A DNA stretch of 64,000 nt from Candidatus Nitrosopumilus sp. (lineage in GTDB: Archaea; Thermoproteota; Nitrososphaeria; Nitrososphaerales; Nitrosopumilaceae), in assembly GCA_016125975.1 (NCBI GenBank), contig JAEFCZ010000026.1, positions 1 to 64,000 of the forward strand, written 5' to 3'. The notes beneath the pieces were generated by a model. The model had not been told where the DNA came from. It saw only the letters and a program-made list of their open reading frames with translations, and did no database searches. Positions 1-64,000 of this stretch are shown one piece after another. The stretch's first letter is position 1; each line of letters starts with the position of its first letter. The translations under genes and the position numbers were made by a program.

Positions 1-137
1 GTTTTTCTCTTTGGAGCTGCCTTTCTTTTTGCGGCTTTTCTCTTTGGAGCTGCTTTTTTAGCTGCAGTATTTCTTTTTGCTGCCTTTCTCTTTGGAGCTG
101 CTTTTCTCTTTGGAGCGGCTTTTCGTTTAGCTGCCAT
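1..137 (-). CDS. Lys/Ala/Pro-rich repetitive basic protein (histone-H1-tail-like), truncated by window edge
   Basis: Minus-strand reading from ATG at 135-137 gives MAAKRKAAPKRKAAPKRKAAKRNTAAKKAAPKRK..., open to the window edge. Confidence 0.6.
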   Translation of the reverse strand, partial: MAAKRKAAPKRKAAPKRKAAKRNTAAKKAAPKRKAAKRKAAPKRK

Positions 138-446
138 GTTTTGATCGACATTTTCATTGTTTTTCAGTGGTTAAACTAAAGAAATTTACACAAATTGATT
201 ACAATTTGTCAAGTAATTTTTTTGTAAAAAAATAAAACTTGATCGTAAATTTTTCAATAAACACCTTCAGCTGATGGTCTTCTACCTTGCAACCAACTTG
301 TTTTTCCGCAAATTGTACATTTGTATTTCCTTCTACGCTTGTAAGTTGCCATTTCTGGAAGATAAACTAATTCTTGTTTTGTTTTTGTCATGCAAAACTT
401 GCACCAACGATGTTCAAATTCTTGATCCATGTTACCTTTTTTTTAA

Positions 447-1556
447 TTACGTTCCGCGCTTTTTGATGATTGTTAACACATCTTCATCTTGTAAAATATG
501 ACTTAATCCTACTCTTTGTCCTCCAAACTTTACACTTTTTCCCCACACCAATCCGTATCTGAACTCTCTTTTCATTCTTCGATGTAACTTGTTACAAATA
601 TCTTCTACCGAATCACCTTCTCTTGCAATTAATGGTTCTTTAAAATCGGTCTCACCACCTTTTGGACGCATGTAAATTCTAATGAATTTTAATTTTTGAT
701 AAATTTTTTCTTGTAATAATTCAATATTGATATCTGAATTTGCTGACACTTCAATTACATCTGATTTTATTTTGGTTTTCAAATCTTTAAGAAATTTTTT
801 ATCAACTAAATCAATTTTATTTAAAATTGTAAGTGCCTTTGAATAACTGATGTTTCCTGCAATATGATCAGATATTTGCTCTGATGTTATATCTTCTCTA
901 ACAACAACACGTGCACTAACAATTCCGTAAAGGTGCAAAATATCTTTCAAATGTTTTTCTGTAATTTTTGTTAGTTTTACTTGTTGAGCAATTGCAATTC
1001 CTCCCATCCCTGCTTTTTCAATTGTAATGTTTGGCGGAAGTTGGTTTAGTCTAATTCCTATATTTCCTAACTCATTAACTAGTACGTCTTCATGATATGG
1101 CTGGAATACATCTAGTACCAATAATACAAGATCTGCAGTTCTTGCTACTGATAGAATTCTTTTTCCTAAACCCTTTCCTGTAGATGCTCCTTTGATGATT
1201 CCTGGAAGATCTAAGACCTGAATTTTAGCACCTCTATATTCCATCATTCCTGGAACAACTGTCAATGTTGTAAATTGAAATGCCCCAACTGCTGATTTTG
1301 CTCCAGTTAATTTGTTAAGTAATGTGGATTTTCCAACACTTGGTAATCCAATAAAGACCACTGTTGCATCTCCTGTTCTTCTAACATCAAACCCATCTTG
1401 TTTCATTCCAGATTTTTTTGCAGCGTTGTCTTCTTGCTCTCTTTTGAGTTTTGCAATCTTTGCTTTTAGTAATCCAAGATGATGTTCTGTTGCTTTGTTG
1501 ATCTGAGTTCTTGCCATTTCATCTTGAATGGCTTTAATTTTTTCAGGAATTCCCAA
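447..1556 (-). CDS. DRG/Obg-family GTP-binding protein with TGS domain
   Basis: P-loop GLPSVGKSTLLNKLTG, DLPGII, NKID; C-terminal TGS-like region. Confidence 0.9.
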   Translation of the reverse strand: MGIPEKIKAIQDEMARTQINKATEHHLGLLKAKIAKLKREQEDNAAKKSGMKQDGFDVRRTGDATVVFIGLPSVGKSTLLNKLTGAKSAVGAFQFTTLTVVPGMMEYRGAKIQVLDLPGIIKGASTGKGLGKRILSVARTADLVLLVLDVFQPYHEDVLVNELGNIGIRLNQLPPNITIEKAGMGGIAIAQQVKLTKITEKHLKDILHLYGIVSARVVVREDITSEQISDHIAGNISYSKALTILNKIDLVDKKFLKDLKTKIKSDVIEVSANSDINIELLQEKIYQKLKFIRIYMRPKGGETDFKEPLIAREGDSVEDICNKLHRRMKREFRYGLVWGKSVKFGGQRVGLSHILQDEDVLTIIKKRGT

Positions 1557-1558
1557 TA

Positions 1559-1786
1559 CTATTCACTACCTGCTAATTTCTTTTCAAATAAAATCGTATT
1601 ATTCTTTTTAATTTTCTTTATTCTGCTTATTGGTATGGTCTGTAAATTATCTGACCGAACCAAAAATTCTGGCAATGTAGTTTCAATAATCCTTTCAAAA
1701 TTTCTATAGAAAATTTTGTATGATTTTGATTCATCTGAAAATTTTGCTTTACTAAAAATTCCTTCAATAATTCCTTTTTTTGTCAT
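1559..1786 (-). CDS. Small conserved protein, possibly DUF504/UPF0248-like
   Basis: 75 aa directly upstream of the GTPase; TIPISRIKKIKK resembles UPF0248 tail. Confidence 0.5.
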   Translation of the reverse strand: MTKKGIIEGIFSKAKFSDESKSYKIFYRNFERIIETTLPEFLVRSDNLQTIPISRIKKIKKNNTILFEKKLAGSE

Positions 1787-1878
1787 ATTTTGAGTAAAAT
1801 CATTGCATTAATGAACAATACGTATTTCTTTTTTGTTTCATACGTAGCAAATATTATTCGGTACAAAAAACATCTGAT

Positions 1879-2574
1879 GTGAGAAAAAGAACTTTTGCAG
1901 TCGACATTGACGGCACAATCACTGAAAATGGTGGCGGACGAATTCATTTGGATGCTTTAGAAGCATTAAGACGTCTTGTTAATATGGGTCATGATGTAAT
2001 TTTTGTAACTGGCCGATCTTCTGTTGAAGGATTTTTACTTTCAGTATTTGGTGGTACTACGAAAGTTGCTGTAGGTGAAAATGGTGGTTGCATCACACTT
2101 GATTCAAACGATCATATTTTGTTGGGTAATCTTGATGAATGCAAAAATGCTCTTGATATTTTAAAAAATAACCTAGAAACTGTAGAAGAAAAGTATGTTT
2201 TTCCTAGAATGACTGAGGTTGTTTTACAAAGAACATTTGATCTTGATCAGGCCAGAAAAATCTTAACTGAACAAAATATCAATGTTGAATTATCTGATAG
2301 TCAATACGCCTATCACATAAACTCTTCAGGAATCGATAAAGGGACTGGCTTTACTGAAGTTATGAAGAGATTTTCTATCTCAAAAGATGATGTTATTGCA
2401 ATTGGTGATAGTGCTACAGACATCCCGTTATTCAAAGTGGCAAAAACAAGTGTTGCTTTGGGTAATGCATTTGATGATGTAAAATCAGAGGCCACAATGA
2501 CTGTTTCTGCACATGCAGGTGATGGTGTACTTGAAGCATTAGATAAATTAGCACCTAGATTATCTGAGATATAG
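1879..2574 (+). CDS. Phosphoglycolate phosphatase-like HAD hydrolase
   Basis: DIDGTIT motif and GDSATDIPLFKVA motif; GTG start. Confidence 0.85.
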   Translation: MRKRTFAVDIDGTITENGGGRIHLDALEALRRLVNMGHDVIFVTGRSSVEGFLLSVFGGTTKVAVGENGGCITLDSNDHILLGNLDECKNALDILKNNLETVEEKYVFPRMTEVVLQRTFDLDQARKILTEQNINVELSDSQYAYHINSSGIDKGTGFTEVMKRFSISKDDVIAIGDSATDIPLFKVAKTSVALGNAFDDVKSEATMTVSAHAGDGVLEALDKLAPRLSEI

Positions 2575-2575
2575 T

Positions 2576-4462
2576 ATGACTTTCAAATCGATAATTGATG
2601 AAATTGAAAATAATCTCAATAAGATTTTAGATGATCTATCTATTTCTGACGTAAAGTTTTCTGTAGAGCCTGCAAAACCCGGTTTTGGTGATGTCAGTTC
2701 TAATGTCACTTTCTTACTTGCAAAACAACTCAAAAAAAGTCCAAAAGAAATTTCTGAAATGTTATCTGAAAAATATTCTCAATGTATTAGTGCACTAGTA
2801 TCAAAACCTGAATCTCATCCATCTGGTTATCTGAATTTTTATGCTGATTGGCCAAAACTAAATCAATTAATTCTATCTGAATCTAATTTACCTGAATTCG
2901 GAGATGTTGATATTGGAAAAAATTCTACAATTGTTGTAGAGCACACCAGTGTAAACCCAAACAAAGCTCTTCACATTGGTCATATACGTAATATCATTAT
3001 TGGTGACACTGTTTCTAGAATTTTACAAAAAGCAAACTACAAAGTTAATGTCTTAAACTATGTTGATGATTCTGGTCTTCAAGTAGCTGACATTATTGTG
3101 GGATTCAAACATTTTGGATATGAAATTGAACCTCCAGAAGGAAAGAAATTTGATCATTATTGTGGTGATGATGTTTATGTAAAAACTACTGAAAAGTATG
3201 AACAAGACTCTAGTTTGGAGGAAATTAGAAAGAATGTTCTCAAAGAATTGGAGGATGGAAATTCTGAAACTGCACAATTTGCTGACAAAATCACACGTCG
3301 TGTATTGTCAAACCAACTTGAAACATGTTGGAATCTCTCAGTTTCTTATGATTGCTTGAACTTTGAATCTCAAATAATTCGTTCTGGATTGTGGGATGGG
3401 ATATTTGAAAAACTCAAAGAAATGAATCTAGTTGAATTTGAAAATGATGGAAAAAATGTTGGATGTTGGGTTATTCGTGGTGATGGAAAAGAAGAGGATA
3501 AAGTAATTGTCAGAAGTAATGGAACTGCTACATACATTGCAAAAGATATTCCATATGCTGCCTGGAAATTGGGGTTGTTAGATGATCCATTTCATTATGA
3601 AAAATACGAAAAAGAACAGCCAAACTCTCGTGTTTTGTGGCAAACCACATTAAATGACAGTGCTTTTGTATCTCAAAATTTCTCAGGTGACAAAGTAATA
3701 ACTGTAATTGATTCTCGTCAGGCAAGATTACAAAAAATCATTACATCATTAATGGGAAAATTCAAATCAATTCCTGATGCTTATGTCCATTTAGGATACG
3801 AATCTGTTACTCTAAGTTCTGATACTGCTAAAGTTTTAGGTATTGAAACTGATGGCAAACAAGCTCAAATGTCTGGAAGAAAAGGCTTGTATGTTAATGC
3901 TGATTCTGTTTATGATTTACTAAAAGAAAAAACCACTGAAGAGACAAAGAAAAGACATCCTGAAATGGATGACTCTGAGATTGAAAAAATCTCTCATGCT
4001 GTGTCTGTTGCAACATTACGTTATGAGATGATTAAGCAGGATTTGGACAAAATCATTGCATTTGATTTAACAAAATCTCTTAGTCTGGAAGGTGATACTG
4101 CTCCATACATCCAATATACTCATGCTAGAGCATCTAGAATTTTAGAGAAATCTGGAAGAGATTCTTCAATTGATGTTGACTTTTCTCTACTCCGGGAACA
4201 ATCTGAAATTGATTTAGTGAAAACAATAGGGCTTTTCAATTTACAAGTTCGAGATGCTGCAAATAATTTATCTCCAAAAGTAATCTCTAGATATTGTCAT
4301 GATTTAGCAGTTGCCTTCAATTCGTTTTATGAAAAATCTAAGGTTCTTGATCTAGGCGATGAGCGACTAGAAAACTCTCGTTTGTGTTTAGTTCATTCAT
4401 TCAAAATTACTATTGAAAAGGCACTAAATCTTCTTGGAATTACTGCTCCTGATAAGATGTAA
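2576..4462 (+). CDS. argS: Arginyl-tRNA synthetase
   Basis: 628 aa; HTSVNPNKALHIGHIRN class I signature. Confidence 0.95.
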   Translation: MTFKSIIDEIENNLNKILDDLSISDVKFSVEPAKPGFGDVSSNVTFLLAKQLKKSPKEISEMLSEKYSQCISALVSKPESHPSGYLNFYADWPKLNQLILSESNLPEFGDVDIGKNSTIVVEHTSVNPNKALHIGHIRNIIIGDTVSRILQKANYKVNVLNYVDDSGLQVADIIVGFKHFGYEIEPPEGKKFDHYCGDDVYVKTTEKYEQDSSLEEIRKNVLKELEDGNSETAQFADKITRRVLSNQLETCWNLSVSYDCLNFESQIIRSGLWDGIFEKLKEMNLVEFENDGKNVGCWVIRGDGKEEDKVIVRSNGTATYIAKDIPYAAWKLGLLDDPFHYEKYEKEQPNSRVLWQTTLNDSAFVSQNFSGDKVITVIDSRQARLQKIITSLMGKFKSIPDAYVHLGYESVTLSSDTAKVLGIETDGKQAQMSGRKGLYVNADSVYDLLKEKTTEETKKRHPEMDDSEIEKISHAVSVATLRYEMIKQDLDKIIAFDLTKSLSLEGDTAPYIQYTHARASRILEKSGRDSSIDVDFSLLREQSEIDLVKTIGLFNLQVRDAANNLSPKVISRYCHDLAVAFNSFYEKSKVLDLGDERLENSRLCLVHSFKITIEKALNLLGITAPDKM

Positions 4463-4465
4463 TGT

Positions 4466-4506
4466 CCCAGTGAGTGCACTACACGAATGCTGGCTGTCTC
4501 ACTGGG
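4466..4506. terminator. Stem-loop just after argS (CCCAGTGAG...CTCACTGGG)
   Basis: Perfect 9-bp inverted arms 4466-4474 / 4498-4506, 3 nt after the argS stop. Confidence 0.45.
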
Positions 4507-4509
4507 TTG

Positions 4510-4525
4510 TTGGCGTGCAAACCAA
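4510..4525. repeat. Left 16-bp direct repeat TTGGCGTGCAAACCAA (candidate att site)
   Basis: Identical to 14924-14939. Confidence 0.65.
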
Positions 4526-4597
4526 CCACCGTTTTCCGAGCTCTTTTAAGCCACCAGGTATTAATTTTGGTAATTGTCAGTCATAACTGAGAAAATA

Positions 4598-5602
4598 ATG
4601 ATTTCTGAATCAAACATGTAAGATGCAACCAAAAAAGAATACAATTTCAGATTGGGACTATTCTATAGATATGCTGGATTCAAGACTGATGCTGAATTTC
4701 TTAACTGCCCTACTGATTAACTTCAAACTCTCTTGGTAAATTACACAAGGCATTTGATAAAGCGTGTCAATAATGATGACTTGTCGGCAAATACAGTACC
4801 CAAGATGTTCAGAGGAATCAAGTGGTTACTCAATTCAAACTATCGTGAACACGACATTAGATGGAAGCCAATTGAGGCATTATTTCCAAAATCTGTAAAA
4901 CGTTCAGGATACAAGGCATGGACTACTGAACAAATCCAAATGATGATTGAAAAATCTAGTGATATACGAAATAAAGCCTTGATTCATTTTCAAGCCTCAA
5001 CAGGTGGTAGAGTAGGGGTTCATGATCATCCATTACTAATGAAACATCTAACTATGATGGAATGGAATGGACATGGTTGTTACGCTATTTTGTTTTATGC
5101 TGATTTAGATGAAACAGTTGAAGAAAAAGATCTCAGAGATAAACAAGATGATGTTCAAGGTGGAGATTCATACTATTCATTTTTGACACCAGAGGCAACA
5201 GATGCACTTGACAAATATTTTGATGCTAGAAAACGAAAAGGTGATGTGTTTACTGATGATACCCCAATATTTGTTTCAAGCAAAAATTCCCAATTAACGG
5301 ATGGTAATGTAAAAGCAATTCTGTTTAGATTACTTGAAAATATGACTGAAATAACTAGGGTCAAAAAAGGTAGAAGATATGATATTCAAATCAATCATGG
5401 TTTTAGAAAAAGAATCAATACAATTTTGAAATTAGAATCTGATGTTAATAGTAATATTGCAGAAAAAATTTTAGGTCACAAAAATGGCTTAGATGGTGTT
5501 TATTTATCTCCTACAAGACAAGAGTGTTTTAATGAATTTTGTAAAGGCATATCACAACTAACGATTTCCGATGCCGAAAGACAAAAATTGTATTCATTTT
5601 AG
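4598..5602 (+). pseudogene. Tyrosine recombinase/integrase interrupted by two in-frame TAA codons near the N-terminus
   Basis: Same-frame reading MISESNM*DATKKEYNFRLGLFYRYAGFKTDAEFLNCPTD*LQTLLVNYTRH...; C-terminal R (TGGRVG), HGFR, GHK and VY catalytic-type positions intact in ORF 4733-5602. Confidence 0.75.
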
Positions 5603-5713
5603 GCACAAAAAATAGATTGTTGTTAAAAAATACCAAAAATCAAGTCATAATGTATGAAATTAAAAGAAGATATTATATGCAAGAAATCTTGCATTAAAAA
5701 ACAAGGGATCTGA

Positions 5714-6643
5714 TTGAAAGCATTAACCACAAGTTTTGAAAACTATGACAAACAGGATTTTGCCAAGTCTGCTGTTTTGTATGTATTACAGCATTTTCAA
5801 CCGAGTCTTAGGAAAAAAATAGCTTCAAAACATTACTTGAAAAAAACAATAATCGACCTTACCCCAGATGAGCAGCCAGATTTAGAAAAAATAATATCAA
5901 GCGAAATTGAGTTCGTTGCAAATCAAGTTTCTTTTAGTGCAAACTGGTTTAGTACTGATGATTATCTGAAATTATGGAAAAAATACTTTGCAAAGTTTCT
6001 AAACGAACATGTGGAAATCCAAGAGTCTCTGCAAACATTTGAATCTGATTTTCCAGAAGATACCAATGAGCAGTTTGGATTGATGATAGACTCATTGACT
6101 CGATTAACATTCTTACTCAAAACATCGTATAATGAATGGCATAGAAAGTCAATGGCAGAATTCCTTGAATCAAATTTGCCATTAGAACTATACAATCTAT
6201 ACAATTTGTCATACATTGAAAAAATATCTGTAATGAAATCCCTTGTAGGTGACTTAATTAGATTACAAGGAAGATTGCATCTGGTTAGAGCAAACGAGAG
6301 AAAAATAAGAGTAGAATTGACAAAGTTTGAAAAACAACACAGGAAACTTTCAGGAATGTTCGCAAAACTTTCTCGTTCAGAACTTACACTGCGATTTTTT
6401 CTGAGATCAAACAATGCACAAGAACTAGAAGATTTGTTTAAAACAAAACCTCTTACATTGAATAGTAACACTGAGGATAAATTTACAGTATATTTCAACA
6501 AATTTAGACAGAGTCTTACTGAAATGACAAGTTTCCTAGACGAAAAATATCTTGATGAGGATATGGTGTTGAATTCATCTGAATCTGAATCCTTTAGAGA
6601 TTTTGATGAAAAATTAAGGCAAATAGTCCTCAAACATGCCTAA
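5714..6643 (+). CDS. Uncharacterised predominantly helical protein, first gene of PIN-like cassette
   Basis: 309 aa ORF overlapping the next ORF by 8 bp; TTG start. Confidence 0.65.
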   Translation: MKALTTSFENYDKQDFAKSAVLYVLQHFQPSLRKKIASKHYLKKTIIDLTPDEQPDLEKIISSEIEFVANQVSFSANWFSTDDYLKLWKKYFAKFLNEHVEIQESLQTFESDFPEDTNEQFGLMIDSLTRLTFLLKTSYNEWHRKSMAEFLESNLPLELYNLYNLSYIEKISVMKSLVGDLIRLQGRLHLVRANERKIRVELTKFEKQHRKLSGMFAKLSRSELTLRFFLRSNNAQELEDLFKTKPLTLNSNTEDKFTVYFNKFRQSLTEMTSFLDEKYLDEDMVLNSSESESFRDFDEKLRQIVLKHA

Positions 6644-7391
6644 AAAAGAAAAAATAGTTGTTTGCGTTGATCCATCAATTTTTCTAGCAGAAGTATTTGG
6701 GAATGAAACACAATCTACGCGAGCAGGGGCTATTGGCAAATTTCAACAAATATTTCAATTTGAAAAATGTATGCCCAAAACTGTAAAGGATGAAGTAGAA
6801 AGCAGACTGTCAGAAATTATAAAATTAGTAGAAGAACTCTCAAAGGATTTCATAAGAGAATTCCGTTTATTCAAAGGTGAACAGTCAAAAATTGGTCTAT
6901 CTGATTTGACATCTATTCAATCATTTTTTTCCGATTTAAAGAAAAACCACAAAATAAGATCATCTGAATTGGAAATTATTAACAACATAGAATCAGTTCT
7001 TGTACAATTTCTTACAGAAAACTATAGTAAGAAAAAAGGTTTGGAAACGAATGATTTTGTTCTAGATGTCATGGTTGAATTTAACAAATTATTATCTGGT
7101 TTAAAATATACTTTTTATAGTAATCTAAAAGGGTACAAAATATTTTCTGTTGAAGTAAATCCTGAAACATGCAAAAAACTACACAATGAAAAAAAATTAG
7201 AAAAAACAGTAAAGAAAAAACCTCAAGAGATTAAAATTCTCTGTGAAGTTGAATCCTACAAACAAAATTCAAAGAAAACCTGTTTATTGGCAACCGTGGA
7301 TCATAATGATTTTTTGAGTAATGCAAAATTGATTGAATCTCTTATCGGAATAAAATGTGTTGATCCGATTTATCTTCCGAATGAATTCTAA
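6636..7391 (+). CDS. Putative PIN-like domain protein
   Basis: N-terminal VVCVDPSIFLAEVFG and C-terminal CLLATVDHNDFLSNAKLIESLIGIKCVDPIYL resemble PIN-fold acidic motifs. Confidence 0.5.
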   Translation: MPKKEKIVVCVDPSIFLAEVFGNETQSTRAGAIGKFQQIFQFEKCMPKTVKDEVESRLSEIIKLVEELSKDFIREFRLFKGEQSKIGLSDLTSIQSFFSDLKKNHKIRSSELEIINNIESVLVQFLTENYSKKKGLETNDFVLDVMVEFNKLLSGLKYTFYSNLKGYKIFSVEVNPETCKKLHNEKKLEKTVKKKPQEIKILCEVESYKQNSKKTCLLATVDHNDFLSNAKLIESLIGIKCVDPIYLPNEF

Positions 7392-7543
7392 AGGGTCAAA
7401 AATGAGATTAATAAATCTAGTACTAACACTAACAAATTTTATTTGAAAATTAGGATTGAGGTGACCTGGTACTAGTTTTTTAAATCCCAAAAACAATTAC
7501 CCTTTATGATTTTAAATCATGTTCGATTAAAGGAGGCAAAAAA

Positions 7544-7729
7544 TTGAATTCCATTTTTTGTTGTAAGGATAAAAACCCAAAAATCTTCAAAGTAAAATTT
7601 GATTCTGGAAAACTTGGAAAAGATGATACTTGGAATTTATGTGTGGATTGTAATTCTAAATCTGAATTTCGGGACCATAGAATTTCAACAGAAAAAATTT
7701 GTTTGATTGATGAAAATGATGCTGAATGA
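7544..7729 (+). CDS. Small Cys-containing protein
   Basis: 61 aa, TTG start preceded by AAAGGAGG; CC and CVDC motifs. Confidence 0.5.
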   Translation: MNSIFCCKDKNPKIFKVKFDSGKLGKDDTWNLCVDCNSKSEFRDHRISTEKICLIDENDAE

Positions 7730-7758
7730 TGTTGCAATATAATATAAAATAAATTAAA

Positions 7759-8199
7759 ATGAAAATAATTAATAATAATAAAAATAATAATAAAAAAATA
7801 CAACCAATACCTACTATTGGTGAATGTATTCCTAATACTATGGATGATGAGTTATGTCTTGTACAAATACAAATTCCATCATACCTTGTAAGAAAACTTC
7901 ATGAATCTTCAGAAAGTACACATGGTAGTAAGGATTTTTGTGAGAATATTGTGTTAAATGCAATAATTGATCTGTTAGAAAAGTCTACACAACATCATAC
8001 AGCATCATTATTGTATAATGGTGGGATCCCAAGAAAAGATGTATTAGATAAATTAATAGACATTGGAAAATTTTTAAAATTGCTTGACTCTTATCCTAAT
8101 TTATCTCCGCCCGCAGTCCGAAATGCAATTAAACAAAATGTGGGAAAAGATTCAAGAACTTTCAAAAGCTACATGGATTGTATAAGACCCATATCATAA
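7759..8199 (+). CDS. Hypothetical protein (start may lie downstream of an Asn/Lys low-complexity run)
   Basis: 146 aa ORF; first ~14 codons are an AAT/AAA run. Confidence 0.5.
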   Translation: MKIINNNKNNNKKIQPIPTIGECIPNTMDDELCLVQIQIPSYLVRKLHESSESTHGSKDFCENIVLNAIIDLLEKSTQHHTASLLYNGGIPRKDVLDKLIDIGKFLKLLDSYPNLSPPAVRNAIKQNVGKDSRTFKSYMDCIRPIS

Positions 8200-8355
8200 T
8201 GTTACGTGGTGAATCTGGAATAGGACAAATATGGAACATGGGTGAGTTTGTCAAGGCTGTAGAAAATGAATTTTTAAGTAGATAAGTAATTTCTAAAATT
8301 GTATTTTGTATATGTAAAGATCCCCTTTTTAAATATGAAATTATGAATAAAGAAG

Positions 8356-9759
8356 ATGACTTCACTTACTTTCTATGGTGGAGTAAATGAAATAGGTGGT
8401 AACAAAATTCTCCTCCAAGACAAAGATACCAAAGCCTTCTTAGATTTTGGCAAGAGTTTTAGTCGCAGAGCAACATATTTTGAGGAATATCTGAATCCTA
8501 GAACATCTAATGGGATAGTAGATTTTCTTACTATGGGTCTAGTTCCAGATATCAAAGGAGTATATCGTGATGATTTGATGGTGATGGCAGGACGCAAACC
8601 AGAAGAGCCAGACATTGATGCAGTGTTGTTAACTCATGCACATGCAGATCATGCAGATTATATTTCATTTTTGCATGAAGATATTCCAATTCACATGGGC
8701 TCTGCATGTCATTTGATTTTAAAAGCATTATCTGAACGTGCATCGCGAACAATCGAAAAAGAAATTTTAGATTTTAAACCAAGACCATACAGTGCAAAAG
8801 ATTCTCCCATTGAAAGAAAAGTAAATGAGTTTAGGACTGGGGACAAATTCAAAATTGGCTCACTTGAAGTAGAACCGATTCATGTTGATCATTCGGTTCC
8901 AGGCGCATATGGTTTTATCATTTGGACCTCTGAAGGTCCTATTGCATACACTGGAGATATACGGTTACATGGAACTCATGCGGAGATGACTAGAGATTTT
9001 ATAGAACGAGCAAAAGAAGTAAAACCAATTGCACTAATTACCGAAGGTACAAGAATTGCAGATAAAGAAAAAGAAGAATCTGAACAAATTGTTTATCAAG
9101 AATCATCTAAAACAGTGTCTGAAACAAAAAATTTGGTGTTTGCAGATTTTAATTTTAAGGATGTTGATAGATTAATGACATTTTATAACATTGCAAAAGA
9201 AACAGGGCGTAAATTTGTAGTTAAAATGAATGATGCATTTTTTCTAAAACATTTGTCTCAAGATAAACATCTAAACGTTCCAAACATAGATGATGAAGAT
9301 ATAATCATATATCTACCAAAAAGAGGTTCGGGACAATATTCAGATAAAGATTACAAGGGAAAAGATAGAGAATTTTTAGATTTACACAATACCTGGACTG
9401 CTGAACAAATTGCATCAAGACCAGACAAGGTTCTTTGTGCCATAGGGTTTTACAGTTTTACTGCCTTGATTGATATGAAACTAAAACCTGGGGCTAGGTA
9501 TATTCACTCCTCCTCAGAACCATATAATGAGGAGCAGGAATTGTCTCAAGAGAGACTAAATGCATGGACTGAGCATTTTGGGATGAACAAATTTCAGAGT
9601 CATTGCTCAGGACATGCTAGAGGTAGCGATCTATTACAGGCTGTAAAAGAAATTGATACAGAAACTATCTTTCCAATACACACCGAGCATCCTGATGTAT
9701 TTAAAAAAATCACAACTAATGTTACAAATGTAGAAGAGAACGTAAAATATACCATTTAA
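8356..9759 (+). CDS. Metallo-beta-lactamase/beta-CASP ribonuclease, RNase J-like
   Basis: 467 aa; HAHADHADY motif, HVDHSVPGAYGF, YTGDIRLHG, HCSGHARGSDL. Confidence 0.85.
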   Translation: MTSLTFYGGVNEIGGNKILLQDKDTKAFLDFGKSFSRRATYFEEYLNPRTSNGIVDFLTMGLVPDIKGVYRDDLMVMAGRKPEEPDIDAVLLTHAHADHADYISFLHEDIPIHMGSACHLILKALSERASRTIEKEILDFKPRPYSAKDSPIERKVNEFRTGDKFKIGSLEVEPIHVDHSVPGAYGFIIWTSEGPIAYTGDIRLHGTHAEMTRDFIERAKEVKPIALITEGTRIADKEKEESEQIVYQESSKTVSETKNLVFADFNFKDVDRLMTFYNIAKETGRKFVVKMNDAFFLKHLSQDKHLNVPNIDDEDIIIYLPKRGSGQYSDKDYKGKDREFLDLHNTWTAEQIASRPDKVLCAIGFYSFTALIDMKLKPGARYIHSSSEPYNEEQELSQERLNAWTEHFGMNKFQSHCSGHARGSDLLQAVKEIDTETIFPIHTEHPDVFKKITTNVTNVEENVKYTI

Positions 9760-9770
9760 GGTAATAAAAC

Positions 9771-10304
9771 ATGGTTTTTTCAGAATTATACTCACTCAAA
9801 GAAATCAAAAAAAGATATTCCGATATTGAAATGACTGAAAAACAAAGAAATGCAGTAAAAGAATGGCTAGTTCTTTTAGATAATAATCAATTACAAAAAG
9901 AGGAAGAAAATTATCCTAATTTTATGAATATAATTCTAAGAGATTTACTATCTTATCCTGAAACTGAAATACAAAAAGGCTTTGAACAAAATAATGTTGA
10001 ATTTTCATTCAAAGATAAGGATGATAAAACAGTAGTTGTTTTTGAAGCAAAAGGAACAAAAACAAAAGATCTGTTTTCAAAACAGGATTATGGTAAGAAA
10101 GAACAAGAGACTCCAATTATTCAAACGCTTACATATATGGCACGTATCCCTGCTAGATTTGGAGTAACAACAAATTACAAAAAATTTGTATTATTAGATG
10201 CAAGTGAAGGTGATTCAAAATGTCACCGATTTGATTTCAAAGATATTGAAAATAATCATGATCGATTAAGAGAATTCATTGGGATATTCTCGTATTCAAA
10301 ATAG
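9771..10304 (+). CDS. Truncated Type IIG-like restriction enzyme N-terminal nuclease domain
   Basis: FEAKG (PD-(D/E)XK-type) ... KQDYGKKEQETPIIQTLTYM ... GVTTNYKKFVLLD; no methylase domain follows. Confidence 0.6.
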   Translation: MVFSELYSLKEIKKRYSDIEMTEKQRNAVKEWLVLLDNNQLQKEEENYPNFMNIILRDLLSYPETEIQKGFEQNNVEFSFKDKDDKTVVVFEAKGTKTKDLFSKQDYGKKEQETPIIQTLTYMARIPARFGVTTNYKKFVLLDASEGDSKCHRFDFKDIENNHDRLREFIGIFSYSK

Positions 10305-10424
10305 AATGTAACATGAATGTGGTAATGTGAATTTGAAATCAATGTACTCCCACGTTCCATGGGATTTCAAGTCATCTGTAATGTGAACATTGTATGTGTC
10401 TCCTTCTTTGTCTGCAAATGCCAT
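10296..10424 (-). CDS. Short hypothetical ORF, possibly a gene remnant
   Basis: 42 aa MAFADKEGDTYNVHITDDLKSHGTWEYIDFKFTLPHSCYILF, read directly; not in ORF track. Confidence 0.3.
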   Translation of the reverse strand: MAFADKEGDTYNVHITDDLKSHGTWEYIDFKFTLPHSCYILF

Positions 10425-10525
10425 AATGATGCCTCATCGTTCATGCTATTTCTTACGCTACAAAATCAAATGTATTGCGGAAGATATTGACCTAATTTTA
10501 TATACTAAAAATAACAACCTCAAAT

Positions 10526-10729
10526 ATGGCACAAAAAAAGGAGTTCAATATTGTAGTAAAAAAAGACGGTAAATTCTATGCTGGATATTGCCTTGAGATA
10601 CCTCAAGCAAGAGGTCAAGGGGATACAAAGACTGAGGCAATTGAGGACACAAAAAAAGCCATTAAGATTTGCAAGGCGTATTTGCAAGCAAAAAGTAAGA
10701 CATCAAAAGCAATCACTGTAACGATTTGA
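10526..10729 (+). CDS. hicB: HicB-family antitoxin
   Basis: FNIVVKKDGKFYAGYCLEIPQARGQGDTKTEAIEDTKKAI is HicB-like. Confidence 0.8.
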   Translation: MAQKKEFNIVVKKDGKFYAGYCLEIPQARGQGDTKTEAIEDTKKAIKICKAYLQAKSKTSKAITVTI

Positions 10730-10941
10730 GTCTCCCAATTATAGGATGGAGAGAGATACTAGGAGCACTAAAGCATAGGGGATTTTATCCTGTCAGACAA
10801 AAAGGCAGTCATGTTGTCATTGAAAATGGATTTGGTCTCTGGACTACTGTCCCAAGAAAAGATGAGATTGGCAAAGGATTGCTTCTTGCTATCATCAAAG
10901 ACTGTGGTTTGACAAAGCAGGAATTTTTGAAGCTATTGTAA
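10726..10941 (+). CDS. hicA: HicA-family toxin
   Basis: GWREILGALKHRGFYPVRQKGSHVVIENG...TVPRKDEIGKGLLLAIIKDCGL; 4-bp overlap with hicB. Confidence 0.85.
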   Translation: MSLPIIGWREILGALKHRGFYPVRQKGSHVVIENGFGLWTTVPRKDEIGKGLLLAIIKDCGLTKQEFLKLL

Positions 10942-11158
10942 ATGTCTTGAAAATATTGAGACACAATATGATGTAGTAAATTTCTGTATGAATAATTTCT
11001 CAATGATTATTCTAATACAAATTTAGACCTTATTTTCTTTGAATGGATTCTAACTGCTCTGTTATAGACACCATACATGCAGATGACCTGCGTGTAGTTG
11101 GTACTAATGGTCTCTTACAGAGACTTTAGTGCAAAGAAAATTATGAGAAAAATCTAAT

Positions 11159-11303
11159 GATCACAGGATCACATCACACATATTTTATAGGAATTTTGTG
11201 TTGTGTGGTTTTTTTAGGCACGAAATATGTCAAAAGATCACACAAAGGATCACAAAATATGCACATATCTAGGCGTGAAATCTCACTGTGATGTACGCTG
11301 TGA
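11159..11303. promoter_or_regulatory. Cluster of GATCACA/TGTGAT repeats upstream of the GHKL ATPase gene
   Basis: GATCACA at 11159, 11167, 11236, 11248, then inverted TGTGATGT twice at about 11287-11306. Confidence 0.4.
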
Positions 11304-11362
11304 TGTGGCATATTTGTAGTAAAAATTCACAATAAATCCCATTTTTCAAACAATTTTTGTAA

Positions 11363-12895
11363 GTGTCAAGTATACAGAGAACTATGGCTGAACCTCTTTC
11401 AATTAAGATTCTTGAGACACTCAAAAATCTTCTAGATATGTACGAGTATCCAAAAGAAGAGGTACTTGTTTTAGAGGCAGTGGCAAATGGCATTGATGCA
11501 AAGGCTGGCAAAATCGAGATAAATTTTGAAGATAATGTTTCAGGTCATTATGTTACGTTTCTAAATAATGGACCGCCAATGAATCAAGCAGACTTTGAAA
11601 ACTATCATACCATATCATCATCAACGAAGACCAAAGGTGAGGGCATAGGATTTGCAGGAGTTGGAGCCAAGATTTTTTTGGCAGCATGGGACAGGGCAGA
11701 AATCATCACAACTACTGGCAAAGACAACAAAATTCTAGTGTCTAGAATGTTTAGACGAAAAGACAACGTAGAATATGATTCTAGTTTAGATGGCGTCTCA
11801 ATCAAGCAAATAATTGGAGATCGAAAAGTTAATCACAAATACGGGACATCTTATCGGGTCAAAGTCAGTGCCAAAGGATTTGAATGGCTCAAAGATAACA
11901 TAAAGGACAAGCTACAATTTTGGTTCAACTATGCATTGCTTTCAAAGACTCTGGAATTAAGAGTCAATGGAAAGCCCATAAAACCATGGGAGCCATCTGG
12001 TGAAAAATTTACCAAGAAAATATCCTACAAAAAGCAAGTAATCCCTTGTTATATCTGGATAAGCAAAGAAGACATTCCAGAAGATGAACGCCATATAGTA
12101 TATTCTGTGTTTGGAAAGAGAATCAAAAACGAGTCAGTTGATTGGGCAAATCAGATCAAAGGAGATAACAATAAACGGGTTTTTTGCATGGCTGATGTCT
12201 CAGTTCTGGCACAACAACTAGTGGCAAACAAGGAGAATTTCAAAAAGGGAACCTATACAAACTCTGTACGAAGTCTTGTCAAAAAGGCATTTTTTGATGA
12301 ACTGGACTCTAGAGGGTTGATTTTCAAGCATGAGGATATTGCCTCAAAAACAAATGTAGTGGTAAATGAACTTACAAAAAGACTAGATAAAATATTGCAA
12401 AGCCCCGAATTGAAATTCCTCAATCCGTTTTCAAACCCCAAAATCCATTACGTTACAGTAAAAGACGAGAATGGAAATATCACAATAAAAGAAGTACCTG
12501 GACAACAATCAGTTGCAAATGCAACTGAAAATGGAGGAAATGATTCTACTGACATTACAAGCGGAGATGAAGATGGGATGGGTGTTTTTGAAGATGAGAA
12601 AGGTGATAATTTAGGTAGCAACAAAACAAAAAGAACTCGTGGTTTGTTTATAATTCCTGAAAATTTTCCTGATGACAAACGAGAAGGGTGGCTTGATATG
12701 GGAAACAGGGCAGTAGTGTATAACACTGGTCATCCATTCTCAAAGTCATTTGAAAACAATCCTTCACTATATGATTATAATTTGACACGTGTAGTAATCT
12801 CATCTCTGATCAAGGCAAAAAATGATCAGACTGAGATGGATGCAATGGCTACATTCAATTATTTTGAAAAAATCCTTCATGATGTGTGGCTTTGA
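11363..12895 (+). CDS. GHKL-type (HSP90/MORC/MutL-like) ATPase
   Basis: N-box EAVANGIDAKAGKI, FLNNGPPM, KGEGIGFAGVGAKIF; likely start at MAEPLSIKI. Confidence 0.8.
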   Translation: MSSIQRTMAEPLSIKILETLKNLLDMYEYPKEEVLVLEAVANGIDAKAGKIEINFEDNVSGHYVTFLNNGPPMNQADFENYHTISSSTKTKGEGIGFAGVGAKIFLAAWDRAEIITTTGKDNKILVSRMFRRKDNVEYDSSLDGVSIKQIIGDRKVNHKYGTSYRVKVSAKGFEWLKDNIKDKLQFWFNYALLSKTLELRVNGKPIKPWEPSGEKFTKKISYKKQVIPCYIWISKEDIPEDERHIVYSVFGKRIKNESVDWANQIKGDNNKRVFCMADVSVLAQQLVANKENFKKGTYTNSVRSLVKKAFFDELDSRGLIFKHEDIASKTNVVVNELTKRLDKILQSPELKFLNPFSNPKIHYVTVKDENGNITIKEVPGQQSVANATENGGNDSTDITSGDEDGMGVFEDEKGDNLGSNKTKRTRGLFIIPENFPDDKREGWLDMGNRAVVYNTGHPFSKSFENNPSLYDYNLTRVVISSLIKAKNDQTEMDAMATFNYFEKILHDVWL

Positions 12896-13473
12896 ATAAA
12901 ACAGAAAAGATTCCAGTACGCATTGTTCAAACTCAAGACATGCATGGAACAAAAAAAATCAGCATCATGATTGATGTGGGAAACTATCTTGAGACAGGAG
13001 GTAATCCTGAAATAAAATTAAACAAATTCAAAAAACTATACTTTGATACAGTAAACTCTGCAAAAAAACTATTCTATGGTACAACAGGTGAAGAAAAAAA
13101 GTACCAAGATTTACCTAGTTCACTATACTGGAGTTTGGGGGATTTGCTAAGTAAATTCAATGAAAAGATAGAAAATGAGTTTGAAATCACAAATTACACT
13201 GAGGCAATTTCTAGAGATTTCGGACTGAGTAAAGATTACATCTATGATTTATTAACTGTGGTAAAATTTTTCAAGAAAAGTGAAGTTTTAGATTCTGTTT
13301 ATTTCTCATATTATAGGGCGTTGAAAAGAAAAAGAAAGGAACTCTCAAAACTAGGATTGTTTGAAAAAGAGAAAAAGCGTCTAAACAAACTAGGCAAAGA
13401 AGATAAACTTCCTGGGCGAGAGCAATACAAAAAAGAACTAATCGAAATAATTCAAAAAAATTCTAAAAAATAA
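12886..13473 (+). CDS. Uncharacterised partner protein of the GHKL ATPase
   Basis: 195 aa, overlaps ATPase gene by 10 bp; basic, helical C-terminus. Confidence 0.65.
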   Translation: MALNKTEKIPVRIVQTQDMHGTKKISIMIDVGNYLETGGNPEIKLNKFKKLYFDTVNSAKKLFYGTTGEEKKYQDLPSSLYWSLGDLLSKFNEKIENEFEITNYTEAISRDFGLSKDYIYDLLTVVKFFKKSEVLDSVYFSYYRALKRKRKELSKLGLFEKEKKRLNKLGKEDKLPGREQYKKELIEIIQKNSKK

Positions 13474-13553
13474 ACCCAAAATTTACAACTATTAATCTGA
13501 AACTATTATTGCTCTAGATAGATTTTTTTAAAAAATAACGATAATTAATAATA

Positions 13554-13820
13554 ATGACCGTTAAAAAAGCAATTAAAATCCTTGATTGGTGGATGAATCA
13601 AAAGAAAGAGGCAGTTAACAAACTCAAGATTGAATGGGATTTTCAAAATGATTCTCATGGTGTGGGAAGAATATTATTGGATGTGGAACAAACAATTATT
13701 TCAAATTTGGAAACCATCCGCAAAGAATTAGTTCCAAATTGCAAACATCCAAAGAAAATGAGAGATAAAACTGCCAATGGTCAAGTATATTGTATGAATT
13801 GCAATTTTGATTTAGAATGA
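13554..13820 (+). CDS. Small protein with C-terminal zinc-ribbon-like motif
   Basis: NCKHPKKM...VYCMNCNFDLE. Confidence 0.55.
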   Translation: MTVKKAIKILDWWMNQKKEAVNKLKIEWDFQNDSHGVGRILLDVEQTIISNLETIRKELVPNCKHPKKMRDKTANGQVYCMNCNFDLE

Positions 13821-13866
13821 AGAAATTGTATGAATTTATTACTTAGTGTAGATCAATCTAACAAAC

Positions 13867-14865
13867 ATGGATTTGTGGGAATATCATTTCAAAAAGGCTC
13901 ACGAAAATATCCAACTATCAAGAAAATTACACACTGAAAAACAATTCGGGCTATCCGCATTTCATGCACAACAAGGGCTAGAAATTGCTATCAAAGCATT
14001 TTGTTATGAGAAAAAAATTCATGAAATTTTTTCATCAAAGAATGCATTAAAAACACATCTCCCATCACATGTCTTGATTGCAAAATACTTCAATTATTTG
14101 ATAGATATGGATAATTGATTCAATAGACGAGATAGACTACCAGAATTAGAAATACAGATTAATACAATAATCACAATGCTTGAAAAACTTAAAAAAATTC
14201 TTGATGATTTAAAAGATCACAATAATTCAAAAATGAAACAAGTTTGGAAATATTCATTAAAAATTAATGATGATTCAAAAATCCAACAAGAATTAGAAGA
14301 AATAAAAAAGATGCAAAATTTGATTCCTATAACTTTCTTTAATGAAGTATTGGAAAGTTATCGAAATTGGGTCATTGATGTGATAGCCTCACAAAAATAC
14401 ATTAAGCAAAAATTAAACGTTCAGAGAGCAATTGAAAAAGCAAAAAAATCAACAAAAGAACTAGGATTTTCAGATGATATTGTCAACTCGTTTTTAACAC
14501 GAAAATCTACATTGTGGAAATCCGAAATCACACAATATGTAATAAAACATGGCGCAGTCCGGGTATTTGACAACATATTAGGAAAAGATGGTTTGTTTTC
14601 AAACATTGTTCATAAAGACGCTAGTATGAGAGAAAACTTTGTTTCAATACGATGGTTAGCTTGGATAGGTCTGATTTCTCCTTCTGTAATATACTCATTC
14701 CCACATGAACAAATAGGAAGGTACCCAATTATGATAGAAAATAAGAACTCAGAAGATTGGTATGAAGAAAAAGCAGACGAATTAAAATTCATTATCGATG
14801 ATTGTGACTTTGGAATAAAAAGAGTCAAAGATATGATGAAACAAAATATGTCACTAGCAACCTAA
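13867..14865 (+). pseudogene. HEPN-domain protein gene split by a single in-frame TGA (14116-14118)
   Basis: 13867-14118 (AFHAQQGLEIAIKAF, HEPN-like) and 14176-14865 are in the same frame; the sequence between is open except for the TGA. Confidence 0.65.
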
Positions 14866-14873
14866 GTTGCTAG
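14854..14873. terminator. Stem-loop CTAGCAAC-CTAA-GTTGCTAG at island right end
   Basis: Perfect 8-bp arms across the stop codon of ORF 14176-14865. Confidence 0.45.
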
Positions 14874-14923
14874 CGGAAGAATTTACGACTGGCAACCAAA
14901 GCCACCAGCTCGGAAATCACTTC

Positions 14924-14939
14924 TTGGCGTGCAAACCAA
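14924..14939. repeat. Right 16-bp direct repeat TTGGCGTGCAAACCAA (candidate att site)
   Basis: Identical to 4510-4525. Confidence 0.65.
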
Positions 14940-15027
14940 TTGGTATTATGTGATTATTGACCCATAAAGATATTGTGATTTAAAAAAATAATTGTGGTTT
15001 ACGACTAGATATTTTTTCAAAATGTAT

Positions 15028-15621
15028 CTAGTATATCATTAAAAGAAATTGTAATTCAAACATGGATATCAAACTAGATTGAGGGTGAATTATAGAATTC
15101 ATTATGCTTGGTTTTCCTTCTAAATGACTTATTCCTAATGCGTGTCCTAATTCATGTCTGACAACCATTTCAATTTGGTTAGAAGTTAATCTATCTGCAT
15201 TATAGATCGTGATAAATGCACTTTGTATTTTGTTATTTTTGTATACAAGTTCAGTAAATCCATCATGTCCTGTGTTGGATTGTTCTTTTAGGTATACTGT
15301 AATGTAGTTTGAATTGTGAATATTTCCTATTTGTAATGTTGAAATATTGGAATTATTTATTGAATTTACATTATTAATTGCATCATTCCAACTTCTAAAC
15401 AACTCACTTCTTGGTTTCTCATTTGATTGAATTGTATTTTCAATTATATCCAGTTTGTATGGTTGAACATTTGCATCTCTCAATAACATAACTGAAATTG
15501 TGTCTTCGTCAATATCTCATGGAATGGCATAATTTTGTTCTTCATATCCACTTGCACTTGCCTGAAAACCACTAATGATCATAACTACCGTTATTATGAT
15601 TGCCCATGCCCCTAGCCTCAC
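15028..15621 (-). pseudogene. Secreted matrixin-like zinc metalloprotease, interrupted by in-frame TGA
   Basis: HELGHALGISH in ORF 15028-15489; upstream in frame VRLGAWAIIITVVMIISGFQASASGYEEQNYAIP*DIDEDTISV, stop at 15517-15519. Confidence 0.6.
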
Positions 15622-15676
15622 AATATATTATATAATAAACTCATACTTTAATCGGATTCGATATTCTTATATTGCT

Positions 15677-16201
15677 TTATCCATACATTGATTTCTCAGT
15701 TGTTTCATCTGCTGGATTCGGTTGTCCTGAAAAACCACTGAAATTAGAACGTAGAATTTTTTGAATATGTGCAGTTACTCTTGCAACATTGTCCCATGTA
15801 TCGTGAAATGAAATCCTATTTAGATTCTGTTCATCCACATGTGAAAATACTGCTAAACCTACAACGTTTTCTTTGTCTTTGACCCATTGATGTCCTACAT
15901 TACAAATTGTGCAAATTTCACTAACATCCATAACTGCTTTTGAAAATGATGGGTTCTTTATCACCAATAATTTTGCATCTTCAGCAGGGAATCTCATGTT
16001 TACATTCAAATGAATTCTGTCTGCTCTATTTGCATTTTTACTAACGATGACGTTTGTTCCAACACGGAATTGCCATTCAATTAACTTACTTTTTTCTCTG
16101 ACTTTTTCTGTTTGGTCTTCATAATTGATCTTAGTTACTTTGATGAATTCTTCAACAAGGTTTTTCATTTCATCTGAAGTCTTTGTCATAAAACCACTCA
16201 T
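15677..16201 (-). CDS. DUF2299-like conserved protein
   Basis: 174 aa; family recalled from archaeal homologues, not searched. Confidence 0.5.
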   Translation of the reverse strand: MSGFMTKTSDEMKNLVEEFIKVTKINYEDQTEKVREKSKLIEWQFRVGTNVIVSKNANRADRIHLNVNMRFPAEDAKLLVIKNPSFSKAVMDVSEICTICNVGHQWVKDKENVVGLAVFSHVDEQNLNRISFHDTWDNVARVTAHIQKILRSNFSGFSGQPNPADETTEKSMYG

Positions 16202-16237
16202 AATATGTGCAATATATGCATGTTATAGAAAAAAGAG

Positions 16238-16375
16238 TTAATGGCTGTGTCCGCAACCGCAGGAATCATGTCCTCCATGACCCTCTGATTCTTTTCCTGC
16301 ACATCTAGAACATTTGTCTGAACCTGTTGGTGAGAAAAATCCTATGCCACAAGAAACGCATTTTTGATTTGCCAT
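16238..16375 (-). CDS. Small zinc-ribbon/His-rich protein
   Basis: 45 aa MANQKCVSCGIGFFSPTGSDKCSRCAGKESEGHGGHDSCGCGHSH, read directly. Confidence 0.65.
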   Translation of the reverse strand: MANQKCVSCGIGFFSPTGSDKCSRCAGKESEGHGGHDSCGCGHSH

Positions 16376-16432
16376 GATACTTATCAAAAATTACTGTATT
16401 TATTGAATACGGGTTATTTGTACGCCTGTGTC

Positions 16433-16774
16433 TTATTCTGTTGGTCTTGCATTACCAACTTCGCCTTTCTTTTGAAATTCTCTGTATTCTCCTATAATAG
16501 AACTACATTTTTCACATACGAATTGACCTCTTTCAATTAAGATCAAATTGTCTGCAACTTCTTCGTTAGGACTTTCTTCTAACTGGATTTTTGGTGGATT
16601 ATCAAACTCTGTTTCACAGTTATTACAATAATGTTTGAGCATCTTTTCAGTTTCAATTTTTCCTATTGGTGCTAGAAATAATTTTCCTACTCCTAAATCT
16701 GCTTTTTTTGCTTGTTCATCAGTAAGGTCTGCAATAACATATCCTCCAGAACCCTGAACTTTTAATTCCGCCAT
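16433..16774 (-). CDS. Hypothetical protein with zinc-binding Cys pairs
   Basis: YCNNCE and CEKC motifs. Confidence 0.65.
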   Translation of the reverse strand: MAELKVQGSGGYVIADLTDEQAKKADLGVGKLFLAPIGKIETEKMLKHYCNNCETEFDNPPKIQLEESPNEEVADNLILIERGQFVCEKCSSIIGEYREFQKKGEVGNARPTE

Positions 16775-16837
16775 TTCATATTGTTCTTTTTTTAGTTATT
16801 AAAATACTATTTGTGCTACGAAATTGTTTTTTAAAAC

Positions 16838-16937
16838 AACGAGACACACGGAAAGCGTATTTTTCCTAGGACGTTGACCTAACATGAAACGCTTTCCATA
16901 CCATCATTCTACGACGCAGAATAACGGTTTTCTCGTT
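16838..16937 (-). ncRNA. Candidate structured RNA (three-way junction); strand inferred
   Basis: Nested inverted repeats AACGAGA/TCTCGTT, GGAAAGCGT/ACGCTTTCC, ACC..ATTCT/AGAAT..GGT; no ORF. Confidence 0.4.
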
Positions 16938-17004
16938 ACATTCTATACGTTAAAATGATATTTAACAATGATCTTTATTTTCACCTGATGCTAACATCTC
17001 ATCT

Positions 17005-17193
17005 TTATGAGTTGATGAACACTTTGGAATTTGATATTGTTATCATTTCTGCCATGTTAATCGGAATTTCTTCTTTTTCTGAAATAGATATGATTTCCTT
17101 TTGATGTTTCTCTTTCAAATGTTTTAGAAATTCTTCTTCTTCGATGTTATTTTCTTTGTAATTGCAATCTGGAAACACACAGTTAAAATTCAA
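17005..17193 (-). CDS. C2H2-like small zinc finger protein
   Basis: CVFPDCNYKENNIEEEEFLKHLKEKH. Confidence 0.6.
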   Translation of the reverse strand: MNFNCVFPDCNYKENNIEEEEFLKHLKEKHQKEIISISEKEEIPINMAEMITISNSKVFINS

Positions 17194-17391
17194 TTTTTAC
17201 TCTCTAATTCTTTGATTTTAGCCTCAAGTTCTTGCATTTTTTTGTAATTCTATATTTTCGTCTCGAAGTAATCTATCTCCCTTTGATGTAGTTCATTAAG
17301 ATCCATGTTTTTGTCAACTCGTTGTAAACTTAAGCGTAGTGCTTGATTCCTAAAACCATAGGTTCTTATCTAAAATTTCTCAGCAAAATTT

Positions 17392-18270
17392 ATGGATAAA
17401 ATAAAGCAAAACTCTCCTGTACTATTCTACTTTAATCATTCAAAAAAATGGCTTGTTAAAATATCAAAAAAGGATTCACTTCATACCCATATTGGAGTTA
17501 TCAAACATTCTGATGCTATTGGAAAAGAGTATGGTTCCCGACTTGTTACAAACAAGGACAAGTATGTCTATCTACTCAAACCCACAATGTATGACTATGT
17601 AATGAAAATACAACATGGTACTCAGATTGTTTATCCAAAAGATATTGGATATATTATTGCAAGAGCAGGAATTGAAAGTGGTCAGAAAATTTTAGAAATT
17701 GGAACTGGTAGTGGATCACTTACTTCTTGTGTGGCAAGTATTGTAAAACCCCGAGGACATGTTTACACTTTTGATGTTGATGAAAATTTTATGAAAATCG
17801 CTGGAAAAAATATCGAAAAGGCTGGAGTTTCAAAATATGTTACACAACATAACCAGGATTTGAAAACTGCAAAGAAAATGCCTCTTGAAGATATGGATGT
17901 GGCGCTAATTGATCTTGGCGATCCATGGGTAGTAATTCCTCAAGTTCGAAAGATGCTCAAAGGAAGTGGCTCTATATTTGCAATATGTCCTACAATGAAT
18001 CAATTAGAGAAATTAACTATGGCTCTAGTTGAGAATGAATTTACTGATATCGAATCCACTGAGCATATTTTACGTACTATAGAAGCTCGTGAGGGAAAAA
18101 CAAGACATTCATTTCAAGGCATAGGTCATACCAGCTATCTCTGCTTTGCAAGAAAGGCGTTTTTTGGAAGAGAATCAAAGAAATCTTCCTCAAAAACTAC
18201 AAAATCAGTTTCTAAAACAACAAAAACAACCAAAAAAACTGCCAAGAAAACAAGCAAGAAAACCTCTTAA
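17392..18270 (+). CDS. trmI: tRNA (adenine-N1)-methyltransferase TrmI-like
   Basis: ILEIGTGSGSLT SAM motif, PTMYDYVMKIQHGTQIVYPKDIGYI; Lys/Thr/Ser tail. Confidence 0.85.
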   Translation: MDKIKQNSPVLFYFNHSKKWLVKISKKDSLHTHIGVIKHSDAIGKEYGSRLVTNKDKYVYLLKPTMYDYVMKIQHGTQIVYPKDIGYIIARAGIESGQKILEIGTGSGSLTSCVASIVKPRGHVYTFDVDENFMKIAGKNIEKAGVSKYVTQHNQDLKTAKKMPLEDMDVALIDLGDPWVVIPQVRKMLKGSGSIFAICPTMNQLEKLTMALVENEFTDIESTEHILRTIEAREGKTRHSFQGIGHTSYLCFARKAFFGRESKKSSSKTTKSVSKTTKTTKKTAKKTSKKTS

Positions 18271-18314
18271 CTCTCAAAACAAGATTTATTCATCTACTCT
18301 TTAGAGGTATCATA

Positions 18315-19178
18315 TTGGTTCGAAAAACACTAACAACTGCACTTGTGAAAAAATTCATTCCTGCTAGAAAAGCCAAATCTCGAAAAGGTGATAATGGAAT
18401 TGTTCTAGTTGTTGGCGGAAGTTACATTTACCATGGGGCTCCAATTTTGTCTTCAGTTGCAGCACTACGTTCTGGTACTGATTTAGTTTACACTTCTGTC
18501 CCCAAAATTAATGTCTCATCTACTCGCTCTGTATCTCCTAACTTGATTGTAATTCCTCTAGTTGATCAAAAACTAACCCGTGGCGCAGTAAACAAACTCT
18601 TAGGTGCTTTACCACGAAAACTTGATTCTGCAACAATTGGAATGGGACTTGTAATTCAAGAAAAAAATTCCCTCTTGCATCTTGTCAAATCTCTTTTGGA
18701 TAGAGACGTTAGATTGTCCCTTGATGCAAGTGCGCTAATTCCTGATGTTTTACCTCTTTTGGCAAACAAGAATGTAGTCGTTACTCCACATGCTGGAGAA
18801 TTCAAAAGATTGTTTGGTGAATCTCCCTCTAACTCTAAAAATGACAGAATAAAATTAGTAGAAGATAAAGCAAAGAAATTTGGAATCACTGTTTTGCTAA
18901 AGGGTGCAACTGATGTTATCTCTAATGGAGGTACTACCTATCTTTATGAGAAAAAAATCCCTGCAATGACTGTTGGTGGAACTGGAGATGTCTTATCTGG
19001 CTTGGTTGCAGGATTGCTATCAAAAAACAGAAAATCTTTGGAATCTGCAGCAGCTGCTGCATTCATCAATGGATTGGCTGGAAAAGCAGTTCAAAAGAAA
19101 TTGGGATTGCATATGACTTCGATGGATCTACTAACTGAGATTCCTTCTGTAATGAAGCCTTTTGATAAAATAGTGTGA
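18315..19178 (+). CDS. nnrD: ADP-dependent NAD(P)H-hydrate dehydratase
   Basis: VVTPHAGEFKRLFG, MTVGGTGDVLSGLVAGLL. Confidence 0.85.
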   Translation: MVRKTLTTALVKKFIPARKAKSRKGDNGIVLVVGGSYIYHGAPILSSVAALRSGTDLVYTSVPKINVSSTRSVSPNLIVIPLVDQKLTRGAVNKLLGALPRKLDSATIGMGLVIQEKNSLLHLVKSLLDRDVRLSLDASALIPDVLPLLANKNVVVTPHAGEFKRLFGESPSNSKNDRIKLVEDKAKKFGITVLLKGATDVISNGGTTYLYEKKIPAMTVGGTGDVLSGLVAGLLSKNRKSLESAAAAAFINGLAGKAVQKKLGLHMTSMDLLTEIPSVMKPFDKIV

Positions 19179-19182
19179 GACC

Positions 19183-20535
19183 ATGAATGCTCTAAAACAT
19201 GTTGATACTCACATGGAAAATCTAATTTCAGATCTTCAAACTCTCATTAGACAACCTAGTGTTTCTGCAAAAAACGAAGGAATTGAAGAATGTGCAAAAT
19301 TAGTGCAAAAAATATTAAAAAAATCTGGAGTAAAATCTGAAATTTTACGATTAAAAAAAGGAGTTGCGCCTATTGTTTATGGGGAAATAAAATCAAAACA
19401 AAACCCAAACAAAACCCTCATGTTTTACAATCATTATGATGTACAACCCGCTGAGCCCTTTGAATTATGGGACTCCCCACCTTTTAGTGGAACTCGTAAA
19501 GGAAACAAAATCTTTGGACGTGGTGCAACTGATGACAAAGGAGAACTAATCACTCGAATCAAAGCAGTTGAGGCTTGTCTTAAAACAACTGGTGATGTTC
19601 CATGCAACATAAAATTTGTAATTGAAGGAGAAGAAGAAACTGGCAGTGCTCATATTGAAGATTATCTAAAAAAATACAAAACGAAATTTTCTTGTGATGG
19701 TGTTATCTGGGAATTTGGTTATGTTGATGCAAAAAACAGACCTATCATTGGACTTGGCATGAAAGGATTACTTTTTGTTGAATTATCTGTAAAAGAATCT
19801 CTTAGAGATGCACATTCTAGTTTAGCAGCTTTGATAAAAAACCCTGCATGGAGATTGATTGAAGCAGTTCATACCCTTCGTGATTCTAATGGAAAGATAC
19901 TCATCAAAGATTGGTACAAAGAGGTAACGCCTTTTTCAAAACAAGATTTGAAATTGATCAAAAATGAGCCATTTGATGAAAATGATTTCAAAAAAGAGTT
20001 TGGTATCAAGTCTTTTGTTGGAAATAAGAAAGGAATTGATGCAAAAAAGGCTCTAGTTGGAGGTGCCACTTGTAATATTGCAGGATTTGTTTCCGGATAT
20101 ATGGGCGATGGCGCAAAAACAATCCTTCCCTCAGAATCCCTAGTAAAAATTGATTTTAGATTGATTCCTAAAATGGACCCAAAAAAACAGGTTATACGTT
20201 TGAAAAAACATCTAAAATCTAATGGATTCTCTGATATTGGCATCAAAGTCTTTCATGGCGAAGCTGCAGCAAGAACAAATTCTTCAAACCCTTTTGTGTC
20301 TCAAGTAAAAGAAGCTGCAGACAAGTCCTTTGGAAAATCTATTCTAAATGTCTCTAATGCTGGTACGGGTCCAATGTATCCATTTGTTGATATTCTAAAA
20401 GCTCCTTGTATCTCAATTGGAAGCACGTACATGTTTTCAAGAATTCATTCTCCAAACGAATTTGCCAGAATTGATTTACTCAAAAAGATGACAAAATGTG
20501 TTTGTCTGATAATGGATAATTTTGGAAAGTACTAG
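19183..20535 (+). CDS. M20-family metallopeptidase
   Basis: NHYDVQPAEPFELWDSPPF, GRGATDDKGEL, EGEEETGS. Confidence 0.9.
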   Translation: MNALKHVDTHMENLISDLQTLIRQPSVSAKNEGIEECAKLVQKILKKSGVKSEILRLKKGVAPIVYGEIKSKQNPNKTLMFYNHYDVQPAEPFELWDSPPFSGTRKGNKIFGRGATDDKGELITRIKAVEACLKTTGDVPCNIKFVIEGEEETGSAHIEDYLKKYKTKFSCDGVIWEFGYVDAKNRPIIGLGMKGLLFVELSVKESLRDAHSSLAALIKNPAWRLIEAVHTLRDSNGKILIKDWYKEVTPFSKQDLKLIKNEPFDENDFKKEFGIKSFVGNKKGIDAKKALVGGATCNIAGFVSGYMGDGAKTILPSESLVKIDFRLIPKMDPKKQVIRLKKHLKSNGFSDIGIKVFHGEAAARTNSSNPFVSQVKEAADKSFGKSILNVSNAGTGPMYPFVDILKAPCISIGSTYMFSRIHSPNEFARIDLLKKMTKCVCLIMDNFGKY

Positions 20536-20960
20536 TGTAAACATCTAGGAATTTTTTTGATTGCTTGTGATAGTGATATTCTTCCTGGTCCTGCAATCAT
20601 GATTACTAGTGCCGATGCAAGTAAAATCAAATCTAGTTCTACTCCTCCATCACCTGTAATGCTTTGTGCACCTTTTACGTGGAAGATTGCACCGATCATG
20701 ATGATAGATAGTAATGCTGAAGAAAATCTACTCAAGACTCCTACGATTAACAAAATACCTGGAACTACTTCTGCAAGTGCAATTGGAATTTGCATCTCTG
20801 GTGGTATTCCCATGTTTGGCAAAAAGTTTGCAAAGCCTGGATTGAATTTCATCATTCCGTGAAGGATAAAGATCACTCCGATTGCAGATCTTAAACCCAT
20901 AAAGACTATATCATTGAGAACTTTTCCTTTAATCTCACTTGTAGCCATACCTTCACACAA
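20532..20960 (-). CDS. DoxX-family membrane protein
   Basis: IFILHGMMKFNPGF..., four hydrophobic segments. Confidence 0.8.
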   Translation of the reverse strand: MCEGMATSEIKGKVLNDIVFMGLRSAIGVIFILHGMMKFNPGFANFLPNMGIPPEMQIPIALAEVVPGILLIVGVLSRFSSALLSIIMIGAIFHVKGAQSITGDGGVELDLILLASALVIMIAGPGRISLSQAIKKIPRCLH

Positions 20961-21042
20961 TTTTTTTAGTATAATTATTTTACCTATGATTTATGCGTAG
21001 AATGTAGAAAGCCCTTTATTATGCTGCAAAATTATTTGAAAT

Positions 21043-21639
21043 ATGTCAATGTATATGCCAGGAGCAACTGCTGTTGGAATTACTTTTGATGGTGGTGTAG
21101 TTTTTGCCAGTGAAAAAAGGATCGCATTTGGAAACTTTCTTGTGAGTAAAACCACAAAAAAGACATTTCCTATTACTCCTAAAGTGGGTGCAACCTGTGC
21201 AGGCCTTGTAGCCGACATGCAGATTTTATCATTACAAATTGCTGCTCTTGCTAAAATTAGAAAAATGGAACTCAAAAGAGATGTTCCTCCAAACACTGTT
21301 GCCAAAATGATGTCAAATATGATGTATGAGAGACGATACTTCCCATTATTGACTCAGGTAATAGTTGGGGGTGTTGTCGATAAACCAATCATGTATACTT
21401 TGGACCCATTAGGTTCTGTTCTTCCTGACGAATATGCTGCAGTTGGAACTGGTGCTGAAATGGCATTAGGTGTACTTGATCCTCAATTCAAACCAAACAT
21501 GACTAAAGATGAGGCAATTGATTTAGCAAAACGTGCAGTACGTGCCGCATCTCTTAGAGACTCTGCAAGTGGTGATGGTTTGGATGTTCTTGTTATTACC
21601 AAAGATGGTACTGAAGAATTTACAGAAGAAATAAAATAA
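21043..21639 (+). CDS. psmB: Proteasome beta subunit
   Basis: ATAVGITFDGGVVFASEKRIAFGNF. Confidence 0.9.
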   Translation: MSMYMPGATAVGITFDGGVVFASEKRIAFGNFLVSKTTKKTFPITPKVGATCAGLVADMQILSLQIAALAKIRKMELKRDVPPNTVAKMMSNMMYERRYFPLLTQVIVGGVVDKPIMYTLDPLGSVLPDEYAAVGTGAEMALGVLDPQFKPNMTKDEAIDLAKRAVRAASLRDSASGDGLDVLVITKDGTEEFTEEIK

Positions 21640-21643
21640 AATT

Positions 21644-22120
21644 TTAATCGTAAATAGTTTTTCCAGTTTCCCAGAATTTATCTGAGATATAATGAAGATT
21701 TTTTAGAACTTCACCTTTGCTCATTTCTTCTAATTCTGAACTTGATACTATTGATTTTCCTACTGCCAAAAACTTGTGTTGTGACTCTTCAACAATACAA
21801 ACTAGTTTGTCTTTTTCAAATTCTGTAAATGATTTAATTCCTGGTCTCATCAAATTTGCTCCTTTACACATGAATTTCACAGCACCCATGTCTACTGTAA
21901 CACTTGGGAATTTTTCTAATGTTTCGGTGTCTGATAAGAATGGGAGATATTCATTATCAATTTTTAGAATTTTAATTCCATTACCTGTGATGATTTGTGC
22001 ATCGTCAAGAATTTGATGTACTTTGAGATTTTTAATTTTAGGAAATTCAATCCCCCATCTTTCTGAAACTGTTTTGAGGAGTGTGGTTGTTTCACTCTTT
22101 GAAATTAGATTTGACTTCAA
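21644..22120 (-). CDS. PUA-domain RNA-binding protein (MCT-1/Tma20-like)
   Basis: VTVDMGAVKFMCKGANLMRPGI; KFLAVGKS. Confidence 0.75.
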   Translation of the reverse strand: MKSNLISKSETTTLLKTVSERWGIEFPKIKNLKVHQILDDAQIITGNGIKILKIDNEYLPFLSDTETLEKFPSVTVDMGAVKFMCKGANLMRPGIKSFTEFEKDKLVCIVEESQHKFLAVGKSIVSSSELEEMSKGEVLKNLHYISDKFWETGKTIYD

Positions 22121-23127
22121 GTTCTAGCAATCTCTTGTCTTATGTCTAACAAATCTCTTAGGATGGAGCTGGCAGTTTCCATGCCTCCTGCTCCTCTTCC
22201 AATTATTGTCTGTGTGCCTGAATGCTCTGATGTAAACGCAATTGCATTAAGTGTCCCATTTACACAAAGTGGATCATCATTTGAAACTTCTTTTGGTGAA
22301 ACTATTAGTTCTTTATTGCATGATGCAATTAATTTTACTGCGCAATTATTTTTGGCTGCTTTTTTGATATCTTCCGTTGTAACTTTACGAATTCCAGTAC
22401 AATTAATGTCTGGCATTGTAACTTTCATTCCCATAATCCAATTTGCAAGAATCACTAATTTGGCTGCAGCATCAAGACCATCCAAGTCTAAAGCCTCATC
22501 AGCTTCGACATATCCTTTATCTTGAGCATCTTTGAGTGCATCTTCATATGATGTTCCTGTTGCCATGTTTGTTAGAATGTAGTTTGTAGTTCCATTAAGG
22601 ATACCTGCAAATGATGTGATTCTTTCACCACTGAGACTATTTTTTGCATAATCTAGAATTGGTGTTCCTCCACCTACGGTTCCACTAAATTTGAACATGA
22701 CTCGATTGTATGTTGCAAGCTCCATTAGAGATGGAAATGCAAGTGCCAATGGACCTTTGTTTACTGAGATTACATGCATTCCTTTTTTCATTGCTGTTGT
22801 AATGTGTGTCATTCCTGGTTCTGCATCTTTGTAGTTGCTGGCAGTAGTTTCAATTAGAACGTCAGCTTCAACATTTTTGAGCATCTCTATTCCTGACATT
22901 GAATTTTTTGTATTTGCATAATTTTTCACAGTTCCAAATTTCTTTTTGATCTCGATGAGTTTGTTTAAGTCTAATCCTGATGGGCTGACAGCACTTCCTT
23001 TACTATCAAAGACTCCTACTACTCTAGGTTTGAGTCCATATTTTGCATACAGGTCTTCTGATCTAGATTCAAATAATTTCACTAAACTTTGGCCAACAAC
23101 ACCAAATCCACATGATATTATCCTCAA
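22117..23127 (-). CDS. hom: Homoserine dehydrogenase
   Basis: GFGVVGQSL, NGTTNYILTNM, EADEALDLDGLDAAAKL. Confidence 0.9.
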   Translation of the reverse strand: MRIISCGFGVVGQSLVKLFESRSEDLYAKYGLKPRVVGVFDSKGSAVSPSGLDLNKLIEIKKKFGTVKNYANTKNSMSGIEMLKNVEADVLIETTASNYKDAEPGMTHITTAMKKGMHVISVNKGPLALAFPSLMELATYNRVMFKFSGTVGGGTPILDYAKNSLSGERITSFAGILNGTTNYILTNMATGTSYEDALKDAQDKGYVEADEALDLDGLDAAAKLVILANWIMGMKVTMPDINCTGIRKVTTEDIKKAAKNNCAVKLIASCNKELIVSPKEVSNDDPLCVNGTLNAIAFTSEHSGTQTIIGRGAGGMETASSILRDLLDIRQEIART

Positions 23128-23219
23128 ATTACGTCAGTCCTTTTTTGATTATTGTTGCTCATTTTCTTTTTCATTTGATTTTCTTATCATTAAATGTGTT
23201 TTATTAATAATTTTTGAAA

Positions 23220-23627
23220 TTATTGACCTTCATCATCTTTTTCATGTTTCAATGAAATAGAGTTGATACAGTATCTCTGATTTGTAGGCTTGGGCCCATC
23301 ATCAAAGACATGTCCTAAATGTGCACCACACTTGTTACAATTGACTTCAGTTCTTACCATTCCATATGATGTGTCAGAAATATACTCAATCTTCTCTTCA
23401 TCTATTGGTTCCCAGAAACTTGGCCATCCAGAACCTGAATCAAATTTTGCATCTGATGAGAATAATTCTTCGCCACAACATGTGCATTTGAACCTGCCTT
23501 CAAGTTTTGAATTGTTGTATTTGCCAGAAAATGGTGGTTCTGTTCCATGATTTATGCAAATTTCATACTGATCAGGTGATAACTGCTCTTTCCACTCTTC
23601 TGGGGTCTTTTTGATTTTCTCTGACAT
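23220..23627 (-). CDS. msrB: Peptide-methionine (R)-S-oxide reductase
   Basis: SGSGWPSFWEP, GAHLGHVFDDGP, RYCINSISL. Confidence 0.95.
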   Translation of the reverse strand: MSEKIKKTPEEWKEQLSPDQYEICINHGTEPPFSGKYNNSKLEGRFKCTCCGEELFSSDAKFDSGSGWPSFWEPIDEEKIEYISDTSYGMVRTEVNCNKCGAHLGHVFDDGPKPTNQRYCINSISLKHEKDDEGQ

Positions 23628-23661
23628 GTCTTATTTTATCTCTAAAATTATTTGAATTATT

Positions 23662-25299
23662 CTATTTTAGATTCTTTCTTTTCTCTTCTGTTCTCTTTTC
23701 TGATTCGAATCGTTCCAAGTCATACTCTTTCATATCTACAAATTTCATAATCTTACTTAGATTTGGATGTACTTTGTTAATTTGTGTAAACATTTGTTGT
23801 GCAACTCTTCTATAATCAACATGTCCTTGTGGAACAGTTCTTAATTCAATTAAATGACATGCTTCTCTTAGATTGAATTTCATAAAGTACGGATAGTTGT
23901 ATGCAAAGTTTACTACGTATTGTCCTTGTTCAGGATATTTTATTCTAATTTTATCAAATGTTTCTTTTGTTTTGTTCATACAATCTTTAAAGTCTTTTTC
24001 AATTCCTAGAATCTTAATTTCATTAGGAATGTTGTATCCATGATCTGTTGTTAGTAATTGTCGTTCTAATGTTAATGCTCTATGTCTGTGAAAATCTCTG
24101 AACATCCCAAAATTATTGTACAAATCAAATGTATAATAGACATTTTCAAATGCTCGTGATGGTCTATGTCTTCTATTTGTCCTGAGTTTTGCAAATTCCT
24201 CAATGATTTTTACTTTATTTTTCAATGACATTTTTTTTACTTGAGATAAAATGTCTTGGTATGATGTACTTGGAGATTGTTCGTACATTATACTTGTAAT
24301 GATTTTATCAATTGCAATTTTTTCTGATTCATAATCTACTAGTTTTGTTCTTGTACCTTTCTTTGGTTTAGATTTAATTTCTTTAGCAGAAATTGTTTTT
24401 GATTTATTTTTTACATCTTTGAGATATTTCTGAAATGCTTTTCCATGTTTATCATCTGCTCTTCTTACAAATGACTTGATGATTTTATCGAGTTCTTTTT
24501 TGATTTTTGAGGCTAATTCTTGCTCTTCTTTGAGCTCAGATGAGCCTAGAACTGTCAGTAAGTATTCAAATGCTCTGCCATTTCCTGTTATTCCAACATT
24601 TGTCAAAGTTGATGCTGGAAGCAGTCCTCTCAAAATATCTAATGCTTTAGCTTTAGTTGAACCCTTGTAAATCATATTTGCAGATTTTATGTCACTTTCA
24701 TTTTTTAATTTGGAAAATGATTTTTCTTTTCCATCTTTAGAATCTTTAAAATTATATTTTTCAATTGGGTATTTTTCTCTAACATAGTTTATCATTGGTT
24801 CAATATTTCTTGAATAAACATCAAATGAGAAATTACATGTCTCTTCATACATGTCTGCAAATTTTGATTTCATAATTTCTGAATCTCTGTAAAATCTGTA
24901 TTTTCCATTTTCTTTTTTATTCCATGCAACATATCTTGATGATTTTTCTAAATATGATAATCCAATTCTTCTGTCTTCAATTTTTTTTACTGCAATGTTT
25001 GATAATCCTTCAATTGCAATCTGTGCTTCGCCAAGTTCTGCAACAGAATCATCCCCATATTCTAAAAGAACCCTGTTGTAAAATTCCTCTCCTCTGTTTT
25101 TATTTTTTAAAAACTCATCAAGGAAAATTCGTCTCATGCTTTTGTCGGTTCTACTATATCTTGACATCAGTGCACCACGATCAACTTGTTGTGGTGTGAT
25201 TATGGCAAACACATTGCCATCAGTGTTTGAAAAATGATCTGATAGAATCTTTTTTTCTTTAACTGAAAATTCTGACAACATTGATGTCAGGTTTTTCAA
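23662..25299 (-). CDS. Tandem-domain ThyX-like (FAD-dependent thymidylate synthase family) protein
   Basis: [22 protein letters not shown] in N-half; [15 protein letters not shown] in C-half. Confidence 0.75.
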
Positions 25300-25310
25300 T
25301 TATTAATAGT

Positions 25311-25604
25311 CTATTTCTTTTTTCCAATTTGAATTAGATCGGGACCCTTGTCTTTATCGCTTTCTTGACCTTTAGCTTGCCATCTAAGTAACACTTCTTT
25401 GAATGCAGCTGCATCAGCTTCATTTTCTGTATACATCAAAGTGGTTACCCAAAAACCATTGTTGGCAGTTTTTCCTCCAACAGAATTCATCCAAAAATCA
25501 CTCGGTAGATTTTCCATAATTTTACTATCTTTTTCTTTAGTGACTTCGACCCATCTGTTTGATACAAAACTCAAAATCTGTTCAAGTTCTTCTCTTTGAA
25601 TCAT
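25311..25604 (-). CDS. Hypothetical protein
   Basis: 97 aa ORF in good context. Confidence 0.6.
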   Translation of the reverse strand: MIQREELEQILSFVSNRWVEVTKEKDSKIMENLPSDFWMNSVGGKTANNGFWVTTLMYTENEADAAAFKEVLLRWQAKGQESDKDKGPDLIQIGKKK

Positions 25605-25737
25605 GAGCCTACTAGTTAGTCTCTAAATTTTAAAATTACTACAAAACTTGCTATTTTGAGTTAGTGAAAATAATCTTACTAAAACTAAAAAGATTACTTA
25701 CACTTTGTTGGTTATACAAATCTCTAAAGTTATTCAC

Positions 25738-26616
25738 ATGACCCAAGACGATATCGAGATAATCGGTAAAAACGTCAAAGACATGTACGGAACATTCATG
25801 GGTAAAGTCGCAGGAACTATAACTGACATTGACGGAAGTATTCAATCCGTCGGCATTGACTGCGGTTCTCAAGGATTACAGCAAATCCAATATGAGCAAC
25901 TAGTGGTTCAAGGCAATGTAGTTATTTTCATTCCAAAATGGAGACTTGACTCTCAAAGACTCATTCGTGAAAAACAACTAACTCTACGTCGTCTAAAGGC
26001 CTTGATTGATATTGTTTCAGAAAATGATGACATGAAAGAAGATGCAGAAATCATTCATGAAAAATACAAGTCAAAACTTGTATCATTAGATGAAACAGAA
26101 AGTGAAATCAAAGCCAAACTTGAGGCAAGATTGACTGAGCTAGATGAACAAATGAAGTCTGCAAAAATGTTATCATTTGATGCAAAAGTACAATTCAAGA
26201 GCAATGAAATCTCTGAAGAAACATTTGAGACTGTGAAATCATGTACAACAGAAGTAATTGAACATGTAACTCACGAAGTTTCAGAAATTGAAAATGTTAA
26301 GAGTAGAATTGCAGACTTGGGATTGGAAGTACAAGAGATAACAGCACCTCCTACACCAGACATCCAAGAATCAGCCGTTTCATATCTGGAGACAAATGAA
26401 CCACAACAAGTAGTTCAAACAAGTCTTCCGGAAGCACCAACAGAACCCGTTACAACACCTTCAGAACCAATTGAAGTTAAGGCAACCCCTATGCCAGAAC
26501 CTCCAACAGAATCTGAAGTAACATTTGCATTTCCAGAACCACCCCAACAGGTGACCGCAGAGACTCCAAAAGACGACAACGATAATGATTGGCTTGCTAG
26601 AATGGAAGCACAATAA
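25738..26616 (+). CDS. cdvA: Cell division protein CdvA
   Basis: PRC-barrel-like N-term plus coiled coil and Pro/Glu-rich tail; likely start MTQDDIEIIG. Confidence 0.85.
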   Translation: MTQDDIEIIGKNVKDMYGTFMGKVAGTITDIDGSIQSVGIDCGSQGLQQIQYEQLVVQGNVVIFIPKWRLDSQRLIREKQLTLRRLKALIDIVSENDDMKEDAEIIHEKYKSKLVSLDETESEIKAKLEARLTELDEQMKSAKMLSFDAKVQFKSNEISEETFETVKSCTTEVIEHVTHEVSEIENVKSRIADLGLEVQEITAPPTPDIQESAVSYLETNEPQQVVQTSLPEAPTEPVTTPSEPIEVKATPMPEPPTESEVTFAFPEPPQQVTAETPKDDNDNDWLARMEAQ

Positions 26617-26667
26617 TTTTTTTAATTATTTTTTTAACATTTAGATAGATCTAAGTTCATACACTTT

Positions 26668-28587
26668 TTGTTGACTGAGACCTATGATATCGGCCTTGGA
26701 AATAATGATATTCAAACCCGTAAAAAGGCAGATTCTGATTTTATCTCTTTTTGGGATGAACAGGCAAAAAATCTAACCTGGTTTTCATTTTGGAATAAAA
26801 CACTAGATTGGCAGCCACCATTTGCAAAATGGTTTGTTGGAGGCACGATTAATGCCTCACACAACGCCCTTGATGTCCATCAGGAGACAAAATCTGAAAA
26901 ACCAGCAATATTGTGGGAAGGCGAAAATGGTGATTCTCAAATTCTCACATATGGTGAAATGTACTCCCAAGTCCAAAAATTTGCAAATGTCCTAAAATCT
27001 CTTGGTGTTCAAAAAGGGGATTGTGTAACTTTGTATCTTCCAATGATTCCTGAGTTACCTGTTGCAATGTTGGCCTGTGCTAGAATTGGGGCAACTCATA
27101 CTGTTATCTTTTCAGGATTTAGTGCAACTTCAATTAGAGATAGAGTTGATGATTCAAAATCTAAAGTCATAGTAACTGCTGATGGTGGATACCGTCGTGG
27201 AAAAATTGTGCCATTAAAAGAAGTAGTTGATGAAGCAATCAAAGATTTTGATTTTGTTAAAAATATTGTTGTAGTACAAAGAACAAAAAATGAAATATCA
27301 ATGACTAGTAAAGACAAGTTTTGGAATGAATTAATGAATGATGTATCCGAAGTTTGTCCTTCTGAAAAATTAGAAAGTACACATCCACTTTACATTTTGT
27401 ATACTTCTGGAACCACTGGAAAACCAAAAGGGGTTTTACATGGCACTGGTGGTTATTTGACTCATCTTTATTCCACTTTCAAGTGGGCATTTGATATCAA
27501 AGATTCTGATGTGTTTTTCTGTACTGCTGATATTGGATGGGTAACAGGACATAGTTATGTTGTATATGCTCCATTGTTACATGGAGCAACTGAAATTATG
27601 TATGAAGGTGCACCTGATTTTCCTGATGCCTCACGAATGTGGGATATCTTACAAAAATACAATGCAACTATTTTTTACACAACTCCTACTGCACTTCGAA
27701 TGTTTATGAAATTTGGAGATGATATTCCAAATTCATTTGATCTTTCTTCGTTAAGATTACTTGGAACTGTTGGTGAACCAATTAACCCTGAAGTCTGGAA
27801 ATGGTATTTCAAAACTATAGGCAAAGAAAAATGCCCTATAATTGATACTTGGTGGCAGACTGAAACTGGCGGAATGCTGATTTCCTCTTTACCTGGTCTT
27901 GAGACAATTCCCCTAAAACCTGGTTCTGGAACACGCCCAATTCCAGGCGTAAATATCACTGTAGTAGATGAAAATGGAGATGATGTTGAGCCTGACACAA
28001 AGGGCTATCTTGTAGTAAAGAATCCTTGGCCTGGTATGCTTTTGACATTGTGGGGAGATGATGCAAAATACAAGACAGTATACTGGTCAAAATATGAAAA
28101 CTGTTACTATCCTGGTGACTATGCTCTAAAAGATTCAGATGGATATTTGTGGTTGCTTGGACGAGCCGATGATGTTCTAAAAGTAGCAGGTCATAGAATT
28201 GGAACTGCAGAACTTGAAAGCTGTATTGTGTCTCATGATGATGTTGCAGAATCTGCTGCTTGTGGAATTCCTGATGAAATAAAGGGTGAAGTAATAATTG
28301 CATTTGTTGTATTAAAACAAGGTGTTGATACTGAAACAAAAGTTTTAGAAAAAGAATTGGTGGAAAAAATTAGAACTGACATTGGAACAATTGCTACTCC
28401 TAAACAAATCTATTTTGTTTCTAAATTGCCAAAAACAAGAAGCGGAAAAATTATGAGAAGATTACTAAAAGCAATTGGAAATAATGAAAAGATTGAAGAT
28501 GTAAGTACTTTAGAAGATAGTGCTGCAGTTACTGAAGTGCAAACTGTTTTTGATGAAATTCAAAAATCAATCAAAGAATCAAAATGA
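26668..28587 (+). CDS. acs: AMP-forming acetyl-CoA/acyl-CoA synthetase
   Basis: YTSGTTGKPKGVLH, DTWWQTETGG, KTRSGKIMRR. Confidence 0.9.
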   Translation: MLTETYDIGLGNNDIQTRKKADSDFISFWDEQAKNLTWFSFWNKTLDWQPPFAKWFVGGTINASHNALDVHQETKSEKPAILWEGENGDSQILTYGEMYSQVQKFANVLKSLGVQKGDCVTLYLPMIPELPVAMLACARIGATHTVIFSGFSATSIRDRVDDSKSKVIVTADGGYRRGKIVPLKEVVDEAIKDFDFVKNIVVVQRTKNEISMTSKDKFWNELMNDVSEVCPSEKLESTHPLYILYTSGTTGKPKGVLHGTGGYLTHLYSTFKWAFDIKDSDVFFCTADIGWVTGHSYVVYAPLLHGATEIMYEGAPDFPDASRMWDILQKYNATIFYTTPTALRMFMKFGDDIPNSFDLSSLRLLGTVGEPINPEVWKWYFKTIGKEKCPIIDTWWQTETGGMLISSLPGLETIPLKPGSGTRPIPGVNITVVDENGDDVEPDTKGYLVVKNPWPGMLLTLWGDDAKYKTVYWSKYENCYYPGDYALKDSDGYLWLLGRADDVLKVAGHRIGTAELESCIVSHDDVAESAACGIPDEIKGEVIIAFVVLKQGVDTETKVLEKELVEKIRTDIGTIATPKQIYFVSKLPKTRSGKIMRRLLKAIGNNEKIEDVSTLEDSAAVTEVQTVFDEIQKSIKESK

Positions 28588-28588
28588 C

Positions 28589-29113
28589 TTAAAGTTTTTT
28601 GAAATCTATTGTAGATAACATCTCAAACATGCTTTTGAGTCCATCATATTCCAACTTTGATTCATCACCTAATTCGTTGTATTCCTTTTCTTTAATTTCA
28701 TCTAATCTCTCATTTGCTTCTTTGAAAAATTTTTCGTATTCGTTTATCTTCACATCTGTCATTTGAGTTAAATCAAAAATCACGGTATTACTTCCGAGAA
28801 GATTCTTATTTTCATCATATAGGCTAGTTGCTTGTAATAATCCTGAAAATGTGCTTCCATCTTGTCTTTTGAATGTGATTTTTCTATCTGTAACGGTGCC
28901 AGTCTCAAACCATGTTTTGAGGGAGTCATTCATGGCTTCCCATGCCTCTTTAGGCACGTGTTCAAAGATTGTTTTCCCTAAAATCTCTGATTTTGCATAT
29001 CCTAGGTTGGAAGCATATGTGGAATTGCAATCCAATATTGCTCCAATTGAGTTGATTCTTCTCCACATAACTGGTGCATCTTTGAGTGTTTTTCGTGCTT
29101 CTGTTTGTGGCAT
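28589..29113 (-). CDS. PAS-domain protein
   Basis: GAILDCNSTYASNLGYAKSEILGKTIFEHV. Confidence 0.8.
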   Translation of the reverse strand: MPQTEARKTLKDAPVMWRRINSIGAILDCNSTYASNLGYAKSEILGKTIFEHVPKEAWEAMNDSLKTWFETGTVTDRKITFKRQDGSTFSGLLQATSLYDENKNLLGSNTVIFDLTQMTDVKINEYEKFFKEANERLDEIKEKEYNELGDESKLEYDGLKSMFEMLSTIDFKKL

Positions 29114-29151
29114 TTTTTAAAATTATAGTAACTAGTTATTAAATTGAAATC

Positions 29152-30174
29152 TCAAAACCATTGATCTAGGTTTTGGCTTTTCTTTTCTAGTGCTTTTTTT
29201 AATCTGTTTAATGTTGAATTGACTCTGTCTTCAGAAAAACTCCTTTCTTTCACAAGATAATTAGTCATTCCTTCATAATCTATATCATTAAAAACAATCT
29301 CTTCTACATCAGCAACTTCTGGATTCAAAAATATCTCTCGAATCTGTTGAAAATCAATTTCTTGTAACTGTTCTTGAATTTGTGGAATGTCTTCTAATCT
29401 TGAATGTTGTTTGATCATTTTAAGTGCAGTCTTTGGACCTATTCTTTCAAATCCATTTGGATTAAAATCAGTCCCAATTAGAATTCCAACATCAATTAAT
29501 TCTTCTTGTTTTAATTCTAAGGAATCTAGTGTTTTTTGAGTCTCAATAATCTCTGGAACAATGTCGATATAGGTATTTTTGTTTGGTATTTTTCTTCTAC
29601 CACTGTTTGTAAAATTCCTAACAAGTCTTTTTGCGCCACATAGAATTGAATCAAAATCTTGGCTTGCAGAAGCATATGCTTGACCTGTATTTGTTAGATG
29701 AGCTGCAGTAGCTTCTCCTTCTGATGGGGCTTCGATATATGGTATTCCAAAGTAACTCAAAATCTGTTTTGATTCTTTTACCATTCCATCTTTCATGCTT
29801 GTGGTTTGCTGGGCATATTTTCTGGCATCTTCCATATTTCCATCTGCAATTGCTTTTTCGTATTTTATGGTAGCATCCATTTTGATTTGTTTTCTGCGCT
29901 CAATTTCTGCTGTTTTTAGTGATGGTGGTTTTCCATCAAAAACATAAACTGGTTTTATTCCTAAAGATAAGAAATTCACATTTCTGTAAAGAAGTCCACT
30001 GAGATGACTGGTGATTCTTCCTTCTGCATCTGATAGTTGTAATCCATCTGGACCTCTAATGCTTGCTAAAAACTGGTAGATTGCATTGTATGCATCAATT
30101 GCAATTACTTTATTTGAAAATGATTCTAGGGTGGTTTTTTCTCTTACCACCAAATCTTTGAGATTTAATCCCAT
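29152..30174 (-). CDS. fen: Flap endonuclease FEN-1
   Basis: [40 protein letters not shown]. Confidence 0.95.
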
Positions 30175-30275
30175 GAGTTTGGTTGAAATTTTGTGCTATT
30201 TTGTGTTTATCCTTTCTTTTTGATCGGTATTTTTGAGAAAATCGATTTTAATATCTATAATTTTTTAATTTAATT

Positions 30276-30539
30276 GTGGTAAAACTAACACTTCCTTCTA
30301 ATCTTGAGGACAAAATATTTGAGATAAAATATTCTGATGATAATGTTTCAAAGATAACATCTTATTTTCCTCTAAATGAATCTGAGAAACAAGAAATTGT
30401 GTCAATTATGAATGTGGATTTTTCAGAGTTTTATTCTATCTTTACTGATACTGTTTCTGAGGAAGAATGGAATAAAACCAAAGAGCAAATCAAAAAAAGA
30501 TTCAACGATGAATTATTTAGAATTGACAAAAAACCCTAG
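30276..30539 (+). CDS. Hypothetical protein
   Basis: 87 aa ORF. Confidence 0.5.
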   Translation: MVKLTLPSNLEDKIFEIKYSDDNVSKITSYFPLNESEKQEIVSIMNVDFSEFYSIFTDTVSEEEWNKTKEQIKKRFNDELFRIDKKP

Positions 30540-30579
30540 TTCTGATTTGCTTTATTATAGAGAAAATCTTAGATTTATT

Positions 30580-30661
30580 GCCGGAATAGCCAAGTGGTAA
30601 GGCGGCCGTCTCGAAAACGGCTACGTGCAAGCGTACGGGAGTTCGAATCTCTCTTCCGGCG
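30580..30661 (+). tRNA. tRNA-Ser (anticodon CGA)
   Basis: GCCGGAA...TTCCGGC acceptor stem, GTTCGAATC T-loop, anticodon loop TCTCGAAA, long variable arm. Confidence 0.95.
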
Positions 30662-30687
30662 TGTTTATAATTTTTAAAGTACATTAA

Positions 30688-30885
30688 ATGAGAACTCTCA
30701 TGAGTGCTGATACTGAATCTAAAATTCAAAAATCAGATATTTCTACTGCTGAATTGATTTCACATTTTCGTGAAAAATGTAAAATTTGTGCTCATCATAG
30801 AATTATGCATGATGCAGAAGGAAAATGTGAAGGTGTTATGAACAAACCTTGCACTTCTGGTTGTGATAAATTTGAAGCAGAATGA
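30688..30885 (+). CDS. Small Cys-rich protein
   Basis: CKICAHHRIMHDAEGKCEGVMNKPCTSGCDKF. Confidence 0.65.
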   Translation: MRTLMSADTESKIQKSDISTAELISHFREKCKICAHHRIMHDAEGKCEGVMNKPCTSGCDKFEAE

Positions 30886-31571
30886 TCTCAAATTCTTTAA
30901 TACTTATTTTCTCTACTTCTTATATGGGTCCTGAAGTAAAAGAAGAAAAAATTTACCCTCTAGGTTATGAACCTGAAACTACTCCTAAATCAACTGACCC
31001 CAATGTTCGAAATCAATTAATTGATTTTATTTTAAAATCTGGACCTACTGAAGTTGTAGATACTGATTTGTTTGCTGTTATGGCAAAGAGACGTTCTACA
31101 AGAAAATTTTCTGATAAGCCAGTTGAGACTACAAAAATTGATAAAATTATTGCAGCAGCTGATACTGCTCCCACTGCTGGAAATTATCAAGGATTTGAAA
31201 TTTTTTATATCAAAAGTCCTGAAAAGAAAAAACAACTAGTTGAGGCATGTAACAAACAGCCTTATGTTGATGCTCCAGTTGTTTTGGTTTTTTGTAAAAA
31301 CCCCTCTAGAGTAAAATTTGATTTCCCTGAATACATCCTGAAAAAATTTGCCATTCAGGATGCCACTTTAGCGGCTGGATATTCTCAATTGGCAGCACAA
31401 GCACTGGGATTAAGTTCTATTTGGATTGGAATGTTTGATGAACAAAAAGTGATGGATGTTATTGGTACTGATTTAGTACCTTCTTCCGTATTGTGCATTG
31501 GATATCCTGAACAAACTAAATTCCCTAAACCTAGACGAAATCTCAAAGACTTGGTTCATGTTACATGGTAA
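30882..31571 (+). CDS. Nitroreductase family protein
   Basis: KRRSTRKFSDKPV, APTAGNYQGFE, AAGYSQLAAQALGLSS. Confidence 0.9.
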   Translation: MISNSLILIFSTSYMGPEVKEEKIYPLGYEPETTPKSTDPNVRNQLIDFILKSGPTEVVDTDLFAVMAKRRSTRKFSDKPVETTKIDKIIAAADTAPTAGNYQGFEIFYIKSPEKKKQLVEACNKQPYVDAPVVLVFCKNPSRVKFDFPEYILKKFAIQDATLAAGYSQLAAQALGLSSIWIGMFDEQKVMDVIGTDLVPSSVLCIGYPEQTKFPKPRRNLKDLVHVTW

Positions 31572-31622
31572 GCTACCCTAAAATCACCCATCTTTAAATA
31601 ATCAAAACTATTTGTTAGATTC

Positions 31623-31856
31623 ATGACTGATGCTTACATAATGCTAAATTGTGAGTTGGGAGCAGAGTCCGAAATTATTGAAAAACTCAAAGAACTCGAA
31701 CAAGTTGTAGATGTCTTTGAAACTATTGGAACTCATGATATGCTGGTCAAATTACAGGCAGAAAATTTTGAGAAGATTCGAGAGATAGTTTCCTGGAATA
31801 TCCAAAAACTGGATAAAGTTCGCTCTACTGCAACTCTCATAAAAAAAGATAATTAA
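31623..31856 (+). CDS. Lrp/AsnC ligand-binding (RAM) domain protein
   Basis: AYIMLNCELGAESEIIEKLKELEQVVDVFETIGTHDMLVKL. Confidence 0.85.
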   Translation: MTDAYIMLNCELGAESEIIEKLKELEQVVDVFETIGTHDMLVKLQAENFEKIREIVSWNIQKLDKVRSTATLIKKDN

Positions 31857-31878
31857 GATTAATTCTATTCCGATTTAG

Positions 31879-32055
31879 ATGGCAGACGAGAAAAATGAGA
31901 TAGACAAACTCATTGATAATATGATTACTAGTGGTGATGAATTAGTCGACAATCTCAAAACAGTTTTGCCAAACTCTCTTGCTGAATCAATGGTAATGTT
32001 TCATGAATCCAATGTTGAAAATTTGAAAAAAATTAAAGATTTTCTTAACAAATAG
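31879..32055 (+). CDS. Small acidic helical protein
   Basis: 58 aa MADEKNEIDKLIDNMITSGDELVDNLKTVLPNSLAESM..., read directly. Confidence 0.5.
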   Translation: MADEKNEIDKLIDNMITSGDELVDNLKTVLPNSLAESMVMFHESNVENLKKIKDFLNK

Positions 32056-32117
32056 GTTTTGAATGAATCATCTTATTGCTACTATATACTTTTTAATCAT
32101 TAGTTTGATTTGAAACC

Positions 32118-32495
32118 GTGTCCCGATCTAGAACAATTAGTATTGTGGTACAGAAAAAAACAGGAGATGCATTTGATGCTATTTTACAACTACCTCCAAA
32201 AATAATGCCTGATGCAAAATTCAATGATGATGGTTGGTGGTCATTTACTGGACCTCATGGAAAATCTAAACTGAAATTTAATGAAAATAAATCACTTGGA
32301 ATTTTAGACCATAAATATATCGATGAAGAATCTGTATGGGATGTTCCAATGAGGGTCATTTCAAATGGAGATTTTTCTGAAATTATGATTACTCTAAACA
32401 AACCTGATGAATTAACTGATGATCAATTTAACCAAAGAGTGGAAGAGATTGGTGAGATGGTAAACAATATGAAACAAATTATAGAATCTTCTTAA
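32118..32495 (+). CDS. Hypothetical protein (SRPBCC-like fold possible)
   Basis: 125 aa, GTG start. Confidence 0.55.
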   Translation: MSRSRTISIVVQKKTGDAFDAILQLPPKIMPDAKFNDDGWWSFTGPHGKSKLKFNENKSLGILDHKYIDEESVWDVPMRVISNGDFSEIMITLNKPDELTDDQFNQRVEEIGEMVNNMKQIIESS

Positions 32496-32647
32496 TTGAG
32501 CCTGATTCGTAGAAATCATTCTTTAACCTTAAAAGTAAATTTGGTAATATTGTATTGATAAAAATGCCCTATGAAGAAAGTATATTTTCAAAGATTAGAA
32601 GAAGATGATCCTGAAGGCTATGAAAAGATAAAATCTAAAAAAACTTC

Positions 32648-32989
32648 TTAGTCTTGTTTTCCTTCTGAATCCTCGTTTCTAGTATTTCCAGGCCCCACAA
32701 TATCTTCAGGTTTTACTTTACTGTCCCAATCTCCTCTTACTCCTTTGATCAAAGCAATCACTCCTGCCGCAAGTAACCCTATTACTAGAGCAAAAAATAC
32801 TGTTTGGTTCATTATCTTAAATGAACAATTAATCTCCTGTGGGGGCTTATCTTCAAAATATTCGTAACATATTCCAAATTCATTTGATTCAAAAGTTGCA
32901 GCTTGATACTGTCCTCCTAATACTCCTAGAACAAGAAATCCAACAAAAGTAAGACCTACCCCAATAAGGATAAATCGCATATCTGTCAT
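32648..32989 (-). CDS. Two-TM membrane protein
   Basis: Two hydrophobic segments. Confidence 0.6.
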   Translation of the reverse strand: MTDMRFILIGVGLTFVGFLVLGVLGGQYQAATFESNEFGICYEYFEDKPPQEINCSFKIMNQTVFFALVIGLLAAGVIALIKGVRGDWDSKVKPEDIVGPGNTRNEDSEGKQD

Positions 32990-33043
32990 GATCTTTTTTG
33001 TCGATTCACAGTATTTACATTTTCATCTAAAAATATTCTAGTA

Positions 33044-33517
33044 TTATTTTTCTAGTAATGTTTTGAGATTTTCTAGTGATGCCTCATAAAATGAGCCCAT
33101 AAACACAAGAAAATCTGTAAACTGTCTTTCTGACATTTTTTTACTGTTTAGATATGATTGCCATGTTAGTTCTACCATATTCCTTGATTTTGGCTTGATG
33201 GATATTGTTGCCACATATGCTCTTAATGGCAAACCTTCAGTTGCAACATATGTGAAATATTCTCCAGTTTTCCATGCTACAATATGTTCTTCAATTTGAT
33301 TTCCATCTGCAAACGTGATTAATCTTATTGCTCCTACATCTTTTTTCTTTTTAGAAAGGTAGACTGTCTTTTTTACGTCAACTAACCATGTGGGGAGACC
33401 TACAATATTACTGACTTTTCTCCAAACTTTGTCTTTTGATGCTTTAATCTTTATTGTTTTTCTTACTGTGCCTGTGTGAAATGATTTTTTTGTAGATTTT
33501 GCCATATGGACACTCAA
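33044..33517 (-). CDS. SRPBCC/polyketide cyclase-like protein
   Basis: KIKASKDKVWRKVSNIVGLPTWLVDVKKT. Confidence 0.7.
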   Translation of the reverse strand: MSVHMAKSTKKSFHTGTVRKTIKIKASKDKVWRKVSNIVGLPTWLVDVKKTVYLSKKKKDVGAIRLITFADGNQIEEHIVAWKTGEYFTYVATEGLPLRAYVATISIKPKSRNMVELTWQSYLNSKKMSERQFTDFLVFMGSFYEASLENLKTLLEK

Positions 33518-33577
33518 ATCTTGTGAGTTTTAAATTTTGTACAACCATTTTTAATCCCCTTTAGCAAATATTATCAA

Positions 33578-34858
33578 ATGGTCTTTGGATGGGGGAAAAA
33601 GAAACAAGAAGAAAAACCAGTAGAGGAGATTCCTCAAACTAAGGAAATTTCCCTATCTGATGTGGAAAAAATTGTCGCTGATCTAGTGAAATTACGAGAA
33701 TCTCAAACCGTATATGAAGTAAAACACCTACGAAATAACACTGCTCCTCTAATTGATGATTTAATCAAAGTTGGAAACATGCTTGAAAAAGACACCCTAA
33801 ACGTTGATGATATTGATAAGCATCTTGCAATAATTGTTGTCAGAGGTAAAAAACAGGTAATTGAAGTAATCAAGAAAGGCATTTCATCTCTACCTGAAGT
33901 ATCTTCTATTGATGATGCAAAAAAATTAGATACATTGCTAAATCAAATTCTCAAAAAAGTGGGAGATGTTTTAGGACGTCAAACTAGAGTTATCCATATT
34001 TTTGCTAAAAAATATGCCACTCAATTAAAAGACAATTTAGAAGTAATGAATCAAAACCATTCTGACATTCATGACATTCTTCAAAACTTTGAAAACACTA
34101 AATCTAATTCTGATGAGATATCTGACACAATAAAAAAAATTGATACACTCAAATCTACAAAACTAACAAAAACCAAAAAAATTACTGATACAAATAATGA
34201 ATTTGAATCTACAAAAGAACGCCTTTCTTCTTTAGAAAAATCAATTGAAGAAATCAAATCTTCTGATGATTACAAAAAATACATTGAATCAAAAAAATCT
34301 CTTGAATCGTTTGAAAATATAAAATCCAAAATTAAAGATGGAATCAATTCTCAATTTACAAAAATATCTAGACCTCTTGGAAGATATGAATACGCATCAT
34401 CTTTAGATAAAGAGCAAAAAAATATTCTTACAAAATTAGTAGAAAATCCCTTTGATGTATTGACTCTTGAAAACAAAGATTCCATAATTCTAATCTTGGA
34501 AAATGTTAGAAAAGGTATCACTTCAGGTTCTATATCTGTAAAAGATGTAGAAAAGACACTATCTCAAATCACTGAAACTGAAGAGGCATTAGATGGATTT
34601 ATTTTTCAAGTGTCTGAATATTTCGAAAAACATCAAAAAATGTCTGATGATCTAAATTCACTTCGCTCTGAAAAATTAACTTCATTAGAAACTGAATTTA
34701 CAAAAACTTCTGATTCTAAAGATGACTTGGAACTAAAATCTGAAACATTTCAAGGTGAAGTAGATGAAATTGATTCTACAATACCTGAACTTGTATCTGA
34801 AATAGAGAAAAAATTACGTTCATTTTCTAATACTCGTTATACTGTTTTGATGTCTTAA
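33578..34858 (+). CDS. Long coiled-coil protein
   Basis: 426 aa, Lys/Glu/Ser-rich heptad-like sequence. Confidence 0.75.
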   Translation: MVFGWGKKKQEEKPVEEIPQTKEISLSDVEKIVADLVKLRESQTVYEVKHLRNNTAPLIDDLIKVGNMLEKDTLNVDDIDKHLAIIVVRGKKQVIEVIKKGISSLPEVSSIDDAKKLDTLLNQILKKVGDVLGRQTRVIHIFAKKYATQLKDNLEVMNQNHSDIHDILQNFENTKSNSDEISDTIKKIDTLKSTKLTKTKKITDTNNEFESTKERLSSLEKSIEEIKSSDDYKKYIESKKSLESFENIKSKIKDGINSQFTKISRPLGRYEYASSLDKEQKNILTKLVENPFDVLTLENKDSIILILENVRKGITSGSISVKDVEKTLSQITETEEALDGFIFQVSEYFEKHQKMSDDLNSLRSEKLTSLETEFTKTSDSKDDLELKSETFQGEVDEIDSTIPELVSEIEKKLRSFSNTRYTVLMS

Positions 34859-34889
34859 AATTAAATTAGTTCAAAACATCAGAAACACT

Positions 34890-35288
34890 GTGTTATTCAA
34901 AAAGAAGAAATTTGAACGTAAAGTTATCATTCAAAAAGACGTTCTTGATAGTATTTTGTCATATTGTCAGATAAAACATCCTAACGAAGGAATTTTGATT
35001 CTAAAAGGAAAATCAAAAAATGGAGAAATTAACATTGATGGACTTGTAATTCCACCATTCAATTACACTGGGCCTACATTTGCAGGGTTTCCTCATTCTT
35101 TCTTACCTTTTGATATGAGCTATATTGGAATAGTACACTCTCATCCTAGTGGGTCTGCAGAACCTTCTGTTACTGATTTACATAATTTTTTTGGATTAGT
35201 TTCTCTAATTGTGAAATCCCCTTATTCTGATGATTCTGTTTTTGCATGGGACAGCGGCGGAAATGCTATTCCAATTTCAATAAAATAA
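34890..35288 (+). CDS. JAB1/MPN (JAMM) metalloprotease domain protein
   Basis: EGILILKG and HSHPSGSAEPSVTD JAMM motif; GTG start. Confidence 0.8.
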   Translation: MLFKKKKFERKVIIQKDVLDSILSYCQIKHPNEGILILKGKSKNGEINIDGLVIPPFNYTGPTFAGFPHSFLPFDMSYIGIVHSHPSGSAEPSVTDLHNFFGLVSLIVKSPYSDDSVFAWDSGGNAIPISIK

Positions 35289-35361
35289 TTCCTGAAATTC
35301 TAGTGTAGTCTCAAAAAAACTGACAAAACTTTATAACCTTTTTGAAGATACTTTCTATGAA

Positions 35362-35691
35362 TTGTTTAATTACAAAATTTATTTGATTTTCTTATTTGCA
35401 TCATTAGCTATTAGCATAGGTTTGCAAATGGTTTTGCCATTCCCATACGGGTTGGGTGCTGCACTTGCAATATTTATCGCATTTCCACTAATTTTGAGAA
35501 GACGATACATGAACCGCATGAGAGGTGGTTATGGTGGTAATGATTCTGGAACTGGAGGTGGTGGATTCTTTGGAATGGGTTCACAAGGTGGTTCTGGTGG
35601 TGTTCGTTACGTATGTCTTGTATGTAACAACAAACACAAAGGTGGCTCTTGTCCACGATGTGGTTCTAAGATGCAACGTGCTGACTTTTAG
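35362..35691 (+). CDS. Membrane protein with Gly-rich linker and zinc ribbon
   Basis: TM segments then CLVCNNKHKGGSCPRCGSK. Confidence 0.7.
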   Translation: MFNYKIYLIFLFASLAISIGLQMVLPFPYGLGAALAIFIAFPLILRRRYMNRMRGGYGGNDSGTGGGGFFGMGSQGGSGGVRYVCLVCNNKHKGGSCPRCGSKMQRADF

Positions 35692-35696
35692 AAGAA

Positions 35697-36008
35697 ATGT
35701 CTCTAGATGAAATTCGCCAAAAGGTAATCTTTCACAATTCAGTAGATGTCTGGATTTCTGCATGTGGTGAAAAAAACAAAGATTGGACAAACACTGAAGA
35801 TTATAAAAAATTCATAGCACATTTACTAAAAAATAATCTTAACCTCAAAGCTTTCAATCTTTGTACTCATGAAGCAGGAGCAACTGAGGAAGAAAAAACA
35901 AAATTCACTGAAGTTTTAGCTGAAACAAAAGTAACTGATCCTAATTCTCAAACATATACCATCAAACTAAATGATTCTGCAATAGACACCATTAGAAGTT
36001 ATTTCTGA
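35697..36008 (+). CDS. Hypothetical protein
   Basis: 103 aa ORF following in operon. Confidence 0.6.
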   Translation: MSLDEIRQKVIFHNSVDVWISACGEKNKDWTNTEDYKKFIAHLLKNNLNLKAFNLCTHEAGATEEEKTKFTEVLAETKVTDPNSQTYTIKLNDSAIDTIRSYF

Positions 36009-37376
36009 TTATCTCTTTAGTTTTGGATTAACAATTGCATCTAATGCACTTCCTATAAAGACAAATGCAAGTCCTGCAATGGCAATCATTATTCCAGGTG
36101 GCATGATCCACCACCATAATCCTCTAGATGCTGCACCAAATGTATTTGCATCATGAAGTATGTGTCCCCATGTTGGAAATGATGGATCACCTAGTCCTAG
36201 AAAGCTTAAACCGGCTTCAGTAGTGATCGCAGCTGGAACTGATATTGCGATACTGGCAAATGCGTATGGGAGTAATTGAGGCAAGATGTGTTTAAGTACA
36301 ATTTTTGAATCTTTTTGCCCCATCATATTTGCTGCATCTACATATCCTCTAGTTTTGATTTGTAGTGACATGCTTCTGGCAACTTTTGCAATGCCTACCC
36401 AACCAAATATCATCAAAAATCCGACTAGAACGAAGATACTATTACTAATTGTAACTGATAAAATGATTAGAAATGGAAGTGCAGGCAATGCGTAGATTAC
36501 ATCATTGAATCGCATCATCATTTCATCTGTTTTTTTACCCTTGTATCCTGCATAGATTCCATACAGTAATCCTGCTATTACTGATGCAATTGATACTACT
36601 AAACCGATGAATAGTGCAAGCGGAGTTCCCCACAGTAACCCTACTGCAAGGTCTCGTCTTAGTTCATCTGTTCCCATTATTCCAAATGCCTTTCCTCCTA
36701 TGATCAATTTTGATTCGTGAACTTGAATTTCTGAATTTATCGAATATGTGTCAATTGAAAAAATATAATTTCCTTTGAGAGGTTCATTTGTATCTCTTTT
36801 TGAAAAAACAATATCTTCAGCTGATAATTGTTCTAAATTAAAATTAAATATATTTGACTGTAGTAACAAATTTTTCTTTATTGATTCGTCTGTTGAAAAA
36901 ATTCTTTCACTGTGAATTGTTTTAGAATTTGAATATGGTAGTGATGTTGATAATAATTCCAATTTTATTCCATCAGGTCGTATAACTGACATTTGTAATA
37001 ATGCTGATTCAGAATATTCTGATGAAAAAACATAGATAAAGTCATTTGGAAAAAACTCATAATCAAAATTCACTCCAAATTTGTGTGATAATAACATAAC
37101 TTCACCTTCGGAATTAGTTTGAATGGTTGGTGTTTCTATAATTTTATGTTCTGGAATTTTTTCAGTCATGAAAATATTTACCCAAACAGGAATTGCTACT
37201 TTAGGATATAAGATCCAATTTCCTGGATTATTCCATTCTTGAAATGTTTCTACTGGAATGGCAATTATCGCAATAATTGATGTTGCAATAAGTATTCCTA
37301 GAATAATAATTCCTACAATTCCAATCTTGCTTCTAAGAAATTCTTGTTTAATCTCCTGTGGTGTTATACTGCTCAT
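36009..37376 (-). CDS. ABC transporter permease (DppC-like)
   Basis: Multiple TM; AANMMGQKDSKIVLKHILPQLLPY EAA-type loop; overlaps DppB-like gene. Confidence 0.85.
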   Translation of the reverse strand: MSSITPQEIKQEFLRSKIGIVGIIILGILIATSIIAIIAIPVETFQEWNNPGNWILYPKVAIPVWVNIFMTEKIPEHKIIETPTIQTNSEGEVMLLSHKFGVNFDYEFFPNDFIYVFSSEYSESALLQMSVIRPDGIKLELLSTSLPYSNSKTIHSERIFSTDESIKKNLLLQSNIFNFNLEQLSAEDIVFSKRDTNEPLKGNYIFSIDTYSINSEIQVHESKLIIGGKAFGIMGTDELRRDLAVGLLWGTPLALFIGLVVSIASVIAGLLYGIYAGYKGKKTDEMMMRFNDVIYALPALPFLIILSVTISNSIFVLVGFLMIFGWVGIAKVARSMSLQIKTRGYVDAANMMGQKDSKIVLKHILPQLLPYAFASIAISVPAAITTEAGLSFLGLGDPSFPTWGHILHDANTFGAASRGLWWWIMPPGIMIAIAGLAFVFIGSALDAIVNPKLKR

Positions 37377-38428
37377 TGTCCTGTTCTCACTCTTGGATCA
37401 AAATATCCGTATAGTAAATCTGCAATGAATATGCTAACTAAGAAGAATACCGTTAGAATGTATGTTGCTCCAATAATTACTGGTAAATCCATGACTGTTA
37501 TTGCTTCAAAATATAGTCTTCCCATTCCTGGCCAATCAAATACAGCTTCCGTAATGATTGCACCTCCTAAAGATCCTGATAAACTTAGAGCTAGAATTGT
37601 AACAATAGGCGGTGCTGCATTTTTTAATGCATGAGTATAGATAATCTTTTTTTGTTTTATGCCAATTGTTCTTTTTGCCATTATGAAATCTTCTTGCATG
37701 ATTCCTACCATGAAATTTCTTACCAAATAAGCCCATGAACCAAAACCAATCATTACAATTGTAATTAGTGGTAATGCCATGTGGTACAACAATGAACCTA
37801 TGTATCCAGGATCTGATGAAGGAATGTCTGGAGTTGCTCTTGCTGGAAATATTTGATATGTGAATGCAAATAAAAATATCATTAACATTCCTATCCACCA
37901 TACTGGAAAACTAGAACTGATAATTGCAAAACTTGATGTTATTCTATCTATAACTGAACCAACTTTACTAGCAGATAATGCTCCTAGAAAAATCCCTATA
38001 ATTGAAATTATTATTGTAGCTGTTGTAAATAGAAGAATTGTTCTTGGAAGTTTTTCAAATATGATGTCTTTTACATCTGATGATCCTTCATCACTAGTAA
38101 GAAATGTAGCATGACCAAAATCTAAAAGTAAAATTTTATACATTGTAAGGCCTATTCTTTGAGGTGAGTACCATGGTTCATCCAGACCCAGAACCTTAAT
38201 TCTTTGATCAATCTGACCTTGTATGAATTCTTCAAATTCATCAACTGACGAAAAACTTTCTGCAATAGCTGGATTTTCAGTTATTTCTGAACGAACCTGA
38301 AATACGATTCCTTGTTTTAGGATGGTATCCATGTTTGAACCTACTAATGAAATTGTGATCAATAATGTGATCATTAAAACTCCAAACATTGTTGCCGCTC
38401 TTGTAGCAACATATCTTTTCATACTCAA
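37373..38428 (-). CDS. ABC transporter permease (DppB-like)
   Basis: AKRTIGIKQKKIIYTHALKNAAPPIVT. Confidence 0.85.
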   Translation of the reverse strand: MSMKRYVATRAATMFGVLMITLLITISLVGSNMDTILKQGIVFQVRSEITENPAIAESFSSVDEFEEFIQGQIDQRIKVLGLDEPWYSPQRIGLTMYKILLLDFGHATFLTSDEGSSDVKDIIFEKLPRTILLFTTATIIISIIGIFLGALSASKVGSVIDRITSSFAIISSSFPVWWIGMLMIFLFAFTYQIFPARATPDIPSSDPGYIGSLLYHMALPLITIVMIGFGSWAYLVRNFMVGIMQEDFIMAKRTIGIKQKKIIYTHALKNAAPPIVTILALSLSGSLGGAIITEAVFDWPGMGRLYFEAITVMDLPVIIGATYILTVFFLVSIFIADLLYGYFDPRVRTGQ

Positions 38429-38627
38429 TAATCATGAATGTGAAAATCAGTTTATAATCATTTGAAAATTACCAAAAAAACATTTTGATGAGAGTGAAAC
38501 GAACTCTAGGCATATTCTGAGCAGAAAAGCAGGTCTCTCGTCATGTATATTATAGTAATAAAATTATTTAAGATTTTATGAACATATTATTCTAAAAAAT
38601 TATAATTCCTTTCATAATTGGTAAAAT

Positions 38628-38923
38628 ATGGTAAATACTGGTAACAGAGGTTTTGATCCTGATGAATTGATATTAACAAAATTTGAAATCCTTGAATTTT
38701 GTGATCGGGTAATAAAAAAATGGAATAAACATCCTTCAAAAAATGCAAAAAATATTCTTGCAATGAATCCGTAAAGACTAGTGTTTTGTGGACTGATGAA
38801 GATTCTCTTAAATCTATTTGGGGAGAAATTATTGCATGGACATTCGAACTTCTTTATGAGAATGCTATGGCTCAAGATAAAGAATGGGCAAACATGCTAA
38901 AAAAATTAAAGAATAAAAAATAA
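38628..38923 (+). pseudogene. Frameshifted small gene
   Basis: MVNTGNRGFDPDELILTKFEILEFCDRVIKKWNKHPSKNAKNILAMNP* continues in another frame as KTSVLWTDEDSLKSIWGEIIAWTFELLYENAMAQDKEWANMLKKLKNKK*. Confidence 0.45.
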
Positions 38924-38941
38924 CAATACTGTTCAATTGGT

Positions 38942-39184
38942 ATGAGCGCAAATACCCTACGTAAGGCAAAAAAGTTAGTTGAAAGTGGAGGTGTTTCAAA
39001 AATTGATGATGATTTATTTCAGATAAAATCTTCATCTGATCCTGATAAATCCTATTTTGTGACATCTGATACTTGTGAATGTCCTGGATTCAAAAATTTT
39101 TACAAGTTTCATCATGGAAAGGGATTAAAAGCGAATTGTTCTCATTTAGAAGCAATTAGAATATTTAAAAAAGAAAATTCTTAA
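38942..39184 (+). CDS. SWIM-type zinc-finger-like small protein
   Basis: CECPGFKNFYKFHHGKGLKANCSHLEAI (CxC...CxH). Confidence 0.7.
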   Translation: MSANTLRKAKKLVESGGVSKIDDDLFQIKSSSDPDKSYFVTSDTCECPGFKNFYKFHHGKGLKANCSHLEAIRIFKKENS

Positions 39185-39186
39185 AA

Positions 39187-39522
39187 TTATTTTATTTTTG
39201 TTGTATCTACTTTTCCCACATATGCTTTGTTTTTTGATATTATGATTGGTCGTAAAATTAATCCTGGATATTTTACCATCAATTTGATTACCTGAGTATC
39301 TGTTTTTTTGCTATTTTCTAAATCTAGCTCTTTGTACATTTTATCTCGTTTTCTCAAAAGTTCTGATGGTTTTTTCCCAGTCATTTTTATGACTTTTTTT
39401 AATTCTGATTCTGAAAATGGGTCTTTGAAAAAATCTCTTTTTTCAATATCTGTCTTCATTCTTTCAATTTCAGATACTGTTTTTTTGCAGGTAATGCATG
39501 TGGGTTTATGAAATATTTTCAA
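39187..39522 (-). CDS. ArsC/Spx-family protein
   Basis: HKPTCITCKKTVSEIE...KRDFFKDPFSESELKKVIKMTGKKPSELLRKRD. Confidence 0.85.
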   Translation of the reverse strand: MKIFHKPTCITCKKTVSEIERMKTDIEKRDFFKDPFSESELKKVIKMTGKKPSELLRKRDKMYKELDLENSKKTDTQVIKLMVKYPGLILRPIIISKNKAYVGKVDTTKIK

Positions 39523-39576
39523 TCTAAAATTTATTCATAAATATGGTTAAAAATTGTTTAGAAAAAAGGTGTGTTG

Positions 39577-39744
39577 CTAGGCACAACAAATTGATTTTTT
39601 AAAATCTTCAGAGTTTCTTTCAAAATTACACTCTTTGCATACTTGCCAACTTCTTTTTTTCAGAAGTGAAAATGATGATTTATAACAAACTGAATACATT
39701 TTTCCACCACAAGTTGGACATGATAATGGGATATCTATTTTCAT
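39577..39744 (-). CDS. Small zinc-ribbon protein
   Basis: 55 aa MKIDIPLSCPTCGGKMYSVCYKSS...VCKECNFE, read directly. Confidence 0.6.
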   Translation of the reverse strand: MKIDIPLSCPTCGGKMYSVCYKSSFSLLKKRSWQVCKECNFERNSEDFKKSICCA

Positions 39745-39789
39745 AAACTGTATATGTGAATTTTTAATATAAGGCGCACGTAGAATTTA

Positions 39790-40760
39790 TCAATCGTTCT
39801 TTTCTTCAGATTCTTCATCTATTGACTCTTCAAGTTGCTGATTGAATTGTTCTAATTTTTCCTTTGGTATCGCAAGCATTTCAAGATATGCTTGTTGTGC
39901 TTCTTCATATGTTCCACCATCTGCAATAATCTGTTCCCTAACTGCCTGTGCTTCTTCAAATATATTTTTTGTAAAGTTCAATTGGCTAACTATGATGTCT
40001 TGTATTTCTGGATCTAAACTGTTCACATAATATTCGTAATTTGTTCCTTCATATACTCCATAATTTGGTGCGTACTCTTCAATTGCTTGTTCTGTAAGAT
40101 CATCTGCAATGGCTCTTTGTTCCTCTATATGCAATTCTTCTTCATTTGGTTGAGTTGCCTCTTTATTTTCTAAAATTAATTCTTGTAATAACCCATGATA
40201 ATATTTGAAGAGTGTTTGTCCTATAGGATCTTTTTCAAATTAGATGCAGCTGAATCTGGAAAATCAATTATCAAAAATTTGAAGAGTGTTTGTCCTATAG
40301 GATCTTTTTCAAAGTCACTTTCATTTGAACTTAGATATTTTCTTGCCTCATCAGTATCTAATTTTTGTTGTAATAATGAAACAGCTGATGCATCTCCTTT
40401 TATTTGGAATTGGGTGGATTCTAACCCTGTTATTCCATACCATGTTGCAATTACATTAATTGTATAAGTTCCTGGAGTTTTTTCAAAGTCTTTGAACTCT
40501 CCTCTAAACACTCCCCACGGATCAGTAAATGCCTTTGTTGTTTCAGAACCTGTTCAGATTAATACTTCTGCACCTCGAATAGGATTGTATGCATGGTCTA
40601 CTACTTTACCAGTTACTGCTAATATCTCACCTGAAATTATTGCGCCTTTCTATACATTGAGGTCTATGATTAATTCCCATAGTTCTGCTTCAGATGTCTG
40701 GATGCTAGAAAATAACATCAAAAATGAAAATATTCCTACTATTCCTACTTTTTTGTACAC
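39790..40760 (-). pseudogene. Secreted protein gene with two in-frame stops and a frame-breaking 74-bp duplication
   Basis: VYKKVGIVGIFSFLMLFSSIQTSEAELWELIIDLNV*KGAIISGE...VLI*TGSETTKAFTD...; TAG 40650-40652, TGA 40554-40556; repeat at 40203-40239/40277-40313. Confidence 0.7.
40203..40313. repeat. 37-bp direct repeat, offset 74 bp
   Basis: ATTTGAAGAGTGTTTGTCCTATAGGATCTTTTTCAAA occurs at 40203-40239 and 40277-40313. Confidence 0.9.
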
Positions 40761-40915
40761 TTGATGTCGTGTTGATTTCTATTGTTAAGACAAAGTATGA
40801 AGAAAAATTCGCTAATTTTCAATTTTATTTGATTCATTTTGACTATTTTCATGCTTGTTAAGGTCGATTAATTCCAGATTGTTCTTAAACCCCCAAATTT
40901 ATCTAATCATGAATT

Positions 40916-41575
40916 ATGGATTTAGAAAAATTTCGTAACGATGTATATAATATGACTGAAAAATTATCTGTAAATCTACAAGAAAAGGATCTTCCTAAAC
41001 TAAACTATGTTCGTCAACAATTAATTGAAATGTATCAAAAAAATCTTGTAAAAATCAATCACTCTATTTTGGAGTTGATTTGTGCAAGTAATTTGATTTC
41101 AAGAGGACATGCAGTTGAAGTTGAAAAAGATATTTCAGAAATTTTAGTTTGTGATATATTTGCCAAAAAAGGTGGAGGTAATACTATTATTGAAATTGAA
41201 ACTGGATTTACTCCTCCTGAACATGCTATGGATACAATTGATTATTTTACTGCAAGAATAATGAGTAAGATTGCAAGATATAGTCAACATTGCTCTAAAT
41301 TTTCATTAGCCAGTCCTGCAACTGGAATTTTACCAATCCCAAAAATTTTCTTATTGCCTCCAAATGCTAGAACAAAAGAAGATATTCAAAAAGTCAAATC
41401 TCTATGTGATCTATATTACAAAAATCCTCCTATAGAATATGATGATATTTTAAATGCCCATTTACATTCTATCTATTTGATCAACATTGATGGTGGATTT
41501 GTTAAAGAATTAGATCCACAGGGATATGTTGATTTAACTATTGATCTACTTCGTAGAAGTGAAATTGAGTTTTAA
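40916..41575 (+). CDS. Hypothetical protein, possibly nuclease-like
   Basis: 219 aa; NTIIEIETGF. Confidence 0.6.
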   Translation: MDLEKFRNDVYNMTEKLSVNLQEKDLPKLNYVRQQLIEMYQKNLVKINHSILELICASNLISRGHAVEVEKDISEILVCDIFAKKGGGNTIIEIETGFTPPEHAMDTIDYFTARIMSKIARYSQHCSKFSLASPATGILPIPKIFLLPPNARTKEDIQKVKSLCDLYYKNPPIEYDDILNAHLHSIYLINIDGGFVKELDPQGYVDLTIDLLRRSEIEF

Positions 41576-41627
41576 ATGACAAAAACTAAGAAAAATTCAA
41601 ATTCATCTAGTAAATATCAATAATAAG

Positions 41628-41762
41628 ATGATTTGCGCTGCTTGTGAAACCCGAAAGCATTTTGAATGCATTGATTGTATGAACAACCACAAAACACATC
41701 TATGTTCTTGTGATTGTCATGATGAAAATACTGAACCTCATCCTATAGGAAACTCTCATTAA
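41628..41762 (+). CDS. Small Cys/His-rich protein
   Basis: 44 aa MICAACETRKHFECIDCMNNHKTHLCSCDCHDENTEPHPIGNSH, read directly. Confidence 0.6.
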   Translation: MICAACETRKHFECIDCMNNHKTHLCSCDCHDENTEPHPIGNSH

Positions 41763-41765
41763 CAG

Positions 41766-42446
41766 TTAATTTTTGAATTTTCTTTCCATTTCTTGAGCCA
41801 TAATTTCTAATCTACTCGTATCGCCAAATTTTCTATACGTTAATTTCTCAAGAGTTTTGATAATGCTGATTGCTGCTCTATATTGTGGTATTTCAGGCTC
41901 ATTTAATTCTCCATACATCCCAATTCCATGAATGCTATTCTTTTTTGCAAATCCTAAGACCAATCCATTAAAACCTGTTATGATTGATTTTTGTGGGGTT
42001 ATGTCTACTCCTAAATCTTCCATCTGTTTTGTTAATTCTTGTGATGTAGTAGTAATGTATGTTTTAGGATTGTTGTTATACATTCTGTTAGTATGAAAAC
42101 CACCTAATGTGTAAATGAATTTTGCAGAGTATTTTTTTGCAACATTCATTACATCTTGACATAATGCATTTAATTCACTTGTATTTTGTGGCTGTCCTTT
42201 ACCTCCTCCAAAAATTATCAAATCATCTGTGTATCTATATTCCCAACTTTCATCTGGTAGATCAATATACCCTCCTCTATCTACAACATATGTTGGAAAT
42301 GGTGTTTTTGAAATTCTAAATGTTTTTGTTCTTAATGACTCGTTGATAAAATTAATTACAATACTTCCCACATTTCCCATGTCTTGCATTGCTGCAATTA
42401 ATATTGGTTTTTTAACATCTGGTTCTTCATCTTGTATAAATTCCAT
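41766..42446 (-). CDS. PAC2-family (proteasome assembly chaperone-like) protein
   Basis: AMQDMGNVGSIVINFI...YTLGGFHTNR...TGFNGLVLGFAKK. Confidence 0.8.
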   Translation of the reverse strand: MEFIQDEEPDVKKPILIAAMQDMGNVGSIVINFINESLRTKTFRISKTPFPTYVVDRGGYIDLPDESWEYRYTDDLIIFGGGKGQPQNTSELNALCQDVMNVAKKYSAKFIYTLGGFHTNRMYNNNPKTYITTTSQELTKQMEDLGVDITPQKSIITGFNGLVLGFAKKNSIHGIGMYGELNEPEIPQYRAAISIIKTLEKLTYRKFGDTSRLEIMAQEMERKFKN

Positions 42447-42705
42447 ATACCAATAAAATTTTCGTGAACTTTAAACATATGTTTGCAAATACTCTTCAAT
42501 GATTTTTATTAAAATCTGATTGATTATTTTTTTCTAAACTTTGTAAATTAATCAATTTCTATTTTTATACCTGTGGAAAACAATGATTTTTCCAATACCT
42601 AAAAACACTATCATATTTTAACTCTTGGGGGATTTTTGATTCTTTTTTAATGATCGAGGAAAACATGAAGATTCATAAGGCAAAAAAACATTCTATCGAC
42701 AAATT

Positions 42706-44430
42706 ATGGAAACATCCATGGAAAACATTGGGACTTTAGAGTATGTTCTTGACAAATACTCGAAAATCTGGTGCTGGAAGATAACTGGTGAGCGTGCTGT
42801 AAGTATGATCTCAAGATTGGTGCCTGAAGCATGGTATGGTGAAAATGTTAATGAAGTAATCATTCCTGATAGTACTGAAAATGTAAAACAAATCAAGTTG
42901 ATCCTTGATAGGTATCCTCTTGAAATCTTGTCTAAAACAACCTGGCAAAGAAAAATCATCAAAACATATGCTCCAAAACCAACTTTACCTCCTGTTAAGC
43001 ACAAACTAAAACGTGCAAAAACTGGTGGTCAATTTAGAGGAAAATTACTGAATTTTCAAAAAGAAGGATTGGATTTCTTAATGAAATCTTCAGGAAATGC
43101 ATTGTTGGCCGATGAAATGGGACTTGGAAAAACAGTACAAACACTATCTTATGTTGCTACTGAAAAACAAACATTTCCAGTTTTAGTTGTTGCACCATTA
43201 GTCACATTAAACAATTGGGAAAGAGAAATTGAAAAATTCTTAAAGAAAAAAAGTAGAAATGGCCGATTAATAGAATCTGATTCTCCTAGTGTAACTCTAA
43301 TTCGTACTGGGAAGAAAAAAGAACTTCCTAAAACTGATATTTATGTAATAAATTACGAATTACTTTTCAAACGATATGATGATTTGGCAAAAGTTGGAAT
43401 CAAAACAGTTGTCTGTGATGAAGTACATAATTTAAGATCTAAAACAACTCAAAAATACAAATCTATAAAAAAATTGGCAGCATTATCTTCTGTATCTTAT
43501 AGAATAGGTCTTTCTGGAACCCCAATTTACAATCGCGGTTCTGAAATATGGCCGATAATTGATATTTTAAAACCTGGACTTCTTGGAAGTTTCAAAGAAT
43601 TCTGTGAATATTTTTGTTATGTAAATGAAAAAGGCAAAGCAATAGTATTAGAAAATAAACGTGCATCATTAAGAAATGAATTACAAAAACACGTCATGCT
43701 TAGACGTAAAAAGTCTGATGTGTTAAAGGAACTAAAAGATAAAGTACGTTACAAAGAAGTCATTGCAGCTGATACTGATTATTATCTTGAAGAATTAGAT
43801 AAAATTTGGAAACAACTTGAAGAAGAACAAAAAGATGCTGAATCTGAATTTTCAAAATCAGCTTCATACCATAGAGCTATACAAAGTGAAAGACAAATTG
43901 CTGGATTGGCAAAACTTCCACATGTTATCAATTTTGTAAAAAATATCATGGAGATTGAAGAAAGTGTTGTTGTTTTTTGCCATCATAAGGTAATTCATAA
44001 ATTACTTCATGAAAGTTTACAAGAATTTTCACCAGTTTCTATAATTGGTGGTCAATCTGATTCAGTAAGGCAAGATCAAATTGACAAATTCCAAAAAGGA
44101 GAGTCAAAACTAATGATTGCTGGAATACGTGCAGGAAATGTGGGAATTAATTTAACTAGAGCAAAGTATGTTATTTTTGCAGAACTTGATTGGAGTCCTG
44201 CAATTCATAGACAAGCTGAGGACAGACTTCATAGAATTGGACAAAAAAACACTGTATTTGCATACTATTTGATTGGAAATGGTACTCTTGATGATCATGT
44301 TGCAAATGTTCTTGTTGACAAGAGTTACGAAATTGATGAAATTATGGATGAAAGTGTAGAAAACTTTGAAAATAAAGACAAGGCTGAACTTATTCTAGCA
44401 CAAATACAAGATAAAATTCGTTCAAAATAA
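42706..44430 (+). CDS. SNF2-family helicase
   Basis: LLADEMGLGKTVQTL, CDEVHNLRS, LSGTPIYN, RLHRIGQKNTV. Confidence 0.95.
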   Translation: METSMENIGTLEYVLDKYSKIWCWKITGERAVSMISRLVPEAWYGENVNEVIIPDSTENVKQIKLILDRYPLEILSKTTWQRKIIKTYAPKPTLPPVKHKLKRAKTGGQFRGKLLNFQKEGLDFLMKSSGNALLADEMGLGKTVQTLSYVATEKQTFPVLVVAPLVTLNNWEREIEKFLKKKSRNGRLIESDSPSVTLIRTGKKKELPKTDIYVINYELLFKRYDDLAKVGIKTVVCDEVHNLRSKTTQKYKSIKKLAALSSVSYRIGLSGTPIYNRGSEIWPIIDILKPGLLGSFKEFCEYFCYVNEKGKAIVLENKRASLRNELQKHVMLRRKKSDVLKELKDKVRYKEVIAADTDYYLEELDKIWKQLEEEQKDAESEFSKSASYHRAIQSERQIAGLAKLPHVINFVKNIMEIEESVVVFCHHKVIHKLLHESLQEFSPVSIIGGQSDSVRQDQIDKFQKGESKLMIAGIRAGNVGINLTRAKYVIFAELDWSPAIHRQAEDRLHRIGQKNTVFAYYLIGNGTLDDHVANVLVDKSYEIDEIMDESVENFENKDKAELILAQIQDKIRSK

Positions 44431-45042
44431 TTAGATGTTCAATTTTGTTTTAAGTTTTAATAATTTTTCAACAATTTTTGTTTTCTTTTCTAATTCGATC
44501 TGAGAATCTTGAATATCTTTTGTGACTTCATCAATTAAACTTAAAATCTCGATCTCAGGCTTTATTTCTCCAAATTTTATTCTGTCAAATCCATCTGTTT
44601 CAGTTTTATCAATTTCTTCTATTCCCTCAGGTAGAATTTCGTATACTTTGATGATTTTTTCTTCTTGTCTTTGAGGAGACATCAATACTAATTGATTTTG
44701 TCTTAATTTTTCAATTTCAGATAAAATTTTTCCTTCAGATAATCTTAGAATATCAATGATTTGTTCCAAATTACATGATTTTATTTGTAATAGACGTAAA
44801 ATTTTGGCCCAGATTGGAATATTCCCCCAGAGAATTTCTCTTGCAACTGGAGTTATGGAAAATGAACCATCACTGTTTAGTGAAATAAATTTTCTATCTT
44901 TTAATGATCCTAATGAATCTAAAATTTTTCCCACTCCTAACCTTTTCAAATCCGAGTTCTCAAGATTATTTTCATTAAATGTACCATTTTCTTTAACTGC
45001 TAAATGTAAAATTTCTAAATCAATTGTTCCTAGCTTTCTCAT
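44431..45042 (-). CDS. Hypothetical winged-helix-like protein
   Basis: 203 aa ORF. Confidence 0.6.
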   Translation of the reverse strand: MRKLGTIDLEILHLAVKENGTFNENNLENSDLKRLGVGKILDSLGSLKDRKFISLNSDGSFSITPVAREILWGNIPIWAKILRLLQIKSCNLEQIIDILRLSEGKILSEIEKLRQNQLVLMSPQRQEEKIIKVYEILPEGIEEIDKTETDGFDRIKFGEIKPEIEILSLIDEVTKDIQDSQIELEKKTKIVEKLLKLKTKLNI

Positions 45043-45067
45043 ATTTTTTTCATTCTTTCAACTCTTA

Positions 45068-45640
45068 TCATCTTTTCTCCTTTGAGATTTCTAGTTCTAT
45101 ATCTTCTAGTGAATTTTTCATTTTTTTAAGATTAGAAAAATTTGTCTTAACCCATTTTTGATAACTTTCAATTGAGCCTAATTTGAAATTAAAATCATTA
45201 ACTTGATTTGCTAAAAACCATATTTCTCTATATGAGAAAATTATTTTTCCAATAAGCAATTCATGTTTATTGAGAAATACTAACATAATCTCGTTTAATT
45301 CCTTTTCAAATTCATGTTTTTTTAGAATTATTTCATCAAATTCTTTTTTTAATTCATGAAATCTTTCAAATATTTGATTACTATTATTTCGCATTTTTCT
45401 TATTTTTTCATCATAGTTTTCTAAAAATTTATTTGCCCATAATTTAGCCTCATTTTTATTTGAAAAATCTACATCTTGTGTTTTTTCTATTTCGTCTATT
45501 ACTTCTGAAATAACTTCCAAGTGTAATTTGAAAAATTCTTGCAGTTTACCTGTATTGTTTAATTGATTAGTAGTCCATAAAAAAAATGAAATTACTTTTT
45601 TCTGATTTAGAAAAATTTCTTTAATGACTGGATGAACCAC
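45068..45640 (-). CDS. Hypothetical coiled-coil protein
   Basis: 190 aa ORF. Confidence 0.6.
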   Translation of the reverse strand: MVHPVIKEIFLNQKKVISFFLWTTNQLNNTGKLQEFFKLHLEVISEVIDEIEKTQDVDFSNKNEAKLWANKFLENYDEKIRKMRNNSNQIFERFHELKKEFDEIILKKHEFEKELNEIMLVFLNKHELLIGKIIFSYREIWFLANQVNDFNFKLGSIESYQKWVKTNFSNLKKMKNSLEDIELEISKEKR

Positions 45641-45717
45641 TAATTTATCAAATTTAATTTTAAATAAAAACTTGATTTTTTCTTGAAGAATATATGTGGA
45701 TCATACTGTTAAAAATC

Positions 45718-46341
45718 ATGGTTCGATATGAACTCCCAAGATTACCTTATGATTATGGTGACTTAGAACCTTATATTGATGCCGAAACTATGAAGATTCA
45801 TCATCAAAAACATCATCAATCATATGTTGATGGATTGAATAAGTCTCTTGAAGAAATTGGCGCTGCCTCTCACCCTCAATACATTACATCAATTCTATCT
45901 GATCTAAAATCTATTCCTGAATCTGGACGAAACAAAATCAACTTTTTTGGAGGTGGTTTTGAAAATCACAGATTGTTTTGGGAAACAATGATTCCAAATG
46001 GTGATGGTTTTCCAGGAGGAAAACTAGAAGATGCGATTGATGTTTACTTTGATAACTTTGAAAATTTTAAAAAAATTTTTTCAGATGCTGCAATAGGGAT
46101 TCAAGGAAGTGGTTGGTGTTGGTTAGTTTTCAATTCTACGTATAATAAAATAGAAATTCTTTCTACTGAAAATCAAACAAGTCCTTGGACTTTACAGAAA
46201 ACACCTTTACTTGGATTGGATGTGTGGGAGCATGCTTACTATCTAAAATATCAAAATAAACGACCTGATTATATCAAAGAATGGTGGAATATTGTTAATT
46301 GGGATTATGTTGAAAACCGTTTTTCAGAACTTTCAGTATAA
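45718..46341 (+). CDS. sodA: Fe/Mn superoxide dismutase
   Basis: HHQKHHQSYVDGLN, GSGWCWLVF, DVWEHAYYLKYQNKRPDYI. Confidence 0.95.
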   Translation: MVRYELPRLPYDYGDLEPYIDAETMKIHHQKHHQSYVDGLNKSLEEIGAASHPQYITSILSDLKSIPESGRNKINFFGGGFENHRLFWETMIPNGDGFPGGKLEDAIDVYFDNFENFKKIFSDAAIGIQGSGWCWLVFNSTYNKIEILSTENQTSPWTLQKTPLLGLDVWEHAYYLKYQNKRPDYIKEWWNIVNWDYVENRFSELSV

Positions 46342-46391
46342 ATGTTTGATTTGGACAAATTCTTTTAAACAAAAATTGAATTTTTCACTTA

Positions 46392-47669
46392 ATGAACAAG
46401 AGTCTAAGATACATTGCATTACTTGCAATTCTCCCCTTGTTTACTATGGGAATAACTACTGGTTCATTCACAGATGCTGAGGCTGCTAAAGGCCAAGGTG
46501 TTGGTTCTTCAAAATATGGTTCAAGCACTAATGTCTGTGGATTACAACTGTGTTCTGAAATTCCAGGTGGTAAAGCCGCATGGATTGCAAAACAAGGTCA
46601 AGTTTCCCCTGTAGCACCAGTTATTGAAGAAAAGGATGATGATCATGATGTAGAAACTAAAGCACATGATGATACTGAAGAAAAGATAACTGAAAATGAC
46701 TTGGGGTCTGTACTTAGATTATCAAGGGCAAATGTCCCTGCAATTATTCCAATGCATCAAGGTCACTATGATGGTGGTGATGTTTACTATATCATCACTG
46801 ATTCAAGTGATCCAACACATGCAGACTTGATTACAAATAATCAAGATTGGAAAGTAGAGCTTGCACCATTACTAAAGAATGCTCCTGATGCAGCACTTTC
46901 AAAAACCTACATGTTTACAAATGGAATCGAAGGTGATGGTATACATGGTTTCCAAGGAGAAGTTTTTACTAGTACTCCTGCACAACCAGATGTATACAGT
47001 GCATTAACTTCACATGTTCATGTAACATGGAATGAAGGTTCTACACCAAGAATTTTAAATTCTGATGCAATGGTAATGGAAGCTGCAGATAATGGAGAAA
47101 TCACGTTAACCTCTGTTGATGTGGTTTTGAATATGCCGCAAATTGTTTGGCCTGATGGTCAAATGATGGTTAAAGAAGACAAAACTTTGACTGATGAAAC
47201 ACCCTATGGCGGTGGGCAAGTTCTTGATATTGATACAGAAGAGATGAATGTGACTTTCATAGCTCATCGTGGATGGGGTCCAGATGGTAGAACTATCTAT
47301 TACATTGTAACAGATGCTACTCCTAGCGGTCCTGCAGGTATGATGGGTGTTGTTAGTGCACCGACATCTGCAAGTTTAATTGCAAACTCAGCAGCAGTTG
47401 ATCTATTTCAATTCAAAAATGGTCTGATTGGTTCTGGTCCATTAGGATTCCAAGCAGGTATTGCTGCAGGAGCTCCTGGTGATGAAAATTATTCTCCTAT
47501 GTGGAGAATTTTCATGACGGGTTGGGCTGACCCAGAAAATGCACAATTGTTAGAAACCATTGGTGATTTGAATGCATATAGAGAAGCTGGTTTGATCGAT
47601 ATTGGTATTGCACGTCCGATGGATAGTGATCATATTGTAAACTGTCCATTCATTGACCCCTTCCAATAA
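46392..47669 (+). CDS. Secreted protein
   Basis: Signal peptide MNKSLRYIALLAILPLFTMGITTGSFTDAEA. Confidence 0.75.
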   Translation: MNKSLRYIALLAILPLFTMGITTGSFTDAEAAKGQGVGSSKYGSSTNVCGLQLCSEIPGGKAAWIAKQGQVSPVAPVIEEKDDDHDVETKAHDDTEEKITENDLGSVLRLSRANVPAIIPMHQGHYDGGDVYYIITDSSDPTHADLITNNQDWKVELAPLLKNAPDAALSKTYMFTNGIEGDGIHGFQGEVFTSTPAQPDVYSALTSHVHVTWNEGSTPRILNSDAMVMEAADNGEITLTSVDVVLNMPQIVWPDGQMMVKEDKTLTDETPYGGGQVLDIDTEEMNVTFIAHRGWGPDGRTIYYIVTDATPSGPAGMMGVVSAPTSASLIANSAAVDLFQFKNGLIGSGPLGFQAGIAAGAPGDENYSPMWRIFMTGWADPENAQLLETIGDLNAYREAGLIDIGIARPMDSDHIVNCPFIDPFQ

Positions 47670-47777
47670 GATCCTCTTTTTTATTTCCTAACATTTGTTT
47701 AATTTAATTAATTTTTTTTTACAAATTTTCAGAGAATCAACTATACTACTTATTTCTAATTATGTGAATGATACTTT

Positions 47778-48152
47778 ATGAGTATAGCCGGAATGTATAT
47801 GCTAAATACTCCTGAATATCAGGAAGAAAAAATCCAACAAGCCCTAGACATGTTGTACATTGATAGAAAAAATGAGTTTAGAGAACTATCCCAAGTCTTG
47901 TTGACTGAAAAAGCTTTCAAAGCAATGCCAAACTGGAAAGAATTTGTTTTGAATTTTAGTTTGGATGTAGAAGAGGCATTTAAGACCTGGTCTGGACAAA
48001 GTTCATTGTTATCTAGTTCTCCACAAAAGGCATTGACTATTCTAAGACAATTAGGACATGATAAAACCTCTATGAACCAACTTGTACATCTACTTAACAT
48101 GTCATACAATATTTCATTGGAATTCAAAGAGATTTACAAACGTCTAAAGTAA
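47778..48152 (+). CDS. Hypothetical protein
   Basis: 124 aa ORF. Confidence 0.6.
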   Translation: MSIAGMYMLNTPEYQEEKIQQALDMLYIDRKNEFRELSQVLLTEKAFKAMPNWKEFVLNFSLDVEEAFKTWSGQSSLLSSSPQKALTILRQLGHDKTSMNQLVHLLNMSYNISLEFKEIYKRLK

Positions 48153-48184
48153 TCTCTTTGGGACTTTTTTCTTAAAACCTAAAT

Positions 48185-48460
48185 TTGATTAAAACTTCTT
48201 ACTTTTGTATGGATTTCATGTTAGAAGAAGAATTAATTGATTTGATGACATTTTGTTTACAAAATCCTGATTCTATTGAAATTTCTGAAAAACATAAACG
48301 AATTACTGAGATTGGTCATGAACTCTACGCTGATGGTGGTCTTGATGCCCTGGAAAACTTCTTTTTTGTATTAAAAAATAGAATTACTGAAGAAATAGAA
48401 AAAGATCCATCCCCATTGCGTTCGCTATGGAATGGCCTTACTGATGAATGGCAGTATTAA
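48185..48460 (+). CDS. Hypothetical protein
   Basis: 91 aa ORF. Confidence 0.55.
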   Translation: MIKTSYFCMDFMLEEELIDLMTFCLQNPDSIEISEKHKRITEIGHELYADGGLDALENFFFVLKNRITEEIEKDPSPLRSLWNGLTDEWQY

Positions 48461-48477
48461 ATTTCTGTATTAGAAAT

Positions 48478-48621
48478 CTATCCTCTACCGATTCTAAAAA
48501 TGGCTGTACTACATGTTGGGCAAGTGCCTTTGATTGCAGGTTTACCATTTTTCATTGTGTATGGTTTAGCGCCACCGATTTCTCGTTTGTCTCGGCACTT
48601 TACGCAATATCCTATTGTCAT
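48478..48621 (-). CDS. Small DUF5679-like zinc-ribbon protein
   Basis: 47 aa MTIGYCVKCRDKREIGGAKPYTMKNGKPAIKGTCPTCSTAIFRIGRG, read directly. Confidence 0.75.
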   Translation of the reverse strand: MTIGYCVKCRDKREIGGAKPYTMKNGKPAIKGTCPTCSTAIFRIGRG

Positions 48622-48814
48622 ATGTTCACTAGGCTCGAGGTTCTATTAGCAAGAACTTGTTGAATTTTTTTTACTAAGAGGCAAACCTCCGATCTTAATA
48701 ACTATGTTCAGGAAAATATTTTTCGTAATGGATATGATTTTAATTGATTGTAAATTACTTTGTTATTTTATTAAATATCCTTAAAGCGCTGTACTTTGAT
48801 GATTTGATTTTTTC

Positions 48815-49243
48815 TTAACTAACCTTGATTGATATTGTTGTATTTTCCGTTAATGCTTTATGATCTATAGGAAAATCTTCCCAAACATAAATTTCTGCAA
48901 TATATTCACCTGCTTTTTGAGGTGACCAAAACGTAGAGGTATTCCATTTTTGATCTTTATTTAATACTCCTCCTGTCCACGATAATTTTTCAACCACTCC
49001 GTTTTCATTTTTTATTTGTACAAGATAATTGAATTGTTGTGATTTTTCTTGATTGTTTGTAATATCTGCTGCAATCTGTATTTGTTGTTCTACTGTAATT
49101 GAACTATCTAAGGGGGTTCCAAATGCATTTGCCAACATTGGATTAGAAATGGTTACTTTTTCCAAATCAACTATTGCATATACTGCAATTGGGGATACAC
49201 TAAATATGAAAAATAATCCCAATATGCAAATATTTTTTCTCAA
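48815..49243 (-). CDS. Secreted protein
   Basis: Signal peptide MRKNICILGLFFIFSVSPIAVYA. Confidence 0.65.
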   Translation of the reverse strand: MRKNICILGLFFIFSVSPIAVYAIVDLEKVTISNPMLANAFGTPLDSSITVEQQIQIAADITNNQEKSQQFNYLVQIKNENGVVEKLSWTGGVLNKDQKWNTSTFWSPQKAGEYIAEIYVWEDFPIDHKALTENTTISIKVS

Positions 49244-49323
49244 TACGCATTTTGCTAAATTATTTTGCTAATAATGGTTTCTAGTATAATTTAGTCAATT
49301 TAAATCAAATTTTTTTATATTTT

Positions 49324-50757
49324 TCAAGTTTTTGAGTTATTACTGTTTTTAACGATTATCTTCCCAGGATTCAATATGTTATTTGGATCAAATATTTTCT
49401 TTAATTCTCTAAAAGATTTGTAATTTACATCTCCATATTGTTTTCTGATAAATTTTGATCGTGCTAATCCGTCCCCATGTTCGGCAGAAATTGTGCCTCC
49501 CAAACTGATAATTTCTTCAAAATATTCAGTTGTGATGTTGTTAATTAGTGGTTTTTGTACCTTCTTTGATGTCAATCTGACATGTAGATTTCCATTTCCT
49601 ATATGTCCATAGATTATTGATTTTGTTTTAAATTTTTTATTGATTTTCTTTAAAATTGAAAATAAATCTGTTAATTTTTTAATTGGAACAGCTGCATCTT
49701 CAATAACATGTGGTAATCTATTTTCTTTTTTAGTGTTTTTTAAACTGTAAAATAATGACGAATCTCTATATCTCCACCATAATTGTATATCTAGTTTTTT
49801 TGTAAATTTGATAAAATTATTTTTTGATATTATTGCTTTTATTTTTTGTTGATTTTGATTTATTTTCTCATCATACTCTACAAATAATAAACACTTTGTA
49901 TTTTTTTGAAATTTGTAATTAATCTGTTGTAATGTTTTCTCATCAACAAATTCTATTGCAGAAGGGTTTGTACTGATTATTTTATTACAGTCTTCAATAG
50001 CGTTTTTTATTGAAAAATATTCTATTACAAAAAGTATTCTTTTTTTTGGCGTATCTTTGACTTTTAATTTAGCTGATGTAATAATTCCTAACGTTCCCTC
50101 TGAACCAATGATTATTTTATGACTATCATTTTCATATTTTATTTTATCAATTCTATACCCTGATGAATTTTTAGAAACCTTTGGAAAGTTTTTTTTATCA
50201 ATTTTTATTTTTTTTATAATTTTGTTTGAATATTTTTTGTCTTTTGGAAGAATTATTTTTTTACCATTACCATCTATTATTGTAACTTCAAGAACGTTGT
50301 CAATCATACTGCCATACTTTAGACTTCTGCTACCACTAGAATTATTTCCAAGCATTCCTCCAATTGCACAAAATGAACCAATAGATGGATTTGGAGGAAA
50401 AAATTTTCTTTCTTTTTCTAATGTTTTATCTAATATTCCTTTAATTACGCCTGTACCTACTACAACATGATTTTTGTTGGTCTTTATTGAATCAAAATTT
50501 TTCATATCTAGAATTATTCCTTTGTTTAATGCACTCCCTACAAGACCCGTTCCTGCCCCTCGTACTGTTACTGTTGTTTTGAATTTTTTTGCAATTTTTA
50601 CTATGTTGATCACATCTTGTTCATTTTTAGGAAAAATTATGATCTTTGGGATTATTTGATATGAACTCGCATCAACTGAATAAAATTTTTTAAATTCTTT
50701 TTCGGAATGTATTTCCCCTTTAACAACTTTCAATAATTCTGTTTTAATTGAATTCAT
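49324..50757 (-). CDS. FAD-binding oxidase (GlcD / D-lactate dehydrogenase family)
   Basis: VTVRGAGTGLVGSAL, GGMLGNNSSGSRSLKYG, EHGDGLARS. Confidence 0.9.
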   Translation of the reverse strand: MNSIKTELLKVVKGEIHSEKEFKKFYSVDASSYQIIPKIIIFPKNEQDVINIVKIAKKFKTTVTVRGAGTGLVGSALNKGIILDMKNFDSIKTNKNHVVVGTGVIKGILDKTLEKERKFFPPNPSIGSFCAIGGMLGNNSSGSRSLKYGSMIDNVLEVTIIDGNGKKIILPKDKKYSNKIIKKIKIDKKNFPKVSKNSSGYRIDKIKYENDSHKIIIGSEGTLGIITSAKLKVKDTPKKRILFVIEYFSIKNAIEDCNKIISTNPSAIEFVDEKTLQQINYKFQKNTKCLLFVEYDEKINQNQQKIKAIISKNNFIKFTKKLDIQLWWRYRDSSLFYSLKNTKKENRLPHVIEDAAVPIKKLTDLFSILKKINKKFKTKSIIYGHIGNGNLHVRLTSKKVQKPLINNITTEYFEEIISLGGTISAEHGDGLARSKFIRKQYGDVNYKSFRELKKIFDPNNILNPGKIIVKNSNNSKT

Positions 50758-50766
50758 CAGGTAATT

Positions 50767-52080
50767 CTAAATTCTGATTCGATAATAATCCCATCGTTCA
50801 GGATCAAATTGTGCAACAAATTCGGCCTGTTCTTTTTCAATTCGTGCGTTGATTACATCTCTAAGAGCAAAACTTGTGAGATACTTGAATTTTTTTGAGT
50901 GTGCTTGCATTACAAACATGTGACGCATTTCACTCCCTCCTTTTAATCCCCAATATCCCATTTTGACTGCAATTGGTTCCAAAAATACTGTGTTTCCTAA
51001 TCCATAATTTTCATCTCTAATCTCTTCTCGTAGATTGTATTTTTCAAGTGATCCTCCCTTTGCATATCCTACAATCTCTCCATTTTTATCATTTAATCTC
51101 AATGTGGTGATGATTGTATCTGGATCTTTGATTGATTCTTCAAAATTATCTAAAAATTGTAGTGGCCTTGGCAATTCTAGTAAAATATCATGTAGTGTGT
51201 TTATGAAGTCAGGATCGTTTCTAGTTGACATGCATTCTATTGTTGGAACCAATCTGAGATTTTTGTATGCACAATCTGCTTGTATTGTAATTTCTTGTTG
51301 TCTGATTCTCATAAATGTTAAAACTGTATCAAAAAAGTTCTTTCTCATCTCATTTGAAAGTATTTTGAGAACTGGTTTTATCATCTCTGTCTCCTTGTTT
51401 AACAATTCTTCAAAATATGCAACTGCGCTTCTGACAATCAATGATGGTCTCCATGCAAGTGCATGTGCATTCATTTTTGCCATTTCCATTGCCTTTGAAA
51501 AATCTCCTAATGCATATCCACTAACTCTGTCAACTACTGTAAGATACCACCCAATATTCATAATGTGGTTTTGATATTCTAAGTTGTTTCTTGTGATTTC
51601 TGAATTATGAAAGCATTGTTTAATTTGCTCTTCTGCATTTTTTTTAAGTTCTCCCACCCAAGGATAGGTTGTTCGTAAAATTAGTACTTTGATTATTTCT
51701 AAATCTATTTTTGCAGTTTTAATTAATTGACTAAGTTTTCTATCTGTTGAAATAAATTTTAGAACACTTTCTTCATGTGGTTTATCAACACTTTTTTCAG
51801 GATCAAAGTCATGAAACAGTGCAGCAACATACAGATATTTCATATCTTCTTGTGTTAATTTTATTTTTTCTTGTTTTGAAGCTAGTAATGCAAAATATGT
51901 CACTTCTAATTCATGATTGATGTTATGATAACCATAATAATCTCTGCCAAGTCCTCTACTTTCAAATAAATCAATTGTATAATCTAACATTTCAACAAAA
52001 CAATCATTTTCTAGTTTATTTTCTACAAGTAAATCAAGAATGTTGTTTCTCATGACCTGAGTATTTGCAAATAATTGCAT
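50767..52080 (-). CDS. HD-domain protein
   Basis: YHNINHELEVTYFALLAS...ALFHDFDP. Confidence 0.7.
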   Translation of the reverse strand: MQLFANTQVMRNNILDLLVENKLENDCFVEMLDYTIDLFESRGLGRDYYGYHNINHELEVTYFALLASKQEKIKLTQEDMKYLYVAALFHDFDPEKSVDKPHEESVLKFISTDRKLSQLIKTAKIDLEIIKVLILRTTYPWVGELKKNAEEQIKQCFHNSEITRNNLEYQNHIMNIGWYLTVVDRVSGYALGDFSKAMEMAKMNAHALAWRPSLIVRSAVAYFEELLNKETEMIKPVLKILSNEMRKNFFDTVLTFMRIRQQEITIQADCAYKNLRLVPTIECMSTRNDPDFINTLHDILLELPRPLQFLDNFEESIKDPDTIITTLRLNDKNGEIVGYAKGGSLEKYNLREEIRDENYGLGNTVFLEPIAVKMGYWGLKGGSEMRHMFVMQAHSKKFKYLTSFALRDVINARIEKEQAEFVAQFDPERWDYYRIRI

Positions 52081-52180
52081 TGTTAATCGATCATTTTTCT
52101 TCTTTTTAAAGTTGATCTGAAAAAATTCTCGTATACGTTATTGGAAAGATTCAATAGAATTATTATTTTTTTATTTTTAA

Positions 52181-52585
52181 ATGACTGTAGATGAAAATCT
52201 CTTAAAATCTTTAATTGATTTTATTGAATTAGGCTCATCTCAATTCACACTTCATTTAAAAGACAATTCTTACCCCTTAACTCAGGTACTTGTAACTCAT
52301 TCTTCAATTCCTGTAAACGAACCTACTACACGTGGAGGTGTATATTTTTCAGATAAATTTGCGTATAAAATGAAGGGAGTTGTTACAGATCTTTCTATAA
52401 TTCCATTACTTACAAAGAAAATGCTTGGACCAAATACTGAATTTGGTGAGTTAAAAATAACGACTTCCATAGATGATAAAGAACAGACAAAAAATGTGGA
52501 AATATCTACAAATCTAACAAACAGTGTACAAACTCCTGATTCTATAGAACTTAGTATGATTATAGTAAAATTAGAATCTGTTTAA
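52181..52585 (+). CDS. Hypothetical protein
   Basis: 134 aa ORF. Confidence 0.55.
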   Translation: MTVDENLLKSLIDFIELGSSQFTLHLKDNSYPLTQVLVTHSSIPVNEPTTRGGVYFSDKFAYKMKGVVTDLSIIPLLTKKMLGPNTEFGELKITTSIDDKEQTKNVEISTNLTNSVQTPDSIELSMIIVKLESV

Positions 52586-53130
52586 TCTACAAAATACTTG
52601 TCATATCTTTCTCTATTATCTTCATCGGAAAGAACTTCATATGCTTTGTTTAATTTTGACATTTCTTCTTCTGAATCCTCTTTTGTTCTATCTGGATGTG
52701 TTTTTTTTGCAAGTTCTCTAAAACTCTTCTTTATTTCTTCTTGAGTTGCATCTCTTGAAATTCCTAACATCTCATAATAATTTGGCAGTTCGTCGTTTCT
52801 TACAGCATCTCTAAATTCTTTATCTTTAACTGTGTTTTTTCTCTTTCCAATCTCTTCATAATCATCTCCCCAATCTGATTGATATTTTTCGTTTGTTTTA
52901 TCTTTCTTTGATTCTAATTCTTCTTTATCATATGATGTTTTTTTCCTAAGAATAATGTCTCTTGCTAAAAATAAAAATAATCCAATTACTGCAATTGTAA
53001 ATCCTCCAAATAGAATAATTTTTTCTTCATCAGAAACTTCAAGATTCATATCCAGATTCTCATTTTGCCCATAAGATAATTGAACTAAAAGTAAAACTAT
53101 CGAAATTAAAAATATACTTGCAATTCTCAA
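52582..53130 (-). CDS. Membrane-anchored DnaJ-domain protein
   Basis: YYEMLGISRDATQEEIKKSFRELAKKTHPDR, N-terminal TM segments. Confidence 0.85.
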   Translation of the reverse strand: MRIASIFLISIVLLLVQLSYGQNENLDMNLEVSDEEKIILFGGFTIAVIGLFLFLARDIILRKKTSYDKEELESKKDKTNEKYQSDWGDDYEEIGKRKNTVKDKEFRDAVRNDELPNYYEMLGISRDATQEEIKKSFRELAKKTHPDRTKEDSEEEMSKLNKAYEVLSDEDNRERYDKYFVD

Positions 53131-53139
53131 TTTTTTTCA

Positions 53140-53583
53140 CTATGCTAATCTGAAATCTTCTTTTGCTGTATTTAATACTACATGTGTTATTGTGTTTTCT
53201 ACGTTAGGAATTACAGCAAGTTCCTTGACAAATTTACTTAACCCATTTCTTTCCTTGAACTTTGCAATAATTATTGTATCTGTTGAACCTGTAATATCAT
53301 AAACTCCACAAACGTTTTCAAATTTAGATAATTCTTCTTCAATATCTACAACTTTGTCATTTTTTGCAATAATCTCAATTATAGCAGTAAGGGAATATCC
53401 TAATTTTTCGTGATCAATTATCGCAGAATACCCATTAATGATCTTCGCTTTTTCCATTTTTTTGATTCTAGATAGGACAGTAACTGTTGACATTCCTAGT
53501 TTTAATGCTAATTGTCTTGCAGATAATCGTGCATCTACCATTAAATTTTTGAGAATCTTTTCATCGGTTTCATCCAAATTCAC
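53140..53583 (-). CDS. Lrp/AsnC-family transcriptional regulator
   Basis: DETDEKILKNLMVDARLSARQLALKLGMSTVTVLSRIKKME. Confidence 0.95.
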   Translation of the reverse strand: MNLDETDEKILKNLMVDARLSARQLALKLGMSTVTVLSRIKKMEKAKIINGYSAIIDHEKLGYSLTAIIEIIAKNDKVVDIEEELSKFENVCGVYDITGSTDTIIIAKFKERNGLSKFVKELAVIPNVENTITHVVLNTAKEDFRLA

Positions 53584-53706
53584 ATTATCTATGATGAAAA
53601 AATTTATTTAAATTTTCACTAAATAACTGAAAATTTGTTTAGTTGATTAGGCATGTGATTTTTCTTAATTTTTCAAATTTAAAACAAATACAAAATCATA
53701 CTTTCT

Positions 53707-53934
53707 ATGGATAAAATTCAAGAATTAGTTTCAAAAGGAAAATCTTTCTTAGACGATGGAAATTTTGATGATGCTCTTGGGTTTTTTGAGCAGGCTCTAC
53801 TTTTGAATCAAAATGATCCTGATTTGTGGAATTTCAAAGGAATCACACTTCGAAGTCTTGGAAGATATGAAGAGGCAATGGATTGTTTTAACAAATCATT
53901 AAAAATTGATCCTCGTGATAGAAATTCTTCTTGA
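53707..53934 (+). CDS. TPR protein
   Basis: DDALGFFEQALLLNQNDPDLWNFKGITLRSLGRYEEAMDCFNKSLKIDP. Confidence 0.75.
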   Translation: MDKIQELVSKGKSFLDDGNFDDALGFFEQALLLNQNDPDLWNFKGITLRSLGRYEEAMDCFNKSLKIDPRDRNSS

Positions 53935-53988
53935 TCTGGTGTTGACAAATAGTGAATCTATATTATTAACAAAATATTATCTGATATA

Positions 53989-54483
53989 TTGAATAACATA
54001 GAGAGAATGTTATCTGAAGCCTATGAGTGTATTGAAGACGGTGATTTTGAAGATGCCCTTAGTCTATATGATCTTGTATTGAAAAATGATCCTGTAAATA
54101 TCAGTGCCCTAATTGATAAAGGAGTCACTTTGCAAAATATAGGTAGAACAAAACTTGCAATTCGTTCCTATGATAAAGCTCTACAAATTTTTCCCACAAA
54201 TATTGATGCGTTATTAAACAAAGGTACTGCATTACATTCTAATCAACAATATGCTGATGCAATAAAATGCTACGAGGCAGTTTTAAAAATTGATAAAAAT
54301 TGCGCAATGGCATTAGCATACAAAGGATTGTCTTTGGGCGAAACTGGAAAACTACAAGATGCCCTAAAACATTTCAAAAAAGCATTATCTATTGATAAAG
54401 AATTTGACTTGGCAAGTATTTCAAAAGATATGGCTCAAGATTTGTTAAAATCCATTAAAGAAAATAAAATTAAAACACAGTGA
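53989..54483 (+). CDS. TPR protein
   Basis: Multiple TPR units; alternative start TTG. Confidence 0.8.
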   Translation: MNNIERMLSEAYECIEDGDFEDALSLYDLVLKNDPVNISALIDKGVTLQNIGRTKLAIRSYDKALQIFPTNIDALLNKGTALHSNQQYADAIKCYEAVLKIDKNCAMALAYKGLSLGETGKLQDALKHFKKALSIDKEFDLASISKDMAQDLLKSIKENKIKTQ

Positions 54484-54643
54484 CATCGCCTGGTGCAGGT
54501 TCTCGATTCATTTCGTTTTCATGTGATTCAAAAAATTCTTTATGTTTCAAATTTTGATGTTCTCGAAGTTTTTCCAAATTCTCAAACCCTTCATGACATA
54601 GATAGCATTTTGGATTGTGCTCATCTACTAAAGGAAGTACCAT
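54470..54643 (-). CDS. Small C2H2-type zinc finger protein
   Basis: 57 aa MVLPLVDEHNPKCYLCHEGFENLEKLREHQNLKHKEFF..., read directly; convergent overlap with TPR gene. Confidence 0.6.
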   Translation of the reverse strand: MVLPLVDEHNPKCYLCHEGFENLEKLREHQNLKHKEFFESHENEMNREPAPGDVTVF

Positions 54644-54719
54644 ATTGTAATGTGCCTATTTGACTACTTATTTCTTGAGCCTAACTAAGGAATATATCCT
54701 GATGTGACTGCTTTATGGT

Positions 54720-55817
54720 ATGTTAGAACAATTAGTAGGTGATTCACAAGCCTTAGATCGCGCAATTGCAGGTCAGGAATTATCTTACAAAGATGGTCTT
54801 GAATTGATGAATTATGATAATTTGCATTTACTTGGAGCAGTAGCTGATGCCCGAAGAAAAGAACTTGTTGGAGATACAGTTACTTTTGCAGCATCTTATT
54901 ACATGAATTACACAAATGTTTGTGCTGCAAGTTGTCAAATGTGTGCTTTTTATAGAAAAGATGGTGCTGAAGATGCTTACACTCTAACTCCTCAGGAAAT
55001 TGAACAACGAGTTGGAATTGCAAACCAAATGGGTGCTACGGAAGTACATATTGTTGGAGGATTTCATCCAAAACTTCCGTTAGAATATTATGAAGACATG
55101 ATGAAAGTAATCAAGAAAAATCACCCTAAATTAAACATCAAAGCATTAACTGCCGCAGAAATTTTCTATTTATCAAAACTAACAAAAAATTCTACTAAAG
55201 AAATTTTATCTCGTCTAAAAGATGCAGGGCTAGACTCAATGCCTGGTGGAGGTGCAGAATTATTTCACCCTGAAATCAGAAAAGAAATTGTTAGAGGAAA
55301 ATGTACTGGACAAGAATGGTTAGATGTAATTGAAGAAGCACATAACATGGGGATCAAAAGTAATGTTACAATGCTTTATGGTCATATTGAAAAACCTGAA
55401 CACATTGTTGATCATCTCATAAAAATTCGTGATTTACAAAAGAAAACAAATGGATTCATTACACTCATTCCTCTAAAATTTAGTTTGGATAATACTGAAT
55501 TAGAGCAAGAACATCTAGTAAATAACGAATGCTCTTCTGTTTATGACTTGAGAGTAATTGCATTATCTAGACTCATGCTTGCAAATACTTTGAACAACAT
55601 TTCTGTTTATTGGGTAGCATATGGTAAGAAACTTGCTCAAGTTGCATTGTCTAATGGTGGAAGTGACCTTGTAGGCACAGCTTTTTCTGAAGAAATCTAT
55701 CGTGCTGCTGGAAAAGCAACTAGCTCCTCAGTGGATGAACTTGCAACTATGGTAAAAGAAATAGGACGGACTCCTGCACAACGAAATACTCATTTTGGAA
55801 TTTTAAAGAATTTTTAA
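54720..55817 (+). CDS. mqnE: Radical SAM enzyme, MqnE (aminofutalosine synthase)-like
   Basis: CAASCQMC cluster motif, HIVGGFHPKLP, LDSMPGGGAELF. Confidence 0.8.
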   Translation: MLEQLVGDSQALDRAIAGQELSYKDGLELMNYDNLHLLGAVADARRKELVGDTVTFAASYYMNYTNVCAASCQMCAFYRKDGAEDAYTLTPQEIEQRVGIANQMGATEVHIVGGFHPKLPLEYYEDMMKVIKKNHPKLNIKALTAAEIFYLSKLTKNSTKEILSRLKDAGLDSMPGGGAELFHPEIRKEIVRGKCTGQEWLDVIEEAHNMGIKSNVTMLYGHIEKPEHIVDHLIKIRDLQKKTNGFITLIPLKFSLDNTELEQEHLVNNECSSVYDLRVIALSRLMLANTLNNISVYWVAYGKKLAQVALSNGGSDLVGTAFSEEIYRAAGKATSSSVDELATMVKEIGRTPAQRNTHFGILKNF

Positions 55818-56119
55818 TCTAGATGTTTTTTAATGGATTCTAATTTTTCTTTTCCACTTTGATGTTTGTCTCTTCTTGAATCTATCTTAATTACAACTTC
55901 TACTCTGTTAATTCCTAAATTATGAACAGTTTCAGTCATCTGTTTTGTTGCTTTGTTAATTGTATCCATGTCATCTGATTCTAAAATGGTCCCCATAGAA
56001 TTAATTTCATATTTTAGATTATCAATTTTTTGAATTGTTTCTATTGCTTTTGCAATATAGAAACTTGCACTGGTAGTTTTTGTTGCAATTGGATAGATGC
56101 TAATCTCTGCATGAATCAT
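55814..56119 (-). CDS. MTH1187-family thiamine-binding-like protein
   Basis: AEISIYPIATKTTSASFYIAKAIETI...YEINSMGTILES. Confidence 0.8.
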   Translation of the reverse strand: MIHAEISIYPIATKTTSASFYIAKAIETIQKIDNLKYEINSMGTILESDDMDTINKATKQMTETVHNLGINRVEVVIKIDSRRDKHQSGKEKLESIKKHLD

Positions 56120-56156
56120 TCATTTTTTGTATTTGTTTGGGATTAAAAAGTTTGAA

Positions 56157-56432
56157 TTACTCTGCGGGCTTTTTCTCTGTTTTTTTTGCACTTCCTTTTT
56201 TACGTCTTGCCCCAAAACTTATCAAAACTAACAAAAATCCTACACCGATTAAAAGACCATACAATAACTGAAAAGCTTGATTTTCATCTTCTGCCATCAT
56301 TAAATCAATAATTTCTTCTTCTGTCATGCCAGAATGACCTGTTGGTGGCTCTCCAATTGTTAATCCGATAATAACTCCTGCAATGATCATAGCAAGACCT
56401 CCTGCAAAAATTCTCTTATCAATTAACACCAT
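56157..56432 (-). CDS. Two-TM membrane protein
   Basis: 91 aa with two hydrophobic segments. Confidence 0.6.
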   Translation of the reverse strand: MVLIDKRIFAGGLAMIIAGVIIGLTIGEPPTGHSGMTEEEIIDLMMAEDENQAFQLLYGLLIGVGFLLVLISFGARRKKGSAKKTEKKPAE

Positions 56433-56627
56433 TTTGATATTATTTTGAATCTATCATATATTAGGAAATTGGATGTTGAAAATTTGATTTTATTGCTATT
56501 TTAGGCATGTTTTTAGTAATATCATACCTTAAACTATCAAATTAATTGTCTATTATCATTTCAAATCTGTTGTAACTTTTTATTAAAAATTTGATCTTTT
56601 ATCAAAAAACTATTGTGTCTTGGCTAT

Positions 56628-56918
56628 TTAAAATCCCTCTGGAGGTTTTTGAACAAATACATTGCAAACAAGAGCATCCGTTTTTTCGTCTCTATATTGT
56701 ACGTTACATGAAACAAATTTTCCTTTCAATGCTCTTTCCAAATCCTCTTTTGTTTTTTCTTCATATTGTGGCTGATTAGGATCGTCAATTTTACTCATGA
56801 TGATTTTCTCTACTTTTCCATATTCTTCTTGATTGTCTTTTCTAGTGTGGCTGATTAATAATTCAAAGGCATTGTTTGTAAAAATACTGATAACTGCTCC
56901 TCCAATACCGTCGCCCAT
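56628..56918 (-). CDS. Hypothetical protein
   Basis: 96 aa ORF. Confidence 0.55.
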   Translation of the reverse strand: MGDGIGGAVISIFTNNAFELLISHTRKDNQEEYGKVEKIIMSKIDDPNQPQYEEKTKEDLERALKGKFVSCNVQYRDEKTDALVCNVFVQKPPEGF

Positions 56919-56944
56919 GTTTTTTATTTTTATTTGTTCTATAA

Positions 56945-57805
56945 TTACTTGATGGCGATACTTAATTCAAAATCTGGAACAAGATTTTTTTCTTTTGCCA
57001 TTTCAAATACTCGTCTTATGGATTCTTCACCTGCATCACCCATGTTGACTGTTACTTGATTTACATACATTTTTACAAATTTTTCAATTAATTCTCGTGG
57101 TTTTCCTCTTGAATATTGCATTGCATATTCTAATGTATCATCTAAATTTTCTAATCCGTACTCTATTGATGCTTGAAGATATTTGTCAAATTTGTGGATT
57201 GTCTCCATTCCCAAATCTGTTTTCATTACATTGATTCCAAGTGGTACAGGAAGACCATTTGTTGTTTTGTCCCACCATTCTCCAACATCTAAAATTTTGA
57301 CATTACCTTCTTGTTCATATGATAGTTGAGTTTCATGAATTACTAGTCCTGCATCGACTTTGCCTGATTTTACAGCCTCAGGAATATCACTAAAGTTCAT
57401 TTCAACATAATCAAATTTTCCAATCATTAGTTGTAGTAGTAAAAATGCTGATGTCATCTTTCCTGGAATTGCAATTTTACATTTTTTTATTTCATCAATA
57501 GTCATTTGTTCTCTTGCTGTAACAATAGGTCCATATCCTATACCGAAACTTCCCCCACTTCTCAATATTGTACATCCTGGAATGTATGCACATGCATGAA
57601 CTGAAACTGCAGTAACATCTAATTGTGGATCGGTTGCTTTACGATTTAATTTTTCAATATCTTCAATTACATGGTTTACTTTGAAATCTGGTGATGGAAC
57701 TTTTCCTGTAAACATACCATAAAACATGAATGCATCATCTGAATCAGGTGTATGTCCTACAGATATTTCCATGATCTGTTCCAATTTTGTCGTAATAAAA
57801 ATCAA
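56945..57805 (-). CDS. mqnD: 1,4-dihydroxy-6-naphthoate synthase-like (futalosine pathway)
   Basis: GHTPDSDDAFMFYG, SVHACAYIPG...SGGSFGIGYGPIV, LVIHETQLSY; true start probably MEISVGHT. Confidence 0.85.
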   Translation of the reverse strand: MIFITTKLEQIMEISVGHTPDSDDAFMFYGMFTGKVPSPDFKVNHVIEDIEKLNRKATDPQLDVTAVSVHACAYIPGCTILRSGGSFGIGYGPIVTAREQMTIDEIKKCKIAIPGKMTSAFLLLQLMIGKFDYVEMNFSDIPEAVKSGKVDAGLVIHETQLSYEQEGNVKILDVGEWWDKTTNGLPVPLGINVMKTDLGMETIHKFDKYLQASIEYGLENLDDTLEYAMQYSRGKPRELIEKFVKMYVNQVTVNMGDAGEESIRRVFEMAKEKNLVPDFELSIAIK

Positions 57806-57856
57806 AACATACTCAAAACAGATTTTCTAATATATGTCAAGAAATTATTTCAAATA

Positions 57857-58762
57857 ATGAACACGATAAAAGCTTTTGAAAAAGATATTTGCCTTCAAGT
57901 AGATTTTTTAAAATCTTTTAAAACTCAAATGCCTATTTCAAAAACTCTTCAAAAAAATACTATTTTTTCAGGAAGTGGTGATTCATTAGTTTCATCAATG
58001 TTGGCTGAATCCTTTTCTGATGGATTTGTTAAATCCATGGATCCTTTAGATTTGTACAAAAATAAACACTTGGTAAAATCAAAACATGTCTATTTTGTAT
58101 CTATCTCTGGAAACACAATAACTAATATCAAAGTAGCAAAGATTGCAAAAAAATCAACTGCAATTACTTCAAAATCTGATAACAGATTAGCCAAAGTTTC
58201 AGATAGCATTATTTTATTAAATTCTCCAAATCACGATGTTTTTACTGCCGGAAGTATCTCGTTTTTAGAAAGTGCACTTACTTGCATCTCTCTAGTCAAA
58301 CCAATAACTATCCATAACCCTTCAAAATTATTCACAAAAGCAAAATCTGATTCTAACAACGTAAAAATTTCAAAGAAAATCTATGTTTTGGGCAATTTAT
58401 TCACATTTCCACTTGCAATGTATTGTGCAGCAAAGTTCTATGAGGTGATGGGATATGATGTGCATTATTCAAAAATAGAACAATTCTCTCATATGGAACT
58501 ATTTTCAGCTAAAAAAAGTGATACTGTTGTCCTTTTTGAAGAAAAAAATACCCATAATAGACAACTTGTAAAAAATCTTAAAAAAATTGGGATAAATATT
58601 ATTCATCCAAATCTTCCTTCTGAAAAACTATCTCAGATGTTGTATTGTACATTTTTTTCTCAGTTAATTGTGCTAAATGAGGCAAAAAAGAAACGCAAAA
58701 AAGACTGTCATTTTGTCACTGCAAAAAATATTCGTAATGTAAGCAACCAAATGATCTATTGA
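57857..58762 (+). CDS. SIS-domain-like sugar isomerase
   Basis: IFSGSGDSLVSSMLAES, VYFVSISGNTITN. Confidence 0.65.
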   Translation: MNTIKAFEKDICLQVDFLKSFKTQMPISKTLQKNTIFSGSGDSLVSSMLAESFSDGFVKSMDPLDLYKNKHLVKSKHVYFVSISGNTITNIKVAKIAKKSTAITSKSDNRLAKVSDSIILLNSPNHDVFTAGSISFLESALTCISLVKPITIHNPSKLFTKAKSDSNNVKISKKIYVLGNLFTFPLAMYCAAKFYEVMGYDVHYSKIEQFSHMELFSAKKSDTVVLFEEKNTHNRQLVKNLKKIGINIIHPNLPSEKLSQMLYCTFFSQLIVLNEAKKKRKKDCHFVTAKNIRNVSNQMIY

Positions 58763-58811
58763 TCTTTTTGTAAGGCTAAGGTTTAATAGCTGAATCCTAG
58801 GGTTTGCGAAT

Positions 58812-61046
58812 ATGGTAAAATTCAAGTCAACAAGCGATGTTATGAAAATTATTAAAAATAAGGATCAGATCCGAAACTTTGGTGTAATCGCACACGTTGA
58901 TCATGGAAAAACTACCATGAGTGATAGTCTTTTAGCCTACTCTGGAATCATTGCACCTTCTGCTGCTGGTAAAGCCCTTGCAATGGACTTTGATAAAGAA
59001 GAACAACAAAGAGGAATTACGATTTATCAAGCAAATGTCACTTTGCTCTTTCAACAAAAAGACAAAGAATATGTCATTAACATGATTGATACACCTGGAC
59101 ACGTTGACTTTAGTGGTAGAGTAATTCGTAGTCTTAGAGCAATTGATGGTGCCGTAGTTGTATGTGATGCAGTTGAAGGTATCATGACTCAAACTGAAAC
59201 TGTAACTAGAATGGCCCTTGAAGAAAGAGTAAAACCTGTTTTGTTTATCAACAAAGTAGACAGACTCATCAAAGAATTACGATTAACTCCTGAAAAAATG
59301 CAAGCACAACTTGCAGAAGTAGTATCAAACTTTAATCAATTAATTGACACTTATGCTGAACCTGAATACAAAGAAAAATGGAAAGTTTCCATTCAAGATG
59401 CAAGTGTCACATTTGGTTCTGCAAAAGACAGATGGGCAATCAATGTTGATTTAATGAAAGAAAGAGGAATCACATTCAAAGATGTTATTGATGCTTATGA
59501 AAATGAAAAGGTCGACGGCCTTGTTGAGAAAGCACCATTAGCTGATGCAGTTCTTGGAATGGTTGTAAAACATCATCCTGCTCCTGCAGAAGCTGTAAAG
59601 TACAGGATTCCGCAAATTTGGAAAGGTGATTTAGATTCTGATGTTGGAAAAGCATTACTTGCCTGTGATGATACTGGTCCGACAATTATGATGATTGTAA
59701 ACATGGTATTAGATCCTGCAGCTGGACCTGTAGCAATTGGAAGACTGTTTTCTGGAACCATTAAAGATGGACAATCTATTCAAATTATTGATGAAAAACG
59801 TGAAGGAAGAGTTCAATCTGTAAACTTTTTCATGGGAAATCAAAGAGAACAAGTAGGTGAACTTGGTGCTGGAAACATTCCTGCATTGTTAGGACTAACA
59901 GAAGCTAGAGCAGGTAATACATTATCTACTGTAAAGGATATTCCAATGTTTGAAGGTGTCAAATATGTTTCAGAACCTGTTGTTCAGGTTGCAATTGAAC
60001 CAAAACATCCCAAGGATTTACCAAAACTTGTTGAAATTTTAAGACAACTTACAATTGAAGATCCAAACCTTGCCGTTAGGATTGATGAAGAAAGTGGAGA
60101 AACTATTGTTGCTGGTATGGGTGTGTTGCACCTTGATGTTGCAACCCATAGAATTCAAGATGCAAAATGTGAGATAGTTACATCTGAACCTTTGATTAAC
60201 TATAGAGAAACTGTAAAGGCTGGATGTAAGCCAATCATGGCAAAATCCCCAAACAGACACAACAAAATTTTCATGAAAGTTGAACCTTTAGAGCCTGAAA
60301 TTGCACATATGCTTAGAACTGGTGAAATCAGTGATATGAAAGACAAGAAAGTAGTATCTGATTTACTCAAAGGCGCAGGATGGGATACTGATACAATTAA
60401 GAGAGTTATGAAATTTGATTCTCGTGGTAATGTTTTGATTAACGGTACAAAAGGTGTTCAATTTGTTCAAGAATCAACGGATTCTATTAATTCTGGTTTT
60501 GATGAAGTAATGAAAGAAGGCCCTCTTTGTAAAGAACAGATGAGAGACTGTAAATTCACGTTTACTCATTTTGTTCCTCACGAGGATACTGCACACAGAG
60601 GCTTGTCTCAACTAGGACCTGCATCTCGTAGAGCATGTATGGGTGCGTTATTAACTGCAGGAACTGCTGTCTTGGAGCCAACTTTGGCAATTGAAGTTCG
60701 TGTGCCTACTGATTTAGTTGGAAACGTTGCAACTGTTCTTTCTGGAAAACGTGGCAAGGTTTTGGACATGTCTCAAAAAGGCGCATCAAGTATTGTTACT
60801 GGCGAAATTCCAGCTTCTGAGACCTTTACATTATCTGAAGAGATGAGAGGCCAAACTGCTGGACGTGCTACATGGAATACTTCTTTCAAAGAATGGACTG
60901 AAGTTCCAAAATCAATGCTAGCTACGGCTGTTGCTGATATTAGAAAAAGAAAAGGACTTGCTCCTGAACCTCCAGGTGCCAGTGAGTTCATCGATAAAGA
61001 CACAATAACCAAAACCGTACGATCAATGTTTGAAATTGAGAACTGA
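58812..61046 (+). CDS. fusA: Translation elongation factor EF-2
   Basis: AHVDHGKTTMSDSLL, DTPGHVDFSG, NKVDR; 744 aa. Confidence 0.97.
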   Translation: MVKFKSTSDVMKIIKNKDQIRNFGVIAHVDHGKTTMSDSLLAYSGIIAPSAAGKALAMDFDKEEQQRGITIYQANVTLLFQQKDKEYVINMIDTPGHVDFSGRVIRSLRAIDGAVVVCDAVEGIMTQTETVTRMALEERVKPVLFINKVDRLIKELRLTPEKMQAQLAEVVSNFNQLIDTYAEPEYKEKWKVSIQDASVTFGSAKDRWAINVDLMKERGITFKDVIDAYENEKVDGLVEKAPLADAVLGMVVKHHPAPAEAVKYRIPQIWKGDLDSDVGKALLACDDTGPTIMMIVNMVLDPAAGPVAIGRLFSGTIKDGQSIQIIDEKREGRVQSVNFFMGNQREQVGELGAGNIPALLGLTEARAGNTLSTVKDIPMFEGVKYVSEPVVQVAIEPKHPKDLPKLVEILRQLTIEDPNLAVRIDEESGETIVAGMGVLHLDVATHRIQDAKCEIVTSEPLINYRETVKAGCKPIMAKSPNRHNKIFMKVEPLEPEIAHMLRTGEISDMKDKKVVSDLLKGAGWDTDTIKRVMKFDSRGNVLINGTKGVQFVQESTDSINSGFDEVMKEGPLCKEQMRDCKFTFTHFVPHEDTAHRGLSQLGPASRRACMGALLTAGTAVLEPTLAIEVRVPTDLVGNVATVLSGKRGKVLDMSQKGASSIVTGEIPASETFTLSEEMRGQTAGRATWNTSFKEWTEVPKSMLATAVADIRKRKGLAPEPPGASEFIDKDTITKTVRSMFEIEN

Positions 61047-61092
61047 GTGACATATTGATTAGGGATAATGGGGATAGCAACGAGGAGATGCT

Positions 61093-61167
61093 GACACAAT
61101 AACCAAAACCGTACGAGCAGCGTTTGAAATCTGAACCTCCAGGTGCCAGTGAGTTCATCGATAAAGA
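61093..61167 (+). repeat. Permuted partial duplication of the fusA 3' end
   Basis: 61093-61130 matches 60999-61036 with 3 mismatches; 61131-61167 matches 60964-61000 exactly. Confidence 0.9.
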
Positions 61168-61224
61168 ATAAAAAATAATATTATCTTTTTAAAATACAGA
61201 AATAAAAAACTAGAATTAACTAGT

Positions 61225-61680
61225 TTACGGTGTTGCTGAACAAGTACCAATGGATCTAACAATAAATGTTGCTTCTAACGCTTCTCCGTCGTCACCATTT
61301 GTTCCAGTATCAGTTTCAGTGCCTAGGAAGAAATCAACCCATGTATTTGTTGGAAAACCGGTTGTTGGAACTTCATCTCCAAAAAAGAATTCATCTGTCT
61401 CTCCAGCTAAAACATCTGCAACAAGTTCTGTATCAAATACACCTTCCTCAGTTGCATGCAGATCAACTATGTCATCTGCTTCAATATTTGTCAAGTCAGT
61501 TTTTATTCCTAATAGAACAAATGCTCCATTACAAGTAATCCCTACACGATCACCAGAATCATAATTAGTATCTGTTGCAGTAATTTCTTGTAGAATTCCA
61601 ATACTAGTTGAATGTGCTGTGCTTGCCTGCTCTATTGGTGCAGATGCAAATAATCCTGCGACCAATATTGTTACTGTCAA
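61225..61680 (-). CDS. Secreted acidic protein
   Basis: Hydrophobic N-terminus and Ala/Asp/Glu-rich body. Confidence 0.6.
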   Translation of the reverse strand: MTVTILVAGLFASAPIEQASTAHSTSIGILQEITATDTNYDSGDRVGITCNGAFVLLGIKTDLTNIEADDIVDLHATEEGVFDTELVADVLAGETDEFFFGDEVPTTGFPTNTWVDFFLGTETDTGTNGDDGEALEATFIVRSIGTCSATP

Positions 61681-61773
61681 TATAGCGGTATTGGTAGTTT
61701 TTTCATCAACGGTTTCACTTTTTGAATATATTAAAGCATATCTAGGAACTCGTTTTTCAAGATTTTCTTAATT

Positions 61774-61884
61774 CTAAATCTCTGAGCATATTTTTTGAAC
61801 GTGTCCTGCGTCTTTTTTACATGCTTCGATGATTTTTTGTTGAATCTCTTCTTTTTGTTCACTAGTTATTTTCTGCGTGCCCAT
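61774..61884 (-). CDS. Very short hypothetical protein
   Basis: 36 aa MGTQKITSEQKEEIQQKIIEACKKDAGHVQKICSEI. Confidence 0.3.
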   Translation of the reverse strand: MGTQKITSEQKEEIQQKIIEACKKDAGHVQKICSEI

Positions 61885-61992
61885 CTCACACATCCTTCAT
61901 TGTTCTTGGATCTAAATGTATGTGCCAAATTTTTTTTAAACAATTAGCCTTAATCTTTTGAATTATTTTTACTCTAAAAAATTTTTTAATAG

Positions 61993-62019
61993 TTGACCTA
62001 CTAATAGTAGGTTGACCTA
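61993..62019. promoter_or_regulatory. Palindrome CCTACTA-A-TAGTAGG within duplicated TTGACCTA, just before ORF 62026
   Basis: 7-bp perfect arms 61997-62011; TTGACCTA at 61993 and 62012; ATG at 62026. Confidence 0.5.
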
Positions 62020-62025
62020 GATAAA

Positions 62026-62604
62026 ATGAGTCAACCTGAGCCTGCCTTAATGAAATATGAGCGTGAACGGATTGTTCTAGAACATATCAAAGAAAACCCC
62101 GAACTACATCATAATGCACTCTTGAAGCATATTGTCCCAAAATTTATGGCAAAAACTACTTTTGAAAAAACCCGTGATTCTCTTATTGAAAAAGAAATCA
62201 TTTTTGTAACCTCCAAAAGTAATATGAAATTTTATCGTTTAACTGAAAACTATGAGCACAAATCAGCACAACATATTGAACAAACGACAAACAACTCTTT
62301 TCATGATGTCAAATCCCAAATAAAACGATTAGAAACTGATTTTCCTCATAAAGACATAGATGAAAAAATAATTATTTCAAATTCTCTTTTGAAACTATTA
62401 CTTCAAACAGATAATGGTTTTACAATTTTAGATTCTCTAAAAAATCCAAAAAAGACTTTGTATCGAGATGAACATTTAATCATTCAACAGTTAATTTTCA
62501 AAGTTTTTGAAATAATTCGTAATGATAATGATTCTGAATTATTACTTCCCACAATTCTTAGTTTTTTGGGTGTTATTGTCCCAAAAAATTCATCAGATAC
62601 ATAG
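62026..62604 (+). CDS. Winged-helix DNA-binding-like protein
   Basis: ERIVLEHIKENPELHHNALLKHIVPKFMAKTTFEKTRDSLIEKEIIFVTSKSNMKFYRLT. Confidence 0.7.
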   Translation: MSQPEPALMKYERERIVLEHIKENPELHHNALLKHIVPKFMAKTTFEKTRDSLIEKEIIFVTSKSNMKFYRLTENYEHKSAQHIEQTTNNSFHDVKSQIKRLETDFPHKDIDEKIIISNSLLKLLLQTDNGFTILDSLKNPKKTLYRDEHLIIQQLIFKVFEIIRNDNDSELLLPTILSFLGVIVPKNSSDT

Positions 62605-62647
62605 TATATTCTTTAGTTATTTATTCAGGTAAATTTTATCCTATTTC

Positions 62648-62875
62648 ATGGGATTACTATATACCAAATTTTACATGGATTTTGATGAAAGTGATTGGAA
62701 TCAAATATCTAATAATCCAATTATTTTTCAAACCAAAAAAGAAAATGTATCTTTGGAGATAGATGATGCTTCTCATAACTTTTACAAATTAAATTTCAAA
62801 AAAGGTGGCAAGATTCAGATGTTTCGAGTGACTGGAAGATTTAGACTCACTTGGGATGATGAAGATGTTCTATAA
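62648..62875 (+). CDS. Hypothetical protein
   Basis: 75 aa ORF. Confidence 0.5.
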   Translation: MGLLYTKFYMDFDESDWNQISNNPIIFQTKKENVSLEIDDASHNFYKLNFKKGGKIQMFRVTGRFRLTWDDEDVL

Positions 62876-62909
62876 CTAAAATTATAATGGGCTGTTTCTA
62901 AATTACTTT

Positions 62910-63140
62910 ATGTCCTTAAATGAACAAGTTTCTAAAATCTTAGAAAACTTTGATAATGCTTCTTCAATTGAGATTGTTGACGTTTTAAAGCAAATTCGGC
63001 CTCAGTTTAAGAGTAATTTGACATCTGAATACCTTGATGGAAAAATCCAGAAAATTTTAGATGTTGATGATGAATCAGAAAAAAAGAAACAATGTAAAGC
63101 ATTAATCCCTTACCTGAATTGGTATTTGCAAGGAATTTAG
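62910..63140 (+). CDS. Hypothetical protein
   Basis: 76 aa ORF. Confidence 0.5.
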   Translation: MSLNEQVSKILENFDNASSIEIVDVLKQIRPQFKSNLTSEYLDGKIQKILDVDDESEKKKQCKALIPYLNWYLQGI

Positions 63141-63142
63141 AA

Positions 63143-63568
63143 TTATTCTGAATATTCCTTTATTTTCTTAATAGCTGTTTTTATGATTTCTAAATCCTTT
63201 TGTGCTTCTGCCATATCCCCAACAACCTTCACAAAATACTCGTGTCCAGTATCTTGTGCTTTGTTTATATCTGATTCATAACACATGAGTGCCTTTTCAA
63301 AAAATGGAATCTCATCACTTAAGCTTTTTACAGCTTGAATGTCGTTAATGCTGTTTTGAATTTTTTCAATTACTTGATCAATTTTTGGAACTGTTTTCAT
63401 TGCTTGTTGATTTAAAACAGATGCAAACATTGCAGCAGAATCTTTTAACTCAGGACTATTTGCAATGGTTCTTAATCTTTTTCGATAATGTGATAATGAT
63501 TTTAAGAGAATCTCATATCCTCCTTCATCTTTTAGAAAAATTGCCCCCATCCACACTTTCTCAGTCAT
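63143..63568 (-). CDS. Hypothetical helical protein
   Basis: 141 aa ORF. Confidence 0.6.
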   Translation of the reverse strand: MTEKVWMGAIFLKDEGGYEILLKSLSHYRKRLRTIANSPELKDSAAMFASVLNQQAMKTVPKIDQVIEKIQNSINDIQAVKSLSDEIPFFEKALMCYESDINKAQDTGHEYFVKVVGDMAEAQKDLEIIKTAIKKIKEYSE

Positions 63569-63646
63569 TTACCAAATTCTAATCAATGTGCTATAATTTA
63601 GTTGCCACACAAACTCTGTTTGAATTACTATTTCATTTCTTGAAAA

Positions 63647-63877
63647 TTATTCTTTATACTCAAAATTTTCTTGAATTGGAGGTTGGTTTCTATTAATGAG
63701 ATATAGTAAAACTCCTGCTACTGTAACTCCGATTCCACTAAGACCCACAAATGTTCCTGTATTTTTGATTAGCCTCAATGTGGGTTCAGTTTGACCTAAT
63801 TCAATTGAATAAAACATGACTAATCCTACTAAAAACATCGCTCCACCTATGCAGATCATTAGGATCTCTGTTTTCAC
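63647..63877 (-). CDS. Two-TM membrane protein
   Basis: 76 aa with two hydrophobic segments. Confidence 0.55.
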   Translation of the reverse strand: MKTEILMICIGGAMFLVGLVMFYSIELGQTEPTLRLIKNTGTFVGLSGIGVTVAGVLLYLINRNQPPIQENFEYKE

Positions 63878-64000
63878 AATTTTGTGTGCCTTTTCTAATT
63901 AATAAATCACCTAAAATTTATGCATGGGTAAATTTTTTTTAAAAAGTTATTTTTACTAGACTAGAACAAAATTAACCAAAGATGAATACGGTATGCAACA

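Follow-up and report, generated by a model that had tools for sequence, protein, structure and literature searches.

A previously uncatalogued RNA, conserved across the archaeal family Nitrosopumilaceae, is specified by the minus strand at positions 16838-16937 of the window, a 64,000-nucleotide stretch of Candidatus Nitrosopumilus sp. DNA. We consider that this element, which we call the class I RNA, probably encodes a stand-alone small RNA that is built around a three-way junction and acts in trans, most likely as a ribonucleoprotein. The Nitrosopumilaceae are among the most abundant marine archaea and perform much of the ammonia oxidation of the ocean. A conserved RNA that has its own promoter sequence and exact coordinates, and is present in named lineages that have been cultured and sequenced, provides a handle for expression, probing and pulldown experiments; its covariance model is ready for use in genome annotation, and a new RNA of unassigned role is now testable in globally abundant nitrifiers.

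Structure and Strand of the Class I RNA

The original prediction, made from the letters of the window, described a structured non-coding RNA with a three-way junction, composed of an outer stem and two hairpins and locally richer in GC than its surroundings. All three helices are present where they had been placed, the GC content is 0.41 compared with approximately 0.26-0.35 in the surroundings, and homologues found throughout the genus provide both the conservation and the compensatory stem changes that had been proposed as its test. The element lies between a 62-aa ORF (17005-17193) and a 113-aa ORF (16433-16774), both on the minus strand. Folding of 16838-16937 yields −41.8 kcal/mol on the minus strand (z −6.55; none of 200 shuffles as good) and −26.2 kcal/mol on the plus strand (z −3.45), and the minus strand is the functional one. 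The second hairpin, P2, was correctly located by the original prediction, but the ATC/AAC internal mismatch assigned to it exists only on the plus strand. On the minus strand this apparent loop closes as G-U and U-A pairs, giving a continuous helix, ACCGUUAUUCU..AGAAUGAUGGU, G-U pairs included.

A 1-nt gap in the raw MAFFT alignment led RNAalifold to misplace P1 and to miss P3; a cleaner seed and a covariance model were used instead. Eighty-six class I copies were aligned, and the class I model, with 27 pairs, was built from 40 copies. Searched against the window's own genome, it matches the locus with an E-value of 1.3e-23, a figure to be read as rough, as are all E-values of these short-calibrated covariance models.

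In a sequence-only alignment (A3), 96.6% of the cells are paired, compared with 44-51% in slid controls; two-sided changes occur in 9 of the 27 pairs, against a shuffled mean of 2.6, and the covariation score was reached by none of 500 shuffles. This is the cleaner test, since a larger alignment of 102 copies had been fitted to the covariance model. In the latter, 94.3% of the consensus pair cells are paired (88.4% when shuffled), 19 of the 27 pairs show two-sided changes, and 144 two-sided cells are found where shuffling gives 31.8; none of 500 shuffles attains the observed covariation score. The outer stem P1 is paired in 98.2% of the cells of this alignment, with two-sided changes in five of its seven pairs. 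At least 70% of the consensus pairs are recovered in 96 of 102 predicted folds. Across the class I copies there are 241 G-U cells and 47 A-C mismatch cells, and the RNA strand is the better folder in 101 of 101 copies; the excess of G-U over A-C, coupled with the better folding of the RNA strand, fixes both the strand and the nature of the nucleic acid as RNA.

P1, P2 and P3 constitute the paired parts of the proposed structure, while UGCGUCGUA and UCAUGUUA would be expected to be unpaired. The sequence CAUGUUA, in the P3 bulge, is present in 94 of 99 copies, and the apical part of P3 is variable among class I copies. Two candidate apical P3 helices, AUGU/ACGU and UAGG/CCUA, are largely paired but were rejected for want of covariation support and because they are geometrically mutually exclusive. 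Coordinates and supporting observations are collected in Table 1.

Table 1. Features of the class I RNA locus in the window, with examples of class II RNAs elsewhere
Feature	Position	Strand	Remarks
Class I small RNA gene	16838-16937	minus	approximately 100 nt between P1 ends; covariance-model match 16833-16938
P1 outer stem, 5' strand AACGAGA	16931-16937	minus	pairs with 16838-16844
P1 outer stem, 3' strand UCUCGUU	16838-16844	minus	covariation in 102 copies
P2 hairpin ACCGUUAUUCU-GCGUCGU-AGAAUGAUGGU	16900-16928	minus	two-sided changes in 9 of 11 pairs
P2 loop UGCGU[C/A]GUA	16910-16918	minus	exact in 90 of 99 copies, nearly invariant
P3 stem GGAAAGCGU/ACGCUUUCC and apical region	16850-16897	minus	16889-16897 with 16850-16858; two-sided changes in 5 of 9 pairs
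Single-stranded motif UCAUGUUA, 5' side of P3 apical region	16880-16887	minus	in 91 of 99 copies
Dedicated promoter sequence GATCATTGTTAAATATCATTTTAACGTA, TATA box TTAAATAT at 16958-16965	16946-16973	minus	information content; pattern search of 60 genomes
GUUUU tract after P1, probable oligo-U termination site	16833-16837	minus	conservation stops within a few bases
Class II RNA, example	L201:2953-3047	plus	
Class II RNA, example	L155:3036-3164	minus	
Class II RNA, example	L206:1561-1679	plus	

Distribution and Novelty

By blastn at E <= 0.1, a 171-base query matched 68 of the genus's 95 genomes, in at most five places per genome. One Nitrosopumilus copy, for instance, lies on the minus strand at G006:C1:630615-630722. 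The class I model extends this range to 85 of 250 Nitrosopumilaceae genomes and 4 of 22 genera, including Nitrosopumilus, Nitrosarchaeum and Nitrosotenuis, and its refined form, run on 400 genomes from 82 genera of the class, matched nothing outside the family. An exact pattern combining the P2 loop with UCAUGUUA retrieved 66 stretches from a genome collection of 84,980 species, with titles naming Nitrosopumilus, Nitrosarchaeum, Nitrosotenuis or Nitrosomarinus, or thaumarchaeal, Nitrosopumilales, Nitrososphaeria or uncultured archaeal bins. Most genomes that bear class I hold a single copy. Some complete genomes of the genus, for example G094, G055 and G034, are without a class I match, and the RNA is therefore not universally essential; G055 and G094 carry the class II RNA described below instead. 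Two class I paralogues approximately 2 kb apart (L048:1887-1992 and 3905-4011) share the same loops and have diverged P3 tips.

A scan of Rfam (release 15), as proposed with the original prediction, found no family matching 16838-16937, whether by gathering score or by E-value; the best match overlapping the RNA reaches 13.2 bits, where the gathering score is 100. Neither SRP RNA nor RNase P RNA matched, either at gathering thresholds or when the region was scanned by E-value. The open-access literature searched yielded no description, although other reports may contain the transcript without a label, and neither the Rfam scans nor the open literature searched yielded a regulatory RNA of the Nitrosopumilaceae. 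By type, the nearest published analogue is Tan1, an abundant 229-nt ncRNA of marine group II Euryarchaeota (PMC5069720). Likened here by description, Tan1 is also a structured ncRNA of marine archaea with unassigned function, but it belongs to another phylum and has twice the length of class I. The multicopy cyanobacterial ncRNAs of the Yfr103 type (PMC5069720) are similarly stand-alone paralogues with a conserved fold and an unknown or adaptive role; they are bacterial and approximately 300 nt long, and the likeness is again one of description, with no relation known.

Promoter Sequence, Probable Termini and Independence from Neighboring Genes

A minus-strand TATA-like box compatible with an archaeal TATA element had been proposed upstream of the outer stem. 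Such a box, TTAAATAT, occupies 16965-16958 and begins 28 nt upstream of where the stem begins; its position is conserved at −27/−28 in 67 of 76 non-redundant copies. A profile of these 76 copies, anchored on the start of P1, shows approximately 0.9-1.0 bit of information per base from −40 to −11, compared with 0.03-0.06 further upstream. Before about −60 there is almost no conservation; it sets in approximately 55 nt upstream and takes in the block GATCAtt.TTAAATAT.ATTTT.aCgTA. When 60 whole genomes were searched with the 28-bp promoter pattern, allowing up to two mismatches, 47 matches were obtained, each directly upstream of a class I RNA, while the reversed pattern, used as a control, gave none.

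Judging from where conservation stops, P1 and the U tract that follows it appear to be the natural end of the RNA. The neighbors of class I genes occur in all four orientations, only 15 of 78 copies are followed on the same strand by an ORF within 200 nt, and no neighboring gene family is common to most class I loci. Bounded conservation, an exclusive promoter and varied neighbors together indicate a gene independent of its context, with what can be read as its own promoter and terminator.

The 28-bp promoter (16946-16973 and homologous places) is nearly unchanged while the gene changes its neighborhood. This points to promoter and RNA being moved, or selected, together as a cassette, which is perhaps under the control of a dedicated transcription factor.

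A Second Class of Related RNAs

Distant matches of the class I model led to a second RNA, class II, which shares with class I the ends of the outer stem (RACGAG..CTCGTT), the three-way plan and the GGAAA that starts P3. Class II copies of the Nitrosarchaeum/Nitrosotenuis type also have the P2 base CTRTCATATCTGC..GTAGACNGA of class I. Class II differs from class I in a longer P2 with an inserted extension, in the apical P3 element CGAAAAAAGATGGAAGCATCTAAAATTCG and in its genomic places. Its pattern can be written RACGAGG[AT]..CTATCATATCTGC..GTAGACAGATAG..GGAAAACACGAAAAAAGATGGAAGCATCTAAAATTCGTAGTTTTCC..CCTCGTT, and it has a TATA box of its own.

The class II model matches 65 of the 250 family genomes, including those of one genus without class I; it has no match in the window's own genome, and class II gave no Rfam match at either gathering or E-value thresholds. 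Both models recognize class I copies of other genera, and searches with the class I model pick up class II places weakly; because of these bridging copies, the 85 and 65 genomes are not cleanly separate sets. In one genome, a class I and a class II gene lie approximately 340 nt apart on the same strand (G053:C3:100670-100773 and 101111-101244).

We interpret the two classes as members of a single superfamily whose core is constant and whose tips are exchangeable. A broader and rather speculative reading would make this a superfamily of modular archaeal regulatory ribonucleoproteins, in which a constant core of P1, P2 and the P3 base carries exchangeable apical domains, the class I promoter serves nothing else in the genome, and the whole forms a family-wide riboregulatory system of ammonia-oxidizing archaea. 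We regard this as possible, though improbable in so complete a form.

Proposed Function and Alternative Explanations

Class I would represent a new family of stand-alone structured small RNAs, probably with a protein partner. In the mechanism that we propose, an RNA of approximately 100-106 nt would be transcribed on the minus strand from its own strong TATA promoter, would end at the oligo-U tract, and would fold into a three-way junction of a closing stem (P1), a hairpin (P2) and a long hairpin (P3). The covarying stems would serve as a scaffold presenting the nearly invariant, unpaired UGCGU[C/A]GUA of the P2 loop and CAUGUUA of the P3 bulge to a protein, perhaps a regulator or an RNA-binding protein, that recognizes both motifs and is titrated or guided by the RNA; extra gene copies would raise the dosage. 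A trans-acting ribonucleoprotein of this kind accommodates the three conserved stems, the short invariant loops, the placement irrespective of neighboring genes and the varying copy number better than a leader, a repeat or a coding gene would.

Among the alternatives, an antisense mechanism has the best standing, though we consider it unlikely: the RNA would act in trans by pairing UCAUGUUA(GG) with mRNA start regions, UAACAUGA containing an AUG, and so block translation. The most conserved unpaired stretch is indeed complementary to a start-codon context, and other microbes have multicopy sRNAs whose seeds are invariant. Searching eight genomes for the single motif CCTAACATGA, however, gave 33 matches, including eight in the RNA itself, while the reversed motif, used as a control, gave 30, and hence there is no enrichment; only one CCTAACATGA site spans an ORF start, recurrent sites lie inside the coding sequence of orthologues, and the strict conservation of the whole scaffold exceeds what a seed would need.

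Its size of approximately 100 nt, its structure, its archaeal origin and its internal unpaired stretches would also fit a C/D or H/ACA guide for modification of rRNA or tRNA, and archaeal guide RNAs as represented in Rfam are likewise small and structured. Unlike those, class I has no box motifs, no Rfam match and no rRNA complementarity above chance: no snoRNA family matches above chance, with C/D models at chance level only; the conserved 3' segment lacks an ACA box; the consensus contains neither box C (RUGAUGA) nor box D (CUGA), and no kink-turn is seen in the alignments; and in two genomes the loops complement the 16S-23S operons no better than shuffled sequences do. A guide function is accordingly very improbable.

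There is equally little reason to regard the element as a leader or riboswitch acting in cis on the downstream gene (16433-16774), even though a same-strand gene begins approximately 58-64 nt downstream both here and in the closest relatives of the window. Most other copies are followed by a different gene or one on the opposite strand, often only 10-25 nt off; P1 is succeeded by an oligo-U tract; and close relatives seem to carry a separate TATA-like sequence for the downstream gene. Since copies occur among unrelated genes, in all orientations and up to five per genome, the RNA is not a leader or riboswitch.

We give no greater credence to a small, MITE-like mobile element or repeat, with P1 as terminal inverted repeats, as might be suggested by the inverted-repeat ends and by the several dispersed copies in some genomes. 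Conservation reaches approximately 55 nt upstream past the inverted repeat, and downstream only to the U tract; moreover, the internal stems covary, single copies prevail, and no similar sequence was found in viral, phage and plasmid collections. A short protein-coding gene can be dismissed, as a stop-free frame crosses the RNA in only 19 of 99 copies and is missing from the other 80, the length of the RNA (97-110 nt) differs between copies in single-base steps, and the changes preserve pairs, not codons.

Other Features of the Window

The 113-aa protein encoded at 16433-16774 on the minus strand (MAELKVQGSGGYV...) contains CxxC pairs, has no Pfam match, and adjoins the RNA in close relatives too. 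A tRNA methyltransferase of the GCD14/TrmI type (Pfam E 1.9e-37), whose tail is rich in lysine, serine and threonine, is encoded at 17392-18270 (plus), and a small protein with a weak match to matrixin/M57-like metalloproteases at 15028-15489 (minus). The only gene that Rfam or ARAGORN identifies in the window is a tRNA-Ser (CGA) at 30579-30662 (plus).
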